Assembly (NCBI GenBank): GCA_903856085.1
Contig: CAIOAT010000010.1
Span: forward strand, 1 to 48,813
Length of the DNA stretch: 48,813 nt
DNA from: Candidatus Omnitrophota bacterium
GTDB taxonomy: Bacteria > Omnitrophota > Omnitrophia > Omnitrophales > Aquincolibacteriaceae
Direction: 5' to 3'
Part shown: one piece after another, positions 1 to 48,813 of the stretch
How the letters are laid out: each line of letters starts with the position of its first letter
How positions within the stretch are numbered: the first letter of the stretch is position 1
Notes under the pieces: generated by a model
Databases searched by the model: none
The model's input: only the letters and a program-made list of their open reading frames with translations
Told to the model about the DNA's origin: nothing
Made by a program: the position numbers and the translations under genes

Positions 1-68
1 CTCAAGGCCCTGGCCGGATGCTCCCCAATCCAATCCCATTGCTGGGTTGTAAGATTTTCTTTTTCCAT
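1..68 (-). CDS. N-terminus of an unidentified protein (partial, runs off left edge)
   Basis: A minus-strand ATG at 68-66 opens a frame that stays open to the window edge, 22 codons beginning MEKENLTTQQWDWIGEHPAR. A GAGAGG Shine-Dalgarno lies 8 nt upstream of this ATG. The in-frame ATG at 74 is too close to the ribosome site to be preferred. The short N-terminus is too small to assign to a family. The gene follows the suf terminator and an AT-rich leader, so it is probably a separate transcription unit. Confidence 0.5.
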   Translation of the reverse strand, partial: MEKENLTTQQWDWIGEHPARAL

Positions 69-150
69 GTGCATTGCCTCTCAATACAAGAATACACTAT
101 AAAACAGAAAATATAGAACTTTTTATAAACCATTTAATGAATATCACTGT

Positions 151-181
151 TTATAGCATCTTATAACATTACTTATAGCAT
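151..181. repeat. Three near-identical 9-bp TTATARCAT repeats in an AT-rich leader
   Basis: TTATAGCAT occurs at 151-159 and 173-181, and TTATAACAT at 161-169, giving three copies spaced 10 and 12 bp. They lie in the strongly AT-rich stretch 80-240 upstream of the minus-strand gene that begins at 68. About one helical turn of spacing suggests binding sites for a DNA-binding protein, but none is known to me. The rest of 69-238 holds no gene that I can support. Confidence 0.45.
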
Positions 182-238
182 TAAATAGCTTTTTTGCTCA
201 CAAAAGTTGTAATAGAGTTTTGATGGCCGCAAGCTAAA

Positions 239-270
239 TGAAAAAATGAAGCACGCTAAAAAGCAATGCT
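239..270 (-). terminator. Probable Rho-independent terminator of the suf operon
   Basis: Read on the minus strand, AGCA and GCT pair with AGC and TGCT around a four-T loop, with small internal mismatches. This is followed by a T-run (plus-strand A-run at 241-246). It lies about 45 nt beyond the sufT stop codon. The stem is imperfect. Confidence 0.45.
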
Positions 271-314
271 GAGAGGAGTTAGGAAGAATTGAGACAGTTT
301 CGACGCGCTGCTAG

Positions 315-638
315 CTATAAAAGACCGAGTTGCAGCTTCGCGCCTTCGCTCATCCGGGTCTGATCCCAGGGCGGGTCAAAGGCGATCACCACGGAGACTT
401 TCTTGATATTGGGAACGGTCGCGACGCGTCGCTCCACATCTTTTTTGATAAGATCCCCCATCGGGCACATGGGACTGGTGAATGTCATACGGACCTCGAC
501 TGAATGACCTCCCTCCGGAAGTTCCTCGATCTTAAATCCATAAATAAGTCCCAGTTCCACGATATTGACCGGGATCTCGTAGTCGTAACAGAGGCGCAGC
601 TGGTCCCATATCTTTTTTTCTAGTTCTTCATCAGCCAT
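315..638 (-). CDS. sufT: SufT-type Fe-S maturation protein (MIP18/DUF59 family)
   Basis: About 107 residues, the normal size for a stand-alone MIP18/DUF59 domain. These proteins help mature Fe-S proteins in the cytosol and often close suf operons. The family signature is seen as a TSPMCPMGD segment with the conserved cysteine near residue 58, followed by the conserved FDPPWD element near the C-terminus. The ATG at 638 is preferred to the upstream TTG (644) because AAGG sits 7 nt before it. It is the last gene of rrf2-sufBCDSUT, 127 nt after sufU, and that gap holds an inverted repeat. The exact biochemical role of SufT is not fixed even in model species, so the assignment is by family and context. 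Confidence 0.88.
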   Translation of the reverse strand: MADEELEKKIWDQLRLCYDYEIPVNIVELGLIYGFKIEELPEGGHSVEVRMTFTSPMCPMGDLIKKDVERRVATVPNIKKVSVVIAFDPPWDQTRMSEGAKLQLGLL

Positions 639-674
639 TTTCAAACCTTTTCAATCCAAGAAACAGCATGGGGA

Positions 675-725
675 TTCTTGGGGTGCAATACTGAACGCAA
701 AAGCACACCGTTAAAATCCCAAGAA
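675..725 (-). other. Inverted repeat between sufU and sufT
   Basis: Perfect 8-bp arms TTCTTGGG (675-682) and CCCAAGAA (718-725) enclose 35 nt that also contain a GTGC/GCAC pair. It lies in the only sizeable gap inside the suf operon and could be an RNA processing or stabilising hairpin. There is no T-run directly after it on the minus strand, so a terminator is unlikely. Confidence 0.3.
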
Positions 726-765
726 AAATCGTTATGCGTTGCGCAAGGAATGCTATTAATTTCTA

Positions 766-1221
766 TTATTCCGTGGTGACTTGTTTTCCACTGGGCTCCA
801 AACCCTCGAGCATGGTATGCCAGGCAAGCGATGCGCATTTGACGCGCGAAGGAAATTCACAAACGCCACCAAGCGTTGCGAGTTTCCCGACCTTTGCCGC
901 ATCAAACGGTTCACCGATCTCGCGGGAGAGCATTTTATGAACCTCCTCAAAAAGGCCCCTGGCTTCCGCCCGAGTTTTCCCCTTGAGAACCGCGGTCATC
1001 ATCGAGGCGGAGGATTTTGAAATTGCGCATCCAGAACCGTCAAAACTGATATCTTTGATCACATCCCCCTCCAACTTCAAGTAAACCTTGAAATGATCCC
1101 CGCAAAGAGGGTTGTATCCTTCCACCATTCGATCGGCGTCTGTCATCGCGTGAAAATTTCGAGGGTTCTTGTTGTGATCCATGATCATTTGCTGATAGAG
1201 CTCGCGAATATCCCCGCTCAC
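766..1221 (-). CDS. sufU: SufU, Fe-S assembly / sulfur-relay protein
   Basis: 151 residues. In Gram-positive SufU, a zinc-bound cysteine accepts persulfide sulfur from SufS and feeds it to the SufBCD scaffold. The ligand set is visible: C40 and D42 in NPLCGD, C65 in GSGCAISKSSASMM and C129 in VKCASLAWHT. The roughly 20-residue insertion between the second and third cysteines separates SufU from IscU. The start is GTG at 1221, overlapping the sufS stop as GTGA, so the two are translationally coupled. This fits their function as an enzyme-partner pair. Using SufU rather than SufE is typical of Firmicutes and many deep-branching phyla. Confidence 0.93.
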   Translation of the reverse strand: MSGDIRELYQQMIMDHNKNPRNFHAMTDADRMVEGYNPLCGDHFKVYLKLEGDVIKDISFDGSGCAISKSSASMMTAVLKGKTRAEARGLFEEVHKMLSREIGEPFDAAKVGKLATLGGVCEFPSRVKCASLAWHTMLEGLEPSGKQVTTE

Positions 1222-2450
1222 CGGAACACCTCCGTCACTTCATGAAGGGCCGCAACCAGCCGGTCGATCTCCTCGAACGTATTATAAAAAGCGAGCGAGG
1301 CACGCGTCGTGGCCGGCACATTAAAACGCTGCATCACGGGCATGGCGCAATGATGGCCCGCGCGGATCGCGATCCCTTGACGGTCGAGGATCGTCCCGAT
1401 GTCATGCGCGTGCGCTTCCCCCAACACGAAGGAAAGAATGGCGGATTTATGCCTCGCGGTCCCGATAAGCCGGAGACCCGGAACCTGTAAAAGCTTTTCA
1501 GTCCCATAGCTCAAAAGTTCCTGCTCATACGCTTCGATCCTCTCCAACCCGATCGACTGGATATAATCGATCGCTGTGCCGAGTCCGATCACACCGGCGA
1601 TATGCGGCGTTCCGGCTTCAAATTTATACGGCAGATCGTTGTAGACCGTCTTTTCAAAAGTGACCGAACGGATCATGTCGCCGCCACCCTGATAAGGCGG
1701 CATTTTCTCAAGAAATTCTTTTTTCCCGTAAAGCACCCCGATCCCCGTCGGCCCGAGAAGTTTGTGCCCTGAGAACGCGTAAAAATCGCAATCAAGATCC
1801 TTCACATCCAGAGGCGTATGAGCCACCGCCTGCGCGCCATCGACCATTACGGGAATTCCCTTCGCATGCGCGAGGTGTATGATCTCTTTGACCGGATTGA
1901 CCGTACCAAGCGCGTTGGAGACGTGGACCACGGAGACAAATTTCACTTTGTCTGAAAGAAGCTTTTTGAAATCTTCCATAATGAGCTCGCCCTGGTCATT
2001 GATAGGCGCCACTTTCAGCTTGATGCCAATCCCCTCCGCAAGCATCTGCCAAGGGACGATATTGGAATGATGCTCCATATGCGTAATAAGAACCTCGTCA
2101 CCCGCCTTAAGAAAAGTCCTGCCATAACATTGGGCCACAAGATTGAGCGCTTCCGTGGTTCCTCGCACAAAAATAATCTCTTTGTCCGAAGCCGCGCCGA
2201 TAAATCCCTGCACTTTGTGCCGCGCGGTCTTGTAGCGTTTGGTCGCCTGTTCACTCAGACAAAAGATCCCGCGATGGATATTGGCATTCTCTTTGGAATA
2301 ATACTGCGCCAGGGTATCGATCACGGCTTGGGGCTTCTGCGTCGTCGCGGCATTATCAAGATACGTGAGGGGTTTTCCATAGACCTTCTCCCCGAGGATC
2401 GGGAAATCCCGGCGAATCTTTTCCACATCCCACCCTGCTTCTTGACTCAT
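1218..2450 (-). CDS. sufS: Cysteine desulfurase SufS (class II)
   Basis: 410 residues, the usual length. A PLP enzyme that removes sulfur from L-cysteine to give alanine and an enzyme-bound persulfide for Fe-S assembly. Visible signatures are the N-terminal YLDNAATTQKP segment, the HMEHHSNIVPWQ histidine motif, the PLP lysine in SGHKLLGPTGIG, and the catalytic cysteine in RAGHHCAMPVM near residue 360. The short RAGHHCAMP loop marks the SufS (class II) rather than the NifS/IscS group. ATG at 2450 lies 3 nt after the sufD stop. Its partner sufU overlaps its end by 4 nt. Confidence 0.96.
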   Translation of the reverse strand: MSQEAGWDVEKIRRDFPILGEKVYGKPLTYLDNAATTQKPQAVIDTLAQYYSKENANIHRGIFCLSEQATKRYKTARHKVQGFIGAASDKEIIFVRGTTEALNLVAQCYGRTFLKAGDEVLITHMEHHSNIVPWQMLAEGIGIKLKVAPINDQGELIMEDFKKLLSDKVKFVSVVHVSNALGTVNPVKEIIHLAHAKGIPVMVDGAQAVAHTPLDVKDLDCDFYAFSGHKLLGPTGIGVLYGKKEFLEKMPPYQGGGDMIRSVTFEKTVYNDLPYKFEAGTPHIAGVIGLGTAIDYIQSIGLERIEAYEQELLSYGTEKLLQVPGLRLIGTARHKSAILSFVLGEAHAHDIGTILDRQGIAIRAGHHCAMPVMQRFNVPATTRASLAFYNTFEEIDRLVAALHEVTEVFR

Positions 2451-2453
2451 CGC

Positions 2454-3773
2454 CTATTCCTTTCCACTGCAAAGTTGTTGCATCAATTTTTCGTTCACAA
2501 GTTCCAATAAAGTTTCTTTCATGAAACCCAGGCTCGAGCGCTCGATCACTTCCCGCGCAAACCCTTGAGCCAACATGCGCCCGGCTTCTTTCTCGCCAAT
2601 CCCTCGTGCACGCAAATAAAAAATCGCATCTTCTTGAAGCTGGCCGACGGCCGCGCCATGGCTGCACTTGACGTCATCGGCAAGGATCTCGAGCTGCGGT
2701 TGGGCATTGACCCTCGCGGCATCCGAAAGAAGCAAGCTCTTATGCGTCTGATGCGCATCGGTTCGTTGAGCGTCCTGGCGCACCATAACCTGCCCGTGAA
2801 AAACGCCCCTGGAATTTCCAGCCAAAAGTCCCTTAAAAAATTGATCGCTTTTGCCGTCCGGTTTTTGATGGTCCACCAAGGTCTGATGATCCAGAACCTG
2901 ATCCTTATCACCCAGATAAAGCCCGTTCAGTTCACACGACGCACCCTCCGCCGTGAGCGCAACACGACAATCATTTCGCATCAAGCGCGCCCCGGTCGAA
3001 AGAGCGAACGAGACGAAGGAACTTTCGCGGCGCTGGACCACGTGCGACATTGCAATATGAAAAGCATCAGAATTCTCTCTCTGGATTTTGCAATGTTCCA
3101 TTCGAGCACCTTCCTCAAGAACGATCTCCATCACGGCATTGGTAAAATAACTTTCCCCGGATCCCGCCGTGTGAGTTTCCACGATCGCTGCCTTGCTCTT
3201 TTTTCCCATCGCAAGGAAATTCCGAACCTGAAACACACTGCGGGCCCTTGCAGCATAAACATAGGACACTATATGAATCGGTTCTTTCACGATCAGGTTG
3301 TCAGATATGCGGATATAAAGACCCTGCTTTAGTAAACCCGTGTTCAATGCTGAAAAAGCATCGTGCCCGGAAGCCAAGCATCGCCCCAGATATGGCTCCA
3401 GGAGATCGGATCGCGAAACAATTGCGTCCGCAAGATCCATCGCCTCGACCCCTTCCTCGACAAAAGAATGCTCTCGCGAGAACTTGCCGTTCACCACGAG
3501 TAAAAAATTCCGTCCGCTATTCCGCTTCAACCCCTCCAGAGTTTCTAGGGATAATTTTGGGATCGCACCGTCAAAGTCGAACGAACTCTCCAGAATCGGC
3601 GCTAGATCCGTATACCGCCACGCCTCATCCTTCATTGTCGGAAAACCCTTCTGCGTGAACGTAGCCATAGCCTCTTCGCGCAGACGGAGAAGCCACACAG
3701 GCTGGGAACTCGCGTTCTTTTTCACAATTTCAAAAGCTCTTAAATATGGATCCATGGCTCTGTCTTTACTCAT
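2454..3773 (-). CDS. sufD: SufD, Fe-S scaffold subunit
   Basis: About 439 residues from the preferred ATG at 3773, which has a GTGGAG ribosome site 5 nt upstream. A longer frame to 3914 exists, but it would run back across the end of sufC and adds a non-conserved 47-residue leader. SufD is the SufB paralogue of the SufBC2D scaffold and is needed for iron acquisition. The C-terminal half shows the right-handed beta-helix region and the conserved run KCSHGAAVGQLQEDAIFYLRA, ending in the GFAREVIER helix, all typical of SufD. It sits between sufC (49-nt gap) and sufS. Confidence 0.94.
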   Translation of the reverse strand: MSKDRAMDPYLRAFEIVKKNASSQPVWLLRLREEAMATFTQKGFPTMKDEAWRYTDLAPILESSFDFDGAIPKLSLETLEGLKRNSGRNFLLVVNGKFSREHSFVEEGVEAMDLADAIVSRSDLLEPYLGRCLASGHDAFSALNTGLLKQGLYIRISDNLIVKEPIHIVSYVYAARARSVFQVRNFLAMGKKSKAAIVETHTAGSGESYFTNAVMEIVLEEGARMEHCKIQRENSDAFHIAMSHVVQRRESSFVSFALSTGARLMRNDCRVALTAEGASCELNGLYLGDKDQVLDHQTLVDHQKPDGKSDQFFKGLLAGNSRGVFHGQVMVRQDAQRTDAHQTHKSLLLSDAARVNAQPQLEILADDVKCSHGAAVGQLQEDAIFYLRARGIGEKEAGRMLAQGFAREVIERSSLGFMKETLLELVNEKLMQQLCSGKE

Positions 3774-3822
3774 ATTGCTCCACTTTCGTTCATCGGAAAA
3801 CAGGAAACACAGGCATGCACCG

Positions 3823-4584
3823 TTAAGCGATCCTCGGCCCCTGGTCTTCGCGTACCCACTCATACCCTTTTTCTTCAAGTTTGAACGCAAGGTCCTTGTC
3901 CCCGGACAGAACAATCTTCCCGCCCATAAGCACGTGCACGTGATCCGGAGTAATATAGTTGAGCATTCTCTGATAATGCGTGACCAAAATGAACGAACGA
4001 TCGGGATTACGCAAACGATTCACACCTTCGGAGACAATCTTCAAGGCATCAATATCAAGGCCGGAATCCGTTTCATCAAGGATGGCCAGCTTCGGATTGA
4101 GCGCGGCCAACTGAAGGATCTCGTTGCGTTTCTTCTCCCCGCCGGAAAATCCCTCATTCACGGGACGGCTTAAGAAACTCTCGTCCATTTCCACCAGCTT
4201 CATTTTTTCTTTCAGGAATTCCAGAAATTCCATCGCGTCGAGTTCTTCCAGCCCCTTGGCTTTCCGCATCTCATTGACGGCGGCCTTCAGAAAGTACGCG
4301 TTATTCACACCCGGGATATCGATCGGATACTGGAACGCGAGAAAAACCCCTTGGCGCGCCCGTTCCTCGATGGCCATCTGAAAAAGGGCTTTCCCCTCGA
4401 AGGTTGCACTCCCACGCGTCACAACATACGACGGATGACCGGCCAGCACACGCGTGAGCGTGCTTTTCCCTGAACCGTTCGGTCCCATGATGGCATGCAC
4501 TTCTCCGGCCTTGACCTTTAAATCGATCCCCTTCAAAATCTCGACACCTTCAACGCTCACGTGCAAATCCTTAATTTCTAACAT
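3823..4584 (-). CDS. sufC: SufC, ABC-type ATPase of the SufBCD complex
   Basis: 253 residues, full length for SufC. A soluble ABC ATPase that drives conformational change in the SufBC2D scaffold. Walker A is GPNGSGKST (about residues 35-43). The signature motif is FSGGEKKRNEI and Walker B is LAILDETDSGLDIDAL, which includes the SufC-specific TDSGLD. The H-loop histidine is in LVTHYQRML. ATG at 4584 has a perfect AGGAGG 6 nt upstream, the strongest ribosome site in the operon. That fits the two-per-complex stoichiometry of SufC. Confidence 0.97.
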   Translation of the reverse strand: MLEIKDLHVSVEGVEILKGIDLKVKAGEVHAIMGPNGSGKSTLTRVLAGHPSYVVTRGSATFEGKALFQMAIEERARQGVFLAFQYPIDIPGVNNAYFLKAAVNEMRKAKGLEELDAMEFLEFLKEKMKLVEMDESFLSRPVNEGFSGGEKKRNEILQLAALNPKLAILDETDSGLDIDALKIVSEGVNRLRNPDRSFILVTHYQRMLNYITPDHVHVLMGGKIVLSGDKDLAFKLEEKGYEWVREDQGPRIA

Positions 4585-4657
4585 TTATTCCTCCTGACAA
4601 TGACTTGCCTGAATGACCATCGCTCCACGCCACGCACCTCGTGCCCAAGACAGTTCT

Positions 4658-6094
4658 TCACCCCACGCTTCCTTCCAAGCTCACGCTCATCAGCCGCTGA
4701 GCCTCGACGGCGAATTCCATCGGAAGATTTTTGAACACCTCTTTGCAAAACCCGTGAACGATCATAGAGATGGCATTCTCCGCGGACATGCCGCGTTGTC
4801 TGCAATAAAAAAGCTGGTCTTCGTTGATCCGGGAGGTTGTGGCCTCATGTTCCGCCCGCGATGTGCGGTTATTGACTTCGATCGTCGGAAAAGTGTTCGC
4901 GCTGCACCGGTCCCCCATCAAAAGCGAATCGCATTGCGTGTAATTACGCGAACCTTCGGCACGCGGCACTATTTTAACAAGCCCACGGTAGGTATTTTTG
5001 CCAAAGCGCGCCGAAACGCCCTTGGAGATAATGGTGCTTTTCGTATGCCTGCCCAAGTGGATCATTTTGGTGCCGGTATCGGCCTGTTGATGATTATTAA
5101 CCACCGCCACAGAATAAAATTCTCCGATCGAATGATCTCCCTGCAAAATACAGCTCGGATATTTCCAAGTGATTGCTGAACCTGTTTCTACCTGTGTCCA
5201 TGAGATCTTGGAATGGGCTCCTTGGCAAAGCCCGCGTTTCGTCACAAAATTATAAATACCTCCTTTTCCTTCTCTATCCCCGGCGTACCAATTCTGCACA
5301 GTAGAATATTTGATCGACGCTTTTTCATGCGCCACGAGCTCGACCACCGCAGCATGAAGCTGATTCTTGTCGCGTATCGGCGCGGTGCAGCCTTCAAGAT
5401 AGCTCACGAAACTTCCCTCGTCCGCCACGATCAAGGTCCGTTCGAACTGCCCGGTATCCATCGCGTTGATACGAAAATAAGTGGAAAGCTCCATCGGACA
5501 GCGCACACCCTTCGGAATATAGCAGAATGAGCCGTCGCTAAAAACCGCGGAATTGAGCGCCGCGAAAAAATTGTCCTTTACCGGCACCACGGAACCCAGA
5601 TATTTTTTCACCAGCTCCGGATGCTCGCGCACGGCCTCCGAAAAAGAACAAAAGATGATCCCGTACTCCTTGAGCTTCGCCTTGTATGTTGTCGCCACTG
5701 AGACGCTGTCAAAAACCGCGTCCACGGCTACCCCCGCGAGCAGTTTTTGTTCTTCCAGCGGGATCCCGAGCTTTTCGTAGGTCTTGAGGATTTCCTGATC
5801 CACGTCGGCGAGACTTTGAGGTCCGTCTTTTTTCTGTTTCGGCGCGGAATAGTAAATGATGTCCTGATAATCGATCTTAGGATAGCGGACGCTCGACCAA
5901 TCCGGCTCTTTCATCTTGAGCCACTCGCGATAAGCCGCAAGGCGCCACTCGAGCATAAAGACGGGCTCATGCTTCTTTTGGGAGATAAAGCGGATCGTGT
6001 TCTCACTAAGGCCGCGCGGTGCGGCATCCGATTCAACCGGGGTCACAAACCCGTAAGCATAATCCTTATTGATAAATGATTCCGCGTCCGTCAT
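4658..6094 (-). CDS. sufB: SufB, Fe-S scaffold subunit
   Basis: 478 residues, the normal length. SufB carries the nascent Fe-S cluster and receives sulfur from SufS/SufU. Family landmarks include [15 protein letters not shown] in the N-terminal part, the [15 protein letters not shown] segment, and the C-terminal [22 protein letters not shown] region carrying the conserved cysteines used in cluster assembly. ATG at 6094 overlaps the stop of the Rrf2 gene (ATGA), so regulator and scaffold are translationally coupled. A 73-nt gap separates it from sufC. Confidence 0.97.
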
Positions 6095-6555
6095 AGCTTC
6101 TTCCTCGGAGCAACCCCAAGCTCCGGTTTGGGCGCCCCGCCCATCACATCTTCGGCGATCATCTCCAGCGTGATGGTCCGATAAAGTTCATCCAAGGTTT
6201 TTTGCGTTTTGTACCAGACTGGTTTCAGTTTACATAATGAAAAATGGGTACAAACAATGCTCTTCCGGTGCTTGATGTCGCAAAAAGCCTCGAAGGTGCT
6301 ACCTTCCAAAGCCTCGATGATCTCTTTGAGGGTAATCTCCGGCGAGGACCGGGTCAGGGTCCACCCGCCTTTGTTCCCTTGCTGGGAAGTGGTAATACCG
6401 GCCCGTCTCAACCCTTGCAGGATCTTCTCTGTAAAGGACACGGAAAATCCTTCGTGCTCAGCGATCTCTTTGGCTGTACTGGCTCCAGGCCAAGGCTTCT
6501 TGGCCATATGCGCCAGGCAAATCACTCCATATTCCGTTTTGGTGGTATATCTCAT
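6091..6555 (-). CDS. Rrf2-family Fe-S-sensing repressor heading the suf operon
   Basis: 154 residues: an N-terminal winged helix (about 1-80, with the helix ending [11 protein letters not shown] followed by the QGNKGGW wing) and a cluster-binding loop with C92, C102 and C108 (C-x9-C-x5-C). IscR and related Rrf2 proteins bind [2Fe-2S] through three such cysteines and repress suf or isc genes while clusters are plentiful. Position as first gene, coupled to sufB, argues for autoregulation of the whole operon. The ribosome site is AGGA, 5 nt before ATG 6555. Wider cysteine spacing than E. coli IscR means the ligand details are inferred. Confidence 0.92.
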
Positions 6556-6580
6556 AAATTCCTATCTCTAAACTCTGCTA

Positions 6581-6625
6581 GACAATGTCCGAATTATAAC
6601 AAACCAGACTGTTTTTGTCCAGTTT
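6581..6625 (-). promoter_or_regulatory. suf operon promoter with palindromic Rrf2 operator candidates
   Basis: On the minus strand, -35 TGGACA (6616-6621), a 17-bp spacer and -10 TATAAT (6593-6598) form a near-consensus sigma-70 promoter, predicting a start near 6586. A 25-bp imperfect palindrome covers 6601-6625 (arms AAACCAGAC and GTCCAGTTT on the plus strand, 7 of 9 paired) and overlaps the -35. A second small palindrome, GACAATGTC (6581-6589), sits on the predicted start point. Both are well placed for repression by the adjacent Rrf2 protein. The assignment of the regulator is inference. Confidence 0.7.
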
Positions 6626-6671
6626 AAGGCCCGTAAAAAGAGACGGCCTGAATCACCTATGAACCAGATCT

Positions 6672-6712
6672 GTCCCGATTTTCGATTTAAAAATTTAACG
6701 GATAATCGGGAC
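6672..6712. repeat. REP-like 9-bp perfect inverted repeat with AT-rich loop
   Basis: GTCCCGATT (6672-6680) and AATCGGGAC (6704-6712) pair perfectly around a 23-nt AT-rich loop. The neighbouring text GTCCCC at 6759-6764 and the overall pattern resemble REP-type intergenic palindromes mobilised by RAYT transposases in other bacteria. No transposase gene is in the window. It fills most of the gap 6626-6775 between the suf promoter and the next gene, with nothing else recognised there. Confidence 0.4.
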
Positions 6713-6775
6713 CGACACTGATTTCCCCGTCTAAAGAACTGACGAAAATCATATGCCTGTCCCCTTTATTTCGTT

Positions 6776-7162
6776 TTAGGACTTGCCACCAAAAAGCTTT
6801 TTTAGAAAACCCTTCCACCCGCCCCCTGAACCCGAGCTCTTGGATTGAACGACCTTAATCGTAATACGAACGCCACTTCCCCAAGGCCAAAGGAGGGCAC
6901 ACTCGGAATGGTTTCCGTCCAGACGAAAATACATCGTTTGGTCCCTGCGTATTCCTCCGTAGAGCTTGGCACGCCGATTCGCCTCTCCGGAAGGCGGATG
7001 GCCTCCAGGTTTGAGAGGAGGGCCGAAATAAGCTGTCAGTATCTTATGCAAAGGATCGAGAGCTTCCTTGGAGATCACGGCCTCAAAATACTCCTCCGTC
7101 TGGGCGCGTGATTCTTCGATCCTCAGGGTTTGAATCTGGGCGAGAAAATCTTGGAAGGTCAT
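6776..7162 (-). CDS. Hypothetical cytosolic protein, 128 aa
   Basis: Family not recognised. The N-terminal two-thirds is mixed alpha/beta and contains a compact YFGPPLKPGG segment and a DQTMYFRLDGN stretch. The C-terminus is a flexible Gly/Ser/Lys tail (SKSSGSGGGWKGFLKKLFGGKS) that could form a short amphipathic, membrane-touching helix. No signal peptide is visible. ATG at 7162 overlaps the stop of the upstream gene as ATGA, so it is cotranslated with the secreted protein and the NlpC/P60 enzyme. A role linked to those envelope proteins is only an inference. Confidence 0.7.
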   Translation of the reverse strand: MTFQDFLAQIQTLRIEESRAQTEEYFEAVISKEALDPLHKILTAYFGPPLKPGGHPPSGEANRRAKLYGGIRRDQTMYFRLDGNHSECALLWPWGSGVRITIKVVQSKSSGSGGGWKGFLKKLFGGKS

Positions 7163-7809
7163 GTCGGTCTCCGTTCAAGTATGGGCTTCGGCCTATCGAA
7201 CCGAAGCGTGCGAATCACGGCAAGAAACGAAGGATAGGTTAAAGGAAACCCGTCTTCCGTATCTTTGAACGTTATGGAAAAAAGTTTCCTTTGGTGAATC
7301 AGAACGTAATTAATGTACTTGGCTGGAAGCTTACCTTCCATGGTATCTTTGAACTCACCGGGCTTCAACGTATAAACACAAAATTTCGCTTTTTCCTCGC
7401 CCAGAAGGGTCACATTTTGCGTTCGAATATCGATCGATTCGAATTGCGGACTGAAGAGATCTTCCCATTTCAGTTCCTCAACGGTCCTAACTTTCTCTTT
7501 TTTCTGATCCGTGCTCGTCAAGGCCGCCCGACTCTCGGCATTGCTGAAACCGAGCGGAGTTGGACCGGCTTTGTCTTCATCAAGATTTCTCTCAGTAATA
7601 TGGAATGTGGCAAGAGTCCCCTTTTTCCCGTAGGAAACCACCACATCTTGAAACGGAAGTGGTAATTCGATCCAATCCTGCGACGGCTTGATCGAGAATC
7701 CTTTGGACGGGAGCTCCCCTTTTTCTGCACGAAGAAAGCCGCAAGGCAGCAACAGGAGGAAAATAAACAACAGGTACAGATATCTTCGGGACAAACTAGT
7801 CGACCTCAT
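7159..7809 (-). CDS. Secreted hypothetical protein
   Basis: About 216 residues from ATG 7809 (a TTG at 7830 is an alternative; neither has a strong ribosome site). A positively charged start (RSTSLSRR) is followed by a hydrophobic run YLYLLFIFLLLLPCGFLRA, a typical signal peptide with likely cleavage after LRA. The cysteine in LLPC could instead make it a lipoprotein. The mature part (GFSIKPSQDWIELPLPFQDV onward) looks like a PsbP/DUF1795-type single domain, which is a guess from its pattern and size. Its start lies inside the end of the NlpC/P60 gene (14-nt overlap), and its stop overlaps the next start. Confidence 0.72.
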   Translation of the reverse strand: MRSTSLSRRYLYLLFIFLLLLPCGFLRAEKGELPSKGFSIKPSQDWIELPLPFQDVVVSYGKKGTLATFHITERNLDEDKAGPTPLGFSNAESRAALTSTDQKKEKVRTVEELKWEDLFSPQFESIDIRTQNVTLLGEEKAKFCVYTLKPGEFKDTMEGKLPAKYINYVLIHQRKLFSITFKDTEDGFPLTYPSFLAVIRTLRFDRPKPILERRPT

Positions 7810-9169
7810 TGATAGAAAGAATGCGGTCAAAAAGAGATCCGACCCAGGAGCGACCGTTCAGTTCCAGGTCAGAAACGACCACCTGGTTGATCCGGTTCTT
7901 TTCGTCCGCTACCTGGTCATCTCCGGTACGCTCAGCCCAGGTCGAATGGATTGCATAGAATTGATCGTTCACGGTCCCGAGATAGATCATCTGGTGATGG
8001 GGCATCTTCATGAGCGTGATCCCGGGCCGTGCGGACTTCAAGGTCGCTTTTTTTTCTGCGTCGTTTTGAAAACGTTCGAAATATCCAAGCTGCGTCCCGA
8101 CCATGGCCTGCTGTTTGGAATCGCGCGGCAGATCGACTCCCATGCTCAAAAAAACATCGTGCGTAAATCCCGAACAATCACGACCGTTATACATCCCCCC
8201 CCAACCGTAGCGCGCCCCCAAAAGTTTGAACGCCTGACGGATCACATTCGCTTGGCTGTACACAGGAAAACCTTTGGTCACATCACTTTTACGGCTGATA
8301 TAACATTTCGTAAGCCCCACATCTCCGCTCTCTTTGCGATACGGCATCCACACAGGATAGGGTCCCTCGGAAGACTTGGAAGAGGCCATCGGGATCACGG
8401 TTCCCATGCTCGGCCGCTGAAAAACATCTTTGAGAGCCGCATCCCGAAATACACGGACGCTTTCCCCCGTCACCACAAGAAAACCGCCGGACTTGAGGCG
8501 TGTCTTCAGTTCTTCCCGCCCCTCGAAGATCGCGATATCTTTCGCCTTGACCCAACCCCGGACATACGGCGCCTGGATATAGAACCATTTCCCGTCGCTG
8601 GATTTGTGATAGATCGCCACCGGAGTCCACGGCTTGATCAATGTGTATTGTAGCTGGTCGAATTCAACATCCCCTTTTCCTTCGATCATTTCCACCAGGG
8701 TCGGGATCGCGCGCACCGAGGCCGCCCGCGTCGCCACACCCCACGTTACTTTGATCTTGGAAGGAACCTGGTCGATCTGCATAAGAGGCTTGACCTCGTT
8801 TTCAAAGAAGCTCTTGGGAACCACCTGATCTTTCACGTCAAAAAGCTTGCGGTTCTTCAGCGTATCGTACTCGAGTTGGAGCTGATCGATAACCGCCTTG
8901 CCCGGACGGCTCTTTTCGATCTTAAGCACATCAATATTCTCGGGCACCATATGCTTAATCTCATCGTTGAAATGTTTCATCTGGTCCATCGTCTTAATGG
9001 GTTTTTCCGCACCCGGAATACGTTTGATCCAGTATTCCGGCGATTGCATCGCAGGCGTAGCGCTCGTGAGAATCATCGGGCCTTTGGGAAGTGGCGGAAG
9101 TTCGTCGTCAGCATAGGCCGTGGAAAAAACAAAGAGGAGAGCGAGCAAAAATAAAACATTTTTCTTCAT
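7796..9169 (-). CDS. Secreted SH3 / NlpC-P60 cell-wall endopeptidase
   Basis: 457 residues. Signal peptide about 1-20 (MKKNVLFLLALLFVFSTAYA). An N-terminal stabilising domain is followed by two bacterial SH3-like segments (about 140-300), then an NlpC/P60 papain-fold domain. The catalytic cysteine is C332 in GRDCSGFTHD, with a histidine at H392 in HHQMIYLG and a third polar residue probably H408. This N-NlpC/SH3/SH3/NlpC order is that of YkfC-like enzymes, which cut gamma-D-Glu-diaminoacid bonds in peptidoglycan stem peptides in the periplasm. The ribosome site is GAGG, 6 nt before ATG 9169. It may act in murein recycling; the substrate is inferred from the family. Confidence 0.92.
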   Translation of the reverse strand: MKKNVLFLLALLFVFSTAYADDELPPLPKGPMILTSATPAMQSPEYWIKRIPGAEKPIKTMDQMKHFNDEIKHMVPENIDVLKIEKSRPGKAVIDQLQLEYDTLKNRKLFDVKDQVVPKSFFENEVKPLMQIDQVPSKIKVTWGVATRAASVRAIPTLVEMIEGKGDVEFDQLQYTLIKPWTPVAIYHKSSDGKWFYIQAPYVRGWVKAKDIAIFEGREELKTRLKSGGFLVVTGESVRVFRDAALKDVFQRPSMGTVIPMASSKSSEGPYPVWMPYRKESGDVGLTKCYISRKSDVTKGFPVYSQANVIRQAFKLLGARYGWGGMYNGRDCSGFTHDVFLSMGVDLPRDSKQQAMVGTQLGYFERFQNDAEKKATLKSARPGITLMKMPHHQMIYLGTVNDQFYAIHSTWAERTGDDQVADEKNRINQVVVSDLELNGRSWVGSLFDRILSINEVD

Positions 9170-9280
9170 GAAAAACCTCGTTTTAAACTTTTAAATTCGG
9201 AAGGATGCAAGACATAATCTACTCATAAAAAGACACGCTGGCCATGACATTTGTATTCTTTTTTAACGGCCGAAACGCGA

Positions 9281-10528
9281 TCAGACTTGATGGCTGCGAA
9301 AACTCCGGGGTATCGCATTTCCAACCACGACACCGCTCGCCCAGGCCCACTGGAAATTGAACCCGCCAATACGACCGTCCACGTCCAGGACCTCCCCGGC
9401 AAAAAAAAGTCGGGCACATAAATTTGACTCCAAAGTCTTCGAATCGACTTCCCGGAGATCCACCCCGCCCGCAGTAGCTTCAGCTTTTTCATAGCCCTGG
9501 GAACCGGCCACCTGGAGAGGACACCGAAAAAGCGAATGAATGAACGCCTCTCTGTCTTTTTTGGATATTTGATCGGATCGCTTCCGAGAATCGATCCCCC
9601 CTTTTTTAAGAAGGACCTCCGCAAGCCGCTCGGGGAAATATTGCGTGAGGGACCGTTTCCAGCTCCGGTCCGGATGTTCTGCAACCAAGCGCTCCCATGC
9701 GCTCAAAAGCTCCTCTTCGGTCTTTCCTGAAAAAAAATTCACCTTCAATTCTTTTTGCTTTGTCTGGCACCGGAGCCACGGCCCGCTGATATCCAGTACC
9801 GCGGGTCCGCTAAACCCGATATGCGTAAAGAGTAATGCCCCTTTGCTCTGAGCGACTTTTTTCCCAACCGCAAGGACGGAAAGTTCTACTGGCAGCGTGA
9901 TCCCCGCAAGACTTTTCCAGTCGGAGTCATCCGTAATGAGCGGCGTAAGAGCCGGAGTGGTCGGAACCATGGAATGCCCCAAGGATTTTGCCAGAAGATA
10001 ACCCGACCCATCGCTTCCGGTCCCCGTGTAAGATAAGCCGCCGGTTGCAATAACGAGCGTTTTGGAGAAATATTCAAAACCTTCTCCCGAGATACGAAAG
10101 ATCCCACGCTCCTTGGAAACAGCTTTAACTTTTTCCCCTGTTTCGATCACGACACCGGAGCGACGGGAAGCCTGAAGCAATGCCTGAAGCACGGCTTTCG
10201 CGGATTGTTCCTTGGGAAAATATTTCGTTCCTTCTTCTAAGACCATCTCCACATCGAGTTTTTTGAAAAATTCCAGGGTCCGCTCGGGAGGAAAAGCCCG
10301 CAGGATATTGCGCACGGTTCGCGGTTCACCGGACTGATAGTCCTTTTCGCTGGCCTTGAGGTTCGTCACATTGCAACGGCCGCCGCCTGAGAGGAGAAGC
10401 TTGGCCCCGATCGTTTCTTTGGAATCAAGAACCAGGGTCCGAAATTTGCATTCGGCGCAGGGGATCGCGGCCATAAGACCCGCCGGTCCACCCCCAATGA
10501 CCACGACATCCCAGGATTTTTCCAGCAT
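9281..10528 (-). CDS. HI0933/BaiN-type FAD-dependent oxidoreductase
   Basis: 415 residues, full length for the HI0933 (YhiN) flavoprotein family. An N-terminal dinucleotide fold starts VVVIGGGPAGLMAA (about 9-22). It is followed by the family-specific GAKLLLSGGGRCNVTN segment (about 42-57) and, near the C-terminus, ARLFFAGEVLDVDGRIGGFNFQ, which closes the FAD site. The physiological substrate of most members is unknown; one relative, BaiN, acts on bile-acid intermediates. The start at 10528 has a GGGGGAG ribosome site and follows a strong hairpin terminator by only about 13 nt, so expression may depend on read-through. Confidence 0.9.
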   Translation of the reverse strand: MLEKSWDVVVIGGGPAGLMAAIPCAECKFRTLVLDSKETIGAKLLLSGGGRCNVTNLKASEKDYQSGEPRTVRNILRAFPPERTLEFFKKLDVEMVLEEGTKYFPKEQSAKAVLQALLQASRRSGVVIETGEKVKAVSKERGIFRISGEGFEYFSKTLVIATGGLSYTGTGSDGSGYLLAKSLGHSMVPTTPALTPLITDDSDWKSLAGITLPVELSVLAVGKKVAQSKGALLFTHIGFSGPAVLDISGPWLRCQTKQKELKVNFFSGKTEEELLSAWERLVAEHPDRSWKRSLTQYFPERLAEVLLKKGGIDSRKRSDQISKKDREAFIHSLFRCPLQVAGSQGYEKAEATAGGVDLREVDSKTLESNLCARLFFAGEVLDVDGRIGGFNFQWAWASGVVVGNAIPRSFRSHQV

Positions 10529-10540
10529 GTCTCCCCCAAT

Positions 10541-10581
10541 AAAAAAAGGACAGCCCCGGGCATGTTTCGGGACTGTCCTTT
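10541..10581 (-). terminator. Strong Rho-independent terminator after the cyclophilin gene
   Basis: AAAGGACAG (10545-10553) pairs perfectly with CTGTCCTTT (10573-10581), continued inward by CCCG/CGGG after one mismatch. On the minus strand it ends in seven T residues. It separates the cyclophilin stop (10590) from the flavoprotein start (10528). Confidence 0.85.
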
Positions 10582-10589
10582 ATAAAAAA

Positions 10590-11195
10590 TTACTTCGTAA
10601 GAACGACGACTTTGTTCATGACAACCTTTTGATAGGGTTTGTCCTGAGCGTCCCGCGGTGCCCGCGCGATTTTCAAAACCACATCCATCCCCTCGGTCAC
10701 CTGACCGAACGCCGCATGCCGGTCATCAAGAAACGGCGTTGGGACTTCGGTGATGAAGAACTGGCTGCCGTTGGTATTGGGTCCGGAATTCGCCATAGAA
10801 AGGACGCCCGGTTTATTGTGACGCAATTTCTTCGAGAACTCATCCTTGAACTGGTATCCCGGTCCGCCCATCCCCGTACCCGTCGGATCCCCGGTCTGGA
10901 TCATGAATTCCGGAATAACACGATGAAAAATGATCCCGTCATAGAAGCCTTTCTTGGCAAGCGTCACGAAATTCTCCACCGTCTTCGGCGCATCAGCTTC
11001 ATACAAGTCCGCGTAAATATCTCCCAGCGTGGTTTCGATCTTGATCTTCACGATAGTGTTATCCTTTGCTGTTTCAGGGGTTGTGATGGAAGAGCGAGGC
11101 GTTGGAGCAGGTGTCGCAACAGGTGTAACCTTGGGGATTTGCGACGCGCATCCCGCAAGAACAAGACAACAAGAAAACAAAACCCATTTTTTCAT
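10590..11195 (-). CDS. Cyclophilin-type peptidyl-prolyl isomerase, lipoprotein
   Basis: 201 residues from ATG 11195, which has AAGGA 7 nt upstream; a longer frame to 11234 lacks a ribosome site. The signal peptide ends in a clear lipobox, LAGC (cysteine 16), so the enzyme is anchored to a membrane. A Pro/Thr linker (about 20-45) leads into a cyclophilin domain with [42 protein letters not shown] and the closing [12 protein letters not shown], the active-site and substrate-groove segments. It isomerises X-Pro bonds and probably assists folding of exported proteins. It follows typA by 62 nt and ends at a strong terminator. Confidence 0.94.
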
Positions 11196-11257
11196 GAAGA
11201 TTCCTTTCGTTCGGGAAGGCGGATAATACCCCAAAAATGGGGGCGGAACAATAACGT

Positions 11258-13111
11258 TTACGAAGAGCCGAGCCGCTTCCCCACGGCCACACGCGCCATG
11301 GCCTTGCGCTCGTTCTCGGTCAGATATCTTTTACGCAACCGGACATTCTTCGGCGTGATCTCTACAAGTTCATCCTCTTCGATGAACTCCAGCGCAAATT
11401 CAAGCGTCATTTCTCTGGGCGTGATCAACTGGATCGCTTCATCGGCTCCGGACGAACGCATATTGGTCTGTTTTTTCTCACGGATCGCGTTCACAACCAG
11501 GTCATTCCCTTTATTGTTCACACCAATGATCATTCCTTCATAAAGAATCGTGCCGGGCTGAACAAAGATCTCTCCGCGTTCCTGAAGACCCCAAAGCGAA
11601 TAGGCGACCGCTTTCCCGTCAAATTGGGAAACTAGCACACCGGATTGGCGTTCGGGCATCTCGCCTTTGAATGACTGATATTCGAAAAAATTCTGATACA
11701 TCATACCCGTCCCACGCGTCATGACCATGAATTCATTACGAAAGCCGAGAAGCGCACGCGACGCAACCAAAAATTCCATACGCACCGTCCCGCCCACAGC
11801 GCTCATATTCATGTGTTTCATCTCAGCACGACGCTTGCCCAAAGCTTCGATAACAGAACCCTGAAAGCCGGGATCCACTTCGATGGTAACTTCTTCGACG
11901 GGCTCATAAAGCTCCCCGTCGATCGTTTTGACGATGACCTTGGGCGGAGAAACTTCCAGTTCATACCCTTCACGGCGCATCGTCTCGATCAGGATCGCAA
12001 GATGCAATTCCCCCCGGCCGGAGACTTTGAAACGTTCCCCGCCTTCCACCTCTTCTACCTTGACCCCGACATTCATCATGGCTTCATGCGCAAGCCTCTC
12101 GCGGATATGGCGGGAAGTGAGAAACCGGCCACCGTCTTTTCCGGCAAGCGGGCTTGTGTTATGAGAAAAATTCATAGAGATCGTAGGTTCGTCGATTTTC
12201 AGGGTTGGCAGCGCCTCAGGCTTGTCCGGAGACGCCAAGGTCTCCCCCACCTTGATATCATCGATCCCGCTGATCGAAATAATGTCCCCAGCCATCGCAT
12301 CCTGGGCCTCGACCCGTTTGAGCCCCTGATACTTCAGGATCTTGGTCACTTTCCCTCGGATCACTTCACCGCTGTGCTTCACCACGACCATGGAATCGCC
12401 ATAACGGATCTGCCCGTGGGCAATACGTCCGATCGCAATGCGTCCAACATAATTATCATAATCCAGCATGGTCACGAGCATCTGAAACGGCTGCTCAGGA
12501 TCAGCGATCGGCGGCAGGACGCGATGCAAAATGGTTTCAAGAAGCGGCGTCATATCCTTCCGCTCATCTTCGAGTGAAAGTGCGGCCCAACCTTCCCGGC
12601 CCGAGGCATATACCACGGGAAAATCCAGCTGCTCATCCGTAGCATTCAATTCGCAAAAAAGGTCGAACGTCATGTCCATCACTTCATGCGGCCGGCAATT
12701 CGGCCGGTCCACTTTATTGACCACCAAAATGGGCTTCAAATGCAACGCGAGGGATTTTTTCAGCACGAACTTCGTCTGCGGCATCGGCCCGTCGTAGGCG
12801 TCGACCAACAGCAGCACGCCGTCGACCATTTTAAGAATACGTTCCACTTCACTTCCAAAATCCGCATGGCCCGGAGTATCAACGATATTGAACTGTACGT
12901 CCTTGTAGCGGAACGAGGCATTTTTTGAAAAGATGGTAATCCCGCGCTCACGCTCGAGGTCATTGGAATCCATGATGGTCGATTCGCCGGCTTCGAACTT
13001 ATAGGCGCCACTTTGTTTCAAAAGAGCATCCACCAGCGTGGTCTTTCCGTGGTCGACGTGGGCAACAATAGCAACATTCCGGACATCTTTACGTCTCTTT
13101 TGGGTCGGCAT
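11258..13111 (-). CDS. typA: GTPase TypA/BipA
   Basis: 617 residues, normal size. An EF-G-like ribosome-associated GTPase involved in stress adaptation and 50S assembly. G motifs are [10 protein letters not shown] (about 17-26), the switch sequence [16 protein letters not shown] and NKVDRP. The later domains include the TypA-specific C-terminal region, with [20 protein letters not shown] in domain III and the NVRLRKRYL tail. The ribosome site is AAGGA, 4 nt before ATG 13111. TypA is often cold- and stress-linked, which fits its location downstream of a cold-shock gene, although a terminator separates the two. Confidence 0.97.
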
Positions 13112-13194
13112 AAATCCTTTATAAAATGTTTCCGCGCTTATTCGCCTAGGGGCTAGTTCGCAGTTATTAAAAGTTAAAAAAGCTAGGGCAAGAA

Positions 13195-13229
13195 TCCTGG
13201 CTTTTCCTAAAGATTAAAGATAACCAGGA
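13195..13229. other. Intergenic hairpin resembling the 39-kb repeat stem
   Basis: TCCTGG (13195-13200) pairs with CCAGGA (13224-13229) across an AT-rich 23-nt loop. The stem sequence and loop length are close to the CCTGG/CCAGG hairpin that forms the tandem array near 39.0 kb. It lies in the 211-nt gap between typA and the csp terminator, otherwise without recognisable features beyond the typA ribosome site. Confidence 0.35.
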
Positions 13230-13322
13230 CTTCAAGTTTCTTATATTTTTTTGGATAGGGAATGATCCGCGACGGCCTTGGCTCTTCCAGCATGGGAGAC
13301 AGAGAAGAAGAACTGGGACTCT

Positions 13323-13358
13323 AAAAAACCAAGGCCCGGCTTTGAGACCGGGCCCTGG
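13323..13358 (-). terminator. Rho-independent terminator of the cold-shock gene
   Basis: GGCCCGG and CCGGGCC form a perfect 7-bp GC stem with an 8-nt loop, extended outward by CCA/TGG after one mismatch. On the minus strand it is followed by TTTTTT (13323-13328). It sits 14 nt after the csp stop codon. Confidence 0.93.
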
Positions 13359-13371
13359 ACTTTACGGACTT

Positions 13372-13572
13372 TTACGCCTTGACGACGTTGACTGCCTGAT
13401 CGCCCTTAGGACCCTGGGTGATCTCGAACTCCACAGCCTGACCTTCTTCCAACGACTTGTAACCTTCGCCCTGGATCGCAGTGTGATGGACAAACACATC
13501 GGCGCCATTCTCAGGCGTGATGAATCCATAACCTTTTTGATTGTTGAACCACTTTACTTTACCTTTTGCCAT
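13372..13572 (-). CDS. Cold-shock protein (CspA family)
   Basis: 66 residues, a single OB-fold nucleic-acid chaperone. RNP1 is KGYGFITP and RNP2 is VFVHHTAI, the aromatic surfaces that bind single-stranded RNA or DNA. The start [16 protein letters not shown] is canonical. A GGAG ribosome site lies 9 nt before ATG 13572. It is a monocistronic unit: a possible -10 (TATAGT, 13651-13656 on the minus strand) would give a leader of about 70 nt, in keeping with the structured leaders of csp mRNAs. It is closed by a strong terminator. I do not assign a numbered csp paralogue. Confidence 0.96.
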
Positions 13573-13698
13573 TACCGTGAATCTCCTTCGTTATGTTGCG
13601 CGTCCCCCGAGACAAAGAGCCCCAGAGGAGGACATCATTTTTGGTGGCATACTATACGTTAAATCCCACGATCTTGCATCTTATTTCTGAGAAGTTTT

Positions 13699-14133
13699 TT
13701 ACTCCACTTTTAAGAACCGATGAAGCGCCGCGTGCATCGCCTCACGAATGGCTTTCTCCAATGCCTCAGGCTCATCGGTCCCGATATAGCATTTCTCACC
13801 TTTCCTCATTTTAAGCTCCACGGAATGAAATCCGGACACATTCAAAAGCCATCCTTTTCCAGGCCAACCATGGATTCCCCAGGCACAACACCGGAATTTC
13901 GCCACCTGACAGGTCTCAATATCCCCCAAAGCAAATCGCATACTGATGAACCCCGGGCCGAACCAAAGCCTGACACACTCCCCGTCCACGGAAACGGTCA
14001 ACGTCGAAAACAAGATGCCCACAACACCTGCGATAAAAAGGAGGACCATCACTTTAAGCAATATAGCGATCAGAACGGTCACGAGCATTGCAAGAATGAT
14101 GACGTATCCAATCTGAGTGTGTTTGTACGGCAT
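13699..14133 (-). CDS. Small inner-membrane protein with PH-like domain
   Basis: 144 residues. One or two hydrophobic helices at about 8-48 (IGYVIILAMLVTVLIAILL then VMVLLFIAGVVGILF) are followed by a soluble domain. Its pattern (VRLWFGPGFISMRF, a Gly/Trp-rich loop, then YIGTDEPEALEKAIREAM) resembles bacterial PH-like membrane domains of unknown function. No enzyme motif is seen. It follows the nitroreductase gene by 37 nt on the same strand and may be the last gene of that run. Function unknown. Confidence 0.75.
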   Translation of the reverse strand: MPYKHTQIGYVIILAMLVTVLIAILLKVMVLLFIAGVVGILFSTLTVSVDGECVRLWFGPGFISMRFALGDIETCQVAKFRCCAWGIHGWPGKGWLLNVSGFHSVELKMRKGEKCYIGTDEPEALEKAIREAMHAALHRFLKVE

Positions 14134-14170
14134 GATCTACCCTCCTATAAAAAATGCTACCCAAGAGAAA

Positions 14171-14665
14171 TTAAAACTTTCCCCAATGAAGGACTTCGTC
14201 GAGAGGACGTCGCTTCCGCTGTTTTACTTCGCGAGTCGCCCAGCCCACCGAGATCAGACTGATAAGCTTCAGATGCCCGGGCGCTCCCAGGAGCTTCGAA
14301 ACCTCTTCACAATATTCTTTTTTGTCGCCGGCGATCCAGCAGGTGCCAATCCCAAGGTCGGTCGCTGCAAGAAGAATATTCTCGGTCGCCGCAGAACCGT
14401 CTTCGAGATAGTATTTGGTGTCCTGGCAAAAAACCACAATGCAGGCGGTCGCTTGCTTGAGAAAAACACCGGTACTAATGATCCCCGCAAGCTTATCGAG
14501 TATGGCGCGCTCCGTGATCACCACGAATTCCCATGGCTCCACAGCCCGGGCACTTGGCGCACGCCGTCCCGCATCGACGAGTTTTTCCAGCATGTCTTTG
14601 GGAACCGGCTGGTTCATGTAATCGCGAACGCTGGCACGCTTCGCGAGGGCATCCAAGGTTTCCAT
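14171..14665 (-). CDS. Nitroreductase-family flavoprotein
   Basis: 164 residues, a short member of the FMN-dependent nitroreductase superfamily. The FMN phosphate site RASVRDYMNQPVPKD (about 10-24) and the helix AGRRAPSARAVEPWEFVVIT (about 32-51) are typical, as is the GIGTCWIAG element near residue 115. Such enzymes reduce nitro groups, quinones or flavins with NAD(P)H; the true substrate cannot be read from sequence. The gene starts 3 nt after fprA, so the two are cotranscribed. It may supply reduced flavin or reducing equivalents, which is inference. Confidence 0.88.
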   Translation of the reverse strand: METLDALAKRASVRDYMNQPVPKDMLEKLVDAGRRAPSARAVEPWEFVVITERAILDKLAGIISTGVFLKQATACIVVFCQDTKYYLEDGSAATENILLAATDLGIGTCWIAGDKKEYCEEVSKLLGAPGHLKLISLISVGWATREVKQRKRRPLDEVLHWGKF

Positions 14666-14668
14666 ACC

Positions 14669-15862
14669 TCACCCCATTTTGACAAGTGCGGCCATCTTCT
14701 TACCAAGTTCATAGCAAGCGGCGAGCTGTCCTTCATCCGGAGCATAAACCACAGAAAGCAAGGGCTGGACGATCTCCACCCCTGCCGCCGCCAGTGTATT
14801 CTGGAGCGATTGGATCGCGACCCCCGACCATCCGTAGGAGCCGAAAGCGCAGCCGATGCGGTTTTTCGGATGCAGACCTTTGAGAAATTCCATAAAGGAG
14901 ACCATGTTCGGGAGAATCCCGCTGTCATGGTTTGAGGAACCGACGATGAAAGCCTTGGCATCGAGCATGTCATGGATCACATCCGTGCGGTCCGATTGAG
15001 CCATATCATAAAGTTCGAACTTCACCCCCGCGTCATTGATCCCGTCCACGATCTTTTGCGCCATCTTTGCGGTCGAGCCCCACATGGTTTCATAGACCAC
15101 GACGATCTTGGGCTTGGTTTCATTCATAGCCCAACGTTTATAGGCCTCAATCACTTTGCCAGGGTTCTTCCGCCAGCTAAGACCATGTGAAGTCGCGATT
15201 ATCTTGATCGGAATCGCCATTTTTTCGATCTCCGCGAGCCGCTGACCGATCAAATGGCTGAACGGCCAAAGAATCCCGGCATAATATTTCCCCACTTCTT
15301 CCATGAGCGTCTCCTCGGGGACCTCATCATCAAAACGCTCGCTTGTGGCATAATGCTGGCCAAAGGCGTCGTTGGAGAAAAGGATCTGGTCCTCGACGAG
15401 GTAGCTCATCATGCTGTCCGGCCAATGGATCATCGGGATCTCGATGAAACTAAGGGTCCTCTTACCAAGACTTAGCCGATCACCGGTTTTGACGGGATGA
15501 AAATTAAATTTCTGGTGATAGTGCCGCTCAAGCCCCTGCCCGGCGCGCGCACTCCCGTAGACCTTGGCATTCGGACAGAGTTTCACAAGCGTGGGCAAAG
15601 CCCCGGAGTGATCGGGCTCGATATGATTGGCGATAATCGTATCGATCTTCTCGGGCGGGATGACGCTCCGGATCCTCTGGAGCATCTCTTCGGCAAAGGG
15701 GCCATACACCGCATCGATCAGCGTGATCTTTTCGTCGATGATCAGATAGGCGTTATAGGTCGTGCCGCGTTTCGTGGTAAAAGTCTGCCCATGAAAATGA
15801 TGAGCATTCCAATCAATCGCCCCAACCCACCAGATATTCTCCGCAATAGGGATTGCCTTCAT
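14669..15862 (-). CDS. fprA: A-type flavoprotein (flavodiiron O2/NO reductase)
   Basis: 397 residues from ATG 15862 (GGAGAGG 7 nt upstream); an upstream start at 15904 would run into the ferritin gene. An N-terminal metallo-beta-lactamase domain carries the complete diiron ligand set: H80, E82, D84 (NHIEPDHSG), H146 (IHWPDS), D165 (SNDAFGQH) and H226 (SHGLSW). The C-terminal flavodoxin domain starts VVVYETMWGSTAKMA. There is no rubredoxin extension, so it is a class A enzyme fed by a separate electron carrier. These enzymes reduce O2 to water and/or NO to N2O in anaerobes. It is transcribed between ferritin and nitroreductase. Confidence 0.95.
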   Translation of the reverse strand: MKAIPIAENIWWVGAIDWNAHHFHGQTFTTKRGTTYNAYLIIDEKITLIDAVYGPFAEEMLQRIRSVIPPEKIDTIIANHIEPDHSGALPTLVKLCPNAKVYGSARAGQGLERHYHQKFNFHPVKTGDRLSLGKRTLSFIEIPMIHWPDSMMSYLVEDQILFSNDAFGQHYATSERFDDEVPEETLMEEVGKYYAGILWPFSHLIGQRLAEIEKMAIPIKIIATSHGLSWRKNPGKVIEAYKRWAMNETKPKIVVVYETMWGSTAKMAQKIVDGINDAGVKFELYDMAQSDRTDVIHDMLDAKAFIVGSSNHDSGILPNMVSFMEFLKGLHPKNRIGCAFGSYGWSGVAIQSLQNTLAAAGVEIVQPLLSVVYAPDEGQLAACYELGKKMAALVKMG

Positions 15863-15875
15863 CTGTAAACCTCTC

Positions 15876-16364
15876 CTATTTTCTTTGGCCCAGGATCCCG
15901 TCAAGGATCAGGAGCGAATTCCCGGTCTTACCGCCGATCGCGAGCTTCTGAAGGATGTCCGTGATCTGAGCTTCTTCCTCAACCTGCTCGTTCAAGAACC
16001 AAAGAAGAAAAGAATCCGTCGAATAATCATCCTCTTTTTTGGCCGCATCCGTAAGGTCCAGGATCCTCTTGGTGACCTTCTTCTCATGTTTCATGGATTC
16101 TTCGAAAAGCGATGCCGCGGATGCAAACTCGACTTTTCCAGCTTCGATCCCCTTCAGTTCGACGTCCCCGCCCTGCTTCTGAATATATTCGAAAAACTTT
16201 CCGGCATGTTCCAACTCTTCTTTGACCTGGATCCTAAACCAGCCTGCAATGCCGTTCAGACCGAGAGAGGAAGCGTAGGCGACCATCCCGAGATAGACAT
16301 AAGCGGAATGCATTTCGAAATTCAGCTGATCGTTCAAAAGCGCGGTCATTTTCTTGCTGATCAT
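15876..16364 (-). CDS. Ferritin (FtnA type, non-heme)
   Basis: 162 residues from ATG 16364 (GGGAGAT 7 nt upstream), a full four-helix ferritin. Ferroxidase-site residues match FtnA: E17, E50, H53, E94, Q127 and E130, within NFEMHSAYVYLGM and VKEELEHAGKFFEYI. It stores iron as a ferric mineral in a 24-mer cage, consuming O2 or H2O2. The gene begins 1 nt after the ilvD stop and ends 13 nt before fprA. Ferritin plus flavodiiron protein is a common pairing for O2 defence in anaerobes. Confidence 0.95.
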   Translation of the reverse strand: MISKKMTALLNDQLNFEMHSAYVYLGMVAYASSLGLNGIAGWFRIQVKEELEHAGKFFEYIQKQGGDVELKGIEAGKVEFASAASLFEESMKHEKKVTKRILDLTDAAKKEDDYSTDSFLLWFLNEQVEEEAQITDILQKLAIGGKTGNSLLILDGILGQRK

Positions 16365-16365
16365 T

Positions 16366-18156
16366 TTAGGATCTCCCTTTTTTGTTGTTTGAGATTCGAA
16401 CTGCATTATCCATCACGGCGCCCGTATGAGCGCTTAAAACGTGACGGGCATACCGCCCCAGCCATCCACCGGTCACTTTCGGCACGAAGGGCTTGAGCTT
16501 TGAAAGACGTTTTTTGATCTCCTGGGCAGAAAGCTCGATAGCGATCGTTCTTTTCCCGGCATCGATCTTGATGATATCACCATTTTTAATGATTGCGATC
16601 GGCCCGCCCGCAGCAGCTTCCGGAGAAACATGTCCGATGCAAAGCCCTCGCGTCCCGCCTGAGAAACGACCGTCCGTGACGAGCGCCGCTTTGATACCCC
16701 GGCCTTTCAAGGCTGAAGTCGGCGACAACATTTCTTGCATCCCCGGCCCGCCTTTCGGACCCTCATAGCGGATCACCACCACATCGCCATCTACAACCTT
16801 CCCCTTCAGGATCGCTTCCAGCGCACTCTCCTGCGAATCATAGCACTTCGCGCGCCCCGTGAATTGCATCATCTCCTTATCCACTCCCGCCGTTTTCACC
16901 ACCGAACCTTCCGGCGCGATATTCCCGTAAAGAACCGCAAGCCCGCCTTCTTTTGAAAAAGCTTTTTCACCTGAACGAATCACATCGCCATCTGGATCAG
17001 GTGCTTTCTCCACGACGTTACGCAAACTCCCCACACAAGTCGTAAGATCCAAATTAAGCGGCGCACGACGGTCCTGAAAAACAGACTTCAGGATCGCTGC
17101 AATGCCTCCTTTGCGATGCACATCCTCGATATGAATATCCGGCCGCGAAGGAGAAACCTTACAGACCGTGGGCGTCACCTTGGCAAGCTGATTGAGCCGT
17201 TTGATCGGGTAAGGAATGCCGGCCTCAGTCGCTAACGCCAACGTATGCAGGATCGTATTCGTGGAGCCTCCCATGGCCATATCCAGGATGAAAGCATTGT
17301 CGATCGAGGCCTTGGTCACGATATCAAGAGGACGAACATTGTTGAGAAGCGCGTTTTCTAAAGTGTCCGCCGCCTGTTCGACCAGCTTGATGCGCTCCGG
17401 ATTGATCGCCCAGGAAGTTTTTTCTTCATTAGTCCAAACGGCGGCAGGGATTGTTCCGTTGCCTGGCTGAGCCAAGCCGATCGCTTCCGCAAGGCAATTC
17501 ATGGAATTGGCGGTAAACATGCCCGCACAGCTGCCGCAGGTACGACACGCTGTATTGGCAAGACTCTCGAGCTGAGTCGGGGACATTTTACCCGCCGCTT
17601 CGCTCCCCACGCCCTCAAAAATTGTAATGAGATCGGTCTTTTTCTGGCCCGCGAGCATCGGCCCGCCGCTCACATAGACAGACGGGATATTCAGGCGCAC
17701 CATGGCGTTCAGCATCCCCGGCACGATCTTGTCGCAATTGCCGATCCCAATCCATCCATCGCAAGGATGCGCGCCGATGATGCTCTCGATCTGGTCCGTG
17801 ATCAGCTCCCGGGAGGGCAGCGAATACTTCATCCCGAAGTGGCCCATCGCAATGCCGTCGCAGATCGCCGCGCCGACATTCGCGTACCAAACGTTATAGC
17901 CTTTCGCCTTAAGCACCGCGACGAGTTTCTCACCCAGGACATTCAAATGAACATGGCCCGGGATATGGGTCGTGTAGGAATTGATGACGGTCACGAATTT
18001 CTTCTGTCGGTCGGCCACCTTGCCCAAAACTCCCGCGGCCACCATCAGTCCCGCGGCCGGCAGCATGTGCATGCCCTCACCCACAACGCGGCTTCCGTGT
18101 TTTTGAATGGCTTCGATCCCGGAATTCACAGCTTTTCGCATTTTTTTCCCTTTCAT
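16366..18156 (-). CDS. ilvD: Dihydroxy-acid dehydratase
   Basis: 596 residues. Dehydrates 2,3-dihydroxy-isovalerate and -methylvalerate in branched-chain amino-acid synthesis. Conserved elements include the cluster cysteines in [14 protein letters not shown] and [19 protein letters not shown], the [11 protein letters not shown] segment, and the C-terminal [21 protein letters not shown] that shapes the active site. The enzyme needs an Fe-S cluster and is oxygen-sensitive in its [4Fe-4S] form. That may explain its place between nadA (8-nt gap) and ferritin. ATG 18156 has AAGGG overlapping the nadA stop; ATG 18141 is also possible. No other ilv genes are nearby. Confidence 0.95.
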
Positions 18157-18164
18157 TTCATCCC

Positions 18165-19121
18165 TTACGCTTTTTTCGCGGCCGCGCCGGCATATTCGAG
18201 CATGGCATCCACCGCAGCTTTCGCACGCAAACGAACGGACGCTTCGATTTTAACGACATGCTGCATCTTCTCAAGCGAATCTTTCACATCTTTGAGCGTC
18301 GTCATCTTCATCATCGGACAGATCAGATAATCCGAAGCTACATGAAACACCTTTTCTGGATTCTCCTTCTGCAACCGGTGAAGCAACCCAACTTCGGTTC
18401 CGACAATAAAAGAAGTACCGGCCGGTTGCATTTTGACGTAGCGGAGCATCCCCGACGTGCTCCCCACAAAATCCGCGAGCTCCAGAGTCTCGGGCTTGCA
18501 CTCCGGATGCATGATCACTTGGGCCTCCGGCCATTTCTTTCTCGCCTTCGCTACGGCAAAGGTCGATAAAAGGGCGTGCGTCGGACAACACCCATCCCAC
18601 AGAATAATTTCGCGTTGGGCCATCTTCGCCGCGTAATGCCCTAGATTATAATCCGGGACAAAAAGGATCGGCCGGTTTCGGTCAATGGATTTGACAATCT
18701 CCACCGCGTTCGCGGAGGTGCAACAAATATCGGTCTCGGCTTTGACCTCTGCGGAACTGTTTACGTAGGTCACCACCACAGCGTTTGGATTTTTCGCTTT
18801 CATCTCGCGAAGCCGCTCCGCGGTCGCATAATCCGCAAGCGTACAGCCGGCTTCCAGAACAGGCAAAAGTACGGTTTTATCCGGAGAAAGGATCGCCGCG
18901 GTCTCCCCCATGAACTGAACGCCGCAGAAGACGATCACTTTGGCGGGAGTTTTGGCCGCAATCCGGCTCAGCTCGAGCGAATCACCGGTAAAATCGGCAA
19001 GGTCCTGGATTTCCGGCGGCTGGTAATTATGCGCCAGAATCACGGCCTGACGCTCTTGTTTAAGAAGGGCGATCTGCCGGAGAAGCTCCTGCGTTGTCAC
19101 GTCATTTGGAAGATTTTTCAT
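18165..19121 (-). CDS. nadA: Quinolinate synthase A
   Basis: 318 residues. Condenses iminoaspartate with dihydroxyacetone phosphate to quinolinate in NAD synthesis, using an oxygen-sensitive [4Fe-4S] cluster. Ligand cysteines by family alignment are C93 (EAGCTLADY), C179 or C178 (LWDGCCPTH) and C268 (LICPMMKM). The substrate-binding motifs [11 protein letters not shown] (about 30-40) and MHPECKPE (about 204-211) are present. The gene is the first of a run nadA-ilvD-ferritin-fprA-nitroreductase. nadB and nadC are not in the window. A gap of 79 nt to the radical SAM gene upstream shows nothing notable. Confidence 0.96.
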
Positions 19122-19200
19122 ATAAAATATGGCTCCGAAGAGGACCCAGTCTACTTTCTTTTAGGTTCCCTTGCAATCCTGACTAATATTTCGAAACCCC

Positions 19201-19998
19201 TCAACCAATCTCTTTCCCACGCCGCCGGTCGGTCGACTCCTGGCAAAAAGGACGGCTCTTTTCCCGTTTGGCCTCATACACGCTTCGAACTTTAATCTTG
19301 TCGCCACAGATTTTACGGAATATCTCCGTCACGCCCGCAAGTTCCTCAGGTGAAAGAGGCCTCACCGCGCATGCCCTAAGCGGTGTGTTAAGTTCGATCT
19401 CATCCGGACCGATCTGAAGGGCAATTTTAGCGATAGCCTCAGCACAAGCCTTGTTGCTTGCCACAAACATGACCTGCAGGGTCAAATATCCCTTGTAGAT
19501 CTTCCGGAACGCCGCAATCCCGTTCACGATCCCCTCGAGTTGGACCTCCGGCGTGGGACGATTAACATGACGCAGGGATTCAGACGACGAGGCGTCAAGC
19601 TTTACCTCCACAAGGTCCGCAAGAAGCAAGTCCTCCTGGACATCCGCACGTTCGATCAAGGAGGCATTCGTGATCACGGCCACTTTTTCTTTCCGGAATA
19701 TTTTAACAGCTCGGATCATTTCCCCGAGGTTCTTTGCGAGCGTCGGCTCCCCATTGCCCGCGAATGTGATGCAATCCACTTCGACCTCGGGAAGGGAGCG
19801 GAGTTCGTCGACCAGATCCTCCGTTGAAACAAACAGCTCGCGTTCGCTCGGAAAAAATTCAGTCGGTCCGACCTGGCAATACACGCAGTCGAATGTGCAG
19901 GTCTTTTGCGCCGAAGAGACCGGATCAATCCCCAAAGACTTCCCGAGCCTCCAGGAGGAAACCGGGCCGTAGATGTAATGATATTTAGGTTGTTCCAT
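19201..19998 (-). CDS. Radical SAM protein (COG0731-like)
   Basis: 265 residues. The N-terminal Cys triad C34-x3-C38-x2-C41 (TCTFDCVYC) binds the [4Fe-4S] cluster that cleaves S-adenosylmethionine. The following EVDCITFAGNGEPTLAKNL segment carries the SAM-binding GNGEPTL motif. The start YGPVSSWRLGKSLGIDP is characteristic of the COG0731 group, distantly related to the archaeal wyosine enzyme TYW1 but of unknown substrate in bacteria. AGGAGAG lies 6 nt before ATG 19998. It is co-directional with nadA, which also needs an Fe-S cluster. Confidence 0.9.
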   Translation of the reverse strand: MEQPKYHYIYGPVSSWRLGKSLGIDPVSSAQKTCTFDCVYCQVGPTEFFPSERELFVSTEDLVDELRSLPEVEVDCITFAGNGEPTLAKNLGEMIRAVKIFRKEKVAVITNASLIERADVQEDLLLADLVEVKLDASSSESLRHVNRPTPEVQLEGIVNGIAAFRKIYKGYLTLQVMFVASNKACAEAIAKIALQIGPDEIELNTPLRACAVRPLSPEELAGVTEIFRKICGDKIKVRSVYEAKREKSRPFCQESTDRRRGKEIG

Positions 19999-20056
19999 AT
20001 AACACTCTCCTCTAGAGGACTCCCACTAATGCCTATGCGCCAAAAGAGCCGAAAGG

Positions 20057-21202
20057 TTAAATCTCGAACCTGGTTCGAAGATCCATACAAGGTTTCTCAA
20101 CGCACTTGTACAAAATGATAGCCCCAACCATCGTAAAAACCCAATGCAAAAAAAACCGAACAAACATCATCGATGTCCCTGTGAAAGCATACAGCCCCAA
20201 CAGTTTGAACAAAAAAACACGGATAACGGTATTATTCAAAAGATACATCGAATAGGAAACCAAGCTTATGCGAGTCAATCCTTCATAGAGCCGACCAGTC
20301 CCGGTTTTCAATTCAGACAACAACGGCAACAACAGCAAGACTCCGATGGCCACAACAGTGAACGAAAATACGCAGGTATAAAGTCCGAATCCAAACAGAT
20401 GCGTTGTTTCCCCGATCTTTTGGAACAACAAGATCGCTATCCCAGCAAGAAAGAGAAGGATCTTATTTTCACCCCACGCTTTATGATAACGCGAAACATA
20501 GGCCCCCAACACTCCGATCATTAAACCGTCCATTCTCGTAACCACCTGTTGACTAAAAAGCAGAAGCCAAGTTCGATAGTCAGGAACAAGAACATGAGAG
20601 TATCGGACATATCTAAACGCAACAGTGAAAAGGATAATCAAGGATGCCGTCACCACAATAGTTCGATCACAAGAAAAACGAAAAATCTTCACAAGTAAAA
20701 AAATAGCCGCCGGAACAAGCAAATAGAACCATTCCTCAACACTCAAGCTCCAGGCTTCTACAAAAAAACTGGATCGAGGCGTACAAAAATTTTGAAAAAA
20801 GAAAAAAAACCTACTAGCCACCGAGAGATGGAAATCCGGCCGTAAAAGAAGCGAGAGCACGACAAGCAATACCAGTACCACAAAATAAGCAGGCAAGGTC
20901 CTAAGCCATCTTCTCATCCAAAAGCTCAGAAGCGTTTTGAATGCAACATTCTCTTTTTGAATTATCTTTATCAGGATTCCCCCGATCAAGAAACCGCTCA
21001 GCACAAAAAACATAGCAACCCCATCGAAAACAAATATGTCTTCGAGATGACGGCTCCAGCCATGCAGGAGATACATGCTATGCTCCAACACGACAAACAA
21101 AATGGCCACCGCCCTTAAAATATCGAGCCCATAGATTCTATTTCCCGTAATATCAACGCTAAGAAATTTTATACAATCCTCCCCTCTCGAACGCACTAAC
21201 AC
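20057..21202 (-). CDS. Acyltransferase-3 family membrane protein (OafA/YrhL-like)
   Basis: About 380 residues with roughly ten hydrophobic helices. The family opening is YGLDILRAVAILFVVLEHSMY with the catalytic histidine, followed by FVLSGFLIGG and WMRRWLRTLPAYF. Members acylate extracellular or periplasmic sugars such as O-antigen, Nod factor or peptidoglycan. There is no ATG near the family start. GTG at 21202 or GTG at 21196 are the options, and the latter has the G-run as its ribosome site. A T9G9 homopolymer immediately precedes the start, so expression may vary with tract length. The gene is visibly AT-richer than its neighbours and is bounded upstream by a terminator, suggesting acquisition by transfer. 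Confidence 0.88.
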   Translation of the reverse strand: MLVRSRGEDCIKFLSVDITGNRIYGLDILRAVAILFVVLEHSMYLLHGWSRHLEDIFVFDGVAMFFVLSGFLIGGILIKIIQKENVAFKTLLSFWMRRWLRTLPAYFVVLVLLVVLSLLLRPDFHLSVASRFFFFFQNFCTPRSSFFVEAWSLSVEEWFYLLVPAAIFLLVKIFRFSCDRTIVVTASLIILFTVAFRYVRYSHVLVPDYRTWLLLFSQQVVTRMDGLMIGVLGAYVSRYHKAWGENKILLFLAGIAILLFQKIGETTHLFGFGLYTCVFSFTVVAIGVLLLLPLLSELKTGTGRLYEGLTRISLVSYSMYLLNNTVIRVFLFKLLGLYAFTGTSMMFVRFFLHWVFTMVGAIILYKCVEKPCMDLRTRFEI

Positions 21203-21219
21203 CCCCCCCCAAAAAAAAA
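21202..21219. repeat. T9G9 homopolymer tract at the acyltransferase start
   Basis: The plus strand reads nine C (21202-21210) then nine A (21211-21219). On the coding minus strand this is T9 followed by G9, whose last G is the first base of the GTG at 21202. Homopolymer runs of this length are prone to slippage. Position between any promoter and the start codon could change spacing or ribosome binding. Confidence 0.8.
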
Positions 21220-21263
21220 TTTTCCAGGTCTGGTTCCAGTAACAGTCACTTTGGGTGTATAGA

Positions 21264-21300
21264 GAAAAACCCCCGCAGCATTTTCCCGAGGGGGTTTTTC
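21264..21300. terminator. Bidirectional hairpin terminator upstream of the acyltransferase
   Basis: GAAAAACCCCC (21264-21274) and GGGGGTTTTTC (21290-21300) form a perfect 11-bp stem with a 15-nt loop and a T-run within each 3' arm. It isolates the acyltransferase from the hcp operon. Confidence 0.85.
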
Positions 21301-21373
21301 AAATCGCTATCATTTAATCACGAAATCTCTTGTTTATCAAACCATTCCCCACCCTTTGTCAGAACCAGGCTTT

Positions 21374-21416
21374 AAAAAACGACTCTTTCTTCTACAACCT
21401 GATTCTGAATGAGTCG
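21374..21416 (-). terminator. Possible terminator just after hcp
   Basis: On the minus strand, CGACTC pairs with GAGTCG across a 25-nt loop and is followed by TTTTTT (21374-21379). It starts 8 nt after the hcp stop. The stem is short, and the stronger hairpin at 21264-21300 backs it up. Confidence 0.45.
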
Positions 21417-21423
21417 AATGCGT

Positions 21424-23100
21424 TTAGCTCTTCGCCGCCCCCAAGATCACAGCAAGATCTTCTTTCGCTGTGGTGACAGGCTTGATATTAAACTTTGAGA
21501 CGAGCACGCTGAGCACATTGGAACTTACAAAAGCCGGAAGCGAGGGACCAATCCGGATATTCTGGATCCCAAGCGCCAAAAGCGTCAACAGGATACAGAC
21601 CGCCTTTTGTTCGTACCAGGAAAGGATCATCGAAAGCGGCAGATCGTTTACGCCGCAGCCGAAGGCCTTCGCAAGAGCAACAGCCACCTGAATCGCGGAG
21701 TAAGCGTCATTACACTGCCCCATATCGAGAAGCCTTGGAATACCGCCGATATCCCCGAACTCGAGCTTGTTGAACCTGAATTTGCCGCAAGCAAGCGTCA
21801 GGATCACTGTATCCTTGGGCGCTTCCGTGGCAAAATCCGTATAGTAATTCCTTCCGGGCTTAGCACCATCACATCCACCCACTAAGAAGAAATGTTTGAT
21901 CTGCCCTGCCTTGACCGCAGCGATGACCTTATCGGCAACCCCCAGCACCGCATTGTGCCCAAACCCGACCACGATATTCTTCGCCGGGATGTCCTGAGGA
22001 AAACCACCCGCCTCGATCGCCTTTTTGATCACCACAGAAAAATCTTTTCGCCCGTTTACCGGATGAATGTGTTGTAACCCCGGCCATGCCACAAGGCCCG
22101 TCGTAAAGATCCGGCTCTTGTAACTTTCGCGCGGCTGTTGGATGCAATTCGTGGTCATGAGGATCGCGCCGGGGAAAGCATCGAATTCCTTGGCTTGATC
22201 CTGCCACGCACCGCCGTAATTCGCGACAAGGTGCTTGTATTTTTTGAGCCCCGGATACCCATGCGCGGGCAACATCTCGCCATGCGTATAAATCTGGACA
22301 CCTTTTCCTTCGGTCTGTTGAAGGAGTTGTTCTAAGTCCAGAAGATCATGACCCGACACAAGGATCGCAGGCCCTTTTTTCACTCCGAGCGAAACTCCCG
22401 TCGGCACCGGATGTCCAAAATGATCCGTGTGAGCCTTATCCAAAAGCTCAAGACATTTGAGATTGATCATCCCGAACTGCATGTTCAACCCCACGAGATC
22501 ATCAACCGTCAGGGTACCGTCGGTAAGCGCACGCAAACCTTTGTGAAAGAACGCGGTCACCTCCTCGTCCTCCCGGCCCAACACATGAGCATGGTCCGCA
22601 TAAGCCGCCATCCCCTTAAGCCCATAGAGAAGAAGCTCGCGAAGGCTCCGGATATCCTCATTCAATGTTTTGTCAGATAGAACACCGACTTTACTTCCCT
22701 GTTCCACAAGACCCGCCAAGTTGACCGCAGGGGTCCAGTAAGCCGCAGACGGGAGTTCGCCGTTAAAATCGCGCCCATTTTTTTTCTTATAGGCCTCCAG
22801 AAAAAGCTTTTTGATCTTTTCCTTGATCTGGAAACCCCGCAGCAACGCCTCCTGGATCCTTTCAGGGTCAAAGTCAACATTTGTGACGGTGACAAAAAGC
22901 GCTTCGACCAAAAACAGGTCGGTATCTTTATCCTTCACGCCGATCTCGCGGGCCATTTGCCCATAGATTGCGATTCCTTTTGCAGCGTGGACCAAAAGGT
23001 CCTGGAGCGTCGCGACTTCCGGCGTCTTGCCGCACACTCCCATTGTGTCGCAACCTTTTCCCTTGGATGTCTGTTCGCACTGATAGCAAAACATACTCAT
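21424..23100 (-). CDS. hcp: Hybrid cluster protein Hcp (class I)
   Basis: 558 residues. The N-terminal cysteine set C5-x2-C8-x8-C17-x5-C23 (FCYQCEQTSKGKGCDTMGVC) is the class I pattern of anaerobes, binding a [4Fe-4S] cluster. Later segments GVSLGVKKGPAILVSGHDL, the THGEMLPAHGYP motif, the TTNCIQQP cysteine, HFFLVGGCDGAK and LTLACGKFRFN supply the ligands of the hybrid 4Fe-2S-2O cluster. Hcp reduces NO (and hydroxylamine in vitro) and acts in nitrosative stress. ATG 23100 overlaps the stop of the Cys4 protein (ATGA) and has GGAGAA 8 nt upstream. It is last in the rrf2-ptsI-hemerythrin-Cys4-hcp operon. No hcr reductase gene is nearby. Confidence 0.97.
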   Translation of the reverse strand: MSMFCYQCEQTSKGKGCDTMGVCGKTPEVATLQDLLVHAAKGIAIYGQMAREIGVKDKDTDLFLVEALFVTVTNVDFDPERIQEALLRGFQIKEKIKKLFLEAYKKKNGRDFNGELPSAAYWTPAVNLAGLVEQGSKVGVLSDKTLNEDIRSLRELLLYGLKGMAAYADHAHVLGREDEEVTAFFHKGLRALTDGTLTVDDLVGLNMQFGMINLKCLELLDKAHTDHFGHPVPTGVSLGVKKGPAILVSGHDLLDLEQLLQQTEGKGVQIYTHGEMLPAHGYPGLKKYKHLVANYGGAWQDQAKEFDAFPGAILMTTNCIQQPRESYKSRIFTTGLVAWPGLQHIHPVNGRKDFSVVIKKAIEAGGFPQDIPAKNIVVGFGHNAVLGVADKVIAAVKAGQIKHFFLVGGCDGAKPGRNYYTDFATEAPKDTVILTLACGKFRFNKLEFGDIGGIPRLLDMGQCNDAYSAIQVAVALAKAFGCGVNDLPLSMILSWYEQKAVCILLTLLALGIQNIRIGPSLPAFVSSNVLSVLVSKFNIKPVTTAKEDLAVILGAAKS

Positions 23101-23342
23101 TTGATTTTTCTCCTTTTCGTTACCTGGGTTGTTTCTGTTTTTAAAATAACTGAGCCGCGTTCATCGTTCACTCGTTTGAATTGATTCCTTCGTGCCCTCC
23201 GCTCCTTGGTATCCGTTCCCATCACAGGAGTTGGCTGAAGCCGTACTTGCCCGTGCAAAACACATCCCTTCTGAGTGGGATGACAAAGCTTCCGCAATCT
23301 CCCGCATTGCTCTCTTTCTAGATGCGGACATCCCCAATTCAT
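23097..23342 (-). CDS. Small four-cysteine protein of unknown function
   Basis: 81 residues. The N-terminal third has four regularly spaced cysteines, C5-x7-C13-x6-C20-x6-C27 (within CPHLEREQCGRLRKLC and HPTQKGCVL), which could bind zinc or an Fe-S cluster. The C-terminal half is basic and probably disordered (ERRARRNQFK to KRRKIK). The stop overlaps the hcp start by 4 nt, giving tight coupling. The start is 24 nt after the hemerythrin stop, with AGAGG upstream at long spacing. Another frame over this stretch (23161-23457) is open, but it overlaps the hemerythrin gene and has no such pattern. I do not recognise the family. Confidence 0.62.
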   Translation of the reverse strand: MNWGCPHLEREQCGRLRKLCHPTQKGCVLHGQVRLQPTPVMGTDTKERRARRNQFKRVNDERGSVILKTETTQVTKRRKIK

Positions 23343-23365
23343 AAAAACTGCTTCCTCTCACCGGA

Positions 23366-23989
23366 TCAAAAACCTCCGCATGCCCCTGCATGATGGCCGC
23401 AAGCAGAGGATTCCCCGCTTGCGAGACCCGTAAACCGCACTTGGAACCTTCCGCCAAGCTCCTGCGCTTTTTTGAGATAATAATCGAGCGGTCTCTCCCC
23501 AGAACTTCTGGTTTCTTCTGCCCTGAACGCCTTGAGCAACTGAGCCTGTTCTTTGTCGCTCAGGTTTTCGTTCGCCATCGCGAACAGACAATGATCTTCT
23601 TTTTGAATATGCTCACGGAGCAACGAAACGTACGCCCGCGCAGCTCTTGCAAAATCCTTCAGAGCCGCACCATCGCCCTTCTCATACATTGCCACAGCTT
23701 TTTTCATTGTGCCGACGAGATCCCTTCCCATCTCATGTTCAGCCAGCATCACGCCCGTCGGACCGCCGTCACGAGGCATCCCGTGGGCTTCCAGACAGAT
23801 AAATAGATGCTGCTCCTCCTTGGCATGATGAAAACGATCCGCAAACATGCCGAAGAAATCAATCATGTCACGCGCTGCATCACAATCAAGCTTTTGACTT
23901 TCCTCATTCAAATCTGTCATCTTCTCAAGACAAGAGAGTACTTGTTCGATAACCCGGTGCTCGCCTTCCAATATTTCCGTGGGCTTCAT
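23366..23989 (-). CDS. Hemerythrin-like HHE protein
   Basis: 207 residues from ATG 23989 (AAGGA 8 nt upstream); an in-frame start at 24055 lacks this. A four-helix hemerythrin fold is indicated by H11 (LEGEHRVIEQV), H54/H55, E58 and H61 (FHHAKEEQHLF), H85 (AEHEMGRD), and H127 with E131/D132 (REHIQKEDH), the spacing of a non-heme diiron site. Relatives bind O2 or NO, or, like YtfE/Ric, repair damaged Fe-S clusters. The C-terminus has an unusual CGHHAGACGGF tail that may bind metal. The start lies inside the last 65 nt of the upstream enzyme-I gene. Co-operonic hcp supports a role in NO or O2 defence. Confidence 0.9.
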   Translation of the reverse strand: MKPTEILEGEHRVIEQVLSCLEKMTDLNEESQKLDCDAARDMIDFFGMFADRFHHAKEEQHLFICLEAHGMPRDGGPTGVMLAEHEMGRDLVGTMKKAVAMYEKGDGAALKDFARAARAYVSLLREHIQKEDHCLFAMANENLSDKEQAQLLKAFRAEETRSSGERPLDYYLKKAQELGGRFQVRFTGLASGESSACGHHAGACGGF

Positions 23990-25685
23990 AACTTCGATCC
24001 TTTCCCTGTTTTTTCTTTTTCCCGCCGAGAAGCTTCGGCATCTTTTTCTTTGCAAGCTTTGGCTTGTTCTTGATCGCGATCCTTAAGCCCGCGATAGCCC
24101 GAGGCGCGACACTTACGGCGCGGATCCCTGCCGTGAGCAATTTCCTCGCATACACAGGATTGGAAGCCAGCTCCCCGCAAACCGAAAGCGGTTTGCGATG
24201 TTTCTTGGCCGCGTGCGCAACATGGTGAATAAGGTGCCAGAAAATTTTCCGGTCCGGATGATGGTCATACGCGACGAATTCATTGTCACGATCCACGGCA
24301 AACAGGTATTGGATCAGATCGTTCGTGCCGATGCTGCCGAAATCCGCTTCCTTCAGGATCTCCTCCGCATCCAGGCAGGCCGAAGGAACTTCAAACATCA
24401 ATCCATGCTTGATCTCGCCATGGGGGATATCTTCGGTCGCTTCCTCAAAAGTTTTTTTCAGTTTCCGGAACTGCTCAATATCGATCACCATGGGATACAT
24501 GACATGAACACGTCCGTTCCTGGAAGCGCGGGCCAAGGCTCTGGCCTGATTTCTGAAAAGCTCGGGATGTCCCAAGAGGAAACGACTCCCCCGGAAGCCC
24601 AACGCAGGATTTTGTTCCTTCTGAAGCTTCAGAAAATCCGCCGTTTTGTCACCGCCCAGATCGAGCATCCTGAAATACACGGGCTTATCCTTCATGGCTT
24701 TTAGGACTTCGAGATAAAGGCCGTATTGCTCCATTTCGCAGAGGATCTTCCCTGCGGCAAAGAATTCAAACTCCGTCCGGTAAAGTCCGATCCCTTCCGC
24801 CTTATAATCAACGGCTTCCTTCACTTTTTTTGCGAGACTCAAGTTGGCGAGCACCTTAAGTCCGGCGACCGGCTCCACCACAGGCATTTCCTCGATACCT
24901 TCCCGTTGCAGGTCCGGATATTCCTCGAGCGTCTTTTTACTTGGCCAGATCACGACCTCGCCGGTGTCACCATTGATAAGCACTTCGGTCCCGCAGAAGA
25001 TCATGTCATGGATCCCCGGGATACCGCTCACAGCAGGAATCCTCAGCGCGCGGGCCAGGATCGCCGCGTGAGAAGCCACACCTCCCCGGTCAGTCACGAA
25101 CCCGCGAATGAAATCCGTATTGAGCTCCATGGTCAGACTCGGCGTCAACTCCTGAGCGATCACGATACGATTCTTCCCCTTTTGGCAGAAAAAATCATTC
25201 GCGCACTGAAAGGACGGATTCATCCCGGCCAGAACATCCAGCAAACGGCGTTTCACTTCACTGATATCTGAAGCACGCTCCCGGATATAGGCATTATCCA
25301 TCTCGGCAAGTTGTCCCTCAAAAAAGTCGAGCGAGCTGATCACTGCTTTTTCTGCATTAAAGTTTTTGCTGCGAATGTGATCCGTAACCCGCTGGATCAG
25401 CACAGGATCTTCGAGAATCATTTTCTGAGCGGTGAAGATCTCGGCCTCCGCAACCCCGACGCGTTCTTTCACCTCTTTAACAAGCAGCGCCAGCTTTTCC
25501 CGGACCAACAAAAGCGCTTTCCTGAAACGGTCGCCTTCACTCCGGACCTCTTTATCCGTCACATTCGCAACGGGAAGACTCACATGGCGTCTTTCATTAA
25601 AAAGACACACCCGCGCCACCGCAATCCCGGGACTGAGCGGCAAACCTTTAAACCGCGTTTCAGTGGCTGCTTCGACAATGGCCAT
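23925..25685 (-). CDS. ptsI: PTS enzyme I-like phosphotransferase
   Basis: 586 residues from ATG 25685 (AAAGGA 7 nt upstream), near the usual enzyme I length. Enzyme I takes phosphate from PEP and passes it to HPr. The phospho-histidine is H206 in DRGGVASHAAILARA. The PEP-site elements GIGLYRTEFEF, RMLDLGGDKTADF, the MYPMV beta-strand and the catalytic C503 in VCGELASNP are all intact. The tail after about residue 540 is lysine-rich (KPKLAKKKMPKLLGG) and differs from the family. Oddly, it sits between an Rrf2 regulator (26-nt overlap) and a hemerythrin, with no HPr or EII gene in the window. Paralogues such as PtsP or specialised EI forms are possible. Confidence 0.9.
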   Translation of the reverse strand: MAIVEAATETRFKGLPLSPGIAVARVCLFNERRHVSLPVANVTDKEVRSEGDRFRKALLLVREKLALLVKEVKERVGVAEAEIFTAQKMILEDPVLIQRVTDHIRSKNFNAEKAVISSLDFFEGQLAEMDNAYIRERASDISEVKRRLLDVLAGMNPSFQCANDFFCQKGKNRIVIAQELTPSLTMELNTDFIRGFVTDRGGVASHAAILARALRIPAVSGIPGIHDMIFCGTEVLINGDTGEVVIWPSKKTLEEYPDLQREGIEEMPVVEPVAGLKVLANLSLAKKVKEAVDYKAEGIGLYRTEFEFFAAGKILCEMEQYGLYLEVLKAMKDKPVYFRMLDLGGDKTADFLKLQKEQNPALGFRGSRFLLGHPELFRNQARALARASRNGRVHVMYPMVIDIEQFRKLKKTFEEATEDIPHGEIKHGLMFEVPSACLDAEEILKEADFGSIGTNDLIQYLFAVDRDNEFVAYDHHPDRKIFWHLIHHVAHAAKKHRKPLSVCGELASNPVYARKLLTAGIRAVSVAPRAIAGLRIAIKNKPKLAKKKMPKLLGGKKKKQGKDRSYEAHGNIGRRAPGYRTSTLLS

Positions 25686-26121
25686 GGCATTTTCCTTTCT
25701 CACGCGAACGTGTAATGTTCCCGTTATTCACCAAAGAAGCTATCGTGATCCGCCGCAACCGATCCAACACGTCAGTCTCGATTTGATCGATCTCTTTTTT
25801 CAGCACGCAAGTGCTCCGATTCGGGCATAGCTTCTTCTTGAACACGCATTCGTTCAATTGGATCGTGTTTTGAAAGATCCGTATCAGATCTGTAAGCAAA
25901 ACCTTTTCCGCCGGAAAAGCCAAGGAAAAACCGCCCCCCTGCCCCTTGGTAGACTTCAAAAGACCTTCGCCGCTTAGGGTCTGAAGGATCTTCCTTAAAA
26001 AAGGCCTCGGGATCTTAAGCGCCGCTACCATTTCCGCAGCAGAAACAGACCCTTTCTCTTGTTTTGCAATATAACAAAGGGCACGCATCGCATAGTCGGT
26101 GTTCCGTGTAATGAGCTTCAT
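25660..26121 (-). CDS. Rrf2-family regulator of the hcp/hemerythrin operon
   Basis: 153 residues from ATG 26121. A winged helix (about 1-75, with PRPFLRKILQTLSGEG and the GQGGGF wing) precedes C92, C99 and C105 (C-x6-C-x5-C), close to the cluster ligands of IscR (92/98/104) and NsrR. First position in an operon with hcp and hemerythrin points to NO- or redox-responsive autoregulation like NsrR, but IscR-type sensing cannot be excluded. No Shine-Dalgarno precedes the ATG. The predicted transcription start falls on it, so the mRNA may be leaderless. Its stop lies inside the ptsI start region. Confidence 0.9.
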   Translation of the reverse strand: MKLITRNTDYAMRALCYIAKQEKGSVSAAEMVAALKIPRPFLRKILQTLSGEGLLKSTKGQGGGFSLAFPAEKVLLTDLIRIFQNTIQLNECVFKKKLCPNRSTCVLKKEIDQIETDVLDRLRRITIASLVNNGNITRSREKGKCHGHCRSSH

Positions 26122-26126
26122 GTTTG

Positions 26127-26155
26127 AATGATACCATTTATGTATCATTTGTCAA
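26127..26155 (-). promoter_or_regulatory. Promoter with perfect palindromic operator for the Rrf2-hcp operon
   Basis: On the minus strand, -35 TTGACA (26150-26155) and -10 TATCAT (26128-26133) are separated by 16 bp. The interval 26127-26149 is a perfect inverted repeat, AATGATAC-CATTTAT-GTATCATT (8-7-8), which fills the spacer and covers the -10. A repressor bound here would block RNA polymerase. The predicted start is at or next to the ATG at 26121. Confidence 0.82.
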
Positions 26156-26156
26156 G

Positions 26157-26194
26157 AAAAAGAAAGGAACGACCTGACGGGGTCGCCCCCTTTC
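26157..26194 (-). terminator. Terminator of the kinase-receiver-photolyase operon
   Basis: GAAAGG (26162-26167) pairs with CCTTTC (26189-26194), and inside it CGACC pairs with GGTCG around a 6-nt loop. On the minus strand this is followed by TTTTT (26157-26161). It is immediately followed by the -35 of the next promoter. Confidence 0.88.
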
Positions 26195-26205
26195 CGCAAC
26201 GCAAT

Positions 26206-26316
26206 TTACTTTTTGCTTACCTTGCCGCCTTTCAAGACCGCCCGGGCCTCATCGCGATGAGATTCTATGAGGTACGGGATCCCGGCAACTTCGGAACATT
26301 CACCGGTCAAAGACAT
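26206..26316 (-). CDS. Possible 36-aa mini-ORF after the photolyase gene
   Basis: ATG 26316 to TAA 26206 encodes 36 residues starting MSLTGECSEVAGIPYLIE, with AAGGAG 3 nt upstream (a TTG at 26310 has better spacing). The same frame is open back to the phrB TAG, 62 codons beyond stop to stop, and is in frame with phrB. It may be a real small protein, a C-terminal domain reached by stop read-through, or the remnant of a gene that lost its start. It lies before the operon terminator, so it is transcribed. No family is recognised. Confidence 0.35.
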   Translation of the reverse strand: MSLTGECSEVAGIPYLIESHRDEARAVLKGGKVSKK

Positions 26317-26412
26317 CAACTCCTTGCAACTAATCGAGGGAACATCAAAACATCGCGCCCCGGTCTTGAGAGTGATACGCTTGAAGCAAAATATTCGGCT
26401 CTCTCGGGCGGG

Positions 26413-27885
26413 CTATTTTCGACGGTTCTTGGCCATGCGATCATAGGCAAAGAGGGCGCGCTTCCTGGCGGCATCATGATCCACCACCGGCTCGGGATAA
26501 TCCTCGCCTAACTGAACACCGGCTTTCGTAAGAATCTCCGGAGGCGCAAGCCAAGGATTGTGGATGAATCGCACGGGAACTTTGGAAAGTTCAGGTATCC
26601 AGCGACGGACATAATCACCCTGAGAATCGAACTTCTCCCCTTGGAGCGTCGGATTAAAGATCCGGAAATACGGCGCCGCGTCTGCCCCGCAACCCGCGAC
26701 CCATTGCCAACCAAATGTATTATTCGCAAGGTCTGCATCCGCGAGCGTGTCCATGAACCATGCCGCACCGGCCTGCCACGGCTGGAGCAAGTCCTTCACC
26801 AAAAAAGAGGCCACGATCATCCGCACGCGGTTATGCATCCAACCCGTCGCCCAAAGCTCGCGCATTCCGGCATCCACGATTGGATAACCTGTTTTTCCTT
26901 TTTGCCACGCACCCAGCAGACGCGCGTCTTTCCTCCACGAGAACTTTGAAAATTCCTTCCGAAGCGGCGCTGTGGCCGTCTCAGGAAAATGATAAAGAAG
27001 GTAATGCGCAAACTCACGCCACACGATCTGGCGCAAGAATGCCTCGGAAGCACGCATCATCCCAGGACGGCGCTCCGAAGCCATGTTCTTTCGCGTCTCA
27101 TGCCAAACCTTCCGCGCGCTGATCTCTCCGAAATGAAGATGTGCCGAGAGCTTCGAAGTCCCTTCTACCGACGGCCGATCGCGCTCCCTTGGATAATCAT
27201 CAATCTTTCCATCCAGAAATTTCCGCAAAGCCACCGAGGCCCCCTGAGCGCCGGGCTTCCAGAGCAGTTCCATTTTTTCAGTCCACTTCGCGCGCACCTT
27301 GAGGCCGAGAGTTTCGATCGCTTCTGAATGCGGCCACCGGGAGAGCGCTGGCAGTTTGACCGGAGATTTCGCGGGCGCGCTGGGCCCTTCCAAAGACAGG
27401 CAATAATTCCAAAAGGGAGTGAATACCTTGTAGGGCGTTCCTTGTTTATTCAGGATCCGTGCGAGATCAAAAAGCATCGAATCATTCAACACCTCACAAA
27501 AGATCCCTGCACGAACTAATTTTTCCCGGATCGCCTCATCGACTTTTCGCTGAGCAGGCTCAAAACTCTTATCCCAAAAGACCGCGCCTGCTTTTGTTTT
27601 TCGGGCAAGAGCCATGAGGACCTCTGAGGCATCGCCCTTCCGTACTATGAGACATGATTTTATTGCGAGAAAGTCACGCTGAAGGTTTTTTAGAGAGCGT
27701 GCGAGCCACCACCGGCTCATGCTAGCCACCGCCGGATCATCTTCCCAGATAAAGACAGGGATCACAGGACCGCCGCGATCCATCGCAGCCATTAAGACAA
27801 GGTTATCCTCCAGACGAAGATTCCTGCGCAACCAGACAAGCGTTGGAGATTTCGGAGACAGGGACCCGGGAAGATTATTTTTCAA
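26413..27885 (-). CDS. phrB: Deoxyribodipyrimidine photolyase
   Basis: 490 residues. A blue-light FAD enzyme that reverses UV pyrimidine dimers in DNA. The start SPTLVWLRRNLRLEDN opens the N-terminal antenna domain. The C-terminal FAD domain has TSKLSAHLHFGEISAR, IVWREFAHYLLYHFPE, the WATGWMHNRVRMIVASFLVKD helix pair and FGWQWVAGCGADAAPYFRIFNP, all class I photolyase/cryptochrome hallmarks. The first codon is a TTG (27885) overlapping the receiver gene by 11 nt, with no clear ribosome site, so coupled translation is likely. Cryptochrome function cannot be ruled out, but the DNA-repair motifs favour photolyase. Confidence 0.93.
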   Translation of the reverse strand: MKNNLPGSLSPKSPTLVWLRRNLRLEDNLVLMAAMDRGGPVIPVFIWEDDPAVASMSRWWLARSLKNLQRDFLAIKSCLIVRKGDASEVLMALARKTKAGAVFWDKSFEPAQRKVDEAIREKLVRAGIFCEVLNDSMLFDLARILNKQGTPYKVFTPFWNYCLSLEGPSAPAKSPVKLPALSRWPHSEAIETLGLKVRAKWTEKMELLWKPGAQGASVALRKFLDGKIDDYPRERDRPSVEGTSKLSAHLHFGEISARKVWHETRKNMASERRPGMMRASEAFLRQIVWREFAHYLLYHFPETATAPLRKEFSKFSWRKDARLLGAWQKGKTGYPIVDAGMRELWATGWMHNRVRMIVASFLVKDLLQPWQAGAAWFMDTLADADLANNTFGWQWVAGCGADAAPYFRIFNPTLQGEKFDSQGDYVRRWIPELSKVPVRFIHNPWLAPPEILTKAGVQLGEDYPEPVVDHDAARKRALFAYDRMAKNRRK

Positions 27886-28252
27886 GCAGGCGATGGATCT
27901 TCATCAGAAGATCCGCGGAATCATAGGGCTTCCGGACACAGTCATCGGCCCCGGCGGTGATGCATCGATGCTCCACGTCGTCCATGCCCGCGGCGGTCGT
28001 GGAAATAATGGGGATGTGTTTTGTCGCGGGATCCTTGCGGAGCCTGCGGCACACCTCGAAACCGTCAATGCCAGGCATGATCACATCCACCAGAGCAAGA
28101 TCGGGCTTTTCCTTAACGGCCAGTTGAAGACCCTTTTCGCCATCCATGGCAGAGATCACCTCATAACCGTTCTTTTCAAGCCTGAGGGAGATCATCACGA
28201 TCTGATCCGGCTCATCTTCAATGAAAAGAATCCTCTTTTTTTTCTCGCTCAT
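27875..28252 (-). CDS. Single-domain response regulator
   Basis: 125 residues, a bare receiver domain. Acidic pocket residues are in FIEDEPDQ (about 10-17), the phospho-acceptor aspartate near residue 51 in LALVDVIMPG, the switch threonine in IISTTAAG, and the conserved lysine in CVRKPYD. There is no output domain, so it acts by protein contact, as a phosphate relay or sink. It lies 4 nt after the 11-PAS kinase and overlaps phrB, so the three are one transcript. The kinase is the obvious partner by position, but this is inference. Confidence 0.95.
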   Translation of the reverse strand: MSEKKKRILFIEDEPDQIVMISLRLEKNGYEVISAMDGEKGLQLAVKEKPDLALVDVIMPGIDGFEVCRRLRKDPATKHIPIISTTAAGMDDVEHRCITAGADDCVRKPYDSADLLMKIHRLLEK

Positions 28253-28256
28253 GATT

Positions 28257-31200
28257 TCAAACCTTTCCCCTCTGATGAAGCGGCAGTGAGAAAATCACCT
28301 GGGTCCCTTTGCCGAGTTCGCTCTTGAGCCAGATCTGCCCTCCGTGCATTTCAATGATTCCCTTCGCGATCGAGAGCCCGAGCCCAAATCCCTTTTCCCC
28401 AGGCCCAGCCGTCCTTGAAAATTGCTGAAATGTTTCAAACGTCCTGGCGATATTCTCCGGAGCGATCCCGATGCCGGTATCCCGAACCTCGCACTCCACC
28501 ACATCCTTTAATACGATCAGGAGGATCTCCACAGCCCCGCTCCTCGGAGTGAACTTGATGGCATTATCCACCAAATTGCTCAGAACCTGCGTGATCTTGT
28601 CCGCATCCGCGAGGATCTGAATCGCATGTCCCGGTAATTTCAAGTTGAGATCGATACCTTTCTCCACGGCGCGCTTTTTAAACTCGAACGCCACATCTTT
28701 TACAAGATCCTCCAAATTCGTCATCTTTTGCAAAAGCCTGATCTTGCCGGTCTCGATACTTGAAATATCTAAAAGACTCGTGATCATGCGTGCCAAACGG
28801 TCGATGCTGCGCATCACTGTCCCAAGGATCTCCTTTTGCTCCGAAGTGACCGGGCCTACCATCTCATCCATCAAAAGGCTGATCCCCTCTTTTTCGATTG
28901 AAAGCGGCGTTCGAAGCTCATGGGACACCGTTCGCACGATATCATTCCGGAATTCCTCAACCTTCTTCTGCTCCGTCACATCCACCGAAACGCCCAAAAT
29001 ACATTTTTCTTTCATCCCCGCCATTTTGAACGGGATCTTGATCGTCTGAAGAATGTGCTTCTGGCCCTGAAGGTCCGTGAAAGGATCCGACGGAATAATC
29101 CTGGGTTTGTCGATAGCCAAGATCTCACGGTCAATCTTCAGATAGGCTTGCGCCTCTTCGCGAACTGCATGCACGTCCTGCCTCCGAACCCCGATGAGTT
29201 CTTTGGGTTCCTTACCGTACGCCTGGGCCACCGCACGATTCACCAACAAGAACCGTCCTGTTTTATCCTTGGCGAATACCATATGCGGCACTGTATCAAT
29301 AATCTGCAATAGCTGGTATCTGCTTTCACGGAGTCTTTCATCAGCCCGTTTGCTCTCGGTAATGTCACGAAAACTCCATACTCGCCCCACCGGACAACCA
29401 TCGATCCGTTGAGGATGCGAATAGCGCTCAAAAATCCGACCATCTTTAAACTCCAGCGTATCAAAGCTTTCCTTTTGGGGATGACCATAGAGTTCCTGCA
29501 CTTTCGCCAGAAACCCTTCCGGATCCTTCAACTGAGAAAGCACGCACCTCAGAAGCTTTTTATCATCGCGTGAAGCAAGCATTCTCGGGGACAATTTCCA
29601 CAATTTCAAAAACTGCTGATTAAAATCCGCTATTTTTCCTGTTTGGTCCACCACCAACATACCGTCTGCCGTCGACTCCAAAGTAGCGCGTTGGAGAGAA
29701 AGCAAACGTTTGAGTTCCTCTTCTGCCCGCTTACCAGAGGTAATATCTTCGTAGGTTCCAAGAACACCCACCACTTTTCCCGTTACGTCCCGAAGCGGGA
29801 TTTTACTTGTCTTTAGCCACGCCTGGGTACCATCCTGTTTGATCTGAGGTTCTTCAAAATTGATCCTCGCCCGTCCCGTTCTCATCACTGCCTGGTCATC
29901 TGCACGATATTTTTTTGCGTTCGCAGCCGAGGCCGTTTCATAATCAGTCTTTCCGACAAGTTCCTGTGGATCGTCGTAGCCGCAATCGACGGCCAGGGGT
30001 TTATTGCCGCCGACATAGACTGAGTTCCGATTTTTCCAGAAGATCCGTTGAGGAACAGTGTCCAGAATCGTCTGAAGCATCTGCTTAGAACTGAACAATT
30101 CCTCGGCAATACGGCTACGCTCCGTAATATCATCGAACATCACAAACACCTTATCCGAAACAATAACGCCAAAGATGAATACCGTCTTAACCCTACCGTC
30201 CTTGCAAGTCACCTGAAACTCTCCGCCTTTGATCTCGCATTTCTTGTCAATGGCCCTCTGAACATCTTCCGACCATTGCACTATCACTTTCTTCCGGTAG
30301 CTCACGTCTGGATAAGCCCGACGCCACCAACGTTCCATCGTGGAGATCTCTTTATAAGGATAACCAAACGTCTCCACCGCCTTCTCATTAATGTATTCGA
30401 TCACCCCACCCAGAGTGACAATAGCCATCGACATCGGCGAACTATCAAGAATCATCCGAAGCTGCTTTTCGCTCTGATGCAGCGCCTCTTCTGCCTTTTG
30501 GCGCTCGGTGATGTCCCAAATAACGCCATTCACCCGCAAGGGATGCCCCTCAGGATCACAAACCAACTGACCGCGCACTGCAACGGAATGGATACTTTTA
30601 TCAGACCAGACCACGCGAAACTCAGGCTCGTAGGGAACCTTTTCCTCTAGAGTCCGATGTAATGCCTCTTTAAGGATGGAACGATCGCCAGGATGCACGA
30701 CCCTGAAGAATTCCTCCGCCGTTCCAGAAAAGGTTTTTGGATTAATCCCCAACAGAGAGCAGACCTGTTTATCAAAATACCGTTTATTGAGGACAATATC
30801 AATGTGCCACACGCCCATGCCCGCGCTCCGCAATGCCAGATCGAGCTGTGCCACGCTCTCTTTCAGAGCTTCTGCCGCCTTCCTACGCTCCGTGATATTG
30901 CGAATATTGCACTGGATCACGGATTGATTGTCCACAGCGTAGACATTACTGACGAATTCTACGCTGATCTTCCGGCCCTCGATTGTTTCGAGTGGCATAT
31001 CGTCATAACGGATATATTTTTTTCGCTGCAGTCGTAAAAAATGAGCTCTATTCGGAACAATATCCCTGAAAAATCCGAGCTCCCAGACCTTTTTCCCAAG
31101 GAATACCTTGCGCGAATAACCCAACAGCTCGATCAAGTACGGATTCACATCCTCGATCCTCCCCGTCTTCGCGTTGAGAATCAAGATGCCATCTTTCGCC

Positions 31201-33269
31201 GCCTCAAAAAGACGCCGGTACCGCGTTTCCGAAGCCAAGAGATCATGCTCGTGTTTTTTGCGAAGGGTAATATCCTGCGCAAACCCCGATGTTCCGATGA
31301 TCTTCCCTTTCAAGTCACGAACCGGAGTCTTGAAGGTTTCGTACCACCTCTTTATCTTTCCATCTTCAATAAGCTCCTCGACCCTAAGTGATTTCCCAAG
31401 CCTCATCACCTTCACATCATCGGCCCGGTACTTTCTAGCAAGCGCCTCCGGCCAAACATCAAGATCCGTCTTCCCCACAACATGGTCGGGGGATTTCGCG
31501 CCACAGGCATCCGAAAATTTCTGATTCACGGCCAAAAATTTTCCGCTCTCGTCCTTCAGCCATACCATGCCCGGCTGGTTCTCGATGACAGCTTTCCGAA
31601 AACTGCTCTCCTGACGCAGGACCTCCTCCGCCCGTCTGCGATCGGTAATATCACGCGCATAGCCAGCAGTCCCGATCACGTTTCCGGCCGCGTCCAGGAT
31701 AGGCGTTTTGAAAGTTTCGTGCCACCTGGCAACACCTTTCTCGGAGATGAGTTCTTCCACCTCTATATGTTTCCGGCTTTTCATGACCTTTCGGTCATCC
31801 CACATAAATTTATCCGCAAGCTTTGGCGGCCAAAAATCGCGATCGGTCTTTCCCAATACTTCCTCGGATTTTTTCCTGCCGGCCATTTTCACGTAATCCT
31901 GATTCACAGCCAGAAGCCGACTGTCCTTGTCCTTCAGCCATAACATCCCGGGTTGATTTTCAATGAGCGCAGACATATAGGCTTCACGACGGCTCAACGA
32001 TTCTTCGGCTTTTTTTCGCTCTGTAATGTCCGAATAGGCCCCTAGGATACCGATAACATTTCCTTCTTCATCGTGCAAAGGAACCTTGGATGTATCAAGC
32101 CAGGCCTGTCTCCTCCCGGCCTGAAGCTGCGGCTCAATAATATGATATTCGGCCTTATCATTCTCCATGACTCTGCGGTCGCATTTCCTGAAAAAATCCG
32201 CCTCTTCTTTTTTCCAAGAAAAATCGTAATCCGTTTTTCCTACGATGTTTTCAGGAGATCCAACGCCTGCCGCCTTGGCAAAGTTGTCATTGCACCAGAT
32301 ATAAACGGAGTTCCTGTCTTTCCAGAAAACAAAGTCAGGAACGCTGTTAATGACCAGCTCCAAAAACTCTTTCGAAGCTCGCATGCTACTTTCTGCCAGC
32401 TTAAGTTCCGTGATATCACGTCCCTCGGCGGTAAGTAATATCACTTTACCTTTTTCGTTTCTGACCGGGTTGAGCGAGAAATCGATCCAAAGCGTAGCAC
32501 CTTTTTTCCCCAAAACTTCCACGGGATAGCGGATAAACTTCCCCCTCGCGGCCTGGGCCACCGCTTTTCGCAGCTTCTGCTGCGTCTCCCTGGAGATCGT
32601 CCACCAACGGCAGTTCCAGAAAAATTTATCTCCAACATCCCTCGGGGTCAACCCACCGAATTTTAATGCCGAATGATTAACCTCGAGCACTTTCCCGTCG
32701 GGTTTCAGAAGTGCGATAAACTGGAAGGTGTTGTCAAAAACGGCTCGAAGTCTCTGTGAAGTCTCGCTGCTCTTCTCTTCCGTTTTCTTGCGTTGCGTAA
32801 TATCGGTAAAAAAAGCCAACTTGGAAAGGGAACCATCGGAATGACGAAAGGGTTTGTTCAAAATATCGAACCATCGCCCATCTTTGGGACTCTGCATCTC
32901 AAGGCGAACGGTCTGGCCCTGAAAAACACGGCTATTGGGACACCAAGGGCAAACGCTTTTTCGAGCATGCAGGGCACCATAACAAACTTTCCCCGTTGGA
33001 TCCCCACCCACCCAGCGTCTGAAAGCCTTATTGGCAAATTCGATCTTATGGTCTTTCGAGCAAAGATAGACCATCCCGTCCAGGGCGTTTAAGACCGCAA
33101 GCTCCTTGTTTTCTTTCTCTGCAAGTTCCCGGATCCTTTGTTTCTGACGAAGAACTTCGACTCGAAGTTTTGGATTGGCTTTTCTTAGGGCTTGCGGGGA
33201 GACGGCGTCAGAATGGCGGGAAACCTGGCGAGTGCGTTTTGCGTTCTTTTTGTCGCGACGAGGACTCAT
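28257..33269 (-). CDS. Giant multi-PAS sensor histidine kinase (11 PAS domains)
   Basis: 1670 residues with no membrane segment, so cytosolic. Eleven PAS domains run from about residue 55 to 1435, each ended by a DIT-x-R/S-K-x-AE linker. PAS 4 and 5 are near duplicates ([14 protein letters not shown] and [14 protein letters not shown]). The first has a CPWC motif and a preceding cysteine that could bind a cofactor or metal. HisKA follows with H1450 in [11 protein letters not shown]. The ATPase domain has N ([11 protein letters not shown]), G1 (DTGIGIAPE) and G2 ([11 protein letters not shown]) boxes. ATG 33269 has GGAGAG 5 nt upstream, and a TATAAT -10 lies at 33296-33301 without a good -35. 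The signals sensed are unknown. Confidence 0.95.
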
Positions 33270-33360
33270 CTCTTCTCTCCGAATAATGATGTGGTATTAT
33301 AACCTGACTGTTCCATAAAAGTTTAGAACAAAATAGGAAAGGACCGGCCCGGCGCGCCCT

Positions 33361-34689
33361 ATGCTCAAGCTTCAGGATTTCCTCTCCCAGAACCCGTTCC
33401 GCAAAAGCCTCGATATCTCGTGGAAGGAAGGTATTGCAGCCAGCGTCATGCAATCACTCGTCGATGATTATTCTATCCCATTCGCCCTCTTCCTCGGCGC
33501 CTCCCCTGTTCAAATTGGGCTTCTTGTAGCCATCCCAAGCTTGGTCAGCTCCTTCATCCAGCTTTGGACCTCCAAAGCCGTGGACCTGCTTGGCAGCAGG
33601 CTCCGCTTCCTCGTGAGCAACACGGCAGGACAGGCGTTTTGCCTTCTTCCAATCGTTTTTCTCCCAATCCTGACCGGCACCTGGAGAATCGGCGCATTCA
33701 TCGTTTTTGTGACCTCATTCCGGATCTTCGGAAGCCTCATCAGTACAGCCTGGGGTAGTTTGACAAGTGACTATCTGTCGGCTGAAGAGCGCGGCCGTTA
33801 TTTTGGATGGCGATCAGGAGTCGTCGGGATTGCCGGCATCCTCGGAACGGTCCTGGGAGGCGTACTTCTTTTCAGCTATCAAGAAAATCTGCAAGCAGTG
33901 GGCTTTATGATCCTGGTCGCGATCGCCGCCTTGGCCCGATTTCTTTCCTCAAGGCTCATGGCGCAGATGCAGGATCTTCCGACCGTAAAAAAACCGGATG
34001 ACCACTTTTCATTTTTTATGTTCTTGCGACGTTTTCGAGAAAGCAACTTTGTGAAATTCGTATTCTATGTCGCAAGCATTATGTTCGCGACGAATATCGC
34101 TGCGCCATTCTTCAGCGTTTATATGCTTCGCGACCTTCACTTCAATTATCTTCTATTCATGATCATTCGATTCGCCTCGGTCGGCGCGGGCCTTGTTTCC
34201 TTCCCGATTTGGGGAAGACACGCGGACGCTGTCGGAAATGCAAAGATCCTTAAACTCACAAGTTTTCTCATACCCGCCATCCCTTTGCTCTGGATGATCT
34301 CGCCTGTTCCTGCCTACCTGGTTTGCGTGGAGATCTTTTCGGGATTCGTCTGGGGAGGATTCAATCTCTGCGTGCTAAATTTCATCTATGACGCCGTCAG
34401 CTCAGGCAAAAGGATCCGCTGCCTGAGCTACTTCTCTTTCATCAACGGGATCGCGCTCTTTCTTGGAGCTTTGATAGGCGGATTTCTCGTCGAACACTCT
34501 CTGCCATTTCACGGATCTGCGATCCTGACTGTGTTCTTGATCTCGGGAGCACTTCGGTTCCTGTCTCATTTCATTCTTTCCAGGAAATTCCGGGAAGTGC
34601 GTCTGGCAACTCAAAAAATATCAAGCCTGGAACTTTTTTTTAGTGTCACCGGGATCCGGCAGCAGCTCGGAGGAAGAAATAAGTCCTAA
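33361..34689 (+). CDS. Major facilitator superfamily transporter
   Basis: 442 residues with about twelve hydrophobic helices. The N-terminal repeat contains FALFLGASPVQIGLLVAIPS and the loop TSKAVDLLGSRLRF, equivalent to the MFS loop 2-3 motif; LTSDYLSAEERGRYFGW is the cytosolic segment often seen in this group. The substrate is unknown. It is one of two plus-strand genes and diverges from the kinase operon; the shared 91-nt gap has a TATTAT element. The ATG at 33361 lacks a good ribosome site (AGGAAAGGA is about 17 nt away), so the start is uncertain. It converges on glgP with only 65 nt between and no clear terminator. Confidence 0.88.
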   Translation: MLKLQDFLSQNPFRKSLDISWKEGIAASVMQSLVDDYSIPFALFLGASPVQIGLLVAIPSLVSSFIQLWTSKAVDLLGSRLRFLVSNTAGQAFCLLPIVFLPILTGTWRIGAFIVFVTSFRIFGSLISTAWGSLTSDYLSAEERGRYFGWRSGVVGIAGILGTVLGGVLLFSYQENLQAVGFMILVAIAALARFLSSRLMAQMQDLPTVKKPDDHFSFFMFLRRFRESNFVKFVFYVASIMFATNIAAPFFSVYMLRDLHFNYLLFMIIRFASVGAGLVSFPIWGRHADAVGNAKILKLTSFLIPAIPLLWMISPVPAYLVCVEIFSGFVWGGFNLCVLNFIYDAVSSGKRIRCLSYFSFINGIALFLGALIGGFLVEHSLPFHGSAILTVFLISGALRFLSHFILSRKFREVRLATQKISSLELFFSVTGIRQQLGGRNKS

Positions 34690-34754
34690 ACAGCACTTTT
34701 AGGGTAAGGGGTCCTCGGCGTGCTATGAATCACGCAACTAAGTACCGCGCGGAA

Positions 34755-37253
34755 TTACTTTGGAAGAACGACAGGGATGTCCCAAATATCTTTGGCATAC
34801 TCGACAATGGTCCGGTCGCTTGAGAATTTCCCCGACTTCGCCACATTGAGAATGGCCTTTTCGGTCCACTTCTCTTGATCCTGATATTCCTCTGAGATCC
34901 GGTCCTGCGCCGCGCAATACGCTTCAAAATCCGCGCAAACCAGATAAGGATCGGAAAACATCAGATTGTTCACGAGCGGGTCAAAGATCCCGGGCTCCAT
35001 GGGCGAAAAGAAATTGTTCTTCATCATGGACAGGATCTCTTTGAGACGCGGCGACTTCTCGATGAAAAAGTTCGGGTCATAACCGCGGCCTTTCAGCTCC
35101 TGAACCTCCTGGGTCTTCAGGCCAAACATGAAGATGTTCTCAGGTCCCACCGCCTCCGCAATCTCGATATTGGCCCCGTCGTGGGTCCCGATCGTGAGTG
35201 CGCCGTTCATCATGAACTTCATGCACCCAGTCCCTGAGGCTTCGGTCCCAGCTGTGGAAATCTGCTCGGAAAGGTCGCTAGCCGGAAAGATCTTTTCCGC
35301 CAAGGAAACTCGATAATTCTCCAGAAAAACGACCTTCAGCTTGTCCCGGTTCGCCTTGTCATGATTGATGACGTTCGCGGCATTATTGATGAACTTGATG
35401 ATGAGCTTCGCCATGAAATAACTTGGCGCAGCCTTCCCTGAAAAAATAAACGTTCTCGGCGTGATGGCCGCATTCGGATCCTCCCGCAATTTCAAATACT
35501 CTGAGATCGCGTAGAGAATAAAAAGGGTCTGGCGTTTGTATTCGTGCAACCGTTTGACCTGGACATCGAACATGGAACCGATATTGACTAGGATCCCCGT
35601 TTGTTGACGAATGATCTCGGCTAAAACCTTTTTATTGTCCTGCTTGACCTGCTGCCATTTTTTCTTCAGCAAGCGGTCTTTAATGAGAGGGGCCAGCTTC
35701 TCAAGTTCACAAAGGTTCTTCTCCCACCCGTTCCCGATCGCCTCGGTAAGCAGTTTGGAAAGAGGGCGGTTCGCCTTGATGAGCCAGCGCCGGTGCGAGA
35801 TCCCGTTCGTTTTGTTGTTGAACTTTTCGGGAAACACGTCAAAAAAATCTTTGAAAAGCTGTTCCCTCAGAAGCGTCGAATGCAATTCAGAAACTCCGTT
35901 GACGGAATGGGACCCGATAATCGCCAGATAGGCCATGCGGACCTTTTTTGGATTTCCCTCTTCGATCAAGGACATCCGCCCCAACCGGTCAGGATCGCCG
36001 GGATAGTGGGACGCGAGCTGCTTAAGAAACCGGTCATTGATCTCATAGACGATCTGCATATGGCGCGGCAAAAGTTTCTCGAACATCGGCACCGGCCAGC
36101 TTTCTAAAGCCTCGGGCATCACGGTGTGGTTGGTATAAGCGAAAGAGCGGACAGTCAGATCCCAAGCGGTGTCCCAATCCACCTGTTCCTCATCCAGGAG
36201 AATGCGCATGAATTCCACGATGGCAAGCGCAGGATGAGTGTCATTGAGCTGGATCACGGCCTTATCGGGAAAACTCTTAAAGAGGGCGTTATCTTCCTTG
36301 AAACGACGGATGATGTCGGTGATCGAAGCCGCGGTGAAGAAATATTCCTGCTTCAGCCGGAGCTCCCGCCCCATGGAGGTGGCATCATTGGGGTAAAGCA
36401 CTTTGGAGATATTCTCGGAGAACATCTTCTCGAAAACCGCATGCTCGTAATCGCCGTCATTGAAAAACTTGAAATCAAATTCTTCGGAACCCCGCGCGGA
36501 CCAAAGACGGAGCGTATTGACAACATCGTTGTGATACCCCGGCACCGGAATGTCGTAGGGCATCGCGATCACGTCCTCGGTATTGACCCATTCCACGCAA
36601 AGCCGTCCCCGCTTGTCGTGGTACATGTTCGTGTTGCCGTAGAATTTGATTTTCTGCGCATATTCGGGCCGCGCGAACTCCCAAGGATTACCGTGTTTGA
36701 GCCATTCATCGGGTGATTCGACTTGAAACCCATTAACGATCTTTTGATTGAAGATGCCGTAATCGTAGCGGATACCGTATCCGTGCGCTGGAATCCCAAG
36801 GGTAGCCATGGAATCAAGAAAACACGCGGCCAAACGTCCCAAACCACCGTTCCCGAGACCGGCGTCTACTTCTTCTTCTCGAATTTTCTCAATATCGAGT
36901 CCGAATTCCTCCAGCGCTTTCTGGGTCGGTTCCCAAAGCCCGAGATTCAGAACATAGCTGCCAAGGAGACGGCCGATCAGGAATTCCAGAGAAAGATAAT
37001 AGACACGTTTGAGATTATTTTTGTGGTAGCGCTGCTGGGTCTGGATCCACCGCTCGACCAACCGCTCCCGGAGCGCCATGCCGAGCGCCATAAAATTGTC
37101 ATGCGAGGTCGCAGTGTACTGGTCCTTACCAAGCCCGTACTGCAGACAGGAACTGAAGGATCTCTTGATCCCGTCCTTGGTCATGTCCTTATGCTCCAGC
37201 TGCCAAAGCTCTCGAGCCCCTTTTCCTTCTACCTTCTTTTTCTCACGCGGCAT
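34755..37253 (-). CDS. glgP: Glycogen/starch phosphorylase
   Basis: 832 residues from ATG 37253 (AGGAG 6 nt upstream; the longer GTG start at 37271 is less likely). It releases glucose-1-phosphate from glycogen or maltodextrin with PLP. Typical segments are YYLSLEFLIGRLL, VDAGLGNGGLGRLAACFLDSMATL and YGIRYDYGIF in the N-terminal half, QLNDTHPALAI, VQVKRLHEYKRQ, and the PLP lysine in STAGTEASGTGCMKFMMNGA. Lacking eukaryotic regulatory phosphorylation features, it is the plain bacterial form. It follows the GH13 gene by about 120 nt on the same strand, so the two likely serve alpha-glucan breakdown. Confidence 0.97.
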   Translation of the reverse strand: MPREKKKVEGKGARELWQLEHKDMTKDGIKRSFSSCLQYGLGKDQYTATSHDNFMALGMALRERLVERWIQTQQRYHKNNLKRVYYLSLEFLIGRLLGSYVLNLGLWEPTQKALEEFGLDIEKIREEEVDAGLGNGGLGRLAACFLDSMATLGIPAHGYGIRYDYGIFNQKIVNGFQVESPDEWLKHGNPWEFARPEYAQKIKFYGNTNMYHDKRGRLCVEWVNTEDVIAMPYDIPVPGYHNDVVNTLRLWSARGSEEFDFKFFNDGDYEHAVFEKMFSENISKVLYPNDATSMGRELRLKQEYFFTAASITDIIRRFKEDNALFKSFPDKAVIQLNDTHPALAIVEFMRILLDEEQVDWDTAWDLTVRSFAYTNHTVMPEALESWPVPMFEKLLPRHMQIVYEINDRFLKQLASHYPGDPDRLGRMSLIEEGNPKKVRMAYLAIIGSHSVNGVSELHSTLLREQLFKDFFDVFPEKFNNKTNGISHRRWLIKANRPLSKLLTEAIGNGWEKNLCELEKLAPLIKDRLLKKKWQQVKQDNKKVLAEIIRQQTGILVNIGSMFDVQVKRLHEYKRQTLFILYAISEYLKLREDPNAAITPRTFIFSGKAAPSYFMAKLIIKFINNAANVINHDKANRDKLKVVFLENYRVSLAEKIFPASDLSEQISTAGTEASGTGCMKFMMNGALTIGTHDGANIEIAEAVGPENIFMFGLKTQEVQELKGRGYDPNFFIEKSPRLKEILSMMKNNFFSPMEPGIFDPLVNNLMFSDPYLVCADFEAYCAAQDRISEEYQDQEKWTEKAILNVAKSGKFSSDRTIVEYAKDIWDIPVVLPK

Positions 37254-37339
37254 TTTAGCTCCTGCTGGCACTGCGTTATCTAAAAAACAACAAAAAAAGC
37301 AATGGAGACCGGACGTCTATCAAATAAGGCTTTGAACAG

Positions 37340-37372
37340 TCTAACAAACAAAACGCCAAGCTCAAAGCTCGG
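37340..37372 (-). terminator. Probable terminator between the GH13 gene and glgP
   Basis: CCAAGCT (37356-37362) and AGCTCGG (37366-37372) form a 7-bp stem with one wobble and a three-base loop. It is followed on the minus strand by TTTTGTTTG. It starts 3 nt after the GH13 stop codon. Confidence 0.55.
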
Positions 37373-37374
37373 TT

Positions 37375-38850
37375 TTAGGCCTTAAAGCCGAAGAGGTGAG
37401 CTTGCCAGGGCTGGAGATCGACATAAAACCCTTTTTGGAAGAGCTCTTCCCCGGTCCGGTCATAGACTTTGTCCGTCAAAGCGTCCCGGAACTGGATGAA
37501 AAATTGGCGATTCAGGAATCCTGGAAGACGGACGGACGCTTGCGCGCGAATGAGAGAATAATTGATCACGACCATCTTCCAATCCTTCCCAGAGCCCCAA
37601 AGCCAGACAAGGATCGCCTGGTAGGTCTCGTTCTTTTCCCACGGAGGACGGGTCTCAAGAAGCGTCCACTCCCCGTCATGGGTCGTGGATCCTTTGATGA
37701 ATTTCAGTAAACGACGGTAAATATTCGAGATCTCGGGATCGATCGGCTCCTTGGGCTCGCGCCGTAAATGGATCGGAGTGCGTATCCTCCGCCCCTCAAG
37801 CTGCCCATCCTGGAAGAACCGAAGACCCGGGATCGTTCCGGTGATCATGCCCGCGGCCTTGGATTTTTGTTTCCCGAAGTTTACGGTCGCACGTTCCTCA
37901 TCATGATTCTCGATGAAACGAAGGCATTTATTGCCATAGATCGGCTCCGCTCTCAAGTGATCGCGCACCGAGACCGGCGAATCAAAGAACATGCGGTCGT
38001 ACAAACGTTTGTCATACGTAAAATCAAAACCCAACTGCTGAAGCGGCCAATCCATATCCCAATAGACTTCTCCGATGAAAATGAAATTGGGCGAGAACTT
38101 CTTCACCTCCGGGATCACTTCGGCCCAGAACTCCGTAGCGGGACGAGTTTCCTGAATATGCTCCCCCCAAACCTTCTGGAAAATATCATTCAGTCCGAGC
38201 ATGGCCATATCGCAGCGAACGCCGTCAGCCACTCTCGCGATCTTGAGAAGTTCCTTGCGCCATGCCTCGCGCGCTTCCGCGGACCAGAAATTGATCTGCG
38301 CGGTGTCGATCCATGGCGCGAAATAGGGATCCCGGCCGTGCGCGATCTTTTTACCGTCAGCGGTAATAAAAGACCAGTCCGGATGCGCGCGCAAGGTCTC
38401 AGGACGGCAGGAAACGAATACCTCGGGATGTTCGACAGTCCAGGGATGATCAAAAGCAAGATGATTCGGAACAAAATCAAGGATCAGGGCGAGGCCCAAA
38501 CCGTTCAGTTTCATCTTCAGATGAAAAAGCTCCTCAGGCTTACCCAGATAGGGATCCAGTTCATAACCGTAGATGGCATAAGGAGAACCTGTGACATCCT
38601 CCTTCTTCCAATCCGGAAGGATCAGATCGTAAGCGCGGCAAAGACTGGGTTCTTTCGCAGCGTGGGCACGGGATCCCGGGCTGTGGGTCCACACCCCCAT
38701 AAGCCAGAGATAATCAAATCCCTGCTCCGCAAAGGACTTCCATTCCGCGGTCGGGACTGTCATGAGGGTCAAGCGTCGTCCGTATTTCTCGGACATCCGG
38801 GAGATAAAAAAGAAGGCGTTCAGCTCAAGAAGCTGTGGGTGTTTTCTCAT
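37375..38850 (-). CDS. GH13 alpha-amylase-family glycosidase
   Basis: 491 residues, cytosolic (no signal peptide). The four GH13 regions are all present: DFVPNH (125-130), VRCDMA with the nucleophile D214, IGEVYW with the acid E261, and IENHDEE with H316-D317. A C-terminal beta domain ends at QPWQAHLFGF. The substrate specificity (amylase, maltosyltransferase or trehalose-type) cannot be settled from these motifs. AAGGA precedes ATG 38850 at short spacing. Together with the downstream glgP it points to internal alpha-glucan metabolism. Confidence 0.93.
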   Translation of the reverse strand: MRKHPQLLELNAFFFISRMSEKYGRRLTLMTVPTAEWKSFAEQGFDYLWLMGVWTHSPGSRAHAAKEPSLCRAYDLILPDWKKEDVTGSPYAIYGYELDPYLGKPEELFHLKMKLNGLGLALILDFVPNHLAFDHPWTVEHPEVFVSCRPETLRAHPDWSFITADGKKIAHGRDPYFAPWIDTAQINFWSAEAREAWRKELLKIARVADGVRCDMAMLGLNDIFQKVWGEHIQETRPATEFWAEVIPEVKKFSPNFIFIGEVYWDMDWPLQQLGFDFTYDKRLYDRMFFDSPVSVRDHLRAEPIYGNKCLRFIENHDEERATVNFGKQKSKAAGMITGTIPGLRFFQDGQLEGRRIRTPIHLRREPKEPIDPEISNIYRRLLKFIKGSTTHDGEWTLLETRPPWEKNETYQAILVWLWGSGKDWKMVVINYSLIRAQASVRLPGFLNRQFFIQFRDALTDKVYDRTGEELFQKGFYVDLQPWQAHLFGFKA

Positions 38851-39011
38851 AGTCCTTTTCCTGTCATTCCTACAGCTAACGTTATCGGTCTCTTAACAAG
38901 TTTCCTGAGGAGAGCGAACCTGAAACGAATGTCACAGCCTGGTTTTTGAGCTATTACAGCATTTAGCAGTAGCTTTGGATTCGAAAGATTTTGTGCGAAA
39001 AATCGCAGCGT

Positions 39012-39417
39012 TGATAATTAGGCGTCCTGGTTTCGCTTTTGGATTTTAGATGAGAACCAGGGCTGCACTAATTTCCACTATAAAAATTAATGATAATTAG
39101 GCGTCCTGGTTTCGTTTTTGGATTTTAGATGAGAACCAGGGCTGCACTAATTTCCACTATAAAAATTAATGATAATTAGGCGTCCTGGTTTCGCTTTTGG
39201 ATTTTAGATGAGAACCAGGGCTGCACTAATTTCCATTGTAAAAATTAATGATAATTAGGCGTCCTGGTTTCGCTTTTGGATTTTAGATGAGAACCAGGGC
39301 TGCATTGATTTTCTATTTTTTTCTAATCGATAATCAAGCGTCCAAGCCTTTCCGTTCTTTTGAAAAATGACGCCTTGGACTGCACTAATTTCCACTATAA
39401 AAATTAATGATAATTAG
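39012..39417. repeat. Tandem array of five 79/80-bp hairpin repeats
   Basis: Units start at 39012, 39091, 39170, 39249 (79 bp each) and 39328 (80 bp), with a truncated sixth from 39408 that contains the TAA of the EAL gene. Units 1-4 differ at only a few bases. Each unit holds two alternating palindromes: P1, CCTGGTT/AACCAGG (39026-39032 with 39055-39061 in unit 1), and P2, CTAATT/AATTAG across unit joints. In the divergent unit 5, P1 becomes GTCCAAG/CTTGGAC and the joint P2 becomes TTGATT/AATCAA, so both stems are kept by paired changes. The stretch 38851-39011 before it holds only the GH13 leader. No ORF is supported here. Confidence 0.93.
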
Positions 39418-41567
39418 GCGAGGGTTTTTTTGGCGATATCACTCAAGAGGAACGGCGAGACGTCATCGACGGGGATGGGTTTACTGAAAAGGTAGCCTTG
39501 AATTATATCGCAACTCTGAGACCTCATGATCTCAAGCTGCTCCTTGGTCTCCACCCCTTCCGCAACAACATCCAGTTTTAAACTGTGCGCCATGGAAATG
39601 ATGGCCTGGGTGATGGCTTGGTCATCGGAATTGGTAGTCACATCGTCCACGAACGACTTGTCGATCTTGATCGTATCGATCGGGAATGTTTTGAGATACA
39701 TGAGCGAGGAATAGCCTGTTCCAAAATCGTCGATTGAAATATGCGCTCCCATATTCTTGAGCCGGCGAAGCGTCTGCGTAGTTTCCTCCAAACGATCCAT
39801 GATCGTGCTTTCCGTTAGCTCAAGGTCCAGACATTTGGGATCGATGCCGCTTTTCCGGATGGTGTCCCCGACCATATCCACCAAATTGGCATAGTGGAAT
39901 TGGCGGGCCGAAAGATTCACGGAGATCCGAAAAGATTGGAAACCTTGCTGGTCCCAAAGCTTCTTCTGCTCGCAGGCCGTCTTCAGGACCCATTCCCCGA
40001 TCGGATGGATGAGCCCCGTCTCCTCCGCGATCGGGATGAATTCCATCGGAGGAATGAACCCGAGATCCGGATGCTGCCAGCGGATCAACGCCTCGGCTCC
40101 GATCGTTTTCCCGGTTCGGAGATCCAGCTGAGGTTGATAATAAAGACGAAACTCCTTGCGTTCCAGGGCACGACGAAGACTGTTTTCAAGAACCAGACGT
40201 TCAAAACTATTATTGGCGATGGAGGAAGAAAAGAGCTGGAACCGGTCTTTACCCCGCTCCTTGGAGATGTGCATGGCTGCATCGGCATTCTTGATCAGGA
40301 TATCGCTCGTTTCCCCGTCGTTGGGGAAAATCGCGATCCCGATGCTGCAGCTTGTGAATAGCTCGTGCTCGTTGATAAGAAAGGGCGACTTAAAAGCCGT
40401 CAGAAGCTTATTGGCAACGTTCTCCGCGTCTTTAGTCTTTGCCACCCGCGGCAGCAGGATAATAAAAGCTCCTCCGCTGATACGCGTTATGGTATCGGAG
40501 TCAAAAAGCATCTTTACAAGCCGCGCGGAAACTGCCTTGATCAATTGGTCCCCGATGGGATGCCCCAAGGTATCGTTAATGCGCTTGAAATGGTCTAGGT
40601 CGAGAGCCAACACCGCTCCGCTCTCCTTCTTGCGCCGAGCCTGTTGGATAGCCTGATCCAGACGGTCAACAAAAAGATCCCGGTTCGGCAGATTCGTCAG
40701 GGCATCATAATAGACGAGCTGGTTGAAACGCTCCTTCTCCTTGGTCCGCTCCGTGGTATCGGAAATAACGCCGTCCACGTGCGTGACTCTCCCCTCCTCG
40801 TCCCGGACGGCACGTCCATGATCATGGACCCAGCGAAAATCCCCGTTCACGTGACGAACCCGGTAATCCACACTAAACAAAGCCCCTTCCCGTACAGCCT
40901 TTTCGAACGCATCCTGCACAAGCAGAAGGTCCTGAGGCAGGACTTTTTCAAAATAAGTGGCAATGCTCTGTCCCATGAACTCAGCCGCCGGAAGACCGGT
41001 GATGTCTCTGATCACGTCACTGATAAACTCCATTTTCCATTCCCCGGGTCCCACCAATTTATAGCGATAGACCGCACCCGGAATGTTCGAAACAAGGCTC
41101 CGGAACCTTTCATCTTTATCCTGAAGCGTCCGTTTGGAGCGCTCGTTCTCCTGATAATATTTTTGAAGTTGGGCCTGGGACTGATTGCGGCTGATGGCAT
41201 AACAGATGCTTTTAACCAGAAGTTCACGATCAAAACTTCCCTTAGTCAAATAATCCTGAGCCCCCCAGGCGATCGATTGCGCTGCAAGATCGTCATCATC
41301 GAGCGAGGTGAGAATGATGACCGGAACCGAAGGACACGCTTTGTGGACTGAAAGAAAAGTATTGAGCCCCTCGCTGTCGGGGAGCATCAGATCCAGGAGC
41401 ACCACATCAATGCCCCCCTCCCCAAGACGCTCAATCCCGGACTGCATGTGTTTGCTGCGTATAAGTTCAAAGGTAGGATCCCTGTTTTGGGACAAGCGTT
41501 CGTTCACCAGAATGAAATAATTCGGGTCATCCTCCACGACCAGAACCTTAAACGATTTTTTTTCCAT
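39414..41567 (-). CDS. REC-PAS-GGDEF-EAL protein, probable c-di-GMP phosphodiesterase
   Basis: 717 residues. Receiver domain (5-120) with phospho-acceptor D59 and lysine K109; PAS (about 152-278); GGDEF (about 285-445); EAL (about 460-710). The cyclase signature is degenerate: RISGGAF at 362-368 replaces R-x-S/G-G-D-E-F, so cyclase activity should be lost. The EAL catalytic set is intact: E492-A-L-I-R, N551, the ELTES loop near 583-587, D613-D614 in DDFGTGYSSL, KIDKSFV and EGVET. The inactive GGDEF may bind GTP as an allosteric site. It is a soluble response regulator whose cognate kinase is not adjacent. The stop codon lies within the tandem repeat. Confidence 0.95.
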   Translation of the reverse strand: MEKKSFKVLVVEDDPNYFILVNERLSQNRDPTFELIRSKHMQSGIERLGEGGIDVVLLDLMLPDSEGLNTFLSVHKACPSVPVIILTSLDDDDLAAQSIAWGAQDYLTKGSFDRELLVKSICYAISRNQSQAQLQKYYQENERSKRTLQDKDERFRSLVSNIPGAVYRYKLVGPGEWKMEFISDVIRDITGLPAAEFMGQSIATYFEKVLPQDLLLVQDAFEKAVREGALFSVDYRVRHVNGDFRWVHDHGRAVRDEEGRVTHVDGVISDTTERTKEKERFNQLVYYDALTNLPNRDLFVDRLDQAIQQARRKKESGAVLALDLDHFKRINDTLGHPIGDQLIKAVSARLVKMLFDSDTITRISGGAFIILLPRVAKTKDAENVANKLLTAFKSPFLINEHELFTSCSIGIAIFPNDGETSDILIKNADAAMHISKERGKDRFQLFSSSIANNSFERLVLENSLRRALERKEFRLYYQPQLDLRTGKTIGAEALIRWQHPDLGFIPPMEFIPIAEETGLIHPIGEWVLKTACEQKKLWDQQGFQSFRISVNLSARQFHYANLVDMVGDTIRKSGIDPKCLDLELTESTIMDRLEETTQTLRRLKNMGAHISIDDFGTGYSSLMYLKTFPIDTIKIDKSFVDDVTTNSDDQAITQAIISMAHSLKLDVVAEGVETKEQLEIMRSQSCDIIQGYLFSKPIPVDDVSPFLLSDIAKKTLA

Positions 41568-41854
41568 AAAAGAAACACCTCACCAAAGTCATCTTCTTAT
41601 AGCAATAGCTCAATATTTTATATTCTCATGCCTTCGTTATAAGCATAACACTATAATTAAAACATTCAAGAATATTTTATTGGTTTTTTAAAATATTTAC
41701 TTTTTTGCGTTAATAGAGCCTGTATAGATAAACTTATGAGTTGCAATGCTATATATTGATATATTTGATAGTTATTGCTATATGATTTATCTATTTATTT
41801 ACCATAGTATCCTTTTATTTTAAATAAGTATGTGTTAGGTTTCTTAGTAGGCAG
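41568..41854. promoter_or_regulatory. AT-rich divergent intergenic region with TATAGCA motifs
   Basis: This 287-nt gap separates the minus-strand EAL gene from the plus-strand secreted-protein gene and is very AT-rich. TTATAGCA (41597-41604), TGCTATAT (41747-41754) and TTGCTATA (41775-41782) repeat the motif seen at 151-181, and a GTTATAAGCATAAC near 41636-41649 is partly palindromic. It must hold both promoters; I cannot choose between several AT-rich -10 candidates. No ORF is supported. Confidence 0.45.
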
Positions 41855-42856
41855 ATGAAAAAGAGGGCGTTAAAAATGAGCCGAAGCGAAAAAACTCTAA
41901 TACTGGATTTGTCCATAAAGCAACTCACCGATCTGTTCCTCGCCATCTCGGTACTTTCCCTTATCAGTATTCCACTAGCACTCGCTGCCGAAAACCAGAC
42001 CTCCTTTGAAGGGAAGCCCGGTGCGCAGCGCACTGTCCCTGCGACAGCCCAGCAAGAGGCACAAAGTTCTTTGGAGAAGACTCTTGAGGCTCAACTGCCT
42101 AAAACCTCGGTTGATTTCTTGATGGAAAGATCCCCAACACTTTCAGAGGTTTCGACAACCGCTGCGCCGCAAAAAATGCCCGCGCCGACACCCGCACCCG
42201 AAACAACGCCTGCCGCACTACAGGCGCTGAAAGGCACAGCGCTTGAAAAAACCGAGGAAGTGGCCATGCTTGTTTCCGAACAATGCTCCCAAAGTGGCGA
42301 AGCGGCGGATGGGACGAACTCCTGCAAGCGTACATATTCGAACGGTCATCATGTCACCGTCCTCACCCAGAACGCGAACGAAGGCGATGAGTTAAAACAC
42401 CAAACGGTCATTGAAGAATATGACGAAGACAATACCCTTCTTTATAGGAAGACCATCCGCCACCGCGTAGATTTCAATTATCTGAAGGATCAAAAAGCTA
42501 AGGAAAAAGAATTTTTCGATATCATCTATCAACCGGCAGGCAGGAAAAGCACCCGTGAGCTCATGGTCTATGAGTTTTTCCTCGACACAGGGAAAGCCAA
42601 ATCCCTCTCCTGGACTCAGTACGCACAGATCGGGAATGAACCCAAGGCGGGGCTCGCCTATCATGCAGCACTACACTATGGCGCAGACGGCAGTCCGGAA
42701 CGCGGGATCGCGGAGCAATGGGACCACGGGAAAAAGACAGAGACCTTCATGAATTGGAGTCGACGTTCAAAAGGCTTCGCGACGCTGGACGAGGAGACCT
42801 GGGGACAATGGGAAGGCTGGATCCAGAACGTATCTCTACAGGCCTACTTACCTTAA
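41855..42856 (+). CDS. Secreted protein of unknown function, 333 aa
   Basis: An N-terminal leader of about 44 residues contains LFLAISVLSLISIPLALA, a long but plausible signal peptide with cleavage after ALA. Next comes a Pro/Thr/Ala-rich linker (about 85-125, APQKMPAPTPAPETTPAA). The C-terminal domain (about 140-333) has two cysteines (C143, C157 region, possible disulfide) and a beta-rich pattern with KHQTVIEEYDEDNTLLYRK. It ends in WGQWEGWIQNVSL. I do not recognise the family. The gene converges on the giant repeat-protein gene, and both share the strong hairpin between them. The downstream giant protein has a similar Pro-rich style, so an envelope role is possible. Confidence 0.78.
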   Translation: MKKRALKMSRSEKTLILDLSIKQLTDLFLAISVLSLISIPLALAAENQTSFEGKPGAQRTVPATAQQEAQSSLEKTLEAQLPKTSVDFLMERSPTLSEVSTTAAPQKMPAPTPAPETTPAALQALKGTALEKTEEVAMLVSEQCSQSGEAADGTNSCKRTYSNGHHVTVLTQNANEGDELKHQTVIEEYDEDNTLLYRKTIRHRVDFNYLKDQKAKEKEFFDIIYQPAGRKSTRELMVYEFFLDTGKAKSLSWTQYAQIGNEPKAGLAYHAALHYGADGSPERGIAEQWDHGKKTETFMNWSRRSKGFATLDEETWGQWEGWIQNVSLQAYLP

Positions 42857-42889
42857 ACTGTATTTAAAAGGCTACCACCCTCGCCCAAA

Positions 42890-42931
42890 ATAAAAACACC
42901 CGGCATTGCCCTCAGGGCTACACCGGGTGTC
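42890..42931 (-). terminator. Strong terminator between convergent genes
   Basis: ACACCCGG and CCGGGTGT form an 8-bp stem with an inner GCCC/GGGC hairpin. On the minus strand it is followed by TTTTTATTTT (42885-42895), so it ends the giant repeat gene. On the plus side it lacks a T-run but may still act on the secreted-protein gene. Confidence 0.85.
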
Positions 42932-42959
42932 TAAAAAATTCCTTAAAACTTCTTTGTTT

Positions 42960-45900
42960 TTATCTCGTCGCCGCTTCCGAACCCACACCCGTCGGCGATG
43001 GGGCTGAACCCGTCCCGGCGCTCGCTGCCTCGTTCTGCTTGATCGGTGATGGCATCTTCCGGATCTGATCCCTCGCCGCATGGACCTGTTGAGCGATCGG
43101 GCTCACATTGAACGGAGGATTATGATTCGTAGCCCGCAAATCCTGCGCGGGAGGCACCATGGAAGCCGGGATCGGAACCACAAGCTTCGGCATTCCAACC
43201 GGGGCAACATTCCCCTGTTTCTTCTTCTCAGATCGCGGTTCTTTCAAAACAACCTGCTGCCCCACCAAAGAATGGGCCGCTGCCTTGCTTCCACGTCCAG
43301 GAGCCACGTAGACCGGTGCTGGGGTCTTCTCCTGGGTGATCTGCCGCACAGGAGGCTTTGCGGCTCCGGGAAGCGGTACCGTAAGAGGCGGACGCTCGGC
43401 CTCGGGCACGGGAGTAGGAGGAACTGCCAGACCGGGGATCGGAACCACAGGCCGCAATATCCCAAGACCTTCGATCGGCAACACATCGATCCCTGAGGTG
43501 TTGATGCTCGTGACTGGCGCGATCGCGAACCGGTTCTGATCAAAGAACGCCGGGAAATCAGCCGTATAGCGACCGCTAAACTGCCCATACGCCGGCAAAC
43601 TCACCGGGTTAGGGTTAAAATAGAGAGTCGACACGGAACCTTCTTCAAGAGGGGCCGTAGCTCCACCCGCCATGATCCCGTTAAAGAAAACCAATCCCGG
43701 AGGCGTATTGATGAACTGCAGGCTCTCCCGCGTAAAATTCCCCTGAATGTTCGCGGACAAAGGACCCTGCTTACCACCCGCCTGGAGATACAAATTGCCC
43801 GCAAGGTTGAGCTGCGTCTGGATCTGATTGGAAGCCGTCCCGACCACACCTCCAGCGATCAAGTGAATATCGTTATAGGCGATCACACGCACCGAGTTAC
43901 CGCCCTGAGACAGGATCGAGCCTCCGGCGATCAGGCTATTCTGCCCATTCCCCGCGAAAGAATGCCCGAGAAGAATATCTCCCGAAGATTCGAATTGGAT
44001 TGAACCGTTCGTGGAGTCGGCATTCAAAAGCGCGTCCCCTGTGTTCACGACATGAATGTTTCCGCCGGCCGTCAAATTCTGGACGGGCGCGTTCGTTTCG
44101 ATGGGATTTACACCAAGAATACCGATGTCTTTACCCGCAGTAGCGTTCCAAGTCTCGGCAAAGATATCGTTCGTTACCGCACCACCCACAGCGTCAGCAT
44201 CAAGCGTTGACCCATTGCGGGAGAACGTGGTTACATCCCCGCGAGTCCCGTCACTGAGATCGATCCCCTGATCCCCGCCGTCCGCGTGGAGCAGACCGAC
44301 CGTGAAATTATTCTGCGCGTCCACCAAGATATCACCATCTTCCGTTGTAACACGTGAAGTCGGTGTCATGGTCAGATTCGCGCTAGTATCCCCCGCGGTT
44401 CCACCGGGCCCCACCAGAGTCGCTGAAGCCTGATTAGCCGCTTTTCCTGTTGCATCATACCCGGCACCCAGAATCACATTCCCTGTTCCCGACGTAACGC
44501 CATTACCCGCCGTGCTGACGGTGGCCCCTGCGCCAAAAGTCATATCGCTACCGGAAACAATTCGCACATCGCCGTTCCCGCCTTCGGTACGAACGTTGGC
44601 ATTGAGCGTCATCGTATCAATTCCAGGTTTCGCTCCAAGAGCATAAAGGGTAATGTTCCCACCATCAAAATTCGTGATGGCACTCGAGACTGTCATCGGA
44701 CTCGCTGAAGTAATAAAAATGAACGAGTTGGGATCCAATAAAGCCGGGTCCTTGATCGTCACCCCAGCCACAGTCCCAACCCCGGAAAACCCGAGCGAAG
44801 TGGTAGCCGTCGGATCCGTAAGTGTCGTGACATCAAGCGCTCCGGTATTGAAAATCTGAATATCTCCGGATTGCGTAGCCGCAGCCAGCTTCCCGCCCTG
44901 GGTTTCAATTCCCTGATTTGCGGCAGGCGACGCATGAGTCGTACTTCCGATCCCGGTCTTGGCGCTGATCAACATCCCACCGGAAGCCCCTGTTTTAATA
45001 TCAACATCAGTATCTCCTTGATCGATCAGAGCCCCGGTCCGGCTCACGATCACCACGGCATCACTCGCATTACTCGAGGTCTGCACTGACGTGAGAAGGA
45101 TGTCCCCCCCCGCATCGAGGTCAATACGTCCGGTCCCCGCGTTCAAAATCGTCCCATCCGCGCCGGTATCCGTCATCTGGATGGAATCTGTGGCATCCAC
45201 GGCAATATCACCGCTCGTGCTGGTCACGTCCCCCTTTTCACTGAAGCGGACATCATTTTCAGAATCAAGATTGATATTCCCGCTCGTCGTCGTCACCGTG
45301 TTGTCAATCACGAGGTGGCTTGTCCCGACGGCTGACTGATCCTGAGAAAATAAACGAAGATTCCCGGAAGTCGCCGAAACCCCTCCCAAGGTACCCGTCA
45401 GAAGCGCCTTATCCAACACCGTAAGGGTTCCGTCCTTAGTGTAAAGATGAAGATTTCCGGCTCCGGACTGAGTAGCCTGGATCACATCCAGATTACCGCC
45501 CGCGGCATTCTCTGTAACGTTGACGTTGCCGGAAGTCGTATTAGTCAATTTCAAGGCCTTAATATTCGTATCGATAGCCCCCGCGCTTCCAATCCCCGTC
45601 ACGGCTGAAAGAGTTGTCTGCCCCTTGGCAACAATGTTCGCCGTGCCGCCATTCCCATCGATAATCGCCCCGCCCGCATTAATGTCGACGGCATCCGCGG
45701 CATTTCCGCTCAGATTCGTTGAGAGAGCGCTGGTCGTTTTAACGGAACCAAGCGTCACATTTCCTGTGATCGCATCAATGTCAATGCCCCCGGTTAAAGC
45801 GTCGCCGCCATTAGCATCAAAAACAGTCCCGCTCGCCATGGTCACATTCCGCTGGGCGCTTACTTCGATCTCAGCACCACCCGTGGCGGTCACATCCCCA

Positions 45901-48813
45901 TCCGCGCTAAATACCGCATCCCTTGAAGTTGAATCGAGATGAATTTTTCCTGTTTTGCTGGTGACCGTATTATTCACGATCAGATCATCAGTGCCCGAAC
46001 CTCCGGCATCCTGCGCCGAAAGTGTCACGGCTCCGCTCTTAGCAGAAACACCGAACCCGCCCGAGAGTCCCGCGACGACGGTCAGTTTTCCATCCAACGT
46101 GCGGATATCGATATCACCGGCACCCTGCTGATCCGCGCGTAAAAGGTCCAAACTACCGCCCGCTGCGACCTGATCAACCTCCAAATGCCCCGAAGTATGA
46201 TTGACGGCATCCAGTGTATTAACCGCCACTTCAATAGCGTCCTTGGCATTACTGCCATCAACTCCGATCCCTTTTTTGGCTTCAAGGATGAGGTTATTAC
46301 CCGTAATATTCAAAGCCGCGCCGTTATTGTCTTCAATGCGTCCGGCCCGGGCAAGAACCTTAACATCCCCCTTCGCTCCAGTGGCATCGCTGTCCGCGTT
46401 CACCTCGGAGATCTTGATATTCCGCGCGGCATCGATCAGCACATCCCCGCGCTGGCTATGGACCGCACTGCTACTATTCATGGTAATATCGCCGTTCGCG
46501 TTCCCGTTCTGATTCAGGGTAGCATCCGTATAGTCCTCACCGGAAACAACCGTGACCTTCCCGTTGCCAGAAGCGTTGATCAGAGAAGTATTTTTGAGGA
46601 CGACATCATTTCCCGCAACCAGGAGAATATCTCCATTTCCGCCGGTCGCATTCACCTGGATACCGCTGTTGACCGTCAGGTTATCCGCGCTCGAACTCCC
46701 CAAAGCTACCAACGTAATATTCCCGCCTGCGGTGCTCGAGACGTTAGAAGCAAGTGTCAAAGGGCTTCCCGAATCAACAACGATTCCCTTTTGAGCGTTG
46801 ATACCAGCAACAAAGCTGCCGGCAACCCCGCCGATCGTGAGACCCGCACCTGTCTGAGAGGCATTCGTCGCGAATACGCCGCCGGTCCCACCGTCAACCG
46901 CCATGTGGCCATCCGTTCCCGCTGTACCTCCGTAATCCGAGAGACGCAATTCTATGGCATTCGTCGCCGTTCCAAAACCTGTCCCGGTTTTAACATTGAG
47001 ACCGCCGGCCTTGATATTCCACGTCGCACTATTGAATTCTCCGAAAAGAGCATCATTCGCATCCGTCAATTTACCGGAAGTGCTAAAGTTAAAATTCCCC
47101 GTTCCGACATCCACCTGACCGATCGGGCAATCGCCAATGCAGTTAATGTAGATATTCCCGCTATTGGGAACACTGACGTTCCAGCTTCCAGTAGTGGTAT
47201 TGGTAACCTGAATGTCGAGATAACTGGTATTCACCCCGATTGCATCACTGGGAGAAGCTACCAGAGAGCTCAAATAAATATTCTTGCCGACCACATCCGC
47301 CACAGGCACTACGTCATCCACCACGGCTTCACGCATCCAGCCTGTGGAACTCAAACGAACATCACCCGTTCCCGCGTTAACAAGCCCAACCGGCAGATTT
47401 CCAATACCATCAATGCTGATATTGTTATTGCCTGAATTCGCATTCAAGGCCGTCGTCGCTGTTACGTCTACTTTGCTCGTGTCACCGATCGCTCCAGCGC
47501 TGTTCAAGTTCACTGTCGTTCCGACAACGTCCGCCGTGTTGTCATCCGTCACCGAATTGATCTTTCCCGTCGAATTAAGAGTCACGGCTCCGGTCGCTCC
47601 GCCGGTCACTAACCCAATCAGCGCGTTCCCAATACTATCAATACGGATATTGTTGCCGCTTGAATTCGCGTTCAAAGCCACGCTCGCTGCCACATCAACA
47701 GGGCTGGCACCGCCAATAGCTCCAGCTGACACTAGGTTCACGGTCGATCCGACAATATCCGCTATGTTGTCATTTGTGACCGAGTCGATCGTGGTCGTGG
47801 AATGCAAAGTCACGTCTCCCGTCCCGGCGTTCACTAACCCAACCTTCGCGGCGCCGATGCTATCAATGATCTGCGCGCCATTATCCGCCGTCGTTGTTGT
47901 GTTTAATGCCGTTGTAGCGGTCACATCCAACGCTTGGCCTGCTGCAGCTCCGCGAATACCGCCGGCACCTGCCGTCAAATTCACCGTAGCGCCTGAAACA
48001 TCAGCAATACCATCATCTGTAACACCCCGAATCGCGCCCGCCGTCGCTGTTGCAGTCGTGGTTGACGTGGAATATAACTTGGTGATATTCAGATCACCGG
48101 TCAAACTCGTAACGGTAGCATTCCCATTGTTTGCAACGACGCTTAAAACATTCGCGCCATTCGATTCATCAAGATTGATGTCCCCGGCACCCGTATTCGA
48201 GGCCGTGAGATTCGTCACCGTCGTATCAAGATCGATCCCCGTCGCCGCAGTCGCGTTCAGCGATGTCGCAGTCACGTTGTTCGCGGCAGCATTAGAATCG
48301 GTGATAGCTCCAGAGGTCGCCGTCAAGTTCACCGTCCCGCCCGCATTGATACTACCCACTGCAAGAGAGTTCGTGTCAACGATCGTTACGTCATTGCCAC
48401 TTACCACAGACACCGCTCCCACAAAATCATTTCCCGCCGTATCCAGGGTTATATTGTTAGCAGCCCCGGCATTTAGAGTTGTCGCCCCGGTGACTACGAG
48501 GTTTCCGCTATCCGTGATCGCGCCGTTCGCTGTCACACCAAGCGTCCCGCTCACCGTCGATGCGGCAAGATCAATCGCGTTTGTGTCCTTCAACGTCACG
48601 TTGTTCCCGCTTGTGATCGCCACCGTGCTGAAGTTATTGTTGTTATCCAAAGTAATATTGTTCCCGGCTCCGGCCGCGAGGAGAGTGCTTACCCCAGTCA
48701 CCGCCAGCGTACCAGCTCCACTATCCGTGATTCCGCCCGCCGTAGTCGTCAATCCCATTGTCCCGCCTACCGTGCTCGCTCCGGCTCCCGTGAAATCAAT
48801 CAAACCACCTGCC
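42960..48813 (-). CDS. C-terminal 1.9 k residues of a giant beta-repeat surface protein (partial)
   Basis: The frame is open through the right edge (the codon before residue I is a TTG read as Leu), so the true start is outside. The sequence is Gly/Asn/Asp/Thr/Ala-rich with recurring GDITLxS, NITLDxxGN and LTSTSGAI patterns, a right-handed beta-helix as in filamentous haemagglutinin-like adhesins. Near 47.3-48.0 kb there is a tandem repeat of about 76 residues. The last 150 residues are Pro/Ala/Lys-rich without a beta-barrel or cell-wall anchor, suggesting two-partner or type I secretion rather than autotransport. Only two cysteines are evident, in SIGDCPIG-like NCIGDCPIG. A terminator follows. 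Confidence 0.85.
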   Translation of the reverse strand, partial: AGGLIDFTGAGASTVGGTMGLTTTAGGITDSGAGTLAVTGVSTLLAAGAGNNITLDNNNNFSTVAITSGNNVTLKDTNAIDLAASTVSGTLGVTANGAITDSGNLVVTGATTLNAGAANNITLDTAGNDFVGAVSVVSGNDVTIVDTNSLAVGSINAGGTVNLTATSGAITDSNAAANNVTATSLNATAATGIDLDTTVTNLTASNTGAGDINLDESNGANVLSVVANNGNATVTSLTGDLNITKLYSTSTTTATATAGAIRGVTDDGIADVSGATVNLTAGAGGIRGAAAGQALDVTATTALNTTTTADNGAQIIDSIGAAKVGLVNAGTGDVTLHSTTTIDSVTNDNIADIVGSTVNLVSAGAIGGASPVDVAASVALNANSSGNNIRIDSIGNALIGLVTGGATGAVTLNSTGKINSVTDDNTADVVGTTVNLNSAGAIGDTSKVDVTATTALNANSGNNNISIDGIGNLPVGLVNAGTGDVRLSSTGWMREAVVDDVVPVADVVGKNIYLSSLVASPSDAIGVNTSYLDIQVTNTTTGSWNVSVPNSGNIYINCIGDCPIGQVDVGTGNFNFSTSGKLTDANDALFGEFNSATWNIKAGGLNVKTGTGFGTATNAIELRLSDYGGTAGTDGHMAVDGGTGGVFATNASQTGAGLTIGGVAGSFVAGINAQKGIVVDSGSPLTLASNVSSTAGGNITLVALGSSSADNLTVNSGIQVNATGGNGDILLVAGNDVVLKNTSLINASGNGKVTVVSGEDYTDATLNQNGNANGDITMNSSSAVHSQRGDVLIDAARNIKISEVNADSDATGAKGDVKVLARAGRIEDNNGAALNITGNNLILEAKKGIGVDGSNAKDAIEVAVNTLDAVNHTSGHLEVDQVAAGGSLDLLRADQQGAGDIDIRTLDGKLTVVAGLSGGFGVSAKSGAVTLSAQDAGGSGTDDLIVNNTVTSKTGKIHLDSTSRDAVFSADGDVTATGGAEIEVSAQRNVTMASGTVFDANGGDALTGGIDIDAITGNVTLGSVKTTSALSTNLSGNAADAVDINAGGAIIDGNGGTANIVAKGQTTLSAVTGIGSAGAIDTNIKALKLTNTTSGNVNVTENAAGGNLDVIQATQSGAGNLHLYTKDGTLTVLDKALLTGTLGGVSATSGNLRLFSQDQSAVGTSHLVIDNTVTTTSGNINLDSENDVRFSEKGDVTSTSGDIAVDATDSIQMTDTGADGTILNAGTGRIDLDAGGDILLTSVQTSSNASDAVVIVSRTGALIDQGDTDVDIKTGASGGMLISAKTGIGSTTHASPAANQGIETQGGKLAAATQSGDIQIFNTGALDVTTLTDPTATTSLGFSGVGTVAGVTIKDPALLDPNSFIFITSASPMTVSSAITNFDGGNITLYALGAKPGIDTMTLNANVRTEGGNGDVRIVSGSDMTFGAGATVSTAGNGVTSGTGNVILGAGYDATGKAANQASATLVGPGGTAGDTSANLTMTPTSRVTTEDGDILVDAQNNFTVGLLHADGGDQGIDLSDGTRGDVTTFSRNGSTLDADAVGGAVTNDIFAETWNATAGKDIGILGVNPIETNAPVQNLTAGGNIHVVNTGDALLNADSTNGSIQFESSGDILLGHSFAGNGQNSLIAGGSILSQGGNSVRVIAYNDIHLIAGGVVGTASNQIQTQLNLAGNLYLQAGGKQGPLSANIQGNFTRESLQFINTPPGLVFFNGIMAGGATAPLEEGSVSTLYFNPNPVSLPAYGQFSGRYTADFPAFFDQNRFAIAPVTSINTSGIDVLPIEGLGILRPVVPIPGLAVPPTPVPEAERPPLTVPLPGAAKPPVRQITQEKTPAPVYVAPGRGSKAAAHSLVGQQVVLKEPRSEKKKQGNVAPVGMPKLVVPIPASMVPPAQDLRATNHNPPFNVSPIAQQVHAARDQIRKMPSPIKQNEAASAGTGSAPSPTGVGSEAATR
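47340..48010. repeat. About 225-228-bp tandem repeat inside the giant protein gene
   Basis: Similar blocks recur at 47401, 47629 and about 47854 (plus-strand text CCAATACCATCA, CCAATACTATCA, CCGATGCTATCA). They correspond to a repeat of about 76 residues with the pattern SVTDDN-ADVVG-TVNL-SAGAIG and ending LNANSGNN. Third-position differences show it is not a very recent duplication. Confidence 0.75.

Follow-up and report, generated by a model that had tools for sequence, protein, structure and literature searches.

The window is one entire contig (48.8 kb) of a draft genome that totals 2.36 Mb and whose KdtA gene has its closest named matches among Candidatus Omnitrophota MAGs. The repeat array at its positions 39012-39421 is very probably a run of five stacked copies of an approximately 80-bp non-autonomous mobile palindromic element composed of two adjacent hairpins and a linker that bears a trinucleotide. 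We put the probability of this reading at about 85%. What the array repeats is not an RNA element particular to this locus. All of the genomes that were compared are draft MAGs.

Architecture of the array and covariation of its stems

The array occupies the space between a gene of the alpha-amylase family (PF00128) and a response-regulator/PAS/GGDEF/EAL gene, as named by Pfam, and comprises five two-hairpin units of 79-80 bp each, arranged head-to-tail on the plus strand. Direct repeats of 79 bp starting at 39012, 39091, 39170 and 39249 were 100, 99, 96 and 66% identical, and the joint segments followed one another at 79, 79, 79 and 80 bp across the array, in agreement with the five evenly spaced units that an earlier note on this DNA had described. 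In each unit, hairpin A (a stem of up to 9 bp and a loop of about 22 nt) is followed by a linker and, 3′ of the linker, by hairpin B, whose stem is 6 bp or longer. From the sequence and the register of the repeats, the array opens on the left with a truncated B hairpin (39012-39023, plus strand), made of the 3′ arm AATTAG and GC, which precedes unit 1. Unit 1 (39022-39104; 85.2 bits with R1, a covariance model built from ten units) consists of hairpin A at 39024-39063, TGCA and hairpin B at 39068-39100. Its A stem, P1, is formed by GTCCTGGTT and AACCAGGGC (39024-39032 paired with 39055-39063), and its B stem, P2, by CTAATT and AATTAG (39068-39073 paired with 39095-39100). The same P1 recurs in units 2 (39101-39183; 84.2 bits), 3 (39180-39262; 83.3 bits) and 4 (39259-39341; 76.1 bits), the last of which carries a divergent P2 at the fourth joint, TTGATT/AATCAA (39305-39310 paired with 39332-39337). 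Unit 5 (39338-39421) combines a divergent P1, GTCCAAG/CTTGGAC (39340-39346 paired with 39374-39380), with a standard hairpin B at 39385-39417. Because P2 is back to CTAATT/AATTAG at this last joint, divergence is confined to the fourth joint and the fifth P1; in both of them the two arms have changed together and still pair, as the earlier note had observed. That unit 5 might be an unrelated palindrome had also been considered. With 82.5 bits it is a typical member of the family, and pattern search found its A stem on six other contigs of the source genome (GTCCAAG..CTTGG at C3, C5, C12, C15, C16 and C50).

The array was correctly described as abutting the end of the EAL gene (39414-41567, minus strand); indeed, its stop codon TAA (39414-39416, minus strand), assigned from the ORF, Pfam and an ortholog alignment, sits within the 3′ arm of the last P2. 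The proposal that pairing within units and across joints creates two mutually exclusive chains of hairpins stood only in part: P1 and P2 lie next to each other and can form together, and cross-joint pairing of P1 is possible only since identical units are stacked. Folding of the whole array as RNA gave pairing that mixed the units. Folded as single-stranded DNA, the array units had minimum free energies modestly better than those of shuffles (z about -1 to -2), and other copies of the family reached z values down to -5.7. Near the contig end, the window also encodes a repetitive protein of 1947 aa (42960-48803, minus strand) in which G, N, T, A and D are abundant and which resembles large proteins of the surface or filamentous kind.

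Analysis of 88 source-genome copies aligned to R1, an alignment that was fitted to the model and hence leans towards the structure, showed that 88.8% of the cells pair and that 14 of the 15 stem pairs underwent compensatory changes. Both sides had changed in 292 cells, compared to 107.5 ± 15.9 in shuffled alignments, and the signal collapsed to at most 47 double-change cells when the arms were slid by 1-3 columns, although both controls leave some relatedness among the copies. The 10-copy alignment (A1) gave 89.9% pairing and 17 double-change cells, compared to 6.7 after shuffling. An effect this large, together with the outcome of the slid controls, makes chance an implausible cause of the stem pairing, and the suggestion that pairing rather than sequence has been selected is upheld by the covariation across the 88 copies. 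An array without covariation in related genomes, which the earlier note would have taken as a refutation, was not what the relatives showed: they lack the array itself, and the unit is present in them in many copies whose stems covary. We propose that the stems are maintained because a copy that cannot pair would be unable to move, and not for a functional RNA at the locus.

Dispersed copies, empty sites and gene contexts

Both a covariance model and a search for other genomic copies had been recommended in the earlier note. With R1, a dispersed family was located that numbers at least 82 copies in the source genome at E<0.01 (150 of 988 candidates were scored). The copies analysed here were drawn from the R1 hits and the sequence surrounding them. 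The window holds a second, degenerate copy at 6670-6756 (plus strand; 35.2 bits, E=2.8e-5). Five congeners contained 35-75 copies each at E<0.001, genera g12 and g17 of the same family contained 8-37, genus g29 of the order up to 14, and few or none were found elsewhere. Across the phylum, 20 of 285 genomes had a match at E<1e-4, few candidates being scored per genome and the counts being floors. The distribution of the element is patchy beyond the genus. The copies are organised as A-B units, as inverted pairs and as the five-unit stack. Searches for the element in phages and plasmids returned nothing, and neither did a search of viral contigs for two conserved 21-base patterns. The open-access literature yielded no relevant publication on Omnitrophota repeats of the palindromic or miniature inverted type.

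Orthologous stretches were compared within the genus after searches with DNA stretches of 14.6 and 19.8 kb. Matches were collinear and interrupted at the elements, and the orthologous sites in congeners were either empty or held one unit of about 84 bp or multiples of it. The copy in dus was missing in all five congeners (an 84-bp difference), which argues for gain at this site. The insert in kdtA was present in one relative (L151) and absent in five others, with different extra sequence at this position in the remaining ones. A 242-bp cluster of units beside an rph-like gene was missing in congeners G001 and G005. Conversely, G001 carries an extra unit (L135:6152) with an ATA repeat (CTA in the A-B sense) at a site that is empty in the source genome, and G005 carries one (L140:6234) flanked by a CTG repeat. 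One unit was nested within an older unit. The array of the window was missing in both G001 and G005, where the conserved sequence of the flanking genes lies 143 and 121 bp apart, and the EAL gene of G005 ends in GCC TGA (CTCAGGCGAG on the plus strand), compared to GCC TAA within the element arm in the source genome. Arrays might grow by repeated insertion or by unequal exchange at the joint.

Other insertions were seen in the genus as well. A second, unrelated two-hairpin repeat of about 75 bp (L121:1500-1570, 2704-2788 and 7369-7449; L129:1232-1307), exemplified by GTACCG..CGGTAC followed by ACTGTT..AACAGT and often accompanied by a motif resembling TAAAAT(A)AATAG, likewise varies between present and absent across orthologous sites. 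G001 and G005, but not the source genome, also share an insertion of a third kind, about 114 bp long (GTCAATGCGCCATTCAACGGG...; L129:6330-6547, L131:2207-2325), which adjoins an R1 element in G001.

The gene context of the scored source-genome copies was judged by a crude ORF call, according to which 57 copies are intergenic and 16 lie within predicted ORFs, some of which are doubtful. Between co-directional genes there was no strand bias, with 21 sense and 17 antisense copies (p=0.63). Copies between divergent genes numbered 15, and those between convergent genes were rarer (4). Copies were found in the conserved proteins NadE, Dus, KdtA, a TrmA-like methyltransferase, TatD, RnfC, UvrA and an AddA-like nuclease, and are in-frame in at least the first seven of these, the names UvrA and AddA-like resting on sequence motifs and partial Pfam matches. 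The insert is read in a common frame in NadE, KdtA and RnfC (xVPxPINFxxxEIGAVQ..), and UvrA and TatD share another. We propose that in-frame insertions (84 bp, or 28 codons) and insertions at start or stop codons survive because they would leave the host protein functional. At queF (L083:930-1060), the element of the source genome follows TATGACG and ends in AAGGAGAATTATGGCG, with the start codon of the gene at the element end; its B hairpin holds both a Shine-Dalgarno-like AAGGAG and this start codon. In G001, where the start of queF reads ..TATCTATGACG.., a TATAAT-like box lies a few bases ahead of it; with this box right before the ATG, the gene is seemingly leaderless there.

A cis-acting RNA element, in which the RNA hairpins would be selected at each site for 3′-UTR stabilisation, termination or translational control, would agree with the covarying stems, with the position of the array at the 3′ end of a gene and with the queF hairpin, and individual copies may have been co-opted as RNA signals. 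However, copies of the family show no strand preference and lie within coding frames, and congeners lack many of the insertions at orthologous genes as well as the array, even though both of its flanking genes are present. Neither the window at gathering threshold nor the element at E<0.1 matched Rfam. All in all, an RNA element is an improbable explanation, and the RNA 3′ element put forward in the earlier note is disfavoured by these observations. The same dispersal bears on an array of protein-binding sites or of integron-like attC recombination sites. The regular spacing and the palindromes would suit either one, but the units are contiguous, with no cassette gene or ORF between them, and single copies are scattered genome-wide and inserted in unrelated genes, so that we regard this explanation as extremely improbable; the attC reading was dropped because the units contain no cassette and also occur singly. 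Among the functions proposed before, recombination sites come closest, in that mobile insertions occur at defined sites, although an integron-like attC array was not what we found.

Target trinucleotides and the linker

Flanks were analysed in 57 copies belonging to the class that ends in ..GG[GA]A. The trinucleotide 5′ of hairpin A was the same as that 3′ of hairpin B in 36 of them, compared to a permutation expectation of 10.8 ± 2.8 and a maximum of 23 in 5000 permutations. The trinucleotides at the hairpin feet varied (CTA, CCG, CTG, CAG and CCA) and went together with the linker: TTG was accompanied by CTA on both sides in 13 of 17 copies, CGG by CCG in 10 of 14, CTG by CTG in 5 of 11, CAG by CAG in 4 of 9 and TGG by CCA in 2 of 4. 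The outer positions of linker and target were Watson-Crick in about 50 and 54 of the 57 copies, and the middle position was C-G, T.T or A.A and often mismatched. Because the middle base is often T.T or A.A, the match is not simple base pairing, and in the CTG and CAG classes the linker is identical to the flank. In a separate class, with stems ending in ..CAGGCG or CATGGCG, the flanking repeats are longer or ambiguous. One subclass, with B stems ATGATT/AATCAT, ends in CATGGCG, often has CATGGCG on the left too and often lies at gene starts (L048, L082, L083, L090, L101, L105, L106 and L109).

The covariation between linker and target suggests target recognition of the IS200/IS605 kind; in part or in whole, it could come from subfamily inheritance or from stepwise insertion of single hairpins. 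In the mechanism that we propose, the DNA of the element would fold as a single strand, be recognised by a transposase supplied in trans and move in this form, and the trinucleotide between the hairpins would help to select the target trinucleotide, like the guides of IS200/IS605. A fuller version, advanced tentatively and as possible rather than probable, is that this trinucleotide is the guide that chooses the target and that natural guide changes have re-aimed the ~80-bp element at CTA, CCG, CTG, CAG or CCA, a single-strand transposase mobilising it in trans and start and stop signals of genes being moved into element DNA.

The flanking repeats could also be those of a MITE whose parent was a DDE insertion sequence with target duplications of 3 bp. 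Such an origin would account for a short non-coding element with 3-bp repeats on its flanks and short inverted ends (YCC/GGR). The target-site duplication of a MITE was in fact found, as equal flanks and as filled and empty sites, but equal flanks cannot separate duplication from an IS605-type match. The terminal inverted repeats span only about 3 bp, where 10 bp or more would be expected, no parent insertion sequence was found, and what is conserved is two internal hairpins with freely changing stems. DDE transposases are not known to depend on such internal hairpins. As it also leaves the linker-target covariation unexplained, a MITE origin is unlikely.

Relation to known elements and candidate enzymes

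Palindromic insertions that keep the reading frame are known above all from Rickettsia. Invasion of this kind is the hallmark of the Rickettsia palindromic elements, or RPEs (Ogata et al. 2000; reviews PMC2229807 and PMC10969869). RPEs and the element described here are alike in being palindromic non-autonomous repeats of about 100 bp, with several families per genome, in-frame copies in conserved genes and no known transposase. In-frame insertion in conserved protein genes, the RPE trait, was found here too, with empty relatives for kdtA and dus. Compared by description, the two differ in their host phyla, which are unrelated, and in having two adjacent hairpins here versus one long stem-loop in RPEs. 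In addition, the Omnitrophota element shows linker-target covariation and has 3-bp flanking repeats, whereas the target duplication of RPEs is listed as unknown (PMC2229807).

Paired hairpins and tandem arrays are the hallmark of REP/BIME sequences (PMC2817692), which resemble our element in their paired hairpin modules, mosaic or tandem arrays, compensatory changes, high copy number and patchy distribution (PMC2817692, PMC3733652). In contrast, the Omnitrophota element lacks the unpaired GTAG/CGTC foot tag of the REP classes (PMC3733652), CGTC arising in the window only at the junction of GCG with TCC. Its loops of about 20-25 nt compare with 4-5 nt in CGTC and 2-20 nt in GTAG REPs (PMC2817692, PMC3733652), and it has many in-gene copies and no element-flanked RAYT that we could find. 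On the basis of these comparisons, we take the element to be REP/BIME-like in architecture and RPE-like in its invasion of genes, and a member of neither named family. Since the REP tags GTAG/CGTC do not fit, it is better referred to as a kind of palindromic mobile element.

As an independent and polymorphic family of an uncultured phylum, with both filled and empty orthologous sites, the element represents a natural system for studying how such elements move. With it one can study the tolerance of proteins for 28-residue insertions and the possible setting of the target by a short guide inside the element. When genomes are annotated, in-frame inserts of this kind, start codons that have shifted and tandem arrays are to be read as element DNA and not as conserved protein or RNA features.

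IS608 is described as recognising its target by base pairing and as re-programmable (PMC5934647). IS200/IS605 elements share with ours the hairpins close to their ends, and in them a short stretch of the element predicts the target, as the linker may do here; they differ in using a tetranucleotide rather than a trinucleotide; in our element, moreover, one linker serves two hairpins. The Omnitrophota element also differs in its non-canonical middle position and in having no tnpA. MITEs such as Correia/NEMIS, ERIC and YPAL (PMC2229807) are similarly small, non-coding and polymorphic, with target repeats, and some are fused in-frame to genes, but the Omnitrophota element has neither long terminal inverted repeats nor TA ends.

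No mobilising enzyme was identified for the element. The Y1 transposase domain (PF01797) was not detected in the source genome or in G004, and most relatives have it, whether or not they contain the element. The closest Y1 subgroup (protein from G003) is found mainly in element-bearing genomes (G002, G003, G016, G021, G025, and G026 with one copy) and also in G012 and G015, both without element copies. In G002 and G003, the genes of this subgroup are bounded by another palindrome, ACACCCGGTGTG, with ordinary R1 copies a few hundred bp away, two of them near one Y1 gene in G003; homologues elsewhere had no R1 copy within about 1 kb. No RAYT gene flanked by inverted element copies was seen among the Y1 genes examined. 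These results bear on whether the array is a classic REP/BIME mobilised by a RAYT (Y1 tyrosine transposase). Its hairpin pairs, mosaic arrays and BIME-2-like tandem stacking fit the architecture described for such elements (PMC2817692), and the best RAYT subgroup favours element-bearing genomes. However, with no GTAG or CGTC tag, no detectable Y1 gene in two of the genomes concerned and Y1 genes that are flanked by their own palindromes and mostly have no R1 copy nearby, we consider this possibility doubtful.

The Y1 gene of G003 that has copies on both sides was considered as the mobiliser and dropped, the gene and its homologues being bounded by palindromes of their own. Across this subgroup (about 220 aa; L175:760-1560, L174:760-1570 and L179-L185), the bounding palindrome was different in each genome examined, the palindromes including, besides the one already given, TGTCAAATCC, TTCGACACCG and CAACCCCCGGGGTTG, as if enzyme and bounding palindrome co-evolved.
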